In this document: piece by piece, positions 1-64,000 of the stretch
Layout: the number at the start of each line of letters is the position of its first letter
Numbering within the stretch: the stretch's first letter is position 1
DNA from: an uncultured Burkholderiales bacterium
GTDB lineage: Bacteria > Pseudomonadota > Gammaproteobacteria > Burkholderiales > Burkholderiaceae_C
Direction of reading: 5' to 3'
Assembly: GCA_903935585.1 (NCBI GenBank)
Contig: CAIZSE010000114.1
Coordinates: 1-64,000, forward strand
DNA length: 64,000 nt
Position numbers and translations under genes: made by a program
The notes under the pieces: model-generated
The model's input: the letters and a program-made list of their open reading frames with translations, nothing else
The model's database searches: none
Told to the model about the DNA's origin: nothing

Positions 1-1563
1 ATCACCGTCGAGACGCGCCGCGCTGGCGCTGAAGCAGCCGAAGGCGTGCGCTGGATCAGCGGCGGCACAGGCGACTTCGAGGTCGAAACCATTGCCCGCG
101 CCGAACGCGGCACCAGCGTGATCCTGCACCTGCGCGACGAAGCCCTGGAATACGCCAACAGCTGGAAGTTGAAAGAAATCGTTGGCAAATACGCCGACCA
201 CATCAGCCTGCCCATCCTGATGGAAAAGGAAGAATGGCAAGACGGCGAGTTGATCGACCCGAACAACGAAGAAGGTGGCCGCCAACCCGGCGCCATGGTC
301 AAAACCGGTGAGTGGGAAACCATCAACAAGGCCAGCGCCCTGTGGACGCGCCCCAAGAAAGACATCAGCGATGAGCAGTACATCGACTTCTACCAACACA
401 TCAGCCGCGACTTTGAAGCCCCGCTGACCTGGACCCACAACCGCGTGGAGGGCAGCACCGAGTACACGCAACTGCTGTACATCCCCAGCAAGGCGCCGCA
501 AGACCTGTGGAACCGCGACAAGAAAGCCGGCATCAAGCTGTATGTGAAACGCGTGTTCATCATGGACGATGCAGAGGCCTTGATGCCCAGCTACCTGCGT
601 TTTGTGAAGGGCGTGGTGGACTCTGCCGACCTGCCCCTGAACGTGAGCCGCGAACTGCTGCAAGAAAGCCGCGATGTCAAAGCCATCCGCGAAGGCTGCA
701 CCAAGCGGGTGTTGTCGATGCTGGAAGACCTGGCCAAACACGACAAGGCGCCGGAGGCTTCCGAAGAGGTCACCGACGTCCTGAGTGACGAAGACAAAGC
801 CAAGCTGGGCCTGTACACCCGGTTTTACACCGAGTTCGGTGCCGTGCTCAAAGAAGGTTTGGGCGAAGATTTTGGCAACCGCGAGCGCTTGTCCAAATTG
901 CTGCGCTTTGCATCGTCGAGCAACGACAGCGTGTCTGTGAGTTTTGCCGATTACAAAGCCCGCATGAAGGAAGGCCAAGATGCGATTTACTACATCACCG
1001 CCGACACCCTGGCCGCCGCCAGAAACAGCCCGCAACTTGAAGTGTTCAAGAAAAAGGGCATCGAAGTCTTGCTGATGACCGACCGCGTGGACGAGTGGGC
1101 ATTGAACTTTGTGCACGATTTCGACGGCACCCCCCTGCAAAGCGTGGCCAAAGGCGCGTTTGACCTGGGCAAGCTGCAAGACGAAGAAGAAAAGAAAGCC
1201 GCCGAAGACGCGGCCGAAACTTTCAAGCCGGTGCTGGCCAAGCTGAAAGAAGCCCTGAAAGACAAGGCCGAAGACGTGCGCGTGACCAGCCGCCTGGTGG
1301 ACAGCCCGGCCTGCCTGGTCGTGACCGACGACGGCATGAGCATGCAACTGGCCCGCATGCTCAAGCAAGCCGGGCAGCAAGCGCCTGAAGTCAAACCCGT
1401 GCTGGAGGTCAACCCCGAGCACCCACTGGTCAAAAAGCTCGAAGGCTCGGTGCATTTCCACGACCTGGCCCACATCCTGTTTGACCAGGCCTTGCTGGCC
1501 GAAGGTGGCTTGCCCGCCGACCCTGCGGCTTATGTGAAAAGGGTGAATGCGCTGCTGAGCTGA
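1..1563 (+). CDS. htpG: Molecular chaperone HtpG (Hsp90), 5'-truncated by window edge
   Basis: Frame open from base 1 ([18 protein letters not shown]...); HtpG middle/C-terminal motifs such as [30 protein letters not shown]. Confidence 0.97.
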
Positions 1564-1575
1564 TGCATGGGCATC

Positions 1576-1598
1576 AGCCCCGGCAGCTCGCCGGGGCT
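1576..1598. terminator. GC-rich hairpin between convergent htpG and srkA
   Basis: AGCCCCGGC-agctc-GCCGGGGCT perfect 9-bp stem; no clear U-tract. Confidence 0.5.
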
Positions 1599-2614
1599 TA
1601 AACGCTGAGCGGCGCTTCTTGCATCTGCTCGACTTGCTCTTGCAGCATCAGCACTTGGCCGCGCCAATAGTCGGGCGTGCCGAACCACGGAAAGTTGATC
1701 GGAAAAATCGGGTCTTCCCAGCGCCTGGCCAGCCAGGCGCTGTAGTGGATCAGGCGCAAGGTGCGCAAGGGCTCGATCAGGTTCAGCTCGGCACGGTCAA
1801 AGTCACGCACCTGCTCATAACCATCGAGCAAGGCCGACAACTGTTGGGTGCGCTGGGGACGGTCGCCCGAGAGCAGCATCCACAAATCCTGCACCGCGGG
1901 GCCCATGCGGGCATCGTCCAGATCGACGAAATGCGGCCCGCCACCGGGCAACTCAGCAGGCGTCCACAAAATGTTGCCGGGGTGGCAGTCACCGTGCAGC
2001 CGCAACTGACTACAGCCCGAGGCGTTGGCAAACGCCGCTTCAACCATGGCCACAGCGGGCACCAGGGCATCGCGCCATTCGCGCTCGACCTCCAACGGAA
2101 TCATTTGGTGGGTTTGCAGCCAGTGGGCAGGCTCCAAGGCAAAGGTCTGCACATCCAGCGCAGGGCGGTGTGCAAAGGGCTTGGCAGCGCCCACGGTGTG
2201 GATGCGGGCCAGAAAACGGCCAATCCATTCCAGCACTTCGAAATCGTCCAGCTCCGGTGGGCGGCCCCCGCGCAAGGGGCTGACTGAAAAGTCAAAACCC
2301 TCTGTCTGGTGCAAGGTGTGCCCATTCAGCACCAAGGGCGCAACCACAGGCACCTCGGCGGCCACGAGTTCGGCGGCAAAGTCGTGTTCTTCCTGGATTT
2401 GCGCACGGCTCCAACGGCCAGGGCGGTAAAACTTGAGCACCACTGCCGATGCGCCTTGCACCGGTTCGTCCAGGTGGGCGCGGTACACGCGGTTTTCGTA
2501 AGAGCTGAGCGCCAGCAAGCGGCCATCGGGCCAGAGGCCCAAATCGGTCAATGCGTCCATCACCCGGTCCGGGGTGAGTTCAGCGTAAGGGTGCAAGGCG
2601 TTCGGTTCAGTCAT
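1598..2614 (-). CDS. srkA: Serine/threonine protein kinase, SrkA/RdoA (YihE) family
   Basis: RVYRAHLDEP..VVLKFYRPGRW, LHGDCHPGNILW, FVDLDDARMGPAVQDLWMLL; MTEPNALHP start preferred over the upstream start at 2632. Confidence 0.85.
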   Translation of the reverse strand: MTEPNALHPYAELTPDRVMDALTDLGLWPDGRLLALSSYENRVYRAHLDEPVQGASAVVLKFYRPGRWSRAQIQEEHDFAAELVAAEVPVVAPLVLNGHTLHQTEGFDFSVSPLRGGRPPELDDFEVLEWIGRFLARIHTVGAAKPFAHRPALDVQTFALEPAHWLQTHQMIPLEVEREWRDALVPAVAMVEAAFANASGCSQLRLHGDCHPGNILWTPAELPGGGPHFVDLDDARMGPAVQDLWMLLSGDRPQRTQQLSALLDGYEQVRDFDRAELNLIEPLRTLRLIHYSAWLARRWEDPIFPINFPWFGTPDYWRGQVLMLQEQVEQMQEAPLSV

Positions 2615-2679
2615 GCGCCGATTGTGGCGCACGCACCGATGGCGGCCGCTCGACTTGCCCCAACAGTTGAGGCGTGGAT

Positions 2680-3486
2680 TCAGCGCCCGGTGAAACGGGC
2701 CGTGCGCTTTTCCACAAAAGAGCGTACCCCCTCGGCCGCATCGTCACTGGACGACAAGCGCTGCTGCACGCCCATGAAGTCGTGCATGGCCACCACAGGG
2801 CCATGCTCAAGCCCTTTGAGCACATTGAGCCGCGTGGCCACCACCGCCAAAGGCGCTTGCGCAGCGATCAGCTCGGCGATGCGCATGGCCTCGCCCAGCA
2901 ACCCGGCCACAGGCACCACCTTTTGCACAAAGTTCAGGCGCAGTGCCTCGTCGCTGCCGAACACATCGGCGGTGAGCAAATGCAAAAGCGCGTTGCCCAT
3001 GCCGGCCCGCTCGGCCATGCGCAGCGTGGCACCACCCGTGGCCATGATGCCGCGTTGCACTTCCAGTTGGGAAAACCGGCAGTCATCGGCCGCGACCACG
3101 ATGTCGGCTGCCAGCATCAGCTCGATGCCCAAGGTGTAAGTGATTCCCTGAACCGCTGCCACCATGGGCTTGGTGCGGCGCCGGTAGCCATCCATACCCA
3201 GGTTCAGCGGATCCACCAGCCCCAATGGCACGGCCTTTTCGCCGCGCTGCATGAGTGGCGCGATGGTCGGCAGGTCAAGGCCCGCCGTGAAGTGGTCTCC
3301 CGCTGCACACAACACCCCCACGCGCAAGTCGGGGTCGTCATCGAGCCGGGTGTAGGCCTCACCCAACTCCTGAAACATCTTGGGCGTGAAGCCGTTGCGT
3401 TTGGCGGGGCGGTTGATGCAGATTTGAAGGACTGCACCGTGCACGGTGCAGTCGATCTGGCCTTCGAAGTGGGTCGGTGTGCTCAT
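2680..3486 (-). CDS. Enoyl-CoA hydratase/isomerase (crotonase) family protein
   Basis: FEGQIDCTVHGAVLQICINRPAKRNGFTPKMF...GDHFTAGLDL crotonase motifs; start MSTPTHF at 3486. Confidence 0.85.
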   Translation of the reverse strand: MSTPTHFEGQIDCTVHGAVLQICINRPAKRNGFTPKMFQELGEAYTRLDDDPDLRVGVLCAAGDHFTAGLDLPTIAPLMQRGEKAVPLGLVDPLNLGMDGYRRRTKPMVAAVQGITYTLGIELMLAADIVVAADDCRFSQLEVQRGIMATGGATLRMAERAGMGNALLHLLTADVFGSDEALRLNFVQKVVPVAGLLGEAMRIAELIAAQAPLAVVATRLNVLKGLEHGPVVAMHDFMGVQQRLSSSDDAAEGVRSFVEKRTARFTGR

Positions 3487-3539
3487 GCCTTGCATGGTAG
3501 GTCGAAGACCGACCTTGCCAGGTTCACCCAGGTGACAGC

Positions 3540-4388
3540 TCAGTACTTGTAAACGCCCTGCCCGGTCTTGCGGCCCAGGCGGCCTGCAGCCACCATTTCT
3601 TTGAGCAAGGGGCTGGGGCGGTATTTGCTGTCGCCAAACTCCTGCAAAAAGACCTCCATCACGGCCAGGCAAACGTCCAGGCCAATCATGTCGGCCAGCG
3701 CCAGCGGTCCAATCGGCTGGTTGCAGCCGAGCTTCATGCCGGCGTCGATCGCCTCGGCTTCGGCCAGGCCTTCGCCCAGCACAAAGAAAGCCTCGTTGAT
3801 CATGGGCACTAGAATGCGGTTGACCACAAAGCCAGGCGCGTTTTTCACGGTGATCGGTGTCTTGCCCAAGGCCAGCGCCATCTCGTGCACGGCATCGTGC
3901 GTGGCGTCGCTGGTCTGCAGGCCACGGATGATTTCCACCAGCGCCATCATGGGCACGGGGTTGAAAAAATGCATGCCGATGAATCGGTCTGCACGTTGCG
4001 TGGCTGCAGCCAACTGGGTGATGGAGATCGACGAGGTGTTGGAGGCGACGATCACATTCGGGGCCAAAATGCCATCGAGCTGTTGCAGGATCTTGACTTT
4101 GAGGGCCTGGTTTTCGGTGGCGGCTTCAATCACCAACTGGGCGCCTTTGAGGTCGTCGTAGCTGCTCGATCCTTTGATGCGGGCCATCGCAGCGGCCTTG
4201 TCGGCTTCGCTGATTTTTTCCTTCTTGACCAAGCGGTCCAGACTGGCCGATACAGTGGCCACGCCTTTGGCCACGGCCGCATCAGAAATATCAACCATCA
4301 CGACCTGGATGCCCGAAACAGCGCACGCCTGTGCAATGCCATTGCCCATGGTGCCTGCGCCAATGATGCCTACGGTCTGGATGCTCAT
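3540..4388 (-). CDS. 3-hydroxybutyryl-CoA dehydrogenase
   Basis: VGIIGAGTMGNGIAQACAVSG NAD-binding motif; IGMHFFNPVPMMALVEII. Confidence 0.93.
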   Translation of the reverse strand: MSIQTVGIIGAGTMGNGIAQACAVSGIQVVMVDISDAAVAKGVATVSASLDRLVKKEKISEADKAAAMARIKGSSSYDDLKGAQLVIEAATENQALKVKILQQLDGILAPNVIVASNTSSISITQLAAATQRADRFIGMHFFNPVPMMALVEIIRGLQTSDATHDAVHEMALALGKTPITVKNAPGFVVNRILVPMINEAFFVLGEGLAEAEAIDAGMKLGCNQPIGPLALADMIGLDVCLAVMEVFLQEFGDSKYRPSPLLKEMVAAGRLGRKTGQGVYKY

Positions 4389-4478
4389 GCTCAATCCTTG
4401 AAAATGTGTGATGGCGTTAAAAGAAGGATCTTATCGGGTGAATGGGGGCGGATTGCTGACACGCATCTTCTGAGAGAC

Positions 4479-4548
4479 GGATGTGTCCTGGCTGTGCCCT
4501 CCTCATAAGGGCGTACCCAAAATCGTCGGGCACAGCCAGACCACATCC
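4479..4548. repeat. 21-nt imperfect inverted repeat around a 28-nt loop
   Basis: Arms 4479-4499 and 4528-4548 pair at 19/21 positions; core CTGGCTGTGCCC/GGGCACAGCCAG is perfect. Confidence 0.75.
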
Positions 4549-4556
4549 TTGGGGTT

Positions 4557-5363
4557 TCAGCTCCTGAACCGCTTGCGGGTCAGCGCCAGCGCAATCCAGA
4601 ACGACACCACGGCGAACAGCACCAGCACCAGCACGTGGCGCAAGGGCTGCTCGGGCCAGCGGTCCAGAAACAGTGGGCGCACCAGGTCAACGGCCACTGA
4701 CAGCGGCAACCAGTCGGCGATCACGCGCACAAAACTGGGCAGCTGATCACGCGGAAAGAAAATGCCCGACAGGAACATCATCGGCGTGAGAAACAGCGTG
4801 AAGTAGTAGGTGAAGAAGTCGTAGCCTTTGGCCAGTGCGTTGAAGATCAGCGCCATGCAGCTGAAGGTGATGCCCACGCCCAGCAGCACGGGCCAGGCGA
4901 CCAGCAGCTTCCAGCTGTGGCTGATGTCCAGGACCAGCATGACGACAAGGATGGCTGTCACAGTGAACAGTGCCTTGAAGGCGGCCCAGAGCATTTCGGC
5001 CAGCACCACATCGTCAAGCCGCACCGGGGCATTCATGATGCCGTCCCAGGTTTTTTGCACATGCATGCGTGAAAACGCCGAATACAAGGCCTCGAAGGTG
5101 GCCGCGTTCATGGCGCTCATGCAGATGCTGCCGCTGGCCAGGAACAGGATGTAAGGCACTTTTTCGCCGCCCAGCTCGATCTGGCCAACCAGAGAACCCA
5201 AGCCGTAGCCAAAGGCCACCAGCCACATGAGCGGCTCGGCGATGTTGCCCACCAGGCTGGGAATGGCCAGCTTTTTCCAGACCAGCCAGTTGCGCTGAAA
5301 AACCGGCCACCAACGCATCGACAAACGGGGCGCTGCCCAGATGTTGTTTTGAATCTGACTCAT
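4557..5363 (-). CDS. ABC transporter permease, NodJ/ABC-2 type
   Basis: ABC-2 membrane protein; LWLVAFGYGLGSLVG, LFLTPMMFLSGIFFPRDQLP; adjacent to ATPase gene. Confidence 0.88.
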   Translation of the reverse strand: MSQIQNNIWAAPRLSMRWWPVFQRNWLVWKKLAIPSLVGNIAEPLMWLVAFGYGLGSLVGQIELGGEKVPYILFLASGSICMSAMNAATFEALYSAFSRMHVQKTWDGIMNAPVRLDDVVLAEMLWAAFKALFTVTAILVVMLVLDISHSWKLLVAWPVLLGVGITFSCMALIFNALAKGYDFFTYYFTLFLTPMMFLSGIFFPRDQLPSFVRVIADWLPLSVAVDLVRPLFLDRWPEQPLRHVLVLVLFAVVSFWIALALTRKRFRS

Positions 5364-5366
5364 GGC

Positions 5367-6296
5367 TCAGGCCTCCTCACGGATCTGGCGTCCGGTCAAT
5401 TTCAAAAACAGGTCTTCCAGATTGGAAGGTCGGTGCAGGGTGCGCAGCGTGGGCCAGGCCTCCAGCGCGTGCATCAGCGCACGGCTGTTCTGGGTGTAAA
5501 AGAAAACGGTCTCGCCACTGACCTCGACCCGACCTGCAAGGGCCTTCAATCCGGCCTCTTGCGCCAGCGCCACAGCGCCTTGGCCAAAGACTTCAACCAC
5601 TTCGGGCTCCAGGTGCTCGGCAATCAGGTCACGCGGTTTGCCCTCAGCGATTTTGCGGCCTTGGTCCAGCACCAACAGCCGGGAACACAGGCGTTCGGCC
5701 TCGTCCATGAAATGGGTGGTCAGCAAGATGGATTTGCCCTCTTGCAGCAGCACTTGCAGACGCTCCCACATCAGGTGCCGGGCTTGCGGGTCCAGTCCGG
5801 TGGTGGGCTCGTCGAGCATCAGCAGTTGGGGGTGGTTGATGAGCGCACGGGCCAGGCTCAGGCGCCGCTTCATGCCGCCTGACAACTCGCCGGGCTTGGA
5901 TTTGGCCTTGTGGCTGAGCGCCCCGAATTCCAGCAGCTTGGGGATGCGCGCCCGAATGGTGGCATCGGGCAGGCCAAAGTAGCGGCCAAAGACCAGCAGG
6001 TTTTCTTCCGCCGTGAAGTCGGGGTCCAGCGTGTCCATTTGCGCCACCACGCCCAGGCGGGCCTTGATGTTCAGGGCATCACGGGGCATTTGCAAGCCCT
6101 CGAAATAACGGATCTCCCCCCCATCGGGTTGTGTCAGGCCCAAGCACATGCGCAGCGAGGTGGTTTTGCCCGCGCCGTTGGGGCCAATCACACCCAGGCA
6201 TTCACCGGGATCAATATGGAAAGACAGGTCATTGACCACGGTCGCATCGCCATAGCGTTTGACCAGGTGCGCAACCGAAAGCAAAGGGGTGTTCAT
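5367..6296 (-). CDS. ABC transporter ATP-binding protein, NodI-like
   Basis: Walker A GPNGAGKTTS, signature LSGGMKRRLSLARAL, Walker [14 protein letters not shown]. Confidence 0.92.
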   Translation of the reverse strand: MNTPLLSVAHLVKRYGDATVVNDLSFHIDPGECLGVIGPNGAGKTTSLRMCLGLTQPDGGEIRYFEGLQMPRDALNIKARLGVVAQMDTLDPDFTAEENLLVFGRYFGLPDATIRARIPKLLEFGALSHKAKSKPGELSGGMKRRLSLARALINHPQLLMLDEPTTGLDPQARHLMWERLQVLLQEGKSILLTTHFMDEAERLCSRLLVLDQGRKIAEGKPRDLIAEHLEPEVVEVFGQGAVALAQEAGLKALAGRVEVSGETVFFYTQNSRALMHALEAWPTLRTLHRPSNLEDLFLKLTGRQIREEA

Positions 6297-6423
6297 GGGT
6301 TAATTGTGCCTGTGACAGGGCCTACTTTCGGTGGCAGGGTCTGCCTTCGGCTGGAAAATCCCCGGTGTACTGCTCGCCCGATAAAATCAGGCCTTCTCCT
6401 GACCCGCGCTTGCGGCACTGCCC

Positions 6424-7281
6424 ATGTCCAGCTCTTTTTCTGACCGCCTCGCGGTCTTGCCTCAGTACCTGATGCCCAAACAAGCCTTGACTGCCTTTGC
6501 GGGCTGGGTGGCTGGCAGCCAATGGGGCTCGGCCACCACAGGCATCATCGACTGGTTCGTGCAGCGCTACCACGTGAACATGGCCGAAGCCGCCAACCCT
6601 GACACGGCCAGCTACAAAAGCTTCAACGAATTTTTTACCCGTTCATTGCGGGCTGATGCCCGTCCTTTGGCAGAAACAGCGTTTGTCAGCCCGGTCGATG
6701 GCGCCATCAGCCAGTGCGGCCCGATTGACGGCGATCAGGTGTTCCAGGCCAAGGGCCACAGTTACAGCACGCGGGCCTTGGTGGGTGGCGACGCGGCACT
6801 GGCGGCGCAGTTTCAACAGGGTGAATTCGCCACGCTTTACCTGAGCCCGCGTGACTACCACCGCATTCACATGCCTTGCGCAGGCCGTTTGACGCGCATG
6901 ATCCATGTGCCCGGCGAGTTGTTTTCGGTCAACCCGACCACAGCACGTGGGGTGCCCGGCCTGTTTGCCCGCAATGAGCGGGTGGTCTGCGTGTTTGAAG
7001 GCGAGCACGGTCCCTTTGTGATGGTGCTGGTGGGCGCCACCATTGTGGGCAGCATGGCCACCGTCTGGCATGGCGTGGTCAACCCGCCACGTCCGGGCAC
7101 CCTGCGCGAATGGTCCTATGAAATGGGCAGCATTTCGCTGGCAAAAGGCGAAGAAATGGGCCGCTTCCTGCTGGGCTCCACGGTGGTGATGCTGTTCCCC
7201 AAAGGCGCCGTGCAGTTTGAAAATGACTGGACACCCACTCGCCCCATTGGCATGGGTGAGGCGATGGGAACGCGGCCCTAA
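6424..7281 (+). CDS. psd: Phosphatidylserine decarboxylase proenzyme
   Basis: [52 protein letters not shown] (LGST processing site). Confidence 0.96.
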
Positions 7282-9170
7282 ATTTCGATCTTCGAGCCCA
7301 GCTCCACCACGGCATTGGTGGGCAAGTTCAAAAATTCAGCCGCCGCACTGGCGTTGTGGTGCATCTGGGCAAAGAGCTTTTCGCGCCAGGTGGCCATGCC
7401 GCCACCAATCGTCGGGATCACGATGTCACGCGACAGGAAATAGCTGGTCGTCATGGGATCCAGCTGGTAGCCCTCACCCTGAATGGTGGCCAAGGCCGCT
7501 GGCAGATCAGGGTTGTCCTTGAAGCCATAGTTGACGATGACTTGCCAGCAGTCGTGGCCCAGCGGGGTGACTTCAAGCCGCCGGGCGGCGTCCATGCGTG
7601 GAATCTCGTGGCTGCGCACGGTGACAAACAGGTTGTGCAGGTGGAGCACCTTGTTGTGCTTGAGGTTGTGCAACAAGGCGTTGGGCACCGCGCCGGCCTC
7701 GGCAGTCAGGAAGACGGCAGTGCCCTCCACCCGGATGGGCGGGGCAATGAAGACCGCGTCCAGAAAATCTGTCAGCTTCAGTGCATCTGATCGCAGCGAA
7801 TCATTGAGCAAACGGCGGCCATCGTGCCAGGTCAGCATCAGGGTGAACACCGCCGCACCAATGAGCAGCGGAAACCAACCGCCGTCAAACAGCTTGAACA
7901 TGTTGGATGCCCAGAAAGCCAGGTCGACCACAAAGAAGAAACCGGTTGCACCAAGGCACAAAGCCAAGGGCAGCTTCCAGGCGTATCGGATCACAAAGAA
8001 CGTGAGCACGGTGGTGATCAGCATGTCGGTGCAAACCGCAATGCCGTAAGCCGCCGCCAGATTGCTCGATGACTTGAACATGACCACCGCCAGCACAATG
8101 GCGACGAACAGTCCCCAGTTCACAAACGGCATGTAGATCTGGCCCGTATCGGTCTCGCTGGTGTGCTGCACCTGAAGGCGTGGCAGATAGCCCAACTGGA
8201 TCACCTGCTTGGTAACGCTGAAGGCGCCCGTGATCAGGGCCTGCGAAGCGATCACCGTGGCCATGGTGGCCAATACCACCAAAGGCACCAAAGCCCAATC
8301 GGGCGCCATCATGTAAAACGGGTTTTTCACGGCCTCGGGATTGGCCAGCAACAACGCCCCTTGGCCGAAATAGTTCAGGGTCAGACAGGGCATGACCACG
8401 CTGAACCAGGCCAGGCGAATCGGCTTCTTGCCAAAGTGGCCCATGTCGGCATAAAGCGCTTCACCGCCCGTGACGCACAGCACCACTGCGCCCAAAATAA
8501 TGAAGGTCGTGCCCGGCTCGTTCCATATAAAGCTCAAGGCGTAATGCGGGCTGATGGCGAACAGGATTTCCGGGTGCTGCACGATGTGCGAAATCCCCAT
8601 CACCGCAATGGTGAAAAACCAGACCAAGGTGACGGGGCCAAAGAATTTGCCAATCCCTGCCGTGCCTCGTTTTTGCACCCAAAACAGCAGAAACAAAATG
8701 ACCAGCGTGAGCGGTATCACCCCTTTTTTGAAATTGGGTGAAATGATCTCCAGACCTTCCACGGCCGACAGCACGGAAATCGCCGGTGTGATGACGCCAT
8801 CGCCATAAAACAGGCACGTGCCAAAGATGCCCACCATCAACAAGACTTTGCGCAACTGCGGCTTGTCCTTCACCGATTGAGAGGCCAGCGCCAGCATGGC
8901 CACCAGGCCCCCCTCCCCATGGTTGTCGGCACGCAGCACCAAAACCACGTACTTGACCGACACGATGGTGGTCAGGGTCCAGAAGAATATGGACAGGATG
9001 CCGTAGACGTTTTGATGCGTGAAAGGGACATGGCCAGAGCCAAAAACCTCTTTCATTGCGTACAGCACACTGGTGCCGATATCGCCATACACCACGCCAA
9101 TGGCGCCCAGGGTCAATGCGGCGAGTGAAGAACGGTTGGAGGACACAGGCAAGGACCTGACAGAAATCAA
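7278..9170 (-). CDS. kup: Kup-type low-affinity potassium transporter
   Basis: [49 protein letters not shown]. Confidence 0.96.
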
Positions 9171-9258
9171 GCCGGGTGAAACAGAAGTGGGCTATTTTGC
9201 GCTCTGTTCCGGCCCCGTGTCACCGTCCTTTTGCCGGTTTTGTTGCAGCGCAGCAACT

Positions 9259-10554
9259 TTAATCGTATACCTCGGCCTCAGGGTCGGTGGCTTCCAGCTC
9301 ATAACTGGCGGCCAGCATGGCCAAACGACCAATTACCCCGTACATGTAAAAGCGGTTGGGCACACTGGCACCCGGTTTGACGCCTGGCTGAGGCAAATGG
9401 GGGGTGTCCGCAAAGGCCAAGGGCACAAAACTGGCCCCTGGCGCGTTCAGGTTCTCATCCACACCACGCTCTGCATGGACACGGTAAAAGCCGCCCACCA
9501 CATACCGGTCCATCATGTAGACCACGGGTTCAGCCACGGCATCGTTGATGCGCTCGTTGGTCAGAACGCCCTCCTGGATGATCACATCGTTCACGGTCTG
9601 ACCGTCCTTGATGACGTTCATCTTGTTGCGGGTCTTGCGGTTCAGGGCGTCCAGGTCGGACACATCGCGCACCGTCATGATGCCCATGCCGTAGGTGCCG
9701 TTGTCGGCCTTGACGACGACAAATGGCTTTTCGTTGATGCCGTATTCCTTGTATTTGCGCTTGATCTTGGTCAACAACGCATCCACATTGCTGCGCAAGC
9801 ACTCCATGCCGGTCCCTTCGGCAAAGTTCACATCACCGCATTGGCTGAACATCGGGTTGATCAGCCAGGGGTCAATGCCCAGAAGCTTGCCAAAACGCTT
9901 GGCAACTTCTTCGTAACTTTGAAAGTGTTTGGTCTTGCGCCGCACGCTCCAGCCCGCATGCAGCGGGGGCAGCAGGAATTGCTCATGCAATTCTTCCAAA
10001 ATACCGGGGGCTCCAGCCGACAGGTCGTTGTTGAGCAAGATGGTGCAAGGGTCGAAGTCTTTCAGGCCGACACGGTGTTTGCTGCGCACCACGGGCTCCA
10101 GGGTGATGCTTTCGCCATTGGGCAACTCAATGGTGGTGACGTCCTTGATCTCCGGGTTGATCGAGCCCAAGCGCACATTCAATCCCGCCATGTGAAAAAT
10201 GCGCTGCAACTGCAGCACGTTGGCCAAGTAGAAGGTGTTGCGGGTGTGGTTTTCGGGAATGATCAGCAGGTTTTTGGCCTCAGGACAGATCTTCTCGATG
10301 GCCGCCTGCGCCGCCTGCACCGCCAGCGGTAACATTTCCGGTGTCAGGTTGTTCCAACCTCCGGGGTACAGGTTGGTGTCCACAGGGGCCAGCTTGAAGC
10401 CGGCGTTGCGGATATCGACCGATGTGTAGAAAGGGGGCGTGTGCTCCATCCACTCCAGGCGGAACCAGCGCTCGATCGCGGGCATGGAGTCGAGGATGCG
10501 CTGCTCCAGCTCATTGATGGGGCCGGTCAGGGCAGTGACAAGATGGGGAACCAT
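9259..10554 (-). CDS. gshA: Glutamate-cysteine ligase (betaproteobacterial type)
   Basis: YPGGWNNLTPEMLPLAVQAA, VVVKADNGTYGMGIMTV; length 431 aa. Confidence 0.85.
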   Translation of the reverse strand: MVPHLVTALTGPINELEQRILDSMPAIERWFRLEWMEHTPPFYTSVDIRNAGFKLAPVDTNLYPGGWNNLTPEMLPLAVQAAQAAIEKICPEAKNLLIIPENHTRNTFYLANVLQLQRIFHMAGLNVRLGSINPEIKDVTTIELPNGESITLEPVVRSKHRVGLKDFDPCTILLNNDLSAGAPGILEELHEQFLLPPLHAGWSVRRKTKHFQSYEEVAKRFGKLLGIDPWLINPMFSQCGDVNFAEGTGMECLRSNVDALLTKIKRKYKEYGINEKPFVVVKADNGTYGMGIMTVRDVSDLDALNRKTRNKMNVIKDGQTVNDVIIQEGVLTNERINDAVAEPVVYMMDRYVVGGFYRVHAERGVDENLNAPGASFVPLAFADTPHLPQPGVKPGASVPNRFYMYGVIGRLAMLAASYELEATDPEAEVYD

Positions 10555-10679
10555 GGGCGACCTTTAAGGGGCTGAAGGGGCAATAACGAAGAAATCATAT
10601 GGGGCCTGTCTGCGCCTTTGCAAGCACAGACCGGACAATAGCGAAGGGCATGTGGGCTGCGCCTCAAAAGGCAAGGCGG

Positions 10680-11960
10680 TCAACTGCGCACTTCGCCTTC
10701 GCCCAGCACCACGTATTTGAGGGAAGTCAGCCCCTCAATGCCCACTGGGCCACGGGCGTGGAATTTGTCGGTCGAAATGCCGATTTCGGCACCCAGTCCG
10801 TATTCAAAACCATCGGCAAATCGGGTGCTCGCGTTCACCATCACACTGGACGAGTCCACCTCGCGCAAGAAACGCTGGGCATGCATGTGGTCACGGGTCA
10901 GGATGGCTTCGGTGTGGTGGCTGCCGTAGTGGTTGATGTGGCCAATCGCCTCATCCAATCCCTCAACCACCTTGATGCTGATGATCGGGGCCAGGTATTC
11001 CTCGAACCAGTCCTGGTCGGTGGCGTCTTTCAGGTTGGCCCCTGTGACTTGGCTCAGGATGGCCTTGGCTTTGGGGCAACAACGCATCTCCACACCCTTG
11101 GCCGCGTAAATGGCGCCGATTTTGGGCAGGAATTCGGCCGCCACACCGCGCGCGACCAGCAGACTTTCGCTGGCATTGCAGGGGCTGTATTTTTGGGTTT
11201 TGGCGTTGTCCGCCACCTTCACGGCCATGTCGATGTCACAGGGATCGTCCACATAGGTGTGGCAATTGCCGTCCAGGTGCTTGATGACGGGCACCTTGGC
11301 CTCGGCGCTGATGCGCTCGATCAGGCCCTTGCCGCCACGCGGAATGACCACGTCCACATATTGCGGCATGGTGATGAGCTGCCCCACTGCGGCTCGGTCG
11401 GTGGTCTGCACCAATTGCACAGCCTCGGTGGGCAAGCCGCTGTCGGCCAGCGCCCGCTGAACCAGCTGCGCCAAAGCCTTGTTCGACTCAATGGCTTCAG
11501 AGCCACCGCGCAAGATACAGGCATTGCCGCTCTTGATCGACAGGCTGGCTGCCTCAATGGTCACATTGGGACGGCTCTCGAAAATCATGCCGAACACGCC
11601 GATGGGCACACGCATCTGACCAACCCGGATGCCGCTGGGCACTTGCTTCATGCCCGTGATCTCGCCAATCACATCGGGCATGGCGGCCAATTGCTCGCAG
11701 CCCTGGGCGCAGGTCTCCAGCACCTGGGGGGTGAGTTTCAGACGGTCCACCATGGGTTCGGCCAGGCCGGCGGCGCGGGCACGCTCCAGGTCTTTCGCGT
11801 TGTCCAGCTGCAAAGCGTCGGTGTTCTCACGCAACAAAGCCGCCAGATAGCGCAACGCCTTGTTTTTGGTGGCGGCCGAGGCCTTGGCCATCAGGGCGGA
11901 GGCTTTTTTGGCCTGCTGCCCAAGGGCCAGGACATGTTCGACAGTGTTCAATTCAGTCAT
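10680..11960 (-). CDS. proA: Gamma-glutamyl phosphate reductase
   Basis: [38 protein letters not shown]-type motif, [27 protein letters not shown]. Confidence 0.97.
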
Positions 11961-11990
11961 GCATGCATTTTCGCAGATGCGAGATACCCA

Positions 11991-13043
11991 TCAGCGCACG
12001 ATGCAAAACCGCGAAAACCGCACAGCCAAACGCTGCAAGGCCTGCCAGCCATCCGTGGGCCAGTCAGGCACTTTGAGGCCTTTGACGATGCCGTCCACCT
12101 GGTGCGCCGCTTGCAGCAAGCCATTCAGGCGGGCTTCGGTCATGCGGGGCAACACGCGCTCAAACAGGCGCTCTCGCGGCCCCCACACGCGCTGCTCACG
12201 CAGGGCCATGGGCATGGGTTTGCCGTTGGCGATTGCATCTTTCACGCGTTTCAGGGCACGGATGTCTTCGGCCAGCGTGTAATGCACCAGCACCGCGGCC
12301 TCGCCTTCGGCCTGCAGGCCGTCCAGCATGCGCTGCACACGGGCCACCTGGCCCGACAGCACAGCCTCAGACAGCTTGAACACGTCGTAACGGGCCACAT
12401 TGACCACGGCAGACTCGACTTGCGCCTGGCTGAGTTCACCAGGCGGGTGAAGCAAACCGAGCTTTTGAATCTCCTGGTGCGCAGCCAGCAGGTTGCCCTC
12501 GACACGGTCGGCAAAAAACTGCAAGGTGCGCTGGCCTTCTTCGCCCGCCACCACACGCTGGCCTTGCTGCTGCAGGCGCTGGGCGATCCACTGGGGCAAG
12601 GCATTCCTGTCCACCGGATCGACCTGGATCGACACGCCACCGTTTTCCAAGGCGCCAAACCAAGCCCCTTTGCGGGTGGCAGCGTCAAGACGCGGCAATA
12701 AAAACAAGGTCAGCGTGCTGTCGTTGCCTTGAGCAGACGCGGCCAATTGTTGAATGGCCGTGCTGCCCTCTTTGCCCGGCTTGCCGGAGGGCACACGCAC
12801 TTCCACAATTTGCCTGTCGGCAAACAGGCTGAGCGAACCGGCCGCGGCCTGGACTTCGCTCCAGTCAAAATGCGCACCCGACACCGTGTGCACGCTGCGT
12901 TCGGTATAGCCCTGAGCCCGAGCACTCGCCCGGATGCCATCGGCTGCCTCCTGGATCAACAAAGGCTCATCGCCATGCAAAACATACAGGCTGCGCAAGC
13001 CCTTTTGGAGGTGTCCCGGCAACTGAGAAAGGGCTAATTGCAT
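11991..13043 (-). CDS. holA: DNA polymerase III subunit delta
   Basis: LYVLHGDEPLLIQEAADGIR; followed by lptE-leuS in the conserved leuS-lptE-holA order. Confidence 0.92.
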   Translation of the reverse strand: MQLALSQLPGHLQKGLRSLYVLHGDEPLLIQEAADGIRASARAQGYTERSVHTVSGAHFDWSEVQAAAGSLSLFADRQIVEVRVPSGKPGKEGSTAIQQLAASAQGNDSTLTLFLLPRLDAATRKGAWFGALENGGVSIQVDPVDRNALPQWIAQRLQQQGQRVVAGEEGQRTLQFFADRVEGNLLAAHQEIQKLGLLHPPGELSQAQVESAVVNVARYDVFKLSEAVLSGQVARVQRMLDGLQAEGEAAVLVHYTLAEDIRALKRVKDAIANGKPMPMALREQRVWGPRERLFERVLPRMTEARLNGLLQAAHQVDGIVKGLKVPDWPTDGWQALQRLAVRFSRFCIVR

Positions 13044-13063
13044 GAGCGCTCAAGAAACAAGCA

Positions 13064-13669
13064 TCAAGGCTTGGCTGCCGGTTTAGGCAAGGCGTCGGGC
13101 GCTGCAGGCTGCAGCGCTGCAGCAGGCGCAGTTGTCTGCGCAGACGGGGCCACGCTGAGCGGCTTGACCGCAGACAAGCGTCGCATGATCTGCTGCACGA
13201 TGTCGGTCTGCATGTCGCGGTACAAAATAGCTTGTTCGATTTCCTTGGACAGCGCCGCGGTCTCCGTGAAGCTCAAATCGCGCTGTTGAAACAACTCTAC
13301 CGGCTCGATCAACTCCAGGCCTTGCGGGGTGCGCAGACGAAACCGCACACGCAGGCGCAATTGCAACTCCCGCACCTGACCTGTCGCGCTCACGCTCACC
13401 GCTACCCGTTGGCGATCTTCGCTGAGGATGTCGAGGATCGCATCGGCCTTGAGCATCAACTTCGCCTCGGTCCACAGGTCAATGCGGCCCGTGCCCAGTA
13501 AATTGCGCCGCAGCTCCACGCCCAAAGGCGACGTGGTGGAGAAATTGGCGTAAAGGGTTTTGAAGGCGAAGTCATTGGTTTGTCGCAGCTGAAACCCGCA
13601 ACCCGCAAGCCAGGTGGGCAACGCGCCCACACCCAGCGAGGTCAAAAAAAGTCGGCGTGAGGGTTCCAT
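13064..13669 (-). CDS. lptE: LPS assembly lipoprotein LptE
   Basis: MEPSRRLFLTSLGVGALPTWLAGCGFQLR lipobox; located between leuS and holA. Confidence 0.9.
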   Translation of the reverse strand: MEPSRRLFLTSLGVGALPTWLAGCGFQLRQTNDFAFKTLYANFSTTSPLGVELRRNLLGTGRIDLWTEAKLMLKADAILDILSEDRQRVAVSVSATGQVRELQLRLRVRFRLRTPQGLELIEPVELFQQRDLSFTETAALSKEIEQAILYRDMQTDIVQQIMRRLSAVKPLSVAPSAQTTAPAAALQPAAPDALPKPAAKP

Positions 13670-13682
13670 GGGGGCGGCGCTC

Positions 13683-16379
13683 TCAAACGACCACGTTGAC
13701 CAAACGGCCGGGCACCACGATGACCTTCTTGGGCGAAGCCCCTGCGGCCTGCTTGATAAAAGCTTCACTGGCCAAGGCCATCTGCTCGATCTGCGCTTTG
13801 TCGGCCGTGGCTGGCACCAGGATGGCGCCACGCAATTTGCCATTGATCTGCAGCATCAGTTCGATCTGGTCACGCGCCAGCGCAGACTCGTCCACTTCAG
13901 GCCAGGGTGCATCGAGCAACTCGCCCACGGCCTTGGCAAATCCGAGTTCTTTCCATACTTCGTCGGTGATGTGCGGGCAAGCGGGGTAGAGCATGCGCAT
14001 CAACAACGAAACGCCTTCACACAAGGCAGCGGTGTCGCCATCGCTGAAGTGGCCGTCAGCCGGTTTGAAATCCTCCAGGGCATTGAGCAGCTTCATGCAA
14101 CCCGACACCACGGTGTTGTATTGCATGCGCTCGTAGTCGTAGCCCACTTGCTTGAGCACCAGGTGCACCTCGCGGCGCAAGGCCTTGGCAGCGTCACTCA
14201 GGCTGGCCTGGCTCAGGTCTTTGGCAGTGGCCGAGCGCAGCAGTTCGTGGTGCTTGAAGGCAAAGTTCCAGACCCGGCGCAAGAAGCGGTAGCTGCCTTC
14301 CACGGCCGAGTCGTTCCACTCCAGCGTCACCTCGGGGGGCGCGGTGAACATGGTGTAAAGGCGGGCGGTATCGGCGCCGTATTTTTCGATCAGGTCTTGC
14401 GGATCAACGCCATTGTTCTTGGACTTGGACATGGTGCCCACGCCCTCGTAGTCGATGGCGCTGCCCACGGGCAACTTGCCGTCGCTGCTGTCTGCTTCGT
14501 TTTTGAGTTTGGCGCCGATGATCTTGCCGGTGTCGTCGAGCACATGCTCGACATCGTGCGGCCAGAAATAATCCTTGCCCCCCTTGGCGGTGCGACGGGA
14601 GTAAATGTGGTTGAGCACCATGCCCTGTGTGAGCAGTTTGCTGAAAGGCTCATCGACCTTGACCAGACCCAGATCGCGCATGACCTTGGTCCAGAAGCGG
14701 GCGTACAACAGGTGCAGGATGGCGTGCTCGATGCCGCCGATGTACTGGTCCATCGGCATCCAGTAATCGGCCCCTTCTGCGACCATGGCCTCTTGGTTCT
14801 TGGGGTCGCAATAACGCATGTAATACCAGGACGAGTCCACAAAGGTGTCCATGGTGTCGGTCTCGCGGCGGGCAGGTTGGCCGCACACCGGGCAAGTAAC
14901 GCCCGCATGGAAGCCTTCGTGCTTGATCAGCGGATTGCCCGAGCCATCGGGGATGCAGTCTTGCGGCAAGACCACCGGCAGGTCTTTTTCGGGTACGGGC
15001 ACGGCGCCATGTTCAGCGCAATGGATGATCGGAATCGGCGTGCCCCAATAGCGTTGACGGCTCACACCCCAATCGCGCAAACGCCAGGTGGTCTTTTTCT
15101 CGCCAAGTCCTTTGGCAGCCAGCAGTTCGGCGACTTTGCTGCCCGCTGCTTTTTGGTTCAGGCCATCCAGTTCGCCGGAGTTGACGTTCACGCAGTTTTG
15201 CTTGTCGCCATACCACTCTTGCCACACGGTGGCATCAAACGTCTGCCCCTTGACGGACACCACCTGCCGGATCGGCAGCGCGTATTTCAAGGCGAACGCA
15301 AAGTCGCGCTCATCGTGCGCCGGCACGCCCATCACGGCACCATCGCCGTAACTCATGAGCACATAGTTGCCCACCCACACCTCGATCTGCGCGCCCGTGA
15401 GCGGGTGCGTGACAAACAGGCCCGTGGCCATGCCTTTTTTCTCTTGCGTGGCCAATTCGGCCTCGGTAGTACCGCCCGATTGGCACTCTTCAAGGAAGGC
15501 CGCCAGCGCAGGGTTGCTGGCGGCGGCGTGCGCGCTGAGCGGGTGCTCTGCAGCCACCGCGCAAAACGTCACGCCCATGATGGTGTCTGCGCGGGTGGTA
15601 AAGACATACATCTTGCCGTCACCGATCAATGCGCCATCTGCGCCCTGGATCGAATGCGCAAACGCAAAGCGCACACCTTCGGACTTGCCGATCCAGTTTT
15701 CCTGCATCAGGCGCACTTTGTCAGGCCAGCCGTTCAGCGTGGCCTTGTCGTTGCCGATCTGCACATGGTCGAGCAGCTCTTGCGCGTATGCGGTGATGTT
15801 CAGGTAGTAACCAGGGATCTCGCGCTTTTCAACCGGTGCGCCCGTGCGCCAGCCTTTGCCGTCAATCACCTGTTCGTTGGCCAGCACGGTCTGGTCCACC
15901 GGGTCCCAGTTCACGACCTGGGTCTTGCGGTAAGCGGTGCCCTTTTCGAGCATCTTGAGGAACAACCACTGGTTCCACTTGTAATACGTCGGGTCGCAGG
16001 TGGCGACTTCACGCGACCAGTCGATGGCCAAACCCATCGCCTGCATCTGCTTTTTCATGTACGCGATGTTTTCGTAAGTCCACTTCGCAGGCGGGACGCC
16101 GTTTTTCAGGGCAGCGTTTTCTGCAGGCAGGCCAAAAGCATCCCAGCCCATGGGCATCAGGACATTGAAGCCCTTCATGCGCAGGCTGCGGGTCAGCATG
16201 TCGTTGATGGTGTAGTTGCGCACGTGGCCCATGTGCAGCTTGCCGCTGGGGTAGGGCAACATGGAGCAGGCGTAGAACTTCTTTTTGTTGGCGTCTTCGG
16301 TCACGCGGTAGGCATCGCGGCCCGTCCAGCGTGCCTGCGCTGCGGGTTCGACTTCGAGGTGGTTGTACTTGTCTTGCAT
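13683..16379 (-). CDS. leuS: Leucyl-tRNA synthetase
   Basis: [46 protein letters not shown]. Confidence 0.99.
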
Positions 16380-16437
16380 AGGGCTAAATTGTAGGGGTTA
16401 GGGTGGGGTGGCCCGCCCGCTGACACGCACGACAGCG

Positions 16438-16863
16438 TCAGGGCTTGCGAGCTTGGGTCTGCGCCACAAAACCGATGCGCGATAGCCCGGCTTTTTGGGC
16501 CAGCCCCATGGCCTCTACCACCCGGCCGTAGGGAACAGACTGGTCTGCACGCAATTCCAGTTCGGTGTTCGGGTTGCGCTGGGCTGCGGCAGACAAGCGC
16601 TGGCGCAGTGCCTCCGGAGAAATGGGCTGGTCGTTCAGGTACAAAGCGCCTTGGGCGTCCACCACCAAGGACACGGCCTGAGGGGCTGCACCGGCCTCTC
16701 CCCCTTCGCTTTGGGGCAAGTCCAGCCGTATCGCGCTGGTCATGAAAGGGGCTGTCAGGATGAAAATGACCAGCAGCACCAGCATCACGTCCACCATGGG
16801 GGTGACGTTGATCTCGCTCATGGGCGCATCCGGTTTCGAGGACTGCAGGCGACCAAAGGCCAT
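16438..16863 (-). CDS. ExbD/TolR family biopolymer transport protein
   Basis: MSEINVTPMVDVMLVLLVIFILTAPF. Confidence 0.93.
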   Translation of the reverse strand: MAFGRLQSSKPDAPMSEINVTPMVDVMLVLLVIFILTAPFMTSAIRLDLPQSEGGEAGAAPQAVSLVVDAQGALYLNDQPISPEALRQRLSAAAQRNPNTELELRADQSVPYGRVVEAMGLAQKAGLSRIGFVAQTQARKP

Positions 16864-16866
16864 GGC

Positions 16867-17511
16867 TCAGTCCCGCGAATCGGCCAGGAGGCCACGCAGG
16901 TCATGGGCAAAGCCCTCGAGTTCGGCCTCGATCTGGTTCACTTTGCGACCCAGAATGTTGTAGCCCAGCACCGCCGGAATGGCCACCGCGAGGCCGGCAG
17001 CGGTCATGATCAGGGCCTCGCCCACGGGACCTGCCACCTTGTCGATGGTCAACTGTCCGGCTTCGGCCATGCCTGTCAATGCGTTGAAAATGCCCCAAAC
17101 CGTGCCCAAAAGACCCAAAAAAGGCGAGATGGAACCGGCTGTTGCCAACCAAACTTGCCCCCATTGCAAGCGCAGCACCACGCCCTGCAAGGCGTCGCGC
17201 AACACCCGGGTCAGTTGTTGGTGGCGGTCTCCGGCACAAGCCAGCGAGCCCCCCACCGGAAGCAAGGTGGCTTCGAGCAAAGGTGCCATGCAGGCATCGC
17301 GGTCAAACTGGGCCACGCGCTGCTGGGCTTCATGCAAAGCCGGTGCTTGCCAAAAAGCGGCGATGCTGCGACGCACATCCACACCGGCTCGGGCCAGTAA
17401 ACGCCATTTCCAGACCATCACCACCCAACTGCCAACCGACAGCACCAACAGGGCCAGCGCCAGCAGGCGGCTGACGATATCGCTGTGCAGCAAAAAATCG
17501 TTGAGGCTCAT
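16867..17511 (-). CDS. MotA/TolQ/ExbB proton channel family protein
   Basis: ISPFLGLLGTVWGIFNALTGMA; GEALIMTAAGLAVAIPAVLGYN. Confidence 0.93.
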   Translation of the reverse strand: MSLNDFLLHSDIVSRLLALALLVLSVGSWVVMVWKWRLLARAGVDVRRSIAAFWQAPALHEAQQRVAQFDRDACMAPLLEATLLPVGGSLACAGDRHQQLTRVLRDALQGVVLRLQWGQVWLATAGSISPFLGLLGTVWGIFNALTGMAEAGQLTIDKVAGPVGEALIMTAAGLAVAIPAVLGYNILGRKVNQIEAELEGFAHDLRGLLADSRD

Positions 17512-17533
17512 GGAGGCGGTGGTCTGCGAAAAC

Positions 17534-18349
17534 TCAGCGCAAGCTCAACACGTCAAACATGTCAAACAGTCCGCGCTGCTGGGTGGCCAGATAGCGCGCA
17601 GCCCGCAGGCTGCCTTGCGCGTAAGTGGATCGGCTGGAGGATTTGTGGGTCACTTCAATGCGTTCGCCAATGCCGGCAAACAGCACGGTGTGGTCGCCCA
17701 CGATGTCACCGCCCCGGATGGTGGCAAAACCGATGCTTGACGGATCGCGCTCGCCGGTATGGCCGTAACGCTCGTACACCGCGCAGTCTTTCAGGTCTCG
17801 GCCCATGGCCTCTGCGATCACTTCGCCCATCTTGAGCGCGGTGCCCGATGGTGCATCCACCTTGTGGCGATGGTGGGCCTCAATGATCTCGATGTCGTAA
17901 CCGGTCGACATGGCTTGCGCAGCCATTTGCAGCAGCTTGAGGGTGACGTTGACGCCCACACTCATGTTGGGGGCCATCACGATGGCGATGTCCTTGGCAA
18001 TTTCAGTGATTTCCGCTTTTTGCGCATCGGTGAAACCGGTCGTGCCGATCACGGCCTTGACGCCCAGTTCACGGCACACCTTGAGGTGGGCCAGGGTGCC
18101 TTCGGGCCGCGTGAAATCGATCAGGCAAGCGGCATTTTTCAGGCCTGCATGCAGGTCCGACGTCACCAGAATTCCGCTGGCTTTGCCCAAAGGGGCTGCA
18201 GCATCGTGACCCTGCGCTGGGCTGGCAGCCATGTCCAAGGCACCGGCAAGGCGGCAATCGTGCGAGGCCATGATGGCCTCGATGAGCATGTGCCCCATGC
18301 GGCCAGAAGCCCCAGCAACGGTGATCGGCAAATCGGTCAATTGGGTCAT
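17534..18349 (-). CDS. dapB: 4-hydroxy-tetrahydrodipicolinate reductase
   Basis: [41 protein letters not shown]; start MTQLTD at 18349. Confidence 0.97.
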
Positions 18350-18409
18350 GTGATTTCTAGAATGAAAAATGATCACGCCCTCGGGCATCCGGCCCGAGCT
18401 GGGCACCCA

Positions 18410-18949
18410 TTAACGGGGTGTTGGCTCCAAAGGGGGATAAGTGGCGGGGAGCGCTGCAGCGCGTCCGGCATCGCCTGGTGCCTTTTTCACCGGAAACTTG
18501 TTCAAGTCTTCTTCACTCGCCTGCAGGCTGGGAACGCTGGCAGCCTTGCGCTGAACAACCAGACGTTCGACAAACTCGGACTCGCTGGGCAATTCGCCGC
18601 CTTCTATTGAAGCGAGAACATCGCCCTTGAAGTAGACGGTGAGTTGAAAGCTTTGGGCTGGCACACCTTGGCGGCGGATGCTGAAGGCATAGTCCCAACG
18701 GTCAGTGTGAAACAGGCTGGTCACCAGGGGCGTGCCCAGAATGTCACGCACCTGAGCACGGGCCATGCCCAGACTGAGCGCCAGACGCTGCTCCTTGGAG
18801 ACAAAGTTGCCTTGCACCACCTCGGGCACGTAGGGCTTGAAGGTGTCACTGCCAAAGCTGCCCAAGCTGCCACAGCCGGCCAAACTGGCGCACACAAGGA
18901 GCATGGCCAGGCGGACGCCTGTCACAGGGAAAGTCAGGGTTGCTGTCAT
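18410..18949 (-). CDS. bamE: Outer membrane assembly lipoprotein BamE
   Basis: SLAGCGSLGSF lipobox, YVPEVVQGNFVSKEQ, LSLGMARAQVRDILGTPLVTSLFHTDRWDYAF; divergent from fur. Confidence 0.93.
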   Translation of the reverse strand: MTATLTFPVTGVRLAMLLVCASLAGCGSLGSFGSDTFKPYVPEVVQGNFVSKEQRLALSLGMARAQVRDILGTPLVTSLFHTDRWDYAFSIRRQGVPAQSFQLTVYFKGDVLASIEGGELPSESEFVERLVVQRKAASVPSLQASEEDLNKFPVKKAPGDAGRAAALPATYPPLEPTPR

Positions 18950-19034
18950 GGTTGAGGGCGGGCCGATATGATCAACTCATTGTAGCGGCAGCTTTATGCC
19001 CGGCCCGGTTTCGCACACCCAAACACCTTTGACC

Positions 19035-19463
19035 ATGACCCAAATCCACGAATTGAAAAGCAATGGGCTGAAAACCACGCTGCCCCGCTTGACCATTCTG
19101 GCGGTTTTCCAAAGCGGCGCCCAACGCCACATGACCGCCGAAGATGTGTTCCGTCAACTCCTGCTCGAGCACAAGGACATTGGCCTGGCCACGGTGTACC
19201 GGGTCCTGACCCAGTTTGAACAGGCCGGAATTTTGAGCCGCAACCACTTTGAAAGCGGCAAAGCGGTCTACGAACTCAATGAAGGACAGCACCATGACCA
19301 CATGGTTTGTCTGGACTGCGGTCGGGTCGAGGAGTTTTATGACCCGGAAATCGAGTCAAGACAGCAAGCTGTGGCCGAGGCCAAGGGGTTTGTGATCGCC
19401 GACCATGCTTTGAGTCTGTATGCCCATTGCACACAAAGCCCCTGCCCTCACCGCCCGCGTTGA
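19035..19463 (+). CDS. fur: Ferric uptake regulator
   Basis: MTQIHELKSNGLKTTLPRLTILAVF, IGLATVYRVLTQFEQAGIL, HHDHMVCLDCGRVEEF. Confidence 0.96.
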   Translation: MTQIHELKSNGLKTTLPRLTILAVFQSGAQRHMTAEDVFRQLLLEHKDIGLATVYRVLTQFEQAGILSRNHFESGKAVYELNEGQHHDHMVCLDCGRVEEFYDPEIESRQQAVAEAKGFVIADHALSLYAHCTQSPCPHRPR

Positions 19464-19478
19464 GCCGACAAGAGGCGC

Positions 19479-20420
19479 TTATTCCATGGCGCGGCGCTGC
19501 CGGTCAATGAAATCCTGGTAGGTGTCAATGCCGCGCATCTGCAAAATGGTGTTGCGCACAGCGGCCTCCACCAACACGGCAATGTTGCGTCCCGCCACCA
19601 CCTGAATCACCACTTTGCGCACCGGAATGCCAAGCACATCCTGCACCAGGGGCTCAGACGGCAAGCGCTCGTAATCACGCTCCAGGGTTTCGCGTCGCAC
19701 CAGGTGAACAATCAGCTTCAGTCGCATTTTGCGGCGCACAGCGGTTTCGCCAAAAATGGCCCGGATATCCAGCAAGCCGATACCTCGGACTTCGAGCAGG
19801 TTTTGCAGCAAGTCGGGGCAGCGCGCCTCAATGGTGGTCTGGTTGATGCGGTACAGATCGACGGCATCGTCGGCCACCAGGCCATTACCGCGAGAAATCA
19901 ACTCCAGGCCCAATTCACTCTTGCCCAGGCCCGATTCGCCCGTGATCAGTACGCCCATGCCCAAAATATCCATGAACACACCATGCATGGTGATGCGGTC
20001 GGCAAAGTGCTTGGACAAATAGGCCCGCAGCACATCAATCACAAAGGCCGATGACTGGTCCGTGGAAAACATCGGAATTTGAGCGCGCTCACACATCGAC
20101 AACAAGGCATCCGGCGCGACCTGGCCATCGGCCAAAATCAGGACAGGTGGCTCCAGAGTGACAATCCGCGAAATCCTGCGCGCGCAGTCTTCCGGGGTGG
20201 CGTTGGTCAGATAAGCGACTTCACGGGGCCCCAATATCTGGACCCGATAGGGGTGGATGTAGTTGAGGTAGCCCACCAAATCGGCACCAGAGCGGGCCTC
20301 ACGGACGGCAACTTCGTCAAACCGCCGCTCCGAAGCGCCGAGGCCGGCAACCCATTGCCACTTCAGCTTGCTGCGATGGTCCTCAAACAGGACATCGGCG
20401 CTGATCACGGAGGGTTTCAT
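19479..20420 (-). CDS. hprK: HPr kinase/phosphorylase
   Basis: [34 protein letters not shown]-loop; [21 protein letters not shown]. Confidence 0.97.
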
Positions 20421-20445
20421 GGCAAATGCTCCGGCTTGCGCCAAC

Positions 20446-20913
20446 TCAGGCGGTTTGAGCCGACTGCCACTGGGCGATCAACTGGTGCAGGTCCTCCTGG
20501 ACCGAGCTGGCCTTGATCTTTTCCCGAAGGGCGGTGTCACTGAGTAATTCGGCAATCTCGGACAAAATTTCCAGGTGCTTTTGGGTGGCCGCTTCAGGCA
20601 CCAGCAAGAAAATCAGCAGACTGACGGGTTGCTCATCGGGCGCGTCAAATCCGATCGGTTGGGCCAACTGGAAAACAGCCGCCATGGGGGCTTTCAGGCC
20701 CTTGATCCGCCCGTGTGGGATGGCCACGCCGTGTCCCAAGCCGGTCGAGCCCAGTCGCTCACGGGCGAACAGGCTGTCGGTCACCAAGGCACGGGACAAC
20801 CCATGCAGGTTCTCAAAGAGAAGTCCGGCTTCTTCGAACGCGCGTTTCTTGCTGGTGGCTTCCACCCCGACAAGAACTTGGGCAACAGGCAATATGGATG
20901 AGAGACGATTCAT
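20446..20913 (-). CDS. ptsN: PTS IIA-like nitrogen regulatory protein
   Basis: [20 protein letters not shown] active-site motif; adjacent to hprK. Confidence 0.93.
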
Positions 20914-21020
20914 GTTCGAGCCGGATTATGCACCTTGCGCAGTCCCAAAAGTCATCCGCCACCCCTCCCTGGGACCATGGGCACTTGTTGAGCCCCATGA
21001 TGAACAAGGCACCGCCATTG

Positions 21021-21044
21021 AAAAGGGCCACTTTCCGTGGCCCC
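21021..21044 (-). terminator. Intrinsic terminator downstream of hpf
   Basis: Minus strand GGGCCAC-ggaaa-GTGGCCC-TTTTC. Confidence 0.75.
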
Positions 21045-21067
21045 ATCTTGAACAAAAACAAGCCTGA

Positions 21068-21397
21068 TCACATCATCCGCTTGGTTGCACTGTGATGATG
21101 GTCGGTGATGCGGTTTTTGTGCCTGACCACTTGGCGGTCCAGTTTGTCCACCAGATCATCTACAGCGGCGTAAAGGTCTTCATGGGCGCTTTCTGCAAAG
21201 AGGTCATTGCCCTTGACATGGATGTTGCATTCAGCGCGTTGGCGCTTTTCTTTTTCTTTCTGCTTTTCGACGGACAACAGCACTTTGACATCGACCACCT
21301 GGTCAAAATGCCGCGTGATGCGGTCGAGCTTTCCCGTGACGTACTGACGCAAGGCCGGGGTCACCTCAAGATGGTGCCCGCTGATGGTTAAATTCAT
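21068..21397 (-). CDS. hpf: Ribosome hibernation promoting factor (short HPF/RaiA type)
   Basis: [41 protein letters not shown] 8 nt upstream of this ATG. Confidence 0.95.
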
Positions 21398-21423
21398 AGT
21401 CGTCGCCTCCATGGAATCAGGGT

Positions 21424-21449
21424 AAAAAAAGCCCCGCCGAAGCAGGGCT
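21424..21449 (-). terminator. Intrinsic terminator-like hairpin in hpf 5' leader
   Basis: Minus strand AGCCCTGC-TTCG-GCGGGGCT-TTTTTT, just upstream of the hpf SD. Confidence 0.85.
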
Positions 21450-21481
21450 CCGAAACCACCCGCTCGGGTGATTCAGCTTCA

Positions 21482-21544
21482 CTATGCGCGCCACACCATG
21501 GAAAAGCAAGGCACCCCAAAGTAAACCCCGAAAGGCCATGGCAT
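21482..21544 (-). CDS. Candidate 20-aa leader peptide MPWPFGVYFGVPCFSMVWRA upstream of hpf
   Basis: SD-like GAGGG just upstream of ATG; stop lies 12 nt before tandem hairpins; no homology support. Confidence 0.4.
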   Translation of the reverse strand: MPWPFGVYFGVPCFSMVWRA

Positions 21545-21633
21545 TTACCCTCAGACAGGCGTTTAAGTGCTATTGTTCTGGTTGGCCGTTCACGCCAACT
21601 TCTTCCAGCCGAACAAGCTGTCAGCGGCATCCA

Positions 21634-22854
21634 TCAAACCGCGGCGGCAGGCCCGGCATGCAGGCGCAACCGCCCAGCCAGCCAGGCGCTCAGCACGCTG
21701 GCCACGGTGCCCAACAAACCCGCTACCCAATAAAAAGTCAGCTGACCCTGGTCGTCACGCCCGATGATGAGGCCCGCCACCAAGGCCGCCAGGCCCATGG
21801 AGGCGGATTGCACGGCCGAGTTGAGCGTCATGAAGATGCCGCGCAAACGCGGCTCTACGGCAGAGGAAATCATGGCCATGCCTGGAATCATTCGCCCGCT
21901 CATGACGGTAAAAAACAAGGTCGATATCGCCAGCAAGCCCCACAGCGGCAAGCCTTGTGACAGCGTGGTGGCCATCAAGGGCAACACCACCGCCAAAGCC
22001 AGGCGCTGGAACACCTGGACTTTGCCCACCCGGTCCGTTAAACGGCCAAAATACCGTGCACTGAGCAAGGTGGCCACGCCCCCGCACAGGTAAATCCAGG
22101 GCACTTCACCGGTCTGCATACCGGCATTGGACTGCAGATAGATGGTGATGTAGGGAATCACCGTGAAAGCGGCAAACATCATCAATCCAGAAACCCCGAA
22201 GGCTTTGAGGTGATTGGGCTCGACCAGCACCTGCCCGATGCCACGCCAAACGCCGGTCCGGTCGGGATGGTGCAGGTGTGCATCGAGGCGGGGCAAGGTT
22301 TGCCAGGCACCCAGCGACAGCAGACCCACCAGCAAGGCGATGCCGAAAAAGGGCGCATGCCAGCTCAGGTGCGCTGCCAAGAACAGGCCCAATGGCACCC
22401 CTGCCACCGTGGACACGGAAAACGAGGTCATCACCACACTCATGGCCCGGCCCCGGCGCTCAAAGGGGATGACATCGGCCACGATGGTTTGGGACAAAGC
22501 CGACAAAACGCCCCCGAACAAGCCTGCGGCCACCCGCGCCAACATGAGCCAGAGGTAATCGGGCGCCAGGCCGCACGCCAGCGTGGCCAGGCCAAACAAG
22601 GTGTACATCGCCAGCAGCAGGCGTTTTCGGCTGAAGCGGTCGATGTAGGTGGCCGCCATGAGACCGGACAGGCCGGCCGACAAGGTGTAGGCCGAGACCA
22701 GCAAGCCGAACTGTGCGTTGCTGATGCCAAACAAGGCGGTGAACTGAGGCCCCAGCGGCATCATGATCATGAAATCCAGGATGTGGGTGAACTGGATGCC
22801 GGCCAGCGTGAAGAGCAGCCAGCGCTCTCGCCGCGGGGTCAAGTGAGGGGTCAT
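21634..22854 (-). CDS. MFS transporter
   Basis: 12-TM-like hydrophobic profile; LVSAYTLSAGLSGLMAATYIDRFSRKRLLL. Confidence 0.88.
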   Translation of the reverse strand: MTPHLTPRRERWLLFTLAGIQFTHILDFMIMMPLGPQFTALFGISNAQFGLLVSAYTLSAGLSGLMAATYIDRFSRKRLLLAMYTLFGLATLACGLAPDYLWLMLARVAAGLFGGVLSALSQTIVADVIPFERRGRAMSVVMTSFSVSTVAGVPLGLFLAAHLSWHAPFFGIALLVGLLSLGAWQTLPRLDAHLHHPDRTGVWRGIGQVLVEPNHLKAFGVSGLMMFAAFTVIPYITIYLQSNAGMQTGEVPWIYLCGGVATLLSARYFGRLTDRVGKVQVFQRLALAVVLPLMATTLSQGLPLWGLLAISTLFFTVMSGRMIPGMAMISSAVEPRLRGIFMTLNSAVQSASMGLAALVAGLIIGRDDQGQLTFYWVAGLLGTVASVLSAWLAGRLRLHAGPAAAV

Positions 22855-22912
22855 GGAACAATGCAATGGAGTTGACTGAATCTAACACCCCCACAACAAA
22901 CCTCTGCCAGCC

Positions 22913-24124
22913 ATGCACATTGACAGTTTGACGCCTCAGGCTCTGCCCTCTGGCCACCCGCCCGTGCATGGCCTGGTGCTCATGGGTGGCGGCGCCCGCA
23001 CGGCCTACCAAGCAGGTGCCTTGCAAGCCATTGGGGCGCTGCTGAGGCAAAAAAGCCAGGCCCGGCACTTTCCATTTCAAGTGTTGGCCGGCACATCTGC
23101 CGGGGCCTTGAACGCCACCTTTTTGGCCAGCAAGGCCATGGACGGTTTGGACGGTCTGGACGATTTGGCCAACTTTTGGTCGGCCATCCGCACCGAAGCG
23201 GTTTACCACCTGCCCTCAACGCCTCTGGCCAAATTCAGCCGTTGGGCCACTGCCCTGGGTTTGGTGCTGTCTGCACGCCAACAGGCTGCCGCCATGGACA
23301 GTCTGGCCTTGGTCAACACCTTGCACAAAGCGATCGCTCTGGACAGGATTGATGCGGCCCTTCGAAGCGGCGTGTTGCACGCTCTGGCCGTCACAGCATC
23401 CAGTTACTCAAGCGGTGTCCACTGGACTTTTTGCCAAACCCGCGACGGCCAGCCCATTCCCTGGAGCAGGCCCGGACGACGCGCCGAGCAGCAACCCATC
23501 ACCATCGAACACCTGATGGCATCCAGCGCCATTCCGTTCATTTTCCCGTCGACCCCACTCTGGGTCGATGGTGGCATGGAGTATTTCGGCGATGGCTCGA
23601 TGCGGCAGATTTCTCCACTGTCCTCTGCCGTGCACCTGGGTGCTGACCGGGTTTTGGCGATTGGCGTGGGACAACCCCAGCGGGCGAACCTGGGCGGACA
23701 GCGCAATGGCAACGGGCGCCCCTCACTGGGAACGATCGCTGGCCACGCCATGGCCAGCGTATTTCACGACACCCTGGAGGCCGATGTGGCGCAAATTGCC
23801 CGCATCAACCTGTCCTTGAATGTTTTGCCTGACAGCGTCCGCGCAGAATTGCCTTTTCGCGCGGTCGAGGTTCTGAGCCTGCAGCCCAGCGCCTCGCTCG
23901 ATGCCCTGGCCCAAGACCATGTGCACACACTCCCCAGGCCCATCGTCAGGGTGCTTGAAGGCCTTGGGGCCTTGCAAGGCAGCGGGGCTGCTCTGGCCAG
24001 TTATCTGCTCTTTGAGCCTGGTTTCATTACAGCGCTGATGTCACTGGGACAAGCCGATGTGAAGGCCCGATCCGAAGAGATACTGGCATTTTTCGAGCCC
24101 CACAGCGCCGATCCGGTGCGATAA
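22913..24124 (+). CDS. Patatin-like phospholipase
   Basis: GLVLMGGGARTAYQAGALQAI oxyanion motif, LAGTSAGALNA (GxSxG), WVDGGMEY (DGG). Confidence 0.92.
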   Translation: MHIDSLTPQALPSGHPPVHGLVLMGGGARTAYQAGALQAIGALLRQKSQARHFPFQVLAGTSAGALNATFLASKAMDGLDGLDDLANFWSAIRTEAVYHLPSTPLAKFSRWATALGLVLSARQQAAAMDSLALVNTLHKAIALDRIDAALRSGVLHALAVTASSYSSGVHWTFCQTRDGQPIPWSRPGRRAEQQPITIEHLMASSAIPFIFPSTPLWVDGGMEYFGDGSMRQISPLSSAVHLGADRVLAIGVGQPQRANLGGQRNGNGRPSLGTIAGHAMASVFHDTLEADVAQIARINLSLNVLPDSVRAELPFRAVEVLSLQPSASLDALAQDHVHTLPRPIVRVLEGLGALQGSGAALASYLLFEPGFITALMSLGQADVKARSEEILAFFEPHSADPVR

Positions 24125-24161
24125 TCCGCCGATTCATATTGGAGACACACTGCCGTGGAAA

Positions 24162-24220
24162 CTACCCCGAGTCGGTAGCTTTCGAACACGTTGAGCACCC
24201 CCGCCCATGGTTCGAAAGCT
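24162..24220 (+). promoter_or_regulatory. Structured 5' leader upstream of corA
   Basis: CTACC/GGTAG hairpin (24162-24178) and perfect 11-bp inverted repeat AGCTTTCGAAC (24177-24187)/GTTCGAAAGCT (24210-24220). Confidence 0.5.
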
Positions 24221-24279
24221 GCAGCACCCCCTTCGCCGCCCTTTGAACTTTTGGCACCTGGCCACTTTTCGGATTCGCC

Positions 24280-25266
24280 ATGCTCAACATCTTTACCCTT
24301 GTCAACGGCCGTCTCTTCCAGGAAGAGATCGAGTCCCTGGAAGAACTCTCCCGTTTCCAACCCATCTGGGTGGACCTGGAGTCCCCCACGCTGGACGAAA
24401 AACGCTGGATCAAACAGTACTTTGGCCTGTCCATCCCCGAAGACGCGATGGACGAGGACATCGAGGAATCGGCCCGCTTCTACGAAGAAGACAACGGCGA
24501 GCTGCACATCCGGTCTGACTTCTTGATTGCCGACGAAGACGAGCCACGCACCGTGCGCTGCGCCTTCATTTTGAACCAGCACAATGCCGACCTGAAAAGT
24601 CAGGGTGTGCTGTTTTCCATCCACGAAGAAGACGTGCCGGTGTTCCGTTTGTTGCGCATGCGCGCACGCCGTGCGCCGGGCCTGATTGAAGACGCCAAGG
24701 AAGTGCTGCTCAAACTGTTTGACGCCGATGCAGAGTACTCGGCCGACACGCTCGAGGGCATCTACGACAAACTCGAAACAGCGGGCAAAAAGGTGTTGTC
24801 TGGCGATGTCACCGACGCCTTGGCCGGTGAAGTGCTGGGCGCAATTGCCCGGCAAGAAGACTTGAATGGCCGGATCCGACGCAATGTGATGGACACCCGC
24901 CGCGCCGTGAGCTTCATGATGCGCTCCAAAATGCTGAATGCCGAGCAATTTGAAGAGGCGCGTCAGATTCTGCGTGACATCGACTCGCTCGACTCGCACA
25001 CGGCCTTTTTGTTCGACAAGATCAACTTCTTGATGGACGCCACCGTCGGTTTCATCAACATCAACCAGAACAAGATCATCAAGATCTTCTCAGTGGCCAG
25101 CGTGGCCTTGCTGCCGCCCACCCTGATCGCCAGCCTGTATGGCATGAACTTCCAGTACATGCCCGAGCTGTCGCAAAAATGGGGTTACCCCTATGCGCTG
25201 GCTCTGATGGTGGCCAGTGCCGTAGTCCCCATGTGGTACTTCCGCCGGCGCGGCTGGCTCAAGTGA
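24280..25266 (+). CDS. corA: CorA family magnesium/cobalt transporter
   Basis: C-terminal YGMNFQYMPELSQKWGYPYALALMV (GMN motif). Confidence 0.95.
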   Translation: MLNIFTLVNGRLFQEEIESLEELSRFQPIWVDLESPTLDEKRWIKQYFGLSIPEDAMDEDIEESARFYEEDNGELHIRSDFLIADEDEPRTVRCAFILNQHNADLKSQGVLFSIHEEDVPVFRLLRMRARRAPGLIEDAKEVLLKLFDADAEYSADTLEGIYDKLETAGKKVLSGDVTDALAGEVLGAIARQEDLNGRIRRNVMDTRRAVSFMMRSKMLNAEQFEEARQILRDIDSLDSHTAFLFDKINFLMDATVGFININQNKIIKIFSVASVALLPPTLIASLYGMNFQYMPELSQKWGYPYALALMVASAVVPMWYFRRRGWLK

Positions 25267-25273
25267 TCCCCGG

Positions 25274-26035
25274 TCAGCCGGGCTGACGATCTGCCAGCCA
25301 TTGCGACAAAATGGCCAGGCTGTAACGGCTGGCCACTTCTCGGATGAACCGATTGAAGTCAGCGTGTGCCGTGTCATCGGCGCGGTCTGAAATCGTGCGC
25401 ACCGCCGCAAAAGGCACCTGGTAGTCATGGCACACCTGCGCCACCGCAGCGCCCTCCATCTCGACGGCCAAAGCCTCGGGCAAGGCAAGTCGCAGCGCAT
25501 GGCTTTCTGCGTTGGTCGAAACAAACCGGTCGCCACTGATCACCAGCCCCTGATGCACACGAGGCGCGCTCAATTGAAATTGGGTCAGGGTTTCACGGCT
25601 CAGATGCCGCTCGGCGGCATGCAGCACCTGCGCGCTGGCTTTGGCCAACTGCGCTGACAGGCTGGCATGGGCATCAAAGCAGGCACGGCCATACAGCGGC
25701 ACCTCATGCCTCGCAAACAGCGGCGAAGCGTCCATGTCATGCTGCACAAAACCGGAGGCCACCACCACATCCCCCACGCGCACGCCCAGCCCCAAGCCGC
25801 CAGCCACGCCGGTAAAGACCATCGTGTCGACTTGAAAGCGCTCCAGCAGCACCGTGGCCGTGGTCGCCGCAGCCACTTTGCCAATGCGCGACAACACGGC
25901 CACCACCGAATGCCCTTGCCAGTGGCCCACCCAGAAGTCACGACCCGCTACCGTCACGCGGCGCTCATCGGGCATTTCAGCCAATACAGCGGCCAGTTCT
26001 TCGTGCATGGCACTCATGATGCCGATCACCGCCAT
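25274..26035 (-). CDS. mtnN: 5'-methylthioadenosine/S-adenosylhomocysteine nucleosidase
   Basis: MAVIGIMSAMHEELAAVL, VFTGVAGGLG, VEMEGAAVAQVCHDYQVPFAAVRTISD. Confidence 0.93.
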   Translation of the reverse strand: MAVIGIMSAMHEELAAVLAEMPDERRVTVAGRDFWVGHWQGHSVVAVLSRIGKVAAATTATVLLERFQVDTMVFTGVAGGLGLGVRVGDVVVASGFVQHDMDASPLFARHEVPLYGRACFDAHASLSAQLAKASAQVLHAAERHLSRETLTQFQLSAPRVHQGLVISGDRFVSTNAESHALRLALPEALAVEMEGAAVAQVCHDYQVPFAAVRTISDRADDTAHADFNRFIREVASRYSLAILSQWLADRQPG

Positions 26036-26065
26036 GGTTTCCCCCTTGGATCAACGCGTCAAAAG

Positions 26066-26089
26066 AAAAGCGGCTGCAAGAGCCGCTTT
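26066..26089. terminator. Intrinsic terminator-like hairpin between fadD-type gene and mtnN
   Basis: AAAGCGGCT-gcaag-AGCCGCTTT symmetric stem with A/T flanks. Confidence 0.65.
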
Positions 26090-26124
26090 GAAGTGTATCG
26101 GCGGCTACCCGCCAGCCTGCTGGC

Positions 26125-27807
26125 TCATGCCTTGTTGCGAAGTTCGCGGCGCAAGATTTTGCCCACCGGGGTTTTGGGCAGTTCGGTGCGAAACTCGATC
26201 ACCCGCGGCTGCTTATAAGCGGTCATGCTTTCCCGGCAATAGGCCATGATCTGCGCCTCGGTCAGTGCCGGATCTTTCTTGACCACCACCAGTTTGACAG
26301 TCTCGCCAGTTTTCTCGTCGGGCACGCCGATCGCAGCGCACTCCAGCACGCCCGGACATTCAGAGGCCACCTCTTCCACCTCATTGGGGTAGACGTTGAA
26401 ACCGCTGACCAGAATCATGTCTTTCTTGCGATCAACGATCTTGAAATAGCCACGCTCGTCCACCGTGCCCACATCACCGGACTTGAAGTACCCATCCGCC
26501 GTCATGACCTTGGCCGTTTCGTCGGGACGCTGCCAGTAGCCCGCCATGACCTGCGGCCCCTTGATGGCGATCTCGCCAGGCTGTCCGATCTCGGTCACTT
26601 CGTTACCGTCATCGTCCAAAAGCTTCATCCAGGTCGCCGGCAAGGGCACGCCAATGGTGCCGGTGAACTCGGTGCTGGTGGTCGGGTTGCAACTGGCCGA
26701 AGGGCTGGTTTCCGACAGTCCGTAGCCTTCGCAAATCGGGCAGCCGGTTTTCTCGAGCCAGAGCTTGGCGACATTGGACGTTACCGCCGTGCCACCACCC
26801 AGTGACACTTTGAGGTTGGACCAGTTCACTGTGCCGAAATCAGGGTGGTTGGCCAGGCCATTGAACAAGGTGTTGACGGCTGGCAGACTGTGAAATGTGT
26901 GTTTGGACAATTCCTTGAGCACCGCAGGCAAATCACGCGGGTTGGGAATCAGAATGGTTTTGCCGCCCATGCGCAAGCCCAGCATCATGTTCACCGTGAA
27001 AGCGAAGATGTGGTACAGCGGCAAAGCACACACCGACGTGGGCTGCTGCCCCGCCGGAATGCGCTTCATGACCGGCTCGTTCCAGGCATCGGACTGAAGC
27101 ACATTGGCAATCACGTTGCGGTGCAAAAGCACCGCGCCCTTGGACACACCCGTGGTGCCACCGGTGTATTGCAAAACAGCGATGTCATCAGGCGACAACT
27201 CGGGCTTGCGAAAAGCCTGTTGGCGACCTTTGGACAAGGCGTCATTGAACCGGACCGCCTGGGGCAAGTTGAAACCGGGCACCATCTTCTTGACATTGCG
27301 AACCACGTAATTGACCAGGCTGCCCTTGAGCAAGCCCAGGCGATCCCCCATCGCTGCCAACACCACATGCTGCACAGGCGTTTGGGCGATGCATTTTTCA
27401 AGTGTGGCGGCAAAGTTTTCGATGATCACAATCGCCTTGGAGCCTGAATCCTTGAGCTGGTGTTCCAGTTCGCGGGCGGTGTAAAGCGGATTCACGTTGA
27501 CGACCACAAAACCCGCACGCAAGATGGCGGCCACAACCACCGGGTACTGCGGCACATTGGGCATCATGACCGCGACACGATCGCCCTTGTTCAAGCCCAG
27601 CGATTGCAGATAAGCCGCCATGGCCATGCTTTCCTGATCGGTCTGTGCGTAGCTGATTTCCTTGCCCATGAAACTGTAGGCGGGACGGCTGGCGTACTTG
27701 GAAAAACTCTCTTCCAGCAAGCCCACCAAGGAGCTGTATTGGCCGAAATCAATGTCGGCCGGAACGCCTTCGGGGTAACTCTTCAGCCAAACGGGATTCA
27801 GGTTCAT
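26125..27807 (-). CDS. fadD: Long-chain-fatty-acid-CoA ligase
   Basis: LQYTGGTTGVSKGAVLLHRN, EGYGLSETSPSASCNP, YFKIVDRKKDMILVSGFNVYPNEVEEV. Confidence 0.94.
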   Translation of the reverse strand: MNLNPVWLKSYPEGVPADIDFGQYSSLVGLLEESFSKYASRPAYSFMGKEISYAQTDQESMAMAAYLQSLGLNKGDRVAVMMPNVPQYPVVVAAILRAGFVVVNVNPLYTARELEHQLKDSGSKAIVIIENFAATLEKCIAQTPVQHVVLAAMGDRLGLLKGSLVNYVVRNVKKMVPGFNLPQAVRFNDALSKGRQQAFRKPELSPDDIAVLQYTGGTTGVSKGAVLLHRNVIANVLQSDAWNEPVMKRIPAGQQPTSVCALPLYHIFAFTVNMMLGLRMGGKTILIPNPRDLPAVLKELSKHTFHSLPAVNTLFNGLANHPDFGTVNWSNLKVSLGGGTAVTSNVAKLWLEKTGCPICEGYGLSETSPSASCNPTTSTEFTGTIGVPLPATWMKLLDDDGNEVTEIGQPGEIAIKGPQVMAGYWQRPDETAKVMTADGYFKSGDVGTVDERGYFKIVDRKKDMILVSGFNVYPNEVEEVASECPGVLECAAIGVPDEKTGETVKLVVVKKDPALTEAQIMAYCRESMTAYKQPRVIEFRTELPKTPVGKILRRELRNKA

Positions 27808-27929
27808 GTCGGGTTCTCCTATGGCTCAGTCTAACGTAAGTCTGACAAGAAACTGACGCGCAATGCGTCAGGGTTTACGCCAAAAATAAGCTTCAGTTAA
27901 GGGAGCAAACGCATTTTGAACAGATCAAC

Positions 27930-27957
27930 AAAAAGGGGAGGCCAATGCCTCCCCTTT
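27930..27957 (-). terminator. Intrinsic terminator downstream of pntB
   Basis: Minus strand AAAGGGGAGGC-attg-GCCTCCCC-TTTTT. Confidence 0.8.
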
Positions 27958-27990
27958 GGGATTAAAAGTCATGGCCCCGTGGCCATGCGG

Positions 27991-29412
27991 TTAAGTCTTC
28001 AAGGCCATCAACACCTCGTCGAGCATTTTCTTGGCGTCGCCAAACAGCATGCGGTTGTTGTCCTTGTAAAACAACGGGTTGTCCACGCCCGCATAGCCAC
28101 TGGCCATGGAACGTTTCATCACGATGCTGGTGCGGGCCTTCCAGACTTCAAGCACCGGCATGCCGGCGATCGGGCTGGTCGGGTCGTCTTGCGCGGCCGG
28201 GTTCACGATGTCGTTGGCACCGATGACGATGGCGACATCGGTGTCGGGGAAGTCGTCGTTGAGTTCGTCCATCTCGTACACGATGTCATAGGGCACCTTG
28301 GCCTCGGCCAACAAAACGTTCATGTGACCCGGCATCCGCCCGGCCACCGGGTGTATGCCAAAGCGAACGTTCACGCCTTTTTCGCGCAGGTATTTGGTGA
28401 TTTCAAACACCGTGTGCTGCGCCTGTGCCACAGCCATGCCGTAACCGGGCACCACGATCACATTTTTGGCATCGCGCAGCAACTCGGCGGTCTCAGCAGC
28501 CAAAATGGGGCTGACCTCACCAACCGGCTCCGCCGAGGCATCGCCAGCCGCTTTGGGCGCAGCAGCGGTGGTGCCAAAGCCACCTGCGATCACGCTGATG
28601 AAGCTGCGGTTCATGGCGTTGCACATGATGTAGGACAAAATCGCACCGCTGGAGCCGACCAGCGCACCGATCACGATCAGCAAATCGTTGGAGAGCATGA
28701 AGCCCGTGGCCGCTGCCGCCCAGCCCGAGTAGCTGTTGAGCATGGACACCACCACCGGCATGTCGGCGCCACCAATGGCCATGACCATGTGGATGCCGAA
28801 CAGCAAAGCGATGGCGGTCATGATGAACAAGGGCAACATGCCGTCTTGCACCGTGTGGGCGTTCATGAACTCACGGCCAAAGTAAACCACCGTGATCAAG
28901 CCCAACAGGTTGAGCCAATGGCGGCCGGGCAGCAACAAGGGGCTGCCCCCAATACGGCCAGACAACTTGCCAAACGCGGCCACCGAACCAGAGAAGGTCA
29001 CCGCGCCAATGAAGATGCCAATGTAGATTTCACCCGCATGGATGGCGTGCGCCGCGCTGTCCAGGTTTTTGGAAGCCTCAGGGTCCACATAGGTGGCATA
29101 GCCCACCAAAACTGCCGCCATGCCGACCATGCTGTGCATCAGCGCTACCAGCTCAGGCATTTGCGTCATCTGCACTTTGCGCGCAGCGTACAAACCAATG
29201 ACCGCGCCCACCAGCATGGCGCCGACGATCATGGGAATGCCCTCAGCGGTCACTTGGGGCCCGAACACCGTAGCCAGCACGGCCAAGCTCATGCCGATCA
29301 TGCCGTAGAGGTTGCCGCGCCGTGCGGTTTCCTGGTTGGACAAGCCGCCCAGACTGAGGATAAAGAGAATGGTCGCGCCAATGTAGGCGACCGTGGCCAA
29401 ACTTGAGGTCAT
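27991..29412 (-). CDS. pntB: NAD(P) transhydrogenase subunit beta
   Basis: [71 protein letters not shown]. Confidence 0.97.
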
Positions 29413-29438
29413 AACTGTCTCATTTCTTAATCGGCTGG

Positions 29439-29513
29439 GGACCGCGCTGAAGATCTGTCCCCAAAGTCATCTTTCGGTTGAGGACAGAGCTAAAGATCTG
29501 TCCCCAAAGTCAT
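29439..29513. repeat. Tandem REP-like direct repeats (32 nt, 11-nt spacer) in the pntA-pntB gap
   Basis: 29439-29470 and 29482-29513 match at 29/32 positions; each contains GGAC...GTCC inverted arms. Confidence 0.8.
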
Positions 29514-31087
29514 TATTTTCGGAACATGGCCAGCATGCGCTGGGTGACGGCAAAACCACCAAACATGTTGATGGCTGTCAGCACCAGTGCCAAAGCGGCC
29601 AGGATGCCAATCAGGGTGTTGGGCCGACTGGCCGCGTTGGCCATGGGCGAGATCTGCACCAGCGCACCGATGGCTATGATGGAGCTGATCGCGTTGGTCA
29701 CGCTCATGAGCGGGGTGTGCAGTGCGGGCTTGACGTTCCAAACCACCATGTAGCCCACAAAACAGGCCAACACAAACACCGTCAGGTGCGACAAGAACGC
29801 AGCAGGTGCGTAAGCCCCCACCAGCGCCAGCAGCACAGCGGCCACCGCTGCCACGATGAGCAACTGGCCCACGGGCATGGGGCCCGAAGGCTCGCCGTGG
29901 CCATGGCCTTTTTTCGCAGCCACAGCGGCAGCAGGCTTGGGTGCAGGTTTGGGGGCCACCACCAGCGGGGGCGCAGGCCAGGTGATTTCGCCGTCCTTGA
30001 TCACTGTGAGGCCGCGAATGGCGTCGTCCTGCATGTTGACATCAATCACGCCATCTTTGGTCTTGCACAGCTCTTCGGTCAGGCGGAACAGGTTGGTGCT
30101 GTACAGCGTGGAGGACTGGCGCGCCATGCGAGAGACCAGGTCGGTGTAGCCGACGATGGTCACGCCATGCTTGACCACCGACTTGCCCGGCTCGGTCAGT
30201 TCGCAGTTGCCGCCTTGCTCTGCGGCCATGTCAATGATCACGCTGCCGGGCTTCATGCTTTTCACCATCTCTGCGGTGATCAGCTTGGGTGCGGGTTTGC
30301 CGGGAATCAGCGCGGTGGTGATGATGATGTCCACCTCGCGGGCTTGGCTGGCATACATCTCGCGCTGTGCCGCCTGAAAGCCTTCGCTCATGACTTTGGC
30401 GTAACCGCCACCGCCCGAGCCTTCTTCTTCATAGTCGACCTTGACGAATTCGCCGCCCAGCGAGACCACCTGGTCAGCCACTTCGGCACGGGTGTCGTTG
30501 GCGCGCACGATGGCGCCCAGGCTCGCGGCCGCGCCAATCGCGGCCAAACCGGCCACGCCGGCACCGGCGATGAACACTTTGGCCGGTGGCACCTTGCCTG
30601 CAGCCGTGATCTGGCCGTTGAAGAAACGGCCAAACGCATTGGCCGCCTCCACCACGGCGCGGTAACCGCTGACGCCAGCCATCGAGGTCAGCGCATCCAT
30701 CTTCTGGGCGCGGCTGAGGGTGCGCGGCAACGCGTCGATCGACAGCGCCGTGACCTTTTTGGCCGCCAGCTGCTGCATCAAATCGGGGTTTTGGGCCGGC
30801 CACAGAAAGCCGATCAGCGTTTGCCCTGCACGCATCAGCACCACTTCTTCAGGGGCTGGGGCACGCACTTTAAACACGATGTCGCTGCCGCTCCACAGGT
30901 CGGCCGCACTGGGCGCAATCGATGCCCCGGCTTCCACATACGCCTCGTCGGACAGGTCGGCAAGCTCGCCAGCACCGCGCTCCACCACGACGTCAAAACC
31001 AAGTTTGACCAATTTGGTCACCACATCGGGCACGGTGGCCACCCGTTTTTCACCGGGGAATATTTCTCGCGGCACGCCAATGCGCAT
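29513..31087 (-). CDS. pntA: NAD(P) transhydrogenase subunit alpha (fused alpha1/alpha2)
   Basis: MRIGVPREIFPGEKRVATVPD, VFIAGAGVAGLAAIGAA; C-terminal TM segments. Confidence 0.96.
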   Translation of the reverse strand: MRIGVPREIFPGEKRVATVPDVVTKLVKLGFDVVVERGAGELADLSDEAYVEAGASIAPSAADLWSGSDIVFKVRAPAPEEVVLMRAGQTLIGFLWPAQNPDLMQQLAAKKVTALSIDALPRTLSRAQKMDALTSMAGVSGYRAVVEAANAFGRFFNGQITAAGKVPPAKVFIAGAGVAGLAAIGAAASLGAIVRANDTRAEVADQVVSLGGEFVKVDYEEEGSGGGGYAKVMSEGFQAAQREMYASQAREVDIIITTALIPGKPAPKLITAEMVKSMKPGSVIIDMAAEQGGNCELTEPGKSVVKHGVTIVGYTDLVSRMARQSSTLYSTNLFRLTEELCKTKDGVIDVNMQDDAIRGLTVIKDGEITWPAPPLVVAPKPAPKPAAAVAAKKGHGHGEPSGPMPVGQLLIVAAVAAVLLALVGAYAPAAFLSHLTVFVLACFVGYMVVWNVKPALHTPLMSVTNAISSIIAIGALVQISPMANAASRPNTLIGILAALALVLTAINMFGGFAVTQRMLAMFRK

Positions 31088-31230
31088 GGTTTATCTCCTG
31101 AAAATTATGAAAACGCTGAACATGCCTATTGGAGCGCAAGTTAATCCTCAAAATATATACTGAAAGTTACACCCCCCCGCATGACCCGGATCCGGGTATA
31201 CCCTGATGAAGTCCCACAGATAATCAGCCC

Positions 31231-31725
31231 ATGGACACACGCTGGAAACCCAATGTCACCGTGGCCGCCATCATCGAAAAGAATGGCCGCTACTTGTTGA
31301 TCGAAGAACACACCCAGGAAGGCTTGCGACTGAACAACCCGGCTGGACACCTGGACCCCGGTGAATCACCGGCCGCAGGCTGCGCACGCGAAGCGCTCGA
31401 AGAAACGGCCCACCCATTCACCCCCACCGCACTTGTTGGCATTTACCTGTCGCGCTTTCAGCGCCCCGCCACTGGCGAGGACATCACCTATGTGCGAATG
31501 GCTTTTTGCGGTGAAGTCGGTGCGTTGCAAACACATTTGAGCCTCGATGAAGGCATTGAGCGCACTCTGTGGATGACGCCTGAAGAAGTACGCGCCAGTG
31601 CTGCACGCCACCGCAGCCCACTCGTTTTGCAGTGCATTGAAGACCATCTGGCCGGACAACGCTTCCCTTTGCAAGTGATCTACACCGACCCGGCCGTCGC
31701 CGAATTGCCCCCCTTGCCCGAATGA
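31231..31725 (+). CDS. NUDIX hydrolase
   Basis: Nudix box GHLDPGESPAAGCAREALEETA. Confidence 0.93.
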   Translation: MDTRWKPNVTVAAIIEKNGRYLLIEEHTQEGLRLNNPAGHLDPGESPAAGCAREALEETAHPFTPTALVGIYLSRFQRPATGEDITYVRMAFCGEVGALQTHLSLDEGIERTLWMTPEEVRASAARHRSPLVLQCIEDHLAGQRFPLQVIYTDPAVAELPPLPE

Positions 31726-31783
31726 CCCCGCTGCGGTCACGTTTGGGCAGCGACAGCGACGGCGGCCAAACAGCCCCTGAAAC

Positions 31784-32512
31784 TCACTGCACAGGCACCT
31801 TCTGGCCGGCCGCGACCAGGTCCAGCTGCGCCTGTTCCGCAAAGACTTTGGCCACATAGCCACCATCTTCGGACAAGGCATAACCGCCCAGATAGAACTT
31901 CAGACCCTCTTCCAAAGAGCCTCCGCGCAGTTTGACGGCGTCCGACAACACCGCCACCCCAACACGCAAATTGGCGATCGGGTCAAAGGCGGCAAGGCGT
32001 CCACCGTAAGCCTCGTAACGCTTTTCGTGAATCTCGGTCACCACCTGCATCAAGCCCTGAGCCCCTGCCTGACTTTGCACATAAGGATGAAAGTTCGACT
32101 CGATGGCCATGACGGCCAAAATGAAATGGGGTGACAGCTTGCTTTTTTTGGACAAGGCATGGGACTCGGCCACCAGGGCGGCCAGAGGCTCTGGGGCCAC
32201 CTTGTACTTGCGCCCCAGCCACTCGGCCACTGCGGCCTGAGAACGGGGTAAGTCCTGCAAACTCACGGCCGTTGCGCGCTCTGCCGTGTTTTCGGGCAAC
32301 CACCACAGCAAAACCTGCCTCTCACGCAGCCAATTGAACACTTCACCCTCTGTGGCGCGTAGCCATTGCGGGTTCAGCCACAAAGCCAGAACCAGGCTGG
32401 CCGCAGTCAGGCCCACCATGGCCAAACCACTGTGGGTGATGATGAACATCCCATGCGCGACGTCGCGCACGAGTGTTCTGAAGTGCTGGCACCAAATACA
32501 GTCTTGTTTCAT
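31784..32512 (-). CDS. Membrane-anchored lytic transglycosylase (SLT family)
   Basis: AVMAIESNFHPYVQSQAGAQGLMQVV catalytic ES/GLMQ motifs. Confidence 0.92.
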   Translation of the reverse strand: MKQDCIWCQHFRTLVRDVAHGMFIITHSGLAMVGLTAASLVLALWLNPQWLRATEGEVFNWLRERQVLLWWLPENTAERATAVSLQDLPRSQAAVAEWLGRKYKVAPEPLAALVAESHALSKKSKLSPHFILAVMAIESNFHPYVQSQAGAQGLMQVVTEIHEKRYEAYGGRLAAFDPIANLRVGVAVLSDAVKLRGGSLEEGLKFYLGGYALSEDGGYVAKVFAEQAQLDLVAAGQKVPVQ

Positions 32513-32585
32513 GAATATCGACCTGATCGCATTGTAAATTGACCGTCCTGGCAGACATCATGTGCCATCACGGGATAATTGCGGC

Positions 32586-33722
32586 ATGTCTCAACTCCAT
32601 CGCGTGGTCGTCGGCTTGTCCGGCGGCGTCGACTCCGCTGTCACCGCCTATTTGCTCAAGCAGCAGGGTTATGACGTCATTGGCATCTTCATGAAGAACT
32701 GGGAAGATGACGACGACAGCGAATACTGCTCTTCCAACGTCGACTTTGTCGATGCTGCAGCCGTGGCCGATGTGCTGGGCATTGAGATCGAGCATGTCAA
32801 TTTTGCGGCGGATTACAAAGATCGGGTTTTTTCGGAGTTTCTGCGTGAATACCAGGCCGGACGCACGCCCAACCCCGACATCCTGTGCAACGCCGAAATC
32901 AAGTTCAAGTCCTTCCTGGACCACGCGATGAGGCTGGGGGCTGAAAAAATCGCCACCGGACACTACGCCCGCGTGCGACTGAATGCGCAGACGGGTCGGC
33001 ACGAACTGCTCAAGGGCCTGGACCCGGGCAAAGACCAAAGCTATTTTTTGCATCGCCTGAACCAGGCGCAGTTGTCCAAAACACTGTTCCCGGTGGGCGA
33101 GTTGCACAAAACCGAAGTGCGGCGCATTGCCGAAGAAATCGGCCTGCCCAATGCCAAGAAAAAAGACTCCACCGGCATCTGCTTCATTGGCGAGCGCCCG
33201 TTCCGTGATTTTTTGAACCGCTACATCTCCAAAGAACCCGGGCCGATCAAGGACCCCGCAGGCCGGACCATAGGCCAACATGTGGGCCTGAGTTTTTACA
33301 CCCTGGGACAACGCCAGGGCCTGGGCATCGGTGGCATCAAGGCCAAGGGGGCTCAGCGTGGCGGTGGCGAACACACGCCCTGGTTTGTGGCCCGCAAGGA
33401 CCTCGAGAAAAACACCCTGTGGGTGGTGCAAGGCCACGAACACCCTTGGCTGCAATCACCCAGCCTGCAAGCCTTGGACGTCAGCTGGTGCGCGGGCATG
33501 GCACCCGAAGAAGGCCCCTATGCGGCCAAAACGCGTTACCGCCAGTCGGACGCACCCTGCACTTTGCACAAGCTGCAAATGGCCGATGGGCAACCGGGGT
33601 TTGAACTGGCCTTCAAAGAACCCCAGTGGGCTGTGACCCCCGGGCAAAGTGCCGTGGTCTACGACGGTGAGGTTTGTTTGGGTGGCGGGGTCATCTCTTC
33701 ATCGCCCACGCTCACCGGCTGA
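32586..33722 (+). CDS. mnmA: tRNA-specific 2-thiouridylase MnmA
   Basis: [56 protein letters not shown]. Confidence 0.98.
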
Positions 33723-33746
33723 CCAAAAGCTGCCAACGCCGGCAGG

Positions 33747-35081
33747 TCAATTCGCAGCGTCTTTCAGCTTGGCATGGATTTTTCGGCTCGTTCGCCACAC
33801 CAGCCAAAGCACCAAGGGCACCAGCAATCCGACCGCAACTTCAGGCTCAATGGGCACACCCGCAGCATGCATGGCCTTGGCGCCATACATCAGGAGGCTG
33901 ACCACATAGTAGGAAATCGCGGCAATCGACAGGCCTTCCACCGTGCTTTGCAGGCGCAGCTGCAAGGCTTGCCCCTTGGTGAGTTTTTCCAGCAAAACCT
34001 GGTTTTGCGCCTCGGTGGCAATGTCCACCCGGGTGCGCAACAAGGCACTGGTGCGGGAAACCCGCTCTGCCAGTGAGGCCAGGCGCTTTTCTGTGGCCAC
34101 CACCGTGGCCATGGCGGGAGACAAGCGGCGTTGCATGAACTCACCCAGCGTCTGGGTGCCCGAAATGGGCCGCTCACGCAACTCGGCCAGTCGCTGGCTC
34201 ACCAAGACGTCATAGGCCCGGGTGGCCGAAAACCGAAACCCATGTTCAGCGGTGGCCCGCTCAATCCTTGCCGCCAAAGACACCAGCAAATCGAGCAGCG
34301 CCTGATCGCTTTCACCTTTGCGTTCAAGCAGGCCGGTCATGTCGGCCAACTGTGATTCGGCGGCTGACAGCATGGGGGAAAGGCTTTTGGCCACGGGCAA
34401 GCCGCGCAAAGCCATCAGGCGGTAAGTCTCCATCTCCAGAAGGCGCTGCGAGATGCGGCCTGCCCTCGCGCCACTGGTGTCCTCGGGGGCCAGCACCAGC
34501 ATGCGCTCAAAGCCATCGGCCCCAATGCGGAAATGCGTCAGGATGCAGGAGTGCGGCAAGCCCTCGGTGGTGTTGCCCATGCGCGAGGCCAGCACCGCCC
34601 CCTCCCCTAACCAGGCCTGGGCTTTGGCGATCATGTCGGGTTGATTGATGTCGGCTTGCAACATGCCCAAATGAATGGCCGCAATGGTTTGCCCGGGCAA
34701 ACCACGCAACCAATCGGTACCGGTCACGACATGCGAGGACAACTCGGGCAACTCGGCGCCCCAGCCGGCATGCGCTGGCAAAGCCTGCACGATGGAATAA
34801 CGCGTGAACTCGGTGTGCCGCTCCCATTTCACGGTGAAGTGGTCACAACGCAAGCGCAAAAAGTTGCCCTGCAAGCTCTCCAGACTCAAGTCAGAATGGC
34901 CAGGCAGAAGGCGCAAATGCGCCCATTCCTGCTCCCTGGTGACCCCGTTATTGAGCACCGCCACGTACACGATCAAGGCTGGCAAGCGCACCCGGGCGGA
35001 GGGGCGTGCATGAACTTCGTTGTGCAATTCACGCCGCTGGGCGTCATCTTGCGGCAAAAAACGGGATGTGATTTCGTTCAT
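33747..35081 (-). CDS. DUF3422 family predicted membrane-anchored protein
   Basis: RRELHNEVHARPSARVRLPALIVYVAVLN; two C-terminal TM segments. Confidence 0.8.
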   Translation of the reverse strand: MNEITSRFLPQDDAQRRELHNEVHARPSARVRLPALIVYVAVLNNGVTREQEWAHLRLLPGHSDLSLESLQGNFLRLRCDHFTVKWERHTEFTRYSIVQALPAHAGWGAELPELSSHVVTGTDWLRGLPGQTIAAIHLGMLQADINQPDMIAKAQAWLGEGAVLASRMGNTTEGLPHSCILTHFRIGADGFERMLVLAPEDTSGARAGRISQRLLEMETYRLMALRGLPVAKSLSPMLSAAESQLADMTGLLERKGESDQALLDLLVSLAARIERATAEHGFRFSATRAYDVLVSQRLAELRERPISGTQTLGEFMQRRLSPAMATVVATEKRLASLAERVSRTSALLRTRVDIATEAQNQVLLEKLTKGQALQLRLQSTVEGLSIAAISYYVVSLLMYGAKAMHAAGVPIEPEVAVGLLVPLVLWLVWRTSRKIHAKLKDAAN

Positions 35082-35235
35082 ACCAACATTTTGACCAGGT
35101 TATCGCGGACAGAACAGCCCCCAACAGCAGAAAATTTGCTTCGCGGGGGCATCCCTGACAAAGCATCAACAAGCTCAAGGCTCTGTCCTCATGAACACAA
35201 GAACATGAAAGAACAGGCTTTTCAGGCCCCCGCAC

Positions 35236-36237
35236 TCATGGCTGTGGCGGGGGTGAAGGCTGCTGTTCAGGCACCAACAAACGGCCATTTAGCAGCGCTC
35301 GCACAGTGGCCACCACCAGGCCACAGATCACGCTGCTGACAATAAGCAGCCAAACCAAGGCCAGTACATGAACCCAACCCTGAGCAGGTGCCAAGTGCAA
35401 GGACAAGGCAGCCGAAGCCGCCAAAGGGAATGACATGCCCCAATAGGGGATGCCGAAGGCCTGCGCCAGAATGCGTTTGAGCACCGTCAATGACACGAGC
35501 GTAAAAAACAGGGACACCCCCCAAAGCATGTGCACCAGCACATCGGGGGCACCCAGTTTTGCCCCCGACAAAGCCAGCAGTGAAGGCGGCGCCATGGCGA
35601 TGAAGGTAGCAGGCATCAAGCGGGGCGGCCACATGCCCACCATGCCAATGCGCACCAGCACCAGCACCAAAGCCACCGGCCACAACACCGTTGCAACGCC
35701 ATACTGGCCAGCGGCCCAAACCGGGTGTCCCAAAGCCGTGCCTGCCAAACCGGGCAGCACATTGCCCACCACGGGAATAAACAAGGCGGGGGTCATGCCC
35801 TGCCAAAAATCATTCGCCGTGAGGCCTGGTTGAAACCAGCGGCGAATGACCTCCACGGTTCCCAGGAGCAAGCCCACCGAACCCAGCATCCACAAAGCGT
35901 CAGCCCACGGGCTGTAACCGAAATGCACGACCCAAACCGTAGGAATCAAGACCCAAGACGAGGGCAGCGTGGCCACAAACACGTGGCGCATGGGATGGGT
36001 TGCATCGGCCAGAACGGCCGCAGGGAACCTGATCAAGCGCCACAGTTTGGCCACTGTCAGCGCCACGAAAACACCTCCGGCCAGCACACCCACGCCCCAC
36101 GACACCTGCACAGCCACTTGCCCCAAATGAGGCTCTGCCCGAAACCAAGCCAGCGACAAGCCACAAAGGCCCATGACCATGGCGAACCAAGCAAAGTTCA
36201 AATGCTGAAGGGATGAAGCAGGGCGACTTTCAATCAT
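35236..36237 (-). CDS. SLAC1/TehA family anion/dicarboxylate channel-like protein
   Basis: About ten TM segments; LQHLNFAWFAMVMGLCGLSLAW N-terminus; start MIESRPASS at 36237. Confidence 0.75.
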   Translation of the reverse strand: MIESRPASSLQHLNFAWFAMVMGLCGLSLAWFRAEPHLGQVAVQVSWGVGVLAGGVFVALTVAKLWRLIRFPAAVLADATHPMRHVFVATLPSSWVLIPTVWVVHFGYSPWADALWMLGSVGLLLGTVEVIRRWFQPGLTANDFWQGMTPALFIPVVGNVLPGLAGTALGHPVWAAGQYGVATVLWPVALVLVLVRIGMVGMWPPRLMPATFIAMAPPSLLALSGAKLGAPDVLVHMLWGVSLFFTLVSLTVLKRILAQAFGIPYWGMSFPLAASAALSLHLAPAQGWVHVLALVWLLIVSSVICGLVVATVRALLNGRLLVPEQQPSPPPQP

Positions 36238-36261
36238 GGTGCGGTTTTCCTTCGCAGACAT

Positions 36262-36292
36262 AAAAAAACCCGTGGCATGGACCACGGGTTTT
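36262..36292. terminator. Bidirectional intrinsic terminator downstream of ssb
   Basis: AAAACCCGTGG-catgga-CCACGGGTTTT. Confidence 0.8.
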
Positions 36293-36316
36293 GACGGCCA
36301 ACGGGCAAGCCCATTG

Positions 36317-36808
36317 TCAGAACGGGATGTCGTCGTCCATGTCGTCAAAGTTACTGGCAGCTGGCTTGGCGGCCGCAGCTGGGCGCTGCGCAGGCGCGGC
36401 AGCCGGACGGTCAGCGGCAGGCGCCTGACGCGGCGCATACCCGCCACCCTCTTCCGCAGGCCCACCCATGCCTTGGCGGCCGCCCAGCATCTGCATGGTT
36501 TCACCACGGATTTCGGTGGCGAATTTCTCGATGCCGTCCTTGTCGGTGTACTTGCGGGTGCGCAAGCTGCCTTCGACGTAGACCTGTGAGCCTTTTTTCA
36601 GGTATTGGCCTGCAATTTCGGCCAATTTGCCAAAAAAGCTGATGCGGTGCCACTCGGTGGCTTCTTTCATCTCGCCGGTCGCTTTGTCCTTGTAGCGGTC
36701 GGTGGTGGCCACATTGATGTTGCTGACCGCATCGCCCGAAGGCAGATAGCGGGTTTCAGGGTCGCGGCCCAAATTGCCGACGATGATGACTTTGTTGACG
36801 GATGCCAT
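36317..36808 (-). CDS. ssb: Single-stranded DNA-binding protein
   Basis: [37 protein letters not shown]; acidic C-terminal tail DDMDDDIPF. Confidence 0.98.
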
Positions 36809-36875
36809 GAAAACTCCTCGATGATGTGCGAATTATGAGGCCATTCCCCGGCCACTCTCTGCGCTTGGTCGGCCC

Positions 36876-38117
36876 TCAGGCCACCTGCCCGACCGGCGCG
36901 CTTCGACCAGGGGCCGTCATGGGCCAGGCCACCATCAGCCAGACCAACATGGCCCCACCACAAAACAAAAACACCGCTGGACTGCCCCAGGACTTGACCA
37001 ACCATCCGCCCACCAGCCCCCCCGCAAAGAACCCGAACGACTGCAAGGTGTTGTAAACCCCCAAGGCCGTGCCACGCATGGCCCTGGGTGCGATGCGCGA
37101 GGCCAGGCTGGGTTGGGTCGCCTCCAGCGCGTTGAAGCCACAGAAAAACACCAGCATCAGCACCGACAAAGCGCTCAGGCTGGTGGTGCCCGCAGATTGC
37201 AGCAACAACCCCACCTGCACCAGAACAATGAGGCCAATCGAGAGCAAAAAGACCTTTTTCAGGTGGCCGCGCCGCTCCATCGCAAACACCACCCCCAGAA
37301 ACAGAAATGAAATCAGAACAGCTGGCAAATACACCTGCCAGTGCAGCGCCTTGTCCAGCCCCGCCTGAACCAGCATGGCCGGCACCGCCACCCACATGGC
37401 CAACTGCACAGCATGCAAGACAAACACACCCAGATTCAGACGCATCAGGTCGGCATGGGCCAGCACATCGCGCAGCTGCCCACGTCCCTGCCCGGGCAAC
37501 GGCGCAGGTGCGGGCGGTGCGCCCCAGATCACCACGCCCACGCCGACCAAGGCCAGCACACCGGTCAGCCAGAACAAGCCCGACAAGCCGATCCAGGCTG
37601 TGAGCAGGGGTGACACCACCAAAGAGAGTGCAAACATCAGGCCGATGCTGCCGCCCACCAGCGCCATGGCCTTGGTGCGGACTTCGTCGCGCGTCAAATC
37701 GGCCAACAAGGCCGTCACCGCGGCCGAAACAGCGCCCGCACCTTGCAAGCTGCGCCCGATCAGCAGGCTGTTCAAATCGGTGGCGGCAGCGGCCCAAAAA
37801 CTGCCCAAGGCAAAAATCACCAGGCCCAGCACGATGACCCGCTTTCGCCCAAAGCGGTCAGAGGCCATGCCAAAAGGCAGTTGCAACAAACCCTGGGTCA
37901 AGCCATAAATGCCCATGGCCAGGCCCAGCATGACCGGGTCATCGCCGCCGGGGTACTTGCGCGCCTCCAGGGCGAAAACCGGCAACACCAAAAACAAACC
38001 CAGCATGCGCAGCGCAAAAATGCTGGCCAGTGAGGCGCTGGCGCGGCGCTCGGTGGGCGTCATGTCCAAAGAAACAAAAGTAGAAGATTGCAAAAGATCG
38101 GTCACAAAAGGACCCAA
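36876..38117 (-). CDS. MFS transporter
   Basis: YGLTQGLLQLPFGMASDRFGRKRVI; MFS-ssb divergent from uvrA. Confidence 0.92.
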   Translation of the reverse strand: MGPFVTDLLQSSTFVSLDMTPTERRASASLASIFALRMLGLFLVLPVFALEARKYPGGDDPVMLGLAMGIYGLTQGLLQLPFGMASDRFGRKRVIVLGLVIFALGSFWAAAATDLNSLLIGRSLQGAGAVSAAVTALLADLTRDEVRTKAMALVGGSIGLMFALSLVVSPLLTAWIGLSGLFWLTGVLALVGVGVVIWGAPPAPAPLPGQGRGQLRDVLAHADLMRLNLGVFVLHAVQLAMWVAVPAMLVQAGLDKALHWQVYLPAVLISFLFLGVVFAMERRGHLKKVFLLSIGLIVLVQVGLLLQSAGTTSLSALSVLMLVFFCGFNALEATQPSLASRIAPRAMRGTALGVYNTLQSFGFFAGGLVGGWLVKSWGSPAVFLFCGGAMLVWLMVAWPMTAPGRSAPVGQVA

Positions 38118-38222
38118 AAAGGGGCACGATCAAAAGCGGGATTGTCCCCGATTGGCCGACCCAAGTGCCAAAAACAGCGCCGGCGGGGATAATCGAGGGT
38201 TTTGCTGATCTGACCGCCCACC

Positions 38223-41150
38223 GTGAACCTTGTTGACTCCCCTCTGCTGCCTGAAGAACCTGAACAAGCGCGTTATTTGGCGGCTGCAATGCGGCAAACC
38301 CACATCAGCGTGCGGGGCGCGCGCACGCACAACCTGAAAAACATCGACCTCGACATCCCGCGCAACCAACTGGTGGTGATCACCGGCCTGTCGGGTTCGG
38401 GCAAGTCCAGCCTGGCCTTTGACACGCTGTATGCCGAAGGCCAGCGCCGTTATGTGGAAAGCCTGTCCGCCTATGCACGGCAGTTTTTGCAGCTGATGGA
38501 CAAGCCGGACGTGGACCTGATTGAAGGCCTGTCGCCCGCCATCAGCATCGAGCAAAAGGCCACCAGCCACAACCCGCGCTCTACCGTGGGCACAGTGACC
38601 GAGATCCACGACTACCTGCGCCTGCTGTATGCCCGCGCTGGCACACCCTATTGCCCAGACCACGACTTGCCTCTGCAAGCCCAAACTGTGAGCCAGATGG
38701 TGGACGCCGTACTGGCCTTGCCCGAAGACACCAAGCTGATGATCCTTGCGCCGATTGCGCGCGAGAAAAAAGGCGAGTTTGAAAAAGTCTTCGAGCAGAT
38801 GCAGGCGCTGGGTTATGTGCGCTTTCGCGTCAATGGCCAGACGGTTGAGGTGGAAGATTTGCCCACACTCAAAAAGACCGAAAAACACAACATCGACGTG
38901 GTGGTGGACCGCATCAAAGTCCGCGCTGAAGCAGATGCCAAGGCCCGAGACGCCCTGCGCCAGCGCCTGGCCGAAAGCTTTGAAGCCGCGCTGCACCTGG
39001 CCGAACACCGGGCCGTGGCACTGGAGATGGACACCGGGGTTGAGCACCTGTTCAACGCCAAATTCTCCTGCCCCAGTTGCCACTATTCCATCAGCGAACT
39101 GGAGCCTCGCCTGTTCTCGTTCAACTCGCCCATGGGCGCTTGCCCGAGCTGTGACGGCATTGGCACCATGGCGTTTTTTGACCCGGAACGTGTGGTGGCC
39201 TTTCCCAGCCTGAGCCTGGCCAGCGGCGCCATCAAGGGCTGGGACCGCCGCAACGGCTTTTACTTCAGCATGCTCGAAAGTCTGGCCAAGCATTACCAGT
39301 TCGACATCGAGGCGACTTTTGAAAACCTGCCGCCGAGTGCACAACAAGTGTTGCTGCATGGGTCGGGTGACGAGGACATCAAGTTCAGCTACGTGATGGA
39401 ATCGGGTGCTTCACAGGGCAAAAAAGTCAGCAAGAAGCACCCGTTTGAAGGTGTCATCCCCAACATGACGCGGCGCTACCGCGAGACCGACTCGGCCGTG
39501 GTGCGGGAAGACCTGGCGCGTTACCGCAACTCACAAGCTTGCACCGATTGCAAAGGCACGCGCTTGAGGCGTGAAGCGCGCCATGTGCGCATCGGCGAAG
39601 GGGCTCAGTCACGCGCCATCTTCGACATCAGCCACATCACCTTGGGCGAATCGCAGCAGTATTTTCAAAGCCTGCAACTGCAAGGGGCCAAGGCCGCGAT
39701 CGCCGACAAGGTGGTGCGCGAGATCGCCCTGCGCCTGAAGTTTCTGAACGATGTGGGTCTGAATTATTTAAGTCTGGACCGCAGTGCCGACACCTTGTCG
39801 GGCGGCGAGTCCCAGCGCATTCGCCTGGCCAGCCAGATCGGCTCAGGCCTCACTGGCGTGATGTACGTGCTGGACGAGCCCAGCATCGGCCTGCACCAGC
39901 GCGACAACGACCGCCTGATCGGCACGCTGCAACACCTGCGCGACATCGGCAACAGCGTGCTGGTGGTCGAGCACGATGAAGACATGATCCGCGTGGCCGA
40001 CCACGTGATCGACATGGGCCCCGGCGCTGGCGTGCACGGTGGCCGCGTCATGGCGCAAGGCACCTGCGCCGACATCCTGGCCGCGCCCGACTCGGTCACG
40101 GGCCAGTACATGTCGGGCCGCAAAAAGATCGAGGTGCCCAAGCGCCACAAAGCGGGCAAAGACTTCATAGAGATCATTGGCGCGTCTGGCAACAACCTCA
40201 AGCACGTCAACGTCAAGTTTCCGGTGGGCCTGCTGACCTGCGTGACCGGTGTGTCGGGCTCTGGCAAATCCACGCTGGTCAACGACACGCTGTACACGGC
40301 TGCTGCGCACCAGATTCACCGAGCCCACGACGAGGCGGCTGAACACCAAGAGATCAAGGGTCTGGAGCACTTCGACAAAGTCATCAGCGTGGACCAGTCC
40401 CCCATCGGGCGCACCCCGCGCAGCAACCCCGCCACCTACACGGGCCTGTTCACCCACATCCGCGAACTGATGGCCGAAGTGCCCGCCGCACGCGAACGCG
40501 GCTATGGCCCGGGGCGGTTCAGCTTCAACGTCACCGGTGGGCGTTGCGAAGCCTGCCAGGGCGATGGCATGGTCAAAGTAGAAATGCACTTTTTGCCCGA
40601 TGTGTACGTGCCCTGCGATGTGTGCCACGGCATGCGCTACAACCGCGAAACGCTCGAGGTGCAATACAAGGGCCAGAACATCGCGCAAATTTTGAACATG
40701 ACGGTCGAAGCGGCACACCAATTCTTCAGCGCCGTGCCCAACATTGCGCGCAAACTGCAAACCCTGCTGGATGTGGGCCTGACCTACATTCGCCTGGGCC
40801 AAAGCGCCACCACGCTGTCAGGCGGTGAAGCGCAACGCGTCAAACTGGCACTCGAATTGTCCAAGCGCGACACGGGCCGCACGCTTTACATCCTGGACGA
40901 GCCCACCACCGGCCTGCACTTTGCCGACATTGACCTGCTGCTCAAGGTGCTGCACCAACTGCGCAACGCGGGCAACACCATCGTCATCATCGAGCACAAC
41001 CTGGATGTGATCAAAACCGCCGACTGGCTGATCGACATGGGCCCCGAGGGCGGCGCTGGTGGCGGCATGGTGGTGGGCGAAGGCACGCCCGAACAGCTGG
41101 CCAAAAACGAGGCGAGCTTCACGGGCCATTATTTAAAGCGCTTGCTGTAA
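38223..41150 (+). CDS. uvrA: Excinuclease ABC subunit A
   Basis: [38 protein letters not shown], zinc-finger [23 protein letters not shown]. Confidence 0.98.
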
Positions 41151-41213
41151 AGGCCTTGAGCTTCAACCCACTTCAATCTTTTCACCCACCCACTTTTAAA
41201 ATTTCAAGCCACT

Positions 41214-41600
41214 ATGAAAACCGTGATCCGTACTTTTTTCAGAACCCTGCGCGTTGTGCTGGGCCCCGTCATGCTGCTGAAAGAACGCCTGACCCAACCG
41301 ACAGGCGTGCAACGCGCACCCGCCGCACAAGCCGCGGTCGACCAACAGTGCCAAAGCCTGGCGCTGTACCAGTTCAGCACCTGCCCGTTTTGCATCAAGG
41401 TGCGCCAGGAAATGCGCCGCCTGTCGCTGCCCATTGAAAAGCGCGACGCACAACACCACACCGCCAACCGCGACGCCTTGCTGCAAGGCAGCGGGGCCAG
41501 CAAAGTGCCTTGCCTTCAAATCACAGAAGACAATGGCCAAACCCGGTGGCTGCAAGACTCGACCGAGATCGTGGCGTATTTGCGCGAGCGCTTTGCCTGA
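41214..41600 (+). CDS. Glutaredoxin / GST N-terminal domain protein
   Basis: LALYQFSTCPFCIKVRQEMRRLSLPIE with CPFC motif; SKVPCLQI. Confidence 0.85.
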   Translation: MKTVIRTFFRTLRVVLGPVMLLKERLTQPTGVQRAPAAQAAVDQQCQSLALYQFSTCPFCIKVRQEMRRLSLPIEKRDAQHHTANRDALLQGSGASKVPCLQITEDNGQTRWLQDSTEIVAYLRERFA

Positions 41601-41620
41601 AGGTCGGCATAACAAACCGC

Positions 41621-41650
41621 TTGTAGGTCGGCGGCTTCAGCCCCGACAAG
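41621..41650. repeat. REP-like palindrome
   Basis: GTCGGcGGCT-tc-AGCCCCGAC bulged stem (41627-41647). Confidence 0.45.
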
Positions 41651-41673
41651 CCCCCTGACCCCGCCATTCGTCC

Positions 41674-42007
41674 ATGGAAACCGAACTCAAACTCAGTCTT
41701 AACGAAGCAGATCTGCCGCGCCTGCTGGCCCACCCACTGCTGACGCAAACGCTTGGTGATCGCCCACCCAGGCGCACAGATCGAAGTCGCACTCGACCAG
41801 GGCCGCATCCATGTGCCTGGCACCGCGCTGAGCGAACCGCTGCTGGAGGTGGAATTGGAACTGCTCAACGGGCCGGAAGATGCACTGATGGCGCTGGCCG
41901 ATGTGCTTCGCCAGACACCCCAAGGCACTGTGACGTTGGTGCCGAGCGATGCGAGCAAGGCACAGCGGGGGATGGCCTTGTGGGCCAGGGCTATCGCCAC
42001 AAGTTGA
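41674..42007 (+). pseudogene. Remnant of a CYTH (triphosphate tunnel metalloenzyme) domain gene
   Basis: METELKLSLNEADLPRLLAHPLLTQTL N-terminus continues in another frame as AQIEVALDQGRIHV...LLEVELELLNG...SKAQRGMALWARA, with the middle missing. Confidence 0.7.
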
Positions 42008-42014
42008 ACAACAC

Positions 42015-42278
42015 TTACTGGTAATGCCCCCGACAGGCAATCACGGTCAGCTCCACATCGTCCACGGCATAAACCAGTCGATGAACATCATCGATGCGCC
42101 GTGACCAGTAGCCGGACAAATTGCCCAGCAAGGGCTCGGGTTTGCCAATGCCTTCAAAGGGGTCGCGCCGTGCGGCATCGATCAACAGATTAATGCGCTT
42201 GAGCGTTTTTTTATCCTGTCCTTGCCAATACAAATAATCGGCCCAGGCATGCGAGGTGAACGCAATCCCACGGCTCAT
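42015..42278 (-). CDS. yoeB: Txe/YoeB family toxin (mRNA interferase)
   Basis: AWADYLYWQGQDKKTLKRINLLIDAARRDPFEGIGKPEPLLGNLSGYWSRRIDDVHRLVYAV. Confidence 0.93.
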   Translation of the reverse strand: MSRGIAFTSHAWADYLYWQGQDKKTLKRINLLIDAARRDPFEGIGKPEPLLGNLSGYWSRRIDDVHRLVYAVDDVELTVIACRGHYQ

Positions 42279-42529
42279 GGGGTGATCAGTTCACGGCGCT
42301 TGGCTTTGCCGGCTTTGTGTTCGGCAATGGATGCAGCCAAGTGCGCTGCGTTAACGGGACTTGAAAGCAAGTACAGGGTTTCGGCCATGCTCTGGTAGTG
42401 CGCCATGGACATGACCACAGCATCCCCTCCATCTCGGCGGGTGATGATGGTGATGTCGGCATCGGCCTCCACACCGTCAAGAACAGTCTTCAAACCGTTA
42501 CGGGCCTCTGAGTAACTGATGATTCGCAT
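42275..42529 (-). CDS. yefM: YefM/Axe family antitoxin
   Basis: MRIISYSEARNGLKTVLDGVEADADITIITRRDGGDAVVMSMAHYQSM; 4-nt overlap with toxin. Confidence 0.93.
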   Translation of the reverse strand: MRIISYSEARNGLKTVLDGVEADADITIITRRDGGDAVVMSMAHYQSMAETLYLLSSPVNAAHLAASIAEHKAGKAKRRELITP

Positions 42530-42540
42530 GATGGTGACTT

Positions 42541-42560
42541 GTTCAATATATTGGACAAGT
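42541..42560. promoter_or_regulatory. Candidate YefM/YoeB autoregulatory operator
   Basis: TTGTtCAATATATTGgACAA 20-bp near-perfect palindrome just upstream of the antitoxin start. Confidence 0.5.
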
Positions 42561-42623
42561 ATTGTAACTTTTTAACCCACCATCTGCAATGATCGGTGAA
42601 GTGCATTCGCCGCGCTGCATCTG

Positions 42624-43031
42624 TCAGGCTGCGATCACCGTCAGCAAAGTCTGACCGTTAGCCACCAACTTTTCGCCTTCTGCATCCACCGCAAACAAAT
42701 CACAGTTGGTGAATACCTGCGTTTTGCCGGGTTTGACTACGCGCGCCCGAGCAATGAACTTTTGGCCCACGGCGGGGCGCAGGCAGTTGACCGAAAAGTT
42801 GGCAGCCAACAAATTCGGCCCTGCCACAGTCCCAGCTGCAAAGCCGCACGCGGTATCGATCAATGTGCCAATCAGACCGGCATGCAGAAAGCCTGAATAC
42901 TGCCCGACCTCAGGGCGCCAGGGCATCTGGATTTCCACAAAGCCGGGTTCGGCCGCCGCCACTTCGATGCCGCACCATCGGTTGAACTCGGCCATGGCGT
43001 TGATTTTTATCAGCATCTCGAGTGGACTCAT
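42624..43031 (-). CDS. PaaI-type hotdog thioesterase
   Basis: GFLHAGLIGTLIDTACGFAAGT motif; start MSPLEMLIK at 43031. Confidence 0.85.
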   Translation of the reverse strand: MSPLEMLIKINAMAEFNRWCGIEVAAAEPGFVEIQMPWRPEVGQYSGFLHAGLIGTLIDTACGFAAGTVAGPNLLAANFSVNCLRPAVGQKFIARARVVKPGKTQVFTNCDLFAVDAEGEKLVANGQTLLTVIAA

Positions 43032-43387
43032 GGTTTTCTCCTGGCTTGGGTTTTGAACCACCCGATGTGGTCCATCAGTTTTTGGCGAAGTGCTTGTTGC
43101 TCGTTCATGAGCTGTTCAATCTCGGCCACACGCGCCAGGATCACCTCGATCATGTCTTGCGCTGACAACTTGCCCGCTTTGAAGCGCGGCAAATACTCGG
43201 CAATGACGGGCAGCGAGAAACCCATCTCCCGCGACATGGCGATGAAGATGACGTGCTTGACGGTTTTTTTGTCGTAATCGCGGTAGCCATTGGGCAATCG
43301 CTGACTGTCAATGAGGCCGTCGGCCTCGTAGCGACGCAAGCGGTGCACAGACACCTGGGTCTTGGCAGAGAGTTCTGAAATACGCAT
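43028..43387 (-). CDS. MerR family transcriptional regulator
   Basis: MRISELSAKTQVSVHRLRRYEADGLI HTH; overlaps thioesterase start by 4 nt. Confidence 0.9.
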   Translation of the reverse strand: MRISELSAKTQVSVHRLRRYEADGLIDSQRLPNGYRDYDKKTVKHVIFIAMSREMGFSLPVIAEYLPRFKAGKLSAQDMIEVILARVAEIEQLMNEQQALRQKLMDHIGWFKTQARRKP

Positions 43388-43529
43388 GAATTCAGTCTAG
43401 CAAGGCTCGCACAGCGCAAAGGTTAGTGCTGTTGACGCATGGGCGACAAGCCCTGGGGCACGTTGCGCTGAAGGTGATACCCCACCCAGCAAGGCTGGTG
43501 TACAAAACAACCTTCAACCGGAGCACCTA

Positions 43530-44705
43530 ATGACCGCACACCCCGCTTTACCCCACGCCCGGCCCGCCGATGTCGGTCTGTGCCCCGAGCGCACACAGCG
43601 GCTGATGGACGCGCTGCGGCGCGAAGTGGCCAGCGGCAGGCTGCCGGGCGCGGTGGCCATGATCGCCCGACAAGGTCAGATCGCCTTGTTCGAGGCCGTG
43701 GGTCAGCAAGACCCCGGCACAGGCGTCCCCATGCAAACCGACAGCATCTTCCGCATTTATTCGATGACCAAACCGGTCGTGTCGGTGGCGGTGATGATGC
43801 TGGTCGAGCGCGGTCAATTGCTGCTGAGCGATCCAGTCAGTCGCTGGCTGCCCGAGTACGCCCACCAGCAAGTCGCCACAGCCACCGGGCTGGAGCCCGT
43901 TCGCAACCCGGCCACCGTGCAAGACCTGCTGCGCCACACGGCGGGCCTGACCTATGAATTTTTGGGTGACTCGGCTGTGCAGCGGCAATACGCAAAAGTG
44001 AAGATCGCCTCGCGTGACCGATCCAACGCCGAATTTTCACAAACGCTCGCAGCGGTGCCCCTGCAGTTTCAGCCTGGCAGCGTGTGGGCCTACAGCCGCG
44101 CCACCGATGTGCTGGGGCGATTGGTCGAGGTGGTCAGTGGGCAAGCCTTAAGCGCATTCCTGCAGTACGAAATTTTTGGCCCCTTGGGCATGGTGGACAC
44201 CGGCTTCTCGGTGCCGCCCGAACAACACCACCGCATTGCCGAGCCCTTTGCACACGACCCCGATGGCGGTGTGCCCATGAAAGTGCTGGAGCCCCGGCAA
44301 GTCCCGGCCATGGAAGGCGGCGGCGGCGGCCTGATGTCCACCGCCATGGACTACACCCGCTTCTTGCAGTGCCTGCGCAACAAAGGCGAGTTGCATGGCG
44401 TGCGCCTGCTGAGTCCGCACACCGTGGACTACATGACCTGCGACCATTTGGGCGACATGCCGGCCGACGGCACTTTGCTGCCCCCTGGCCACGGCTTCGG
44501 GCTGGGCTTTGCGGTGCGCACCCACCTGGGCCTGTCGCCTGTACCCGGTTCGGTCGGGCTGTATTACTGGGGCGGCATCGCGGGCACCACATTTTTTGTG
44601 GACCCCAAGCTTGATATGTTCGCGATGCTGATGGTTCAGGCGCCGAATCAACGCGACTATTACCGCCCCCTCTTCCGCGACCTGGTTTATGCGGCGTTGC
44701 TCTGA
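43530..44705 (+). CDS. Class C beta-lactamase-fold serine hydrolase (possible family VIII esterase)
   Basis: IYSMTKPVVSVAVMMLVERG (SxxK), YSRATDVLG, WGGIAGTTFFVDP. Confidence 0.85.
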   Translation: MTAHPALPHARPADVGLCPERTQRLMDALRREVASGRLPGAVAMIARQGQIALFEAVGQQDPGTGVPMQTDSIFRIYSMTKPVVSVAVMMLVERGQLLLSDPVSRWLPEYAHQQVATATGLEPVRNPATVQDLLRHTAGLTYEFLGDSAVQRQYAKVKIASRDRSNAEFSQTLAAVPLQFQPGSVWAYSRATDVLGRLVEVVSGQALSAFLQYEIFGPLGMVDTGFSVPPEQHHRIAEPFAHDPDGGVPMKVLEPRQVPAMEGGGGGLMSTAMDYTRFLQCLRNKGELHGVRLLSPHTVDYMTCDHLGDMPADGTLLPPGHGFGLGFAVRTHLGLSPVPGSVGLYYWGGIAGTTFFVDPKLDMFAMLMVQAPNQRDYYRPLFRDLVYAALL

Positions 44706-44731
44706 GTAGATTCATCCACCAAGGAAAAGAC

Positions 44732-46354
44732 ATGACCAAGCCTGGCCTCATGATGGAACGCCCACTGCTCATTTCGGGCATCCTCGAACACGCCGCTGCA
44801 CAGTTTGGCGATCAGGAAATCGTCTCTCGCGAAACGCATGGCCCACTGCACCGCACCACCTATGCCGATGCGGCCAAGCGTGTCCGGCAACTGGCCAATG
44901 CCCTGGCCCAAATGGGCCTCAAAACTGGCAGCGCAGTGGGCTCGATTGCCTGGAACAACCACCGCCATCTGGAAGCGTATTACGCGGTCTCGGGCAGTGG
45001 CATGGTCATGCACACCTGCAACCCGCGCCTGCACCCGCAACAACTGATCTACGTGATCAACCACGCCGAAGACGAAGTCGTGCTGTTTGACGCCACTTTT
45101 GCCCCGCTGGTCAAAGGCATTGCTGCGCATTGCCCCCAGGTACGCGCCTGGGTCTGCATGGCGGATGCGGCCAACACGCCGGTCATCGAGGGCGTGACCC
45201 CTGTGCTGAACTACGAAGACCTGATCGCACCGCACAGCAGCGCGTTTGACTGGCCCGAGCTCCCTGAAAACACCGGCGCGGCCCTGTGCTACACCTCGGG
45301 CACCACCGGCAACCCCAAGGGCGTGCTGTACTCGCACCGCGCCATCGTGATCAACGCCACCACCGCCTGTCTGCCCGATGTGCTGGGCCTGTCCACGCAA
45401 GAGACTGTTTTGCCGGTGGTGCCCATGTTCCACATCAATGCCTGGTGCATCCCTTACGCCGCGCTGGTAGCGGGCACCAAGCTGGTCCTGCCTGGCCCCA
45501 AACTCGATGGCGCCAGTCTGTACGAATTGATGGAGGCCGAACAGGTCACCATCAGCGCGGGCGTGCCCACCATCTGGATGGGCCTGATCCAGCATGTCGA
45601 GCAAAACAACTTGCGTTTTGCCCACATGAAGCGCACCTGCGTGGGCGGCTCGGCCATGCCGATGGCGCTGATCGCCAAGTTCATGGGCACCTATGGTGTG
45701 CAAGTGCGCCACGGTTGGGGCATGACCGAAACCACCGCCGTGGCCACCATGAGCAACCTGAGCCGCGCCGATCACCAAAAGCCCGCTGCCGAGCAACACG
45801 CCATCGTGGCCAAACAGGGTAAAACCGTGTCGGGCATCGAGATCAAGGTGGTCGATGAAAATGGCGCCACCCTGCCCCGTGACGGCAACTCGCAAGGCGA
45901 GTTGATGGTGCGTGGCCAGTGGATCGTGGAGCGCTATTACAAGGCCGAAAAAACCGCACTGGTGGACGGCTGGTTTCCCACCGGCGACATCGCCACCATT
46001 GATGCGCAGGGCACCATGCAGATCCGCGACCGCACCAAGGACGTGATCAAGACCGGTGGCGAGTGGATCAGCTCGATTGACCTGGAAAACGCCGCCGTGG
46101 GCCACCCGGCCGTGGCCATGGCCGCGGTCATTGGCGTCAAGCACCCCAAGTGGGACGAACGCCCGCTGTTGTTCATCGTGCGCAAGCCGGGCCAAAGCGT
46201 GGACAAGCAGGAGATCCTCGACTTCCTGGCCACCAAGGTGGCCAAGTGGTGGGTGCCCGACGACGTGGTCTTCCTTGAATCGCTGCCAGTGGGCGGCACC
46301 GGCAAGGTCCAAAAGAACGAACTGCGCAAGGAATACGGCGGCCTGTTCAGCTGA
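44732..46354 (+). CDS. Medium/long-chain acyl-CoA ligase (AMP-forming)
   Basis: [56 protein letters not shown]. Confidence 0.92.
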
Positions 46355-46357
46355 CGC

Positions 46358-46978
46358 TTAAACCCTGGCGCTCGGCCGTTCGTTCATCCGGTCGCGCCAG
46401 GCTTGCAGGGCAAGCATGCCTTCGTCGCCCGGCACAAACTTCATCAGGCCCCGGGCAAACTCCAGCGCGCAAAACGCGGTGATGTCGGCAATGGTGAAGC
46501 GCTCCCCCGCGATCCAGGGCTGGCTTTGCAGGCTCTGGTCAAACCATCGGGCGACCTCACGCACTTTCTCAGCCTGCGAGCGGCCAAACTCCGGAAACTG
46601 CGGCTTTTCCAGCGCAGCCAAGCCGGGGTGGCCGTGGCGGATGGCGTTGGCAATGCCGCCCAGCAAATACAGCTCCACCTGGCGGTCGGCCATCTCGATG
46701 AAACCGCGCTCATCACCGTCCACGCCCATCAGGTTGGGCTCGGGGTAACGGCCTTCGAGCAAGGTGCAAATCGCCCGCGTCTCGGTGATCACGCGGCCAT
46801 CGTCCAGCTCCAGAGCGGGCACTTTGGCCAGCGGGCTTTTGGCCAAATACCCGGGCTGGCGGTGCTCGCCAGCGTTCAGGTCCAGACTCACCATCTCGAT
46901 GCCGGTGATGTTTTTCTCGACCAAAAACATCAGCACCCGGCGTGGGCTGGGGGCGCGTTGGGCGGTGTAAAGTTTCAT
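46358..46978 (-). CDS. Glutathione S-transferase family protein
   Basis: [22 protein letters not shown]; 206 aa GST layout. Confidence 0.9.
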
Positions 46979-47697
46979 GGGCGGTCTCCTTCGGCTGTCT
47001 TGTTGCTTTGACCCATCTCGACCATGGTGCGGGCCTTTTCTGAGTAAGCCCGGGCTTTGTCTTCACCGTCTCTGCGCAAGTCAATCTTGGAGGGCGGTGC
47101 CTCGATGCCGCGCAACACGGCCGGGCGAAGGCGAATGGCTTCAAGCCAGCGCTTGAGGTGCGGCAGGTCATCGACCTCCACGCCCGACCAGCGGTGCGTG
47201 CGCACCCAGGCCCAGTTGGCAATGTCGGCGATCGAGTAATCACCCGCCAAGTATTCGTGGTCTTTCAGGTGCCCATCCAGCACGCGAAACAGCCGCCGAC
47301 TCTCACCCTGATAACGATCAATCGCGGGCTGGATCTTTTCTGGAAAGTAGCGAAAGAACACATTGGCCTGCCCCATCATCGGCCCGATGCCGCCCATCTG
47401 GAACATCAGCCACTGCATGACGCGCGAGCGGCCTTTGGCATCGGTGGGCATGAGCTGTCCGGTTTTTTCGGCCAGGTAAATCATGCAAGCCCCCGACTCA
47501 AACACCGCGAAATCATCGGCCGCGCGGTCCACGATGGCGGGAATTCGGCCGTTCGGGTTGATGGCCAAAAACGCTGGCAACTTTTGCTCGCCCAAGGTCA
47601 GGTCGAGCAGCTTGAGCGTGTAAGGCAGCGCCAGCTCTTCAAGCACGATGGAGACTTTGTGCCCGTTGGGCGTGGCGGAGGTGTAGAGGTCGATCAT
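46975..47697 (-). CDS. Glutathione S-transferase family protein (YghU/YfcG-like)
   Basis: [38 protein letters not shown]. Confidence 0.9.
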
Positions 47698-47885
47698 GGG
47701 CAAAGATTAGCAGCCTGATCCGGGGTGTACTGGCACGCAGATGACAGTCCTGAAAAGTGGGTTTTCCGGACACTGCCAATGCCAGCCGCCAAGGTGCCCA
47801 ACAAAATAGCCCATAAAGTCATCCAGATTTGCAAGCACGAGCATGCATTGGGCACAACCCAAAGTGCGCCTGCCCGCTGAGGCCC

Positions 47886-50303
47886 TTAAATGGCTTCGTC
47901 TATGACCACATCAATGGGCACACCCCACAGTTCGGCTTGTGCTTGTAAATGCTGGATGGGTTGGCGCGCCCATTCCCCTCGGATATAGCCCAGCGCCACC
48001 ATGGCGCCGGCCTCGTAGCCCCAGCCTGCAGAGGTGATTTCACCGACAAATCGGCCATTCACATTGAGGGGTTCACCACCCCACAGATACTGATTGGGAT
48101 CCTTCACGAGAATCTTGACCAATTTCTTGTCCAAGAGCACCGGGCCTTTGGCTTTGCGTTCAAGCAAGGCTTTTTTTCCTTTGAAGTTGGCATGCTTGTC
48201 CAATTTGACCCCAGCCCACAGGCCCGCTTCAAAGGGTGTCTCATCCGGACCCATTTCAGCACCCCACGCCCTTCTCTGGCGCTCGATGCGCAATGCATCG
48301 AGTGCGTAGTAGCCTGCATCACGCAGGCCCAAATCGGCGCCTGCGGCTTGCAAGGCCAAGTAAACATGTCGGGTCATTTCAACGGGTACATACAACTCAT
48401 AACCAGGTCCACCGACATAGCTCATGCGGGCAGCCCGCACTTTGGCATGACCCACATCAATTTCTTTTGTCTGCGCAAACGCCAAATGTTGGGGCGATAA
48501 ATTGTCAGGGCACACGCGCGACATCAACTCCGCAGCACGCGGCCCCATCAGTGACAACACGCAATACTGGGCTGTCACGTCGTTGATGTACACACGCATG
48601 TCGGGCGTCAGGTGGCGCTGCAACCAATCCAAATCACGTGTGGTTTGGCCTGCCCCTGTCACCACCATGAAACGATCTGCGGCCACACGAATCACAGTGA
48701 GGTCACTTTCAAAACCGCCGCGATCGTTCAACAAGGCGGTGTAAACCATTTTGCCAATCACCACATCGATGTCGTTGGCACACATGTGCTGCAAGAAACT
48801 CAATGCATCGGGGCCCTGCACCCATAATTTGGAAAATGAAGATTGATCGTAAAGCGCCACCGCTTCACGTGTCGCTTTTTGCTCTGCTTGCACCCAAGGC
48901 AGCCAATCAGGGCTGTCCAAGGTATCCCGGGCCGCAGGCGAGCCTGCGGGTTTAAAGTAGTTCACACGTTCCCAGCCGTTTTTACTGCCAAATTCAGCCC
49001 CTTTGGCGGCCAAAACATCGTAGAGCGGCGAGCAACGCAAAGGTCTGACGGTTTGCAACTCTTGGCGAGGCCAACGCATGGCGTAATGCAAGCCCAAAGT
49101 TTCAGCAGTTCTTTCGGACAGTGCTTTTCGATTGCCCGTGAAAGCACCGAAACGGCGCACATCCACATCCCACAAATCAACACTGGGTTCACCGCCCACA
49201 ATCCATTCGGCCATCAAGCGCCCCGCGCCGCCCGAGTTGGCAATCCCGGCTGAATTGAAGCCGGCGCATACAAAATAATTTCGCACCTCAGGCGCTTCGC
49301 CCAAAATAAAATTACCATCCGGTGTGAAACTCTCCGGACCGTTCAGCAGCATTTTGACCTTGGCAGTTTCTAGGCAAGGTGTGCGTTGAATGGCGTTCAC
49401 CATCAAGATTTCAAATTGGTCCCAGTCTTCGTCTAACAATTGAAATTGGAAGCTTGAAGGAATGGGATGCACGTTCCAGGGTTTGGCCACCGGCTCAAAG
49501 CCCCCCATCACCAATCCACCCACTTCTTCTTTGTAATAGATGTAACCGTCGGGGTCACGCACCACGGGCCACATGGGGTGAATTCCTTCAATTTTGTCTG
49601 TCACGATGTAGTAATGCTCAGCTGAATACAAGGGGACATTGACGCCTGCCAACTGACCAAATTGACGCGCCCATTGGCCAGCACAGTTCACCAAAATGTC
49701 ACACTGAATATCACCCTGCTTGGTTTTGACACCCTTCACGCGACCTTCATCCAGGTCAACGCCAGTGACTTCAATGTCCTCGAAAATTTTTACGCCACGT
49801 TGCCGTGCGCCCTTGGCCAAGGACATGCACAAATCGGCCGGATTGGCTTTGCCATCGCCCGGAATCCAAATGCCCCCCACCAAATCATCGGTTCGCAGCA
49901 AGGGGGCACGCTCGCCTACTTCTTGGGGTGTGATTTCATGCACTTCCACCCCAAAACTCCGGGCCAAGGCAATTTGTTTGCGCAGCACTTTCATGCGCTC
50001 CGGGGTTCGGGCCACATTGACACTGCCGCATTGTTTCCATCCTGTGGCCAACCCAGTTTCCGCTTCTAGCGAGGAATACAACTCGATGCCGTACTTGCTC
50101 ATGCTCGTCATGTTGCGGTTGGGTCGCATTTGCCCCACCAGACCTGCGGCATGCCAAGTGGTACCGCTGGTCAATTTGCCTTGTTCCAACAAAACCACAT
50201 CGGTTTGCCCCAACTTGGCCAGGTGATACGCCACAGAACAACCCGCAATGCCGCCGCCCACAATCACAATTTTGGCTTGCGTTGGAAACTGATGTGTTGA
50301 CAT
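47886..50303 (-). CDS. FAD-dependent dehydrogenase, dimethylglycine/sarcosine dehydrogenase-like, with C-terminal GcvT-type domain
   Basis: IVIVGGGIAGCSVAYHLAKLGQTDVVLLEQGKLTSGTTWHAAGLVGQMR; MSYVGGPGYELYVP...DAGYYALDALRIERQRRAWGAEMGPDETPFEAGL GcvT-like. Confidence 0.9.
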   Translation of the reverse strand: MSTHQFPTQAKIVIVGGGIAGCSVAYHLAKLGQTDVVLLEQGKLTSGTTWHAAGLVGQMRPNRNMTSMSKYGIELYSSLEAETGLATGWKQCGSVNVARTPERMKVLRKQIALARSFGVEVHEITPQEVGERAPLLRTDDLVGGIWIPGDGKANPADLCMSLAKGARQRGVKIFEDIEVTGVDLDEGRVKGVKTKQGDIQCDILVNCAGQWARQFGQLAGVNVPLYSAEHYYIVTDKIEGIHPMWPVVRDPDGYIYYKEEVGGLVMGGFEPVAKPWNVHPIPSSFQFQLLDEDWDQFEILMVNAIQRTPCLETAKVKMLLNGPESFTPDGNFILGEAPEVRNYFVCAGFNSAGIANSGGAGRLMAEWIVGGEPSVDLWDVDVRRFGAFTGNRKALSERTAETLGLHYAMRWPRQELQTVRPLRCSPLYDVLAAKGAEFGSKNGWERVNYFKPAGSPAARDTLDSPDWLPWVQAEQKATREAVALYDQSSFSKLWVQGPDALSFLQHMCANDIDVVIGKMVYTALLNDRGGFESDLTVIRVAADRFMVVTGAGQTTRDLDWLQRHLTPDMRVYINDVTAQYCVLSLMGPRAAELMSRVCPDNLSPQHLAFAQTKEIDVGHAKVRAARMSYVGGPGYELYVPVEMTRHVYLALQAAGADLGLRDAGYYALDALRIERQRRAWGAEMGPDETPFEAGLWAGVKLDKHANFKGKKALLERKAKGPVLLDKKLVKILVKDPNQYLWGGEPLNVNGRFVGEITSAGWGYEAGAMVALGYIRGEWARQPIQHLQAQAELWGVPIDVVIDEAI

Positions 50304-50362
50304 GATGGAACCCCGTAAGAAGCAGTCAGTGGATCAGTGAAAGGCAATGACATCTGCCCGTG

Positions 50363-51199
50363 CTAGCCCAATCGCAGGGCCGCAACACCGGACAATATGG
50401 CAACGGTGCCTGCAATTCTTTGTCGCGTCCAGACCTCTTTCAAGAACCAGGCGCCAATCAGGGCCGCAAAAAACACCGATGTTTCACGCAAGGCCGCCAC
50501 CATGGCCACAGGCGCCACGGTCATGGCCCACAAGGCAATGGCGTAAGAACCGATGGAAGCCAATGCACCGCCCATGGCCACTGGCCAACGCCCACGCACA
50601 TACGGCCAAACCTGCCCTTTTCGCTGCATGAAAACCAAAGCCGCAAAAGGCCAGCCATCCAACACAAACAGCATGCTGATGTACTGCACCACATGCCCAG
50701 AATTTCGCGCACCCTTGGCGTCAATCACGGTGTAGATGGCAATCAACACCGCATTGCTTAAAGCAAAAACAATGGCCTTGCGATGCGACCACCACGCCTT
50801 GGTAAAGCCCAACAGCAAAACACCACCACAAATGCAGGCTACGCCCACCCAAGTCATGAGCGACAAAGCCTCACCGATGAAAGCAAATGAAGCAATGGCC
50901 ACCAGCACGGGTGCCGTGCCCCGCATCAAGGGATAAGTAAGACCCAGGTCGCCGTGCTTGTAGGCGCCTGCCAATGCAAAGTAATAGCCCACATGCACCA
51001 CCAAGGAGCCCAGGATGTAGGGCCAAGACTCAGGTGGTGGTGGCCCCACATACAAACACACAGGCATGGCCAACACCGAGCACAGCACATGGATGAGGGC
51101 GGTGTCTAAAGTTTTGTCTGTGCTGGATTTGACAAGCGCATTCCAACTGGCATGCAGCAGCGCACCCAACAACACAATCAACAAAACTGACCACGTCAT
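50363..51199 (-). CDS. EamA/DMT family membrane transporter, phosphonate-operon associated
   Basis: Two EamA-like halves, about ten TM; LGALLHASWNALVKSS; 8 nt from PhnZ-like gene. Confidence 0.85.
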   Translation of the reverse strand: MTWSVLLIVLLGALLHASWNALVKSSTDKTLDTALIHVLCSVLAMPVCLYVGPPPPESWPYILGSLVVHVGYYFALAGAYKHGDLGLTYPLMRGTAPVLVAIASFAFIGEALSLMTWVGVACICGGVLLLGFTKAWWSHRKAIVFALSNAVLIAIYTVIDAKGARNSGHVVQYISMLFVLDGWPFAALVFMQRKGQVWPYVRGRWPVAMGGALASIGSYAIALWAMTVAPVAMVAALRETSVFFAALIGAWFLKEVWTRQRIAGTVAILSGVAALRLG

Positions 51200-51206
51200 G
51201 CTCTGC

Positions 51207-51785
51207 TTAAGCCTTCAATGCACAGTGTCTTGCAATTTGCATGTAATGGGAAAGTCCGGGAGTTTGAAGGCTCGGCTGCTTGGCCAAGTCGTCCCACAAA
51301 CGCAAACGCACAGCATCAGAGGCGCCTGGTTCTGCGATGAATTTGTCAGCCTCTTCTTTTGAGAAAATGCCGCCCTGCAGTTTCAAACTGCGCTTGGAGT
51401 CTTCCGACAAGCCTTCGTAATATTCAGGCCGCGTTGCGCACAAGTACCGCTTGGCGTCCACATGCCGCTGAATGGCATCAATGACCGCATCCGAGAACAA
51501 TCCACGCAGAAATGGCACCACACGGTATTGGTGTACATCGTCCACACCGTGCAAGCTGGGTGTGTCGCCAAAATCGTGCAAGAGGTGCCCCAAGTCATGC
51601 AGAAAAGCGGCCGTGACCAACTCTTCGCTGGCACCCTCTTGCTCACCCAAATGACCGGACTGCAGGGCATGCTGCAGTTGGGTCACTGGCTCACCGGTGT
51701 ACTGCTCGTGGCCTTTTTCTTCAAACAGTTTTTCTATATCGTCTAAGCTTAAAGCCATGGTCGTCCTACAAAAGTGTGCCGTCAA
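51207..51785 (-). CDS. PhnZ/phosphonate-operon-associated HD-domain protein (possible mixed-valent diiron oxygenase)
   Basis: QLQHALQSGHLGEQEGASEELVTAAFLHDLGHLLHDFGD HD motif; neighbours are phosphonate genes. Confidence 0.85.
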   Translation of the reverse strand: MTAHFCRTTMALSLDDIEKLFEEKGHEQYTGEPVTQLQHALQSGHLGEQEGASEELVTAAFLHDLGHLLHDFGDTPSLHGVDDVHQYRVVPFLRGLFSDAVIDAIQRHVDAKRYLCATRPEYYEGLSEDSKRSLKLQGGIFSKEEADKFIAEPGASDAVRLRLWDDLAKQPSLQTPGLSHYMQIARHCALKA

Positions 51786-51789
51786 AAAA

Positions 51790-53445
51790 TCAGTCAGACA
51801 AGAGGTCTGGCTGCTTCAAGCGAGTGCTGGTCAACGCCCCCGCCTGCTCCAAAATAGGATAGGCGATAGAGCAAATGTGAGAATTGATGCGCTTCAAATC
51901 GCTGATCAAATCAATGTGCAAAGAGCTGGTGCCGATGCTTTGCGGCGTATTTTCTTGCAATCGTGCCAAATGACGGCTGGCGTATTCGTGCTCTAGATTT
52001 CTGAACTGCACTTTTTGCTCCAGCAGTGCTTGGGCATTGCGCACACCACCATCTAAAAACACACTCATACCCAATTGCAAGTTGGCCACCAACCGCTGGT
52101 GCAAATCTTCAATTTCAGAAAAACCTGCTTCAGAAAACTTGCGGCCTTTGGCAATTTTTTTATCTTCAATGTCTTGCAGGACTCTCTCAATGATGTCGCC
52201 CACTTGCTCCATGTTGATGGCAAAGGACATGATGTCAGCCCAGCGCTGACCTTCTCTCTGGGACAAAGCCTCACGAGAGATTTGTGTCAAATAAAACTTG
52301 ATGGCGGAATACAAATCGTCCACCCCGTCGTCCATTTCACGAAGTTTTTCAGCCAATTGAGCATCGTCGTTTTGAATCACCGGCATGATGCCGCGCAACA
52401 TGGTCTCAACCACGTCGGCTTGGTGCAAGGCCTCGCGCGCCGCGCAGGCAATGGCCAGTGAGGGCGTGCTGAGCGCTGTGGGGTCTAGATATTTAGGCTG
52501 AACCTTGTTGCTGTCAATTGGCGTAGCGGGCAAATAGCGGGTTAACCATTCACCGACTTTCCCTGTGAACATCACCATCGAAAGGGACAGCAACACATTG
52601 AACAAGAAGTGAAAACTCACCACCGCGTCTAAACCCCAAGCGCGTATGTCATCGGCCACAGGCAGATAAAACCCCAAAAATGGCACCGCTAAAGCACAGC
52701 CAACAGCTTTGAACAGCAGATTGCCCAAGGGAACACGACGCACTTCTGCAGGGGATTTGGACAGCGTTAAAAATGCCAATAAGCCACTGCCCAGATTGGC
52801 ACCCAACACCAAGCCCAAAGCCATGGGCAAAGACACCACTTGGGTATGACACAAGGTTGCCGTCAACAAGACCATGGCCAAGCTGGAATAAGAAATGACA
52901 GTCAGCAAGGCCCCGATCAAAATCAAAATCACCGGATCGTTAGGCAACACGCTGAGCAACACGTGCATGCCGTGTGATTGGGTGATGGGCCGAGTTGCTT
53001 CCACGATCAAATGCAAAGCCAAGGTCATCAAACCCAGGCCAATGGCCACTCGACCCCAACGGCCCCAAGTGTTGTTTTGATTGGCCACAAAGACCACTAC
53101 GCCCACCACAATCAGCAAGGGCGAGAGCCAACTCAAATCGAATGAGAACATCAGCGCCATCAGGCTGGTGCCAACGTCAGCGCCAAGCATCATGATCAAG
53201 GCTGTGGAGGTGAGAAAAATACCCTGCCCCACAAACGAACTAACAATCAGACAAGTGGCCGTACTTGATTGCAACAAGCTGCTCACACCCACGCCAGACA
53301 CAAACGCCCACGTGGGGTTTTTGACACTGCTGGCCAACAATTCGCGCAGTGAAGCCCCCAAAACTCGCAGGATGCCTGTTCGCACAGTGTGCGTACCCCA
53401 CACCAAAAGTGCAATCGCTGCCAGCAAGTTCAAGAGGTTGTGCAT
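51790..53445 (-). CDS. Na/Pi cotransporter family protein with PhoU-like C-terminal domain
   Basis: WGTHTVRTGILRVLGASLRELLASSVKNPTWAFVSGVGVSSLLQSSTATCLIVSSFVGQG (QSSTA motif); helical C-terminus. Confidence 0.93.
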   Translation of the reverse strand: MHNLLNLLAAIALLVWGTHTVRTGILRVLGASLRELLASSVKNPTWAFVSGVGVSSLLQSSTATCLIVSSFVGQGIFLTSTALIMMLGADVGTSLMALMFSFDLSWLSPLLIVVGVVVFVANQNNTWGRWGRVAIGLGLMTLALHLIVEATRPITQSHGMHVLLSVLPNDPVILILIGALLTVISYSSLAMVLLTATLCHTQVVSLPMALGLVLGANLGSGLLAFLTLSKSPAEVRRVPLGNLLFKAVGCALAVPFLGFYLPVADDIRAWGLDAVVSFHFLFNVLLSLSMVMFTGKVGEWLTRYLPATPIDSNKVQPKYLDPTALSTPSLAIACAAREALHQADVVETMLRGIMPVIQNDDAQLAEKLREMDDGVDDLYSAIKFYLTQISREALSQREGQRWADIMSFAINMEQVGDIIERVLQDIEDKKIAKGRKFSEAGFSEIEDLHQRLVANLQLGMSVFLDGGVRNAQALLEQKVQFRNLEHEYASRHLARLQENTPQSIGTSSLHIDLISDLKRINSHICSIAYPILEQAGALTSTRLKQPDLLSD

Positions 53446-53449
53446 GTGC

Positions 53450-54907
53450 TCACGCCCAAGGCATGGAGTAAGTTTTGATATTGGTAAAGCTCTTCATGGC
53501 TTCTTGCACGCCTTCTTTGTAGCCCAAGCCGGAATCCTTGATGCCGCCAAACGGCGTGAGTTCCAATCGGTAGCCAGGCACTTCACGCACATTGACATTG
53601 CCCATTTGCAACTCGTTCACAAAGCGCACGATGTAGTCCATGCGATTGGTGCACACACCACTCGACAAGCCATACACCGTGCCATTCGCCATCTGAATGG
53701 CTTCATCAATATCCTTGAATTGAATGATGGGCGACACGGGACCAAAGGTTTCTTCTTTGACCAACAACATCTCGGGCCGAACTTGGTCCACCACGGTTGG
53801 GGCATACAAAGCACCGCGCCGTTGGTTGCCCACCAACAGACGCGCACCGTGGGCAATGGCATCGTTGACGCGTGACTCAAAAAACTTGGCCGCTGCTTCA
53901 TCAATCACTGTGCCCATCAAATTGTCTTTGTCAGATGGATCGCCATACGACCAGGCCTTGGTTTTTTGAACCACCAAATCGGTAAATTCTTTGGCCACCG
54001 ATTGATGCACCAACATCCGCTTGACCGCAGTACAGCGTTGGCCCGAATTTTTGTACGAACCCTGAACTGCCAAATTGGAAGCCTCATCCAAGTCAGCATC
54101 CTCCATGACGATGAGCGGGTCGTTACCCCCCAACTCCAACACAATGCGTCGGTAACCCGCCTTGTCAGCAATGTATTTCCCAATGGCCACACCACCTGTG
54201 AAGGTGATCAAATCCACCGCAGGGTGTGTCAGCATTTCATCGGCAATTTCACGAGGGTCACCGGTGATCACGCTGAGCATTTCGGGCGGCAGACCGGCCT
54301 CATAAAGCAAATCAGCAAAGTAAATGGCCGAATACGGCACTTTCTCTGACGGCTTGAGCACCATGCGGTTGTTAGTGGCCACACTGGGGATGACCTTGTG
54401 CGCCACTTGGTTCATCGGGTGATTGAACGGCGTAATGGCAGTGATCACACCCAGCAGGGGTGCGCGCTGTGTGTAGACACGACGCTTCTTGCCGTGGGGC
54501 GTTAAATCGCAACTGAAAATTTGACCATCGTCTATCAGCACCTCTTGCGCACCAAACAACAACACATCGCTGACGCGGCCAGCTTCGTAAACTGCGTCCT
54601 TCATGCACAAGCCAGATTCCGCAGAGATCAAATTGGCAATGTCTTGCAAATGATCTTGCACCAATGCCGCGGCTTTGTTCAAAATGGCCGCCCGGTCGAA
54701 GCGTGACAATTTGGGTTTGTAGGCTTGCGCCAATGCATAGGCTTCGCGAACTTCTTCCAAAGTGGCTTTGGGCACTGTGCCTAAACACTGTTCGGTGTAG
54801 GGATTGAACACCTCAATGCAACGATCGCGTCCTGCGCCCACTTTTTTTCCGCCAATGCGCATGGCATCGAGTTGGTGGTCTTTGATGAATTGTGCTACTT
54901 GACTCAT
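53450..54907 (-). CDS. phnY: Phosphonoacetaldehyde dehydrogenase (aldehyde dehydrogenase family)
   Basis: LELGGNDPLIVMEDADLDEASNLAVQGSYKNSGQRCTAVKR ALDH motifs; 19 nt from phnA. Confidence 0.9.
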   Translation of the reverse strand: MSQVAQFIKDHQLDAMRIGGKKVGAGRDRCIEVFNPYTEQCLGTVPKATLEEVREAYALAQAYKPKLSRFDRAAILNKAAALVQDHLQDIANLISAESGLCMKDAVYEAGRVSDVLLFGAQEVLIDDGQIFSCDLTPHGKKRRVYTQRAPLLGVITAITPFNHPMNQVAHKVIPSVATNNRMVLKPSEKVPYSAIYFADLLYEAGLPPEMLSVITGDPREIADEMLTHPAVDLITFTGGVAIGKYIADKAGYRRIVLELGGNDPLIVMEDADLDEASNLAVQGSYKNSGQRCTAVKRMLVHQSVAKEFTDLVVQKTKAWSYGDPSDKDNLMGTVIDEAAAKFFESRVNDAIAHGARLLVGNQRRGALYAPTVVDQVRPEMLLVKEETFGPVSPIIQFKDIDEAIQMANGTVYGLSSGVCTNRMDYIVRFVNELQMGNVNVREVPGYRLELTPFGGIKDSGLGYKEGVQEAMKSFTNIKTYSMPWA

Positions 54908-54925
54908 GACAACAGCCTTTGCAAT

Positions 54926-56889
<1,964 letters not shown>

Positions 56890-56913
56890 GCACCGAATTT
56901 GATCATAAATCGG

Positions 56914-56945
56914 TCAATTGTCAACAATTTACAAAAAACAATTGA
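56914..56945. promoter_or_regulatory. Candidate GntR operator in the divergent intergenic region
   Basis: AATTGT-CA-ACAATT palindrome (56916-56929) containing TTGTCAACAA, plus TCAATTGT (56914-56921)/ACAATTGA (56938-56945) inverted repeat. Confidence 0.6.
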
Positions 56946-57046
56946 CATTACAGAATTCTTCTATTCCAATGAATTTCACGGGCTTGTCACAGCGCTGTCA
57001 CGGCGCCAGTGAAAGATGGTTGGTTTTAACTTGATAAGGATGACGT

Positions 57047-58078
57047 ATGCGCGCACTTTACAAATCTGCCCTTTTGGTGGGCGGTCTGTTGCTAGGCTCC
57101 ATGGCCTGGGCTCAAAAAACCCAACTGCTGGTCTACACCGCCTTGGAAGTCGACCAACTCAAAGCCTACCAAGAGGGCTTTAACAAGGTTCACCCCGACA
57201 TCGAACTCAAATGGGTGCGCGACTCCACAGGCGTGATCACTGCCAAGCTGCTGGCCGAAAAAGCCAACCCACAAGCTGACGCAGTCATGGGCGTTGCCGC
57301 CACCAGCTTGGCATTGATGAATAAAAACGGCATGTTGGAGCCCTATGCGCCCCTGAATTTGGACGCCATCATGCCCCAGTACCGCGACAAAACCAACCCA
57401 CCGGCATGGTGGGGCATGGATGTTTGGGGTGCCACCATTTGCTTTAACACCATTGAAGCCAAAAAACGCAACATTCCAAAGCCTGAAACATGGCAAGACC
57501 TCACCAAGCCCATTTACAAAGGTCAAGTTGTGATGCCCAACCCCGCTTCCAGCGGTACCGGTTACTTCGACGTGATTGCATGGCTTTCCTTGTTTGGTGA
57601 CGAAAACGGCAAAGGCGGCGGCTGGAAGTACATGGACGGATTGCACGAAAACATTGCGCAATACACACACTCAGGCTCCAAGCCATGCAACATGGCCTCT
57701 AGCGGCGAGTATGTGGTGGGCATCGCATTTGAATACCGCGCCAATGCCAACAAAGCCAAAGGCGCACCCATTGACTTGGTCTTCCCCAAAGAAGGCTTAG
57801 GCTGGGATTTGGAATCTTTCGCCATTCACAAAGGCACCAAAAAATTGGACGCGGCCAAAAAATTGTCTGACTGGGCATCAAGCAAAGACGCCATGAGGTT
57901 GTATGGCAAAAACTTTGCCATCACGGCTCACCCAGGTGTGGCAGAGCCCTTGCCCAACGTGCCTAAAGACTATGAGTCACGCTTGGTCAAATTGGACTTC
58001 AATTACGCTGCTGAGCAACGTGAGCGCATTCTGAAAGAATGGAACGCCCGCTACAACGGTAAATCCGAGAAGCGTTAA
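57047..58078 (+). CDS. 2-aminoethylphosphonate-type ABC transporter substrate-binding protein
   Basis: Signal peptide MRALYKSALLVGGLLLGSMAWA; TQLLVYTALEVDQLKAYQEGFNKVHPDIELKWVRDSTGVITAKLLAEK. Confidence 0.92.
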   Translation: MRALYKSALLVGGLLLGSMAWAQKTQLLVYTALEVDQLKAYQEGFNKVHPDIELKWVRDSTGVITAKLLAEKANPQADAVMGVAATSLALMNKNGMLEPYAPLNLDAIMPQYRDKTNPPAWWGMDVWGATICFNTIEAKKRNIPKPETWQDLTKPIYKGQVVMPNPASSGTGYFDVIAWLSLFGDENGKGGGWKYMDGLHENIAQYTHSGSKPCNMASSGEYVVGIAFEYRANANKAKGAPIDLVFPKEGLGWDLESFAIHKGTKKLDAAKKLSDWASSKDAMRLYGKNFAITAHPGVAEPLPNVPKDYESRLVKLDFNYAAEQRERILKEWNARYNGKSEKR

Positions 58079-58089
58079 TTTCACCAAAC

Positions 58090-58121
58090 GGCCGCCTGGC
58101 ATTAGCAAGGCGGCCTTTTTG
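58090..58121 (+). terminator. Terminator-like hairpin between substrate-binding protein and ATPase genes
   Basis: GGCCGCCT-ggcattagca-AGGCGGCC-TTTTT. Confidence 0.8.
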
Positions 58122-58131
58122 TTGGTCACTC

Positions 58132-59202
58132 ATGTCTGCAAGCCCCTACCTTTCCCTATCCCATCTGCACAAAGCCTTCGGCAGTTTTGTCGCATTACAA
58201 GACATCAATCTGGACATTGTTCCTGGCGAGCTGATTTGTTTTTTAGGCCCATCGGGTTGCGGTAAGACCACCCTTCTGCGAATCATCGCAGGGCTTGAAG
58301 TACAGACGCGCGGCGTCATTCAACAAGCAGGCAAAGACATCTCTTGCGCCCATCCCGCCGAACGCGATTACGGCATCGTGTTTCAAAGTTATGCCTTGTT
58401 TCCCAACCTCAGCATTGCAGACAACGTTGCTTATGGCTTGGTCAACCGAAAAGTGGCACGGGATGTGGTTCAGCAACGCGTTCAGGAATTGCTCAAACTG
58501 GTTGGACTGCCTGGTAGCGGGGCCAAATATCCAAGCCAACTCTCTGGCGGCCAACAGCAACGCATTGCCTTGGCCCGCGCCTTGGCCACCTCTCCTGGCT
58601 TGTTGCTTTTGGACGAGCCTTTGTCGGCATTGGACGCGCTGGAGCGCGTTCGATTGCGCGAAGAAATCAGATCACTGCAACAAAGTCTGGGCGTGACCAC
58701 CATCATGGTGACGCACGATCAAGAAGAAGCATTGAGCATGGCCGACCGCATTGTGGTGATGAACCACGGTTGCATCGAACAAGTCGGCACACCTACTGAA
58801 ATTTACAGGGAACCTGCCAGCGCATTTGTGGCCGAATTTGTAGGCCAAGTGAATGTGCTGCCGGGCACGGTGTCTGCTCAATCGTTACAACTGGGCGAGA
58901 TGCGCATCCCGCTTAGCAACATTCCCGCCAAAGGCCATGCCGACGGCGAGGTCAAAGTGTATTTGCGGCCCGAAGATGTGCTTGCAAGGCCCATTTTGGC
59001 CGGTGACCCCTGCGTCTTTCAAGCCACGATTCACGAGGTTGAATTCTTGGGTGCCTTTTGTCATGTGCACGTCATGGCACCTGCCATTTCAGCGCAAACC
59101 CTGACTGTTTATTTGTCGCTTAATTTCCTGGCGGAACAAAACCTGCAGGCAGGCTCCACACTCACATTGAAACTGATGCCTGAACGCATCAAACTGTTTT
59201 AA
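58132..59202 (+). CDS. 2-aminoethylphosphonate-type ABC transporter ATP-binding protein
   Basis: LGPSGCGKTTLLRIIAGLE, LSGGQQQRIALARALA, LLLLDEPLSALD. Confidence 0.94.
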   Translation: MSASPYLSLSHLHKAFGSFVALQDINLDIVPGELICFLGPSGCGKTTLLRIIAGLEVQTRGVIQQAGKDISCAHPAERDYGIVFQSYALFPNLSIADNVAYGLVNRKVARDVVQQRVQELLKLVGLPGSGAKYPSQLSGGQQQRIALARALATSPGLLLLDEPLSALDALERVRLREEIRSLQQSLGVTTIMVTHDQEEALSMADRIVVMNHGCIEQVGTPTEIYREPASAFVAEFVGQVNVLPGTVSAQSLQLGEMRIPLSNIPAKGHADGEVKVYLRPEDVLARPILAGDPCVFQATIHEVEFLGAFCHVHVMAPAISAQTLTVYLSLNFLAEQNLQAGSTLTLKLMPERIKLF

Positions 59203-59208
59203 ATCGGC

Positions 59209-60906
59209 ATGACTCCCGCATTACCTCAAGTGACGCAAAAAACCCATTGGAGTGAATGGGTTGGTTTTGCAGGTCTGGCATTTGTGCTCTTGTTGTTGTT
59301 GGCTTTTTTGGCAGCACCTTTGTTGGCCATCTTGCAACAAGCACTGCAAAACGATCAGGGTCAGTTCGTTGGACTGAAAAACTTTTTAGGCTATTTAGAA
59401 ACGCCGTCCTTGCTCCACAGTTTGTGGAACAGCATTTGGGTGTCTCTGCTGGTCACCTTCATTGTGGTGCCATTGGCCTTTGTGTTTGCCTACGCCCTGA
59501 CACGCAGCTGCATGCTTGGCAAATCACTTTTCAGAGCCATCAGTCTGATCCCATTGCTGGCCCCCTCCTTGCTCTCAGCCATTTCTTTGATTTACTGGTT
59601 TGGCAACCAAGGTGTCTTGAAGGACGTCATGCAAGCCCTCGGCATTGATCAAATTTATGGTCCTGCAGGGGTGGTCATGGCCGAATGCTTTGCAGTGTTC
59701 CCACATGTCTTGATGATTTTGGTCACGGCACTCACTTTGGCCGATGCCAGGCTTTACGAAGCAGCGGATGCCCTGGGCACCAGCACCCAGCGCAAGTTTT
59801 TCACCATCACCTTGCCTGGCGCCAAATACGGCCTCATTTCAGCTTCCCTGGTCAGCTTTACCCTGGTCATGACCGACTTTGGCATTCCCAAGGTGATCGG
59901 TGGCAATTTCAACATGATGGCCACTGATATTTTCAAATTGGTCATTGGTCAGCAAGACTTCTCAAAAGGATCGGTGGTGGCCTTGCTGCTGCTGTCACCT
60001 GCTGTGTTGAGTTTTGCGGTTGACCGGTATGTGAGTGCCCGTCAAACAGCCATGCTGAGTGCTCGCGCTGTGGCCTACCAACCCAAACCCCATGCGCGCC
60101 ACGATGCCACCATGCTGGTTTATTGCTGCGTCATCGCCTTCCTGATGCTGGCCATGTTGGGCATGGCTGTCTATGCTTCATTTGCCAGCTTCTGGCCCTA
60201 TGACCTTTCGCCTAGCCTGCGTCACTACAAACTGGGTTTGGTCGACGGTGAAGTAGGAGAAGGCTTCATCAACAGCTTGAAAATGGCAAGTGGTACCGCC
60301 TTCTTTGGCACATTGCTGGTATTTATCACGGCCTACTTGCTCGAAAAAACAAAAGGCATGGATGCGATCCGCGCACCGCTTCAGTTGCTGGCAGTGATAC
60401 CCATGGCGGTGCCCGGTTTGGTCTTGGGCTTGGGCTACATCTTTTTCTTCAACATGCCCAACAACCCTTTGCACGGCATGTACCAAAGCATGGCCTTGCT
60501 GACCTTGTGCACCATTGTTCACTTTTATACCACTGGCCATCTCACAGCCACCACCGCTTTGAAATCGCTCGATTCAGAATTTGAATCGGTCAGTGCATCC
60601 CTGAAAGTCCCGTTTTACAAAACCTTTTGGCGCGTGACTTTGCCCATTTGCACACCGGCCATGGTGGACATTGCGCGGTACTTTTTCATCAATGCCATGA
60701 CGACCATTTCTGCCGTGGTTTTTTTGTACTCACCCGAAACCAAAGTTGCGTCCATTGCCATTTTGAATCTGGATGAAGCAGGCGACATGGGCGCCGCAGC
60801 CGCCATGGCGGTGCTGATCGGCCTGATCTCCGCCGCGGCCACTGTGCTGTTTGCTTGGCTTGGCTGGTTTGTAGAGAAACGCACACAGGCCTGGCGAGGT
60901 CGCTAA
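59209..60906 (+). CDS. 2-aminoethylphosphonate-type ABC transporter permease (two permease units fused, 565 aa)
   Basis: Two binding-protein-dependent permease halves; EAADALGTSTQRKFFTITLPGAKYG and SASLKVPFYKTFWRVTLPICTP EAA-like loops. Confidence 0.92.
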   Translation: MTPALPQVTQKTHWSEWVGFAGLAFVLLLLLAFLAAPLLAILQQALQNDQGQFVGLKNFLGYLETPSLLHSLWNSIWVSLLVTFIVVPLAFVFAYALTRSCMLGKSLFRAISLIPLLAPSLLSAISLIYWFGNQGVLKDVMQALGIDQIYGPAGVVMAECFAVFPHVLMILVTALTLADARLYEAADALGTSTQRKFFTITLPGAKYGLISASLVSFTLVMTDFGIPKVIGGNFNMMATDIFKLVIGQQDFSKGSVVALLLLSPAVLSFAVDRYVSARQTAMLSARAVAYQPKPHARHDATMLVYCCVIAFLMLAMLGMAVYASFASFWPYDLSPSLRHYKLGLVDGEVGEGFINSLKMASGTAFFGTLLVFITAYLLEKTKGMDAIRAPLQLLAVIPMAVPGLVLGLGYIFFFNMPNNPLHGMYQSMALLTLCTIVHFYTTGHLTATTALKSLDSEFESVSASLKVPFYKTFWRVTLPICTPAMVDIARYFFINAMTTISAVVFLYSPETKVASIAILNLDEAGDMGAAAAMAVLIGLISAAATVLFAWLGWFVEKRTQAWRGR

Positions 60907-60967
60907 TTTTCGATTCATCTTGGATGAAGTTTTTTAAACCACTTTAAACAAAGAGACACGTTTCATC

Positions 60968-62083
60968 ATGCAACGCGAAGCCATTCTTTTGACCCCTGGT
61001 CCACTGACCACCACTTTGCGCACCAAACTCGCCATGCTGCGCGATTGGGGCTCTTGGGACAGCGACTTCATTGCGGTCACTGCACGTGTTCGCAAAAGCC
61101 TCTTGAACATTGTTCATGGCCACGACACGCACGTGGTCGTGCCCTTACAAGGCAGCGGCACGTTCAGTGTCGAAGCTGCCGTGGCCACCGTGGTGCCGCC
61201 CAGTGGGCACATCTTGGTCTTAGACAACGGCGCTTACTGCAAACGCGCCGCCAAGCTCTCCACCATGATGGGTCGCAAAACCACAGTGGTTCCAACCCCC
61301 GAGGACCAAGCAGTTTCCCCCATCGCGCTTGAGGCACTGCTCAACAAAGACCCCAGCATCACGCATGTGATTTTGATTCATTGTGAAACAGGTGCTGGCG
61401 TCATGAACCCCTTGCACGCGATATCTAAAGTTTGCGAGAAACACAACAAGGGATTGATCGTCGATGCCATGAGCTCGTTTGCGGCGCTTGAAATTGATGC
61501 GCGCACCACCCACTTTGACGCCCTCATTGCCGCCAGTGGCAAGTGCTTGGAAGGCGTGCCCGGCATGGGCTTTGTATTCATTCGCAAAGCCATCCTTGAC
61601 GGCTGTGCAGGCAACAACACCTCCTTGGCCATGGACCTGCACGACCAATACGTGTACATGGAAAAGACGGGCCAATGGCGCTTCACACCGCCCACCCACG
61701 TCATGTTGGCCTTGGCCGAAGCGATTCAGCAATTTGAGGACGAAGGAGGTCAGCCAGCTCGCTTAAAACGCTATCAAAGCAATTACAAGGCTTTGATCGA
61801 AGGCATGGCTGCGTTAGGTTTCAAACCCTATTTGGACCCATCGGTGCAAGCACCCATCATCGTGACTTTCCATGCGCCTGCCGATGCCAATTACGAGTTC
61901 AGAAAATTTTACGAAGCAGCCAAAAAATATGGCTTTCTTTTGTATCCCGGCAAACTCACTGAAATTGAAACCTTCCGCGTAGGTTGCATTGGCGCCATTG
62001 GTCCTGTTGAAATGCAGCAAGCGGTTCATGCCGTGTCTTTGGCACTGAAAGATTTGGGCATTGCCAGCGGCAAACCTGCTTGA
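60968..62083 (+). CDS. phnW: 2-aminoethylphosphonate-pyruvate transaminase
   Basis: [68 protein letters not shown]. Confidence 0.96.
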
Positions 62084-62127
62084 TTTTTATCAAAAATTTG
62101 ACAGTGTGAATTTTTAAAGGACTGATC

Positions 62128-63501
62128 ATGGCCACCTCCAAAGTACACCCCGCACTCAAAGCGGTTGAAAAAAGTGGTGCTCAAAAAGTCAAAGTGGCCG
62201 TGAGTGACATCGATGGCGTTTTGCGTGGCAAGTATTTGCACATCGACAAATTCAAAAGCGCAGCAGAGCCTTACCCTGCGGGTGGCTTCGCTTTTTGCGA
62301 TGTGGTGTTTGGCTGGGACTCTTCTGACCAGTGCTACGACAACACATCCGTCACAGGTTGGCAGCATGGCTTTCCCGATGCACTCGCGCGTTTGGACTTG
62401 AACACAGCGCGCAATGTGCCCTGGGACAACAATGTGTCATTCTTCATTGGTGAATTTGTCAACAGCGATGGCACGCCCCATCCGCTGTGCCCACGCCAAA
62501 CTTTGAAGAAGGTCTTGAAGCGCGCCGAAAAATTAGGCGTCAATCCCATGTGCGGCATGGAGTTTGAATGGTTTAACTTCTTAGAAAACTCGCATTCATG
62601 GCAGAAAAAGAAGGGTGTGGAACCCACACCCTTGACGCCCGGCATGTTTGGCTATTCCTTGCTGCGCATGAACCAAAACCGCGAGTTCTTCAACGCCATT
62701 CAGGATGAAATGCTGCAATTTGGTGTACCCATCGAAGGCCTGCATACCGAAACAGGTCCTGGCGTGTACGAAGCGGCCATTGCCTTCTGCGATGCCCTGA
62801 CACAAGCCGATCGCGCCATCTTGTTCAAAACCGGCACCAAGGAAATTGGCGCGCGCTTTGGCATCATGCCCAGCTTCATGGCCAAATGGAATGCCGCTCT
62901 GCCTGGCTGCAGCGGCCACATTCACCAAAGTCTGAGCGATGGCAAAAAGAATTTGTTTGCCGATGCCAAAGGCCGTCATGGCATGAGCAAGGTGTTTGAA
63001 AGTTACTTGGCTGGCCAAGTGGCTCACTTGATGGAATTTGCGCCGATGTTCTGGCCCACCATCAACAGCTACAAGCGCTTGGTGGATGGCTTCTGGGCAC
63101 CGGTCAAACCCACCTGGGGTTTGGACAACCGCACGGCCAGCTTCCGGGTCATTTCAGGCTCGCCCAAATCAACCCGCCTGGAAACGCGCTGCCCCGGTGC
63201 TGACGTCAACCCCTACTTGGCCATGGCTGCGGTCATTGCCGCAGGCTTGGACGGTGTTGAAAAAGGCATGAAGCTAACAGCTCCTCCCATATACGGCACC
63301 AACGGCGGTGCTGAAAACATCCCCCGTGCGCCCCGCACCTTGATTGAAACCACACGCAATTTCCAACAGTCCAAAGTTGCACGCGATTGGTTGGGCGATA
63401 CATTTGTGGATCACTTTGCTGCCACCCGTGAGTGGGAATGGCGCCAATGGCTCGATGGCGTGACCGATTGGGAACTCAAACGCTATTTCGAAATCATTTA
63501 A
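62128..63501 (+). CDS. Glutamine synthetase family protein (GS-like amide ligase)
   Basis: VKVAVSDIDGVLRGKYLHIDKF, CGMEFEWFNF, HTETGPGVYEAAIAFCDAL, SGHIHQSL, RTASFRVISG..STRLETRCPGADVNPYLAMAAVIAAGLDG. Confidence 0.92.
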   Translation: MATSKVHPALKAVEKSGAQKVKVAVSDIDGVLRGKYLHIDKFKSAAEPYPAGGFAFCDVVFGWDSSDQCYDNTSVTGWQHGFPDALARLDLNTARNVPWDNNVSFFIGEFVNSDGTPHPLCPRQTLKKVLKRAEKLGVNPMCGMEFEWFNFLENSHSWQKKKGVEPTPLTPGMFGYSLLRMNQNREFFNAIQDEMLQFGVPIEGLHTETGPGVYEAAIAFCDALTQADRAILFKTGTKEIGARFGIMPSFMAKWNAALPGCSGHIHQSLSDGKKNLFADAKGRHGMSKVFESYLAGQVAHLMEFAPMFWPTINSYKRLVDGFWAPVKPTWGLDNRTASFRVISGSPKSTRLETRCPGADVNPYLAMAAVIAAGLDGVEKGMKLTAPPIYGTNGGAENIPRAPRTLIETTRNFQQSKVARDWLGDTFVDHFAATREWEWRQWLDGVTDWELKRYFEII

Positions 63502-63532
63502 TTGCATTTTGCAGATCAGACTGGACGCATCG

Positions 63533-64000
63533 ATGAGCATTCACAAGTTTTCATTTCCTACCCCCATTCACTTTGGCGTGGGTGCCCGCAAATTGGTGGG
63601 TCAACATTTGAAGGATTTGGGATTCAAACGACCCCTCATCGTCACCGACAAAGCCATGGCCGACTTGCCCCTCATGGCCGAGTTCATTGGCCACTTAGGC
63701 GGTTTGGATGTGGCCGTTTATGCTGGCGTACATGGCAACCCCACCGCCTCACAAGTGACTGCAGGCGGGGCTGCCTTCAAAGCACACCAGGCCGATTGCG
63801 TGATTGGTTTGGGTGGTGGCGCATCATTGGATGTGGCCAAAGTGGTGGGCTTGTCCGCCACCCATGATGGCCCTATTTTGGAATACGCATGGGACCATCC
63901 CAAGGCTCGCAGCATCACCGGTCCACTGCCCTACTTTGTCGCCCTCCCCACCACGTCGGGTACGGGTTCTGAAGTGGGCCGCTCTAGCGTGGTGAGCGAA
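63533..64000 (+). CDS. Iron-containing alcohol dehydrogenase, 3'-truncated by window edge
   Basis: MSIHKFSFPTPIHFGVGARKLVGQHL...CVIGLGGGASLDVAKVVG...VALPTTSGTGSEVGRSSVVSE; open to the last base. Confidence 0.93.
   Translation, partial: MSIHKFSFPTPIHFGVGARKLVGQHLKDLGFKRPLIVTDKAMADLPLMAEFIGHLGGLDVAVYAGVHGNPTASQVTAGGAAFKAHQADCVIGLGGGASLDVAKVVGLSATHDGPILEYAWDHPKARSITGPLPYFVALPTTSGTGSEVGRSSVVSE

Follow-up and report, generated by a model that had tools for sequence, protein, structure and literature searches.

A glutamine-synthetase-like gene coupled to phnW probably encodes the gamma-glutamylethanolamide synthetase of an ethanolamine module in Burkholderiaceae

What does a ligase of the glutamine synthetase (GS) fold do in a gene cluster for the breakdown of 2-aminoethylphosphonate (AEP)? 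The question arises in the window analyzed here, the first 64,000 nucleotides of a contig (C114) of an uncultured Burkholderiales bacterium. A complete GS-fold open reading frame (62128–63501, plus strand, 457 aa) starts with an ATG close behind a good Shine-Dalgarno sequence, AAAGGA, matches Pfam Gln-synt_C with 307 bits and carries VKVAVSDIDGVLRGKYL at residues 21–37. A gap of 44 nt separates it from the end of phnW, and another of 31 nt from the ATG of the gene that follows, which encodes an Fe-containing alcohol dehydrogenase (Fe-ADH; 63533–64000, plus strand). This gene is cut by the window end, and the contig itself ends within it at 64611. Scans for a promoter or strong terminator between phnW and the GS gene, in themselves weak evidence, gave no clear one. 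An earlier note on this DNA had described the same arrangement, which coordinates and profile score bear out, and had proposed that the ligase gamma-glutamylates AEP, N-methyl-AEP or a released amine.

The plus-strand arm upstream of the GS gene comprises phnW, encoding the AEP-pyruvate transaminase (60968–62083; NF010006, 554 bits, cut-off 296), and the genes of an AEP ABC transporter, namely the permease phnU2 (59209–60906; TIGR03262, 796 bits over 593), the ATPase phnT2 (58132–59202; assigned by position and conservation) and the substrate-binding protein phnS2 (57047–58078; TIGR03261, 483 bits over 393). Divergent from these, on the minus strand, lie the GntR-type regulator phnR (56155–56889; TIGR03338, 272 bits over 271.5), the phosphonoacetate hydrolase phnA (54926–56143) and the phosphonoacetaldehyde dehydrogenase phnY (53450–54907), both of the latter also above their NCBIfam cut-offs. 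Since PhnR, PhnS2, PhnU2, PhnW, PhnA and PhnY all pass curated cut-offs, the cluster for AEP uptake and the PhnW-PhnY-PhnA route is complete, and the AEP operon setting named in the earlier note is confirmed. The phnA-phnY arm also holds a phosphonate-degradation HD-domain oxygenase of the PhnZ/TmpB-like type (51207–51785, minus strand; TIGR03276, 237 bits over 214.6), with which the cluster may also use 1-hydroxy-aminoalkylphosphonate. Adjoining the phn genes is an 805-aa FAD oxidoreductase with GcvT domains of the dimethylglycine/sarcosine dehydrogenase type (47886–50303, minus strand), relatives of which are also found near phn genes or GS modules at loci L143, L092 and L082. The phnW-GS-FeADH order recurs in congeners and across the family and is thus no accident of one genome; a GS with 97% identity in the same gene order is found in a MAG named Limnohabitans, on which basis we assign the host to this genus.

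The protein is far under the cut-off of every NCBIfam GS equivalog, with 223 bits against 429 for the GlnA model TIGR00653, 223 bits against 469.6 for the type III GS/GMAS model TIGR03105 and 170 bits against 650 for the gamma-glutamylputrescine synthetase model NF045547. In the alignment with E. coli GlnA, two ammonium-site residues are replaced (Glu327 by Trp323, Tyr179 by Gly175), and Asp50 is ambiguous, since the local motif YDNTSVTGW places it at D71 and the global alignment at Cys57. Of the residues for metal, glutamate and nucleotide that we checked, only Asn264, which is Pro here, is not retained. The adenylylation loop NLYDLP with Tyr397 is absent, whereas a related sequence, DLYHLP, occurs in the GlnA of the same genome. 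Intact catalytic residues together with an altered ammonium site are what a ligase of the gamma-glutamylethanolamide route should display, and PauA7, GlnA4 and other gamma-glutamyl amine ligases are distinguished by the loss of these ammonium-site residues (PMC6529630). As judged from these scores and residues, the window GS is a new representative of the gamma-glutamyl amine ligases and not a housekeeping GS, in agreement with the earlier note. GMAS and PuuA identities were rejected on scores, residues and chemistry.

An AlphaFold2 model built from 28 relatives shows the GS fold (mean pLDDT 87, pTM 0.91), and Foldseek confirmed the fold without discriminating the amine, its top matches including Brucella GS, 1-naphthylamine GS and archaeal GlnA. 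By profile score, the best PDB matches are Brucella GS 11ZS (366 bits) and then 5DM3, which is Csal_0679 (342 bits), with GlnA chains at 247 bits or less; Csal_0678, the neighboring locus number, has been treated as an ethanolamine-binding protein (PMC10132767). The window GS is only 31–33% identical to GS of the ethanolamine-operon type (5DM3, S. meliloti), which form a separate branch and not one clade with it in our tree, computed from a set exclusive of GlnA4. Proteins annotated as the isopropylamide ligase IpuC are closer, at 38–40% identity, and we found no assayed enzyme of the exact subfamily in the literature. The host genome (3.4 Mb, 190 contigs) has two GS-fold genes besides the window GS, one for GlnA and another (L003, contig C31) in which Glu327 is replaced by Met. 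More distant relatives with 44–46% identity (L125, L126) have genes for an aminotransferase, a P1-peptidase and an ABC transporter as neighbors, at one of the two loci with a dimethylformamidase-like gene, and probably act on another amine.

In congeners, phnW-GS-FeADH is followed by genes for a C26 peptidase of the PuuD type, an aldehyde dehydrogenase (ALDH) and an HAD-IB protein. In the genome under study, the C26, ALDH and HAD genes are found on contig C92, beginning with its very first bases, and synteny suggests that C114 and C92 adjoin. The GS gene thus has its alcohol dehydrogenase partner in the window and those for aldehyde dehydrogenase and gamma-glutamyl hydrolase on C92, and in congeners all of these are contiguous with it. 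A search of genome contigs returned 80 related loci, and their comparison establishes the make-up of the module: most keep GS-FeADH-C26-ALDH, and these range from Burkholderiales as far as loci with the labels Oligoflexia, Bacteroidetes and Planctomycetota. Comparison likewise shows that the module exists apart from phn genes, in many cases and often next to an ethanolamine permease. A like gene set on S. meliloti pSymB comes with an N-formylglutamate amidohydrolase and an amino acid permease. The four predicted activities equal the enzyme set of a published ethanolamine route, in which ethanolamine is converted via gamma-Glu-ethanolamide and gamma-Glu-Gly to Glu and Gly; the corresponding Phaeobacter operon, which encodes a GS, the two dehydrogenases for alcohol and aldehyde and a gamma-glutamyl hydrolase, is induced on phosphorylethanolamine (PMC10132767).

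Further evidence on the substrate comes from the permeases. A permease upstream of a GS with 78% identity to the window GS (L066) reaches 626 bits with TIGR00908, the model for ethanolamine permeases (cut-off 382 bits), and those at L099 and L102 also exceed the cut-off, so that bona fide matches accompany GS of 56–78% identity; other permeases, beside GS of 65–83% identity, reach 363–376 bits, slightly under it. In two genomes (G218 and G185) a permease, with 373 and 360 bits also below 382, lies between phnW and GS, together with a regulator that has EutR as its top-scoring family (136–144 bits, cut-off 319). TIGR00908 permeases gave no match in the genome under study, nor elsewhere in any of nine genomes with a phn-linked, permease-free module, while the three control genomes have one; EutB was not found in the genome under study either. 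Comparing phn-linked (n=27) with permease-linked GS (n=9), we observed no position with disjoint residues and a best cross-context identity of 89%. A search for residues separating the two contexts gave only two variable N-terminal positions, and between them we saw no difference at the catalytic and pocket positions checked, except that D71 is Glu somewhere among the permease-linked GS. On chemical grounds, too, ethanolamine fits: the hydroxyl that an Fe-ADH requires is present in gamma-Glu-ethanolamide and missing from gamma-Glu-AEP. Taken together, the permease links, the Fe-ADH chemistry, the same active site in both contexts and the lack of EutB make a phn-specific substrate unlikely. At two loci (L032, L035) a GS module without phnW has as neighbors a PhnR-like GntR regulator (54–55% identity) and a permease of the TIGR00907 type; the PhnR-like family may respond to an ethylamine and not to a phosphonate.

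We thus consider it probable that the window GS is the gamma-glutamylethanolamide synthetase of a four-gene ethanolamine module joined downstream of phnSTUW, the substrate and each reaction being proposed from gene content and chemistry. The GS would use ATP to form gamma-glutamyl phosphate and join the glutamyl group to the amine of ethanolamine; the Fe-ADH, as putative gamma-glutamylethanolamide dehydrogenase, would oxidize the free hydroxyl of the product to the aldehyde; the ALDH would convert this to gamma-glutamylglycine, and the C26 hydrolase would release glutamate and glycine. The expectation of the earlier note that the Fe-ADH serves an alcohol or aldehyde step is well accommodated by this hydroxyl. 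With the module in place downstream of phnSTUW, a single gene run would handle ethanolamine as well as AEP, the latter by PhnW-PhnY-PhnA, and so serve two ethylamine head groups.

An unlikely alternative, though one with some footing, is that the GS prefers another small amine or amino-alcohol (isopropylamine- or alaninol-like, 1-amino-2-propanol, or methylamine from N-methyl-AEP) and uses ethanolamine secondarily. The identity to IpuC-annotated proteins points this way, as do some related modules that stand beside permeases of the TIGR00907 type and not EAT, and oxidation of N-methyl-AEP does release methylamine (PMC10590968). However, gamma-Glu-methylamide would offer the Fe-ADH no alcohol, the GMAS-type model TIGR03105 is missed by a wide distance, no PbfB-D oxidase was identified in the window's cluster, and permeases above the ethanolamine cut-off are neighbors of GS with 56–78% identity. 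At another locus (L083), a DadA-like FAD oxidoreductase (5504–6736) lies between phnW and GS, in a position as known for the PbfB-D N-methyl-AEP oxidoreductases.

The coupling to phnW bears on the substrate as well. We sampled 201 genomes evenly from the family, taking GS at E ≤ 1e-140 and PhnW at E ≤ 1e-90, and found GS in 35, PhnW in 41 and both in 28; PhnW thus occurs in 28/35 genomes with GS versus 13/166 without (Fisher p = 5e-18, uncorrected for phylogeny). In every genome with the two genes on a single contig (27/27), phnW precedes GS in the same orientation, with a gap of 19–2725 nt that is usually below 300. Well-supported branches of the GS tree carry at least five to seven changes in phn linkage, which has hence been gained or lost repeatedly, so that the coupling is a recurrent one by comparison across the family. 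Such tight linkage is what one would expect if the GS gamma-glutamylated AEP or N-methyl-AEP to give a protected intermediate of phosphonate breakdown, as the earlier note suggested. We nevertheless regard this as very improbable: a complete PhnW-PhnY-PhnA route is already in the cluster, the module exists without phn genes beside ethanolamine permeases and with the same active-site residues, and Fe-ADH, ALDH and hydrolase would have no evident use for a gamma-Glu-AEP devoid of a hydroxyl. Of the earlier reading, the amine ligase therefore stands and the ethanolamide option that it listed fits, while AEP or N-methyl-AEP as the substrate finds no support. That the GS is an ordinary ammonia-assimilating enzyme capturing ammonium from AEP is equally implausible, since its retained metal, glutamate and nucleotide residues are set against the loss of E327 and Y179, the GlnA score, a separate GlnA in the genome and the fact that PhnW passes the amino group to pyruvate and releases no ammonium.

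Gamma-glutamylethanolamide synthesis remains the preferred role of the GS, yet ethanolamine chemistry alone does not account for the strong phnW coupling. The HAD-IB protein of the phn-linked modules is related to histidinol-phosphatase and has conserved catalytic motifs. Among modules with complete flanks, it is present in 30/39 phn-linked ones versus 0/36 others (Fisher p = 3e-13, uncorrected), and in the operon-bearing genomes tested it is a second copy. The operon copies score 224–244 bits against the histidinol-phosphatase model NF052360, under its cut-off of 280, whereas the single copies scanned in genomes without a phn-linked operon score 283–318 bits, above it. O-phosphoethanolamine is very similar to AEP and, like histidinol phosphate, belongs to the beta-amino alkyl phosphates. 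The simplest reading, which we hold tentatively, is that PhnSTU imports O-phosphoethanolamine and the HAD hydrolyzes it to intracellular ethanolamine.

Several observations hold this reading below an even chance. The HAD tracks phnW linkage in 4.1–4.8 of 5 independent tree pairs (p 0.06–0.13), too few pairs for significance. One genome (G205) has phnW and the HAD gene but lacks phnSTU, which weakens the idea that the HAD tracks phnSTU rather than phnW, and another (G139, locus L171) has phnSTUW with the HAD gene close downstream and no GS module. These exceptions, together with membership in the HolPase-like HAD-IB group, would suit a merely displaced histidinol-phosphatase or general hydrolase outside the route, and for this we see the balance as even; its status as an extra copy, the scores on either side of the HolPase cut-off, the restriction to phn-linked modules and the tree pairs speak against it. 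The full scheme, in which one gene run takes up AEP (C-P) and O-phosphoethanolamine (C-O-P) by PhnSTU, splits the former by PhnW-PhnY-PhnA and the latter by a histidinol-phosphatase-derived HAD, and converts ethanolamine to glycine via gamma-glutamylation, is possible but on the doubtful side. If true, a single operon would give access to the P, N and C of two ethylamine head groups that are both common.

What is new here is the joined AEP-plus-ethanolamine operon with a phosphatase, of which we found no description in the open-access literature. Searches of that literature, which also covered phosphoethanolamine and HAD proteins in connection with phosphonates and Limnohabitans in connection with phosphonate or ethanolamine, likewise returned no report on the phnW and GS pairing, and the word glutamine is absent from the main text of two papers on AEP clusters (PMC10590968 and PMC12366243). 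GS-like genes in AEP clusters can easily be mistaken for nitrogen assimilation or AEP-modifying enzymes. In one family, many bacteria from fresh water and soil have phosphonate genes to which an ethanolamine module and a phosphatase of putative role appear joined; in Burkholderiaceae (in the GTDB sense, judging by named relatives), including freshwater Limnohabitans, a single operon would thereby link the catabolism of phosphonates with that of phospholipid head groups. The coupled phosphatase is a concrete candidate for intracellular phosphoethanolamine use.

Among known systems, the Phaeobacter sp. MED193 operon, ETAGA-GAADDH-GETADH-GGAH with the EtoX TRAP transporter and with homologues in Chromohalobacter salexigens and Agrobacterium (PMC10132767), shares the same four predicted activities in one cluster and the link to a phosphorylated head group, and 5DM3 is among our two best PDB matches. 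Its GS type is, however, only ~31–33% identical, and in our locus no TRAP transporter was seen and the module is joined to phnSTUW with an HAD. The Streptomyces coelicolor GlnA4 cluster (PMC6529630) similarly combines a GS-like ligase, with E327 replaced, and dehydrogenase, aldehyde dehydrogenase and glutamine-amidotransferase genes, but its dehydrogenase is short-chain and not of the Fe type, and phosphonate genes are absent. IpuC, annotated as gamma-glutamylisopropylamide synthetase on Paenarthrobacter aurescens TC1 plasmids, has the same E327-to-Trp exchange at 38–40% identity and an amidotransferase-type hydrolase gene nearby; unlike the window GS, it is accompanied by cytochrome P450 and ferredoxin genes with no Fe-ADH in the region shown, and falls outside the 86-row window-GS clade. 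As the earlier note anticipated, the logic resembles the E. coli Puu pathway, where an amine is gamma-glutamylated and oxidized and glutamate is released by a C26 (PuuD-like) hydrolase, although PuuA is 25% identical to the window GS and the amine oxidase PuuB stands where the module has an Fe-ADH. Finally, as in AEP hydrolytic clusters with PbfA-PbfF (PMC10590968, PMC12366243), extra enzymes joined to a PhnW cluster would widen its substrate range; those enzymes feed phosphonoacetaldehyde, whereas the module added here is proposed to serve a non-phosphonate amine.
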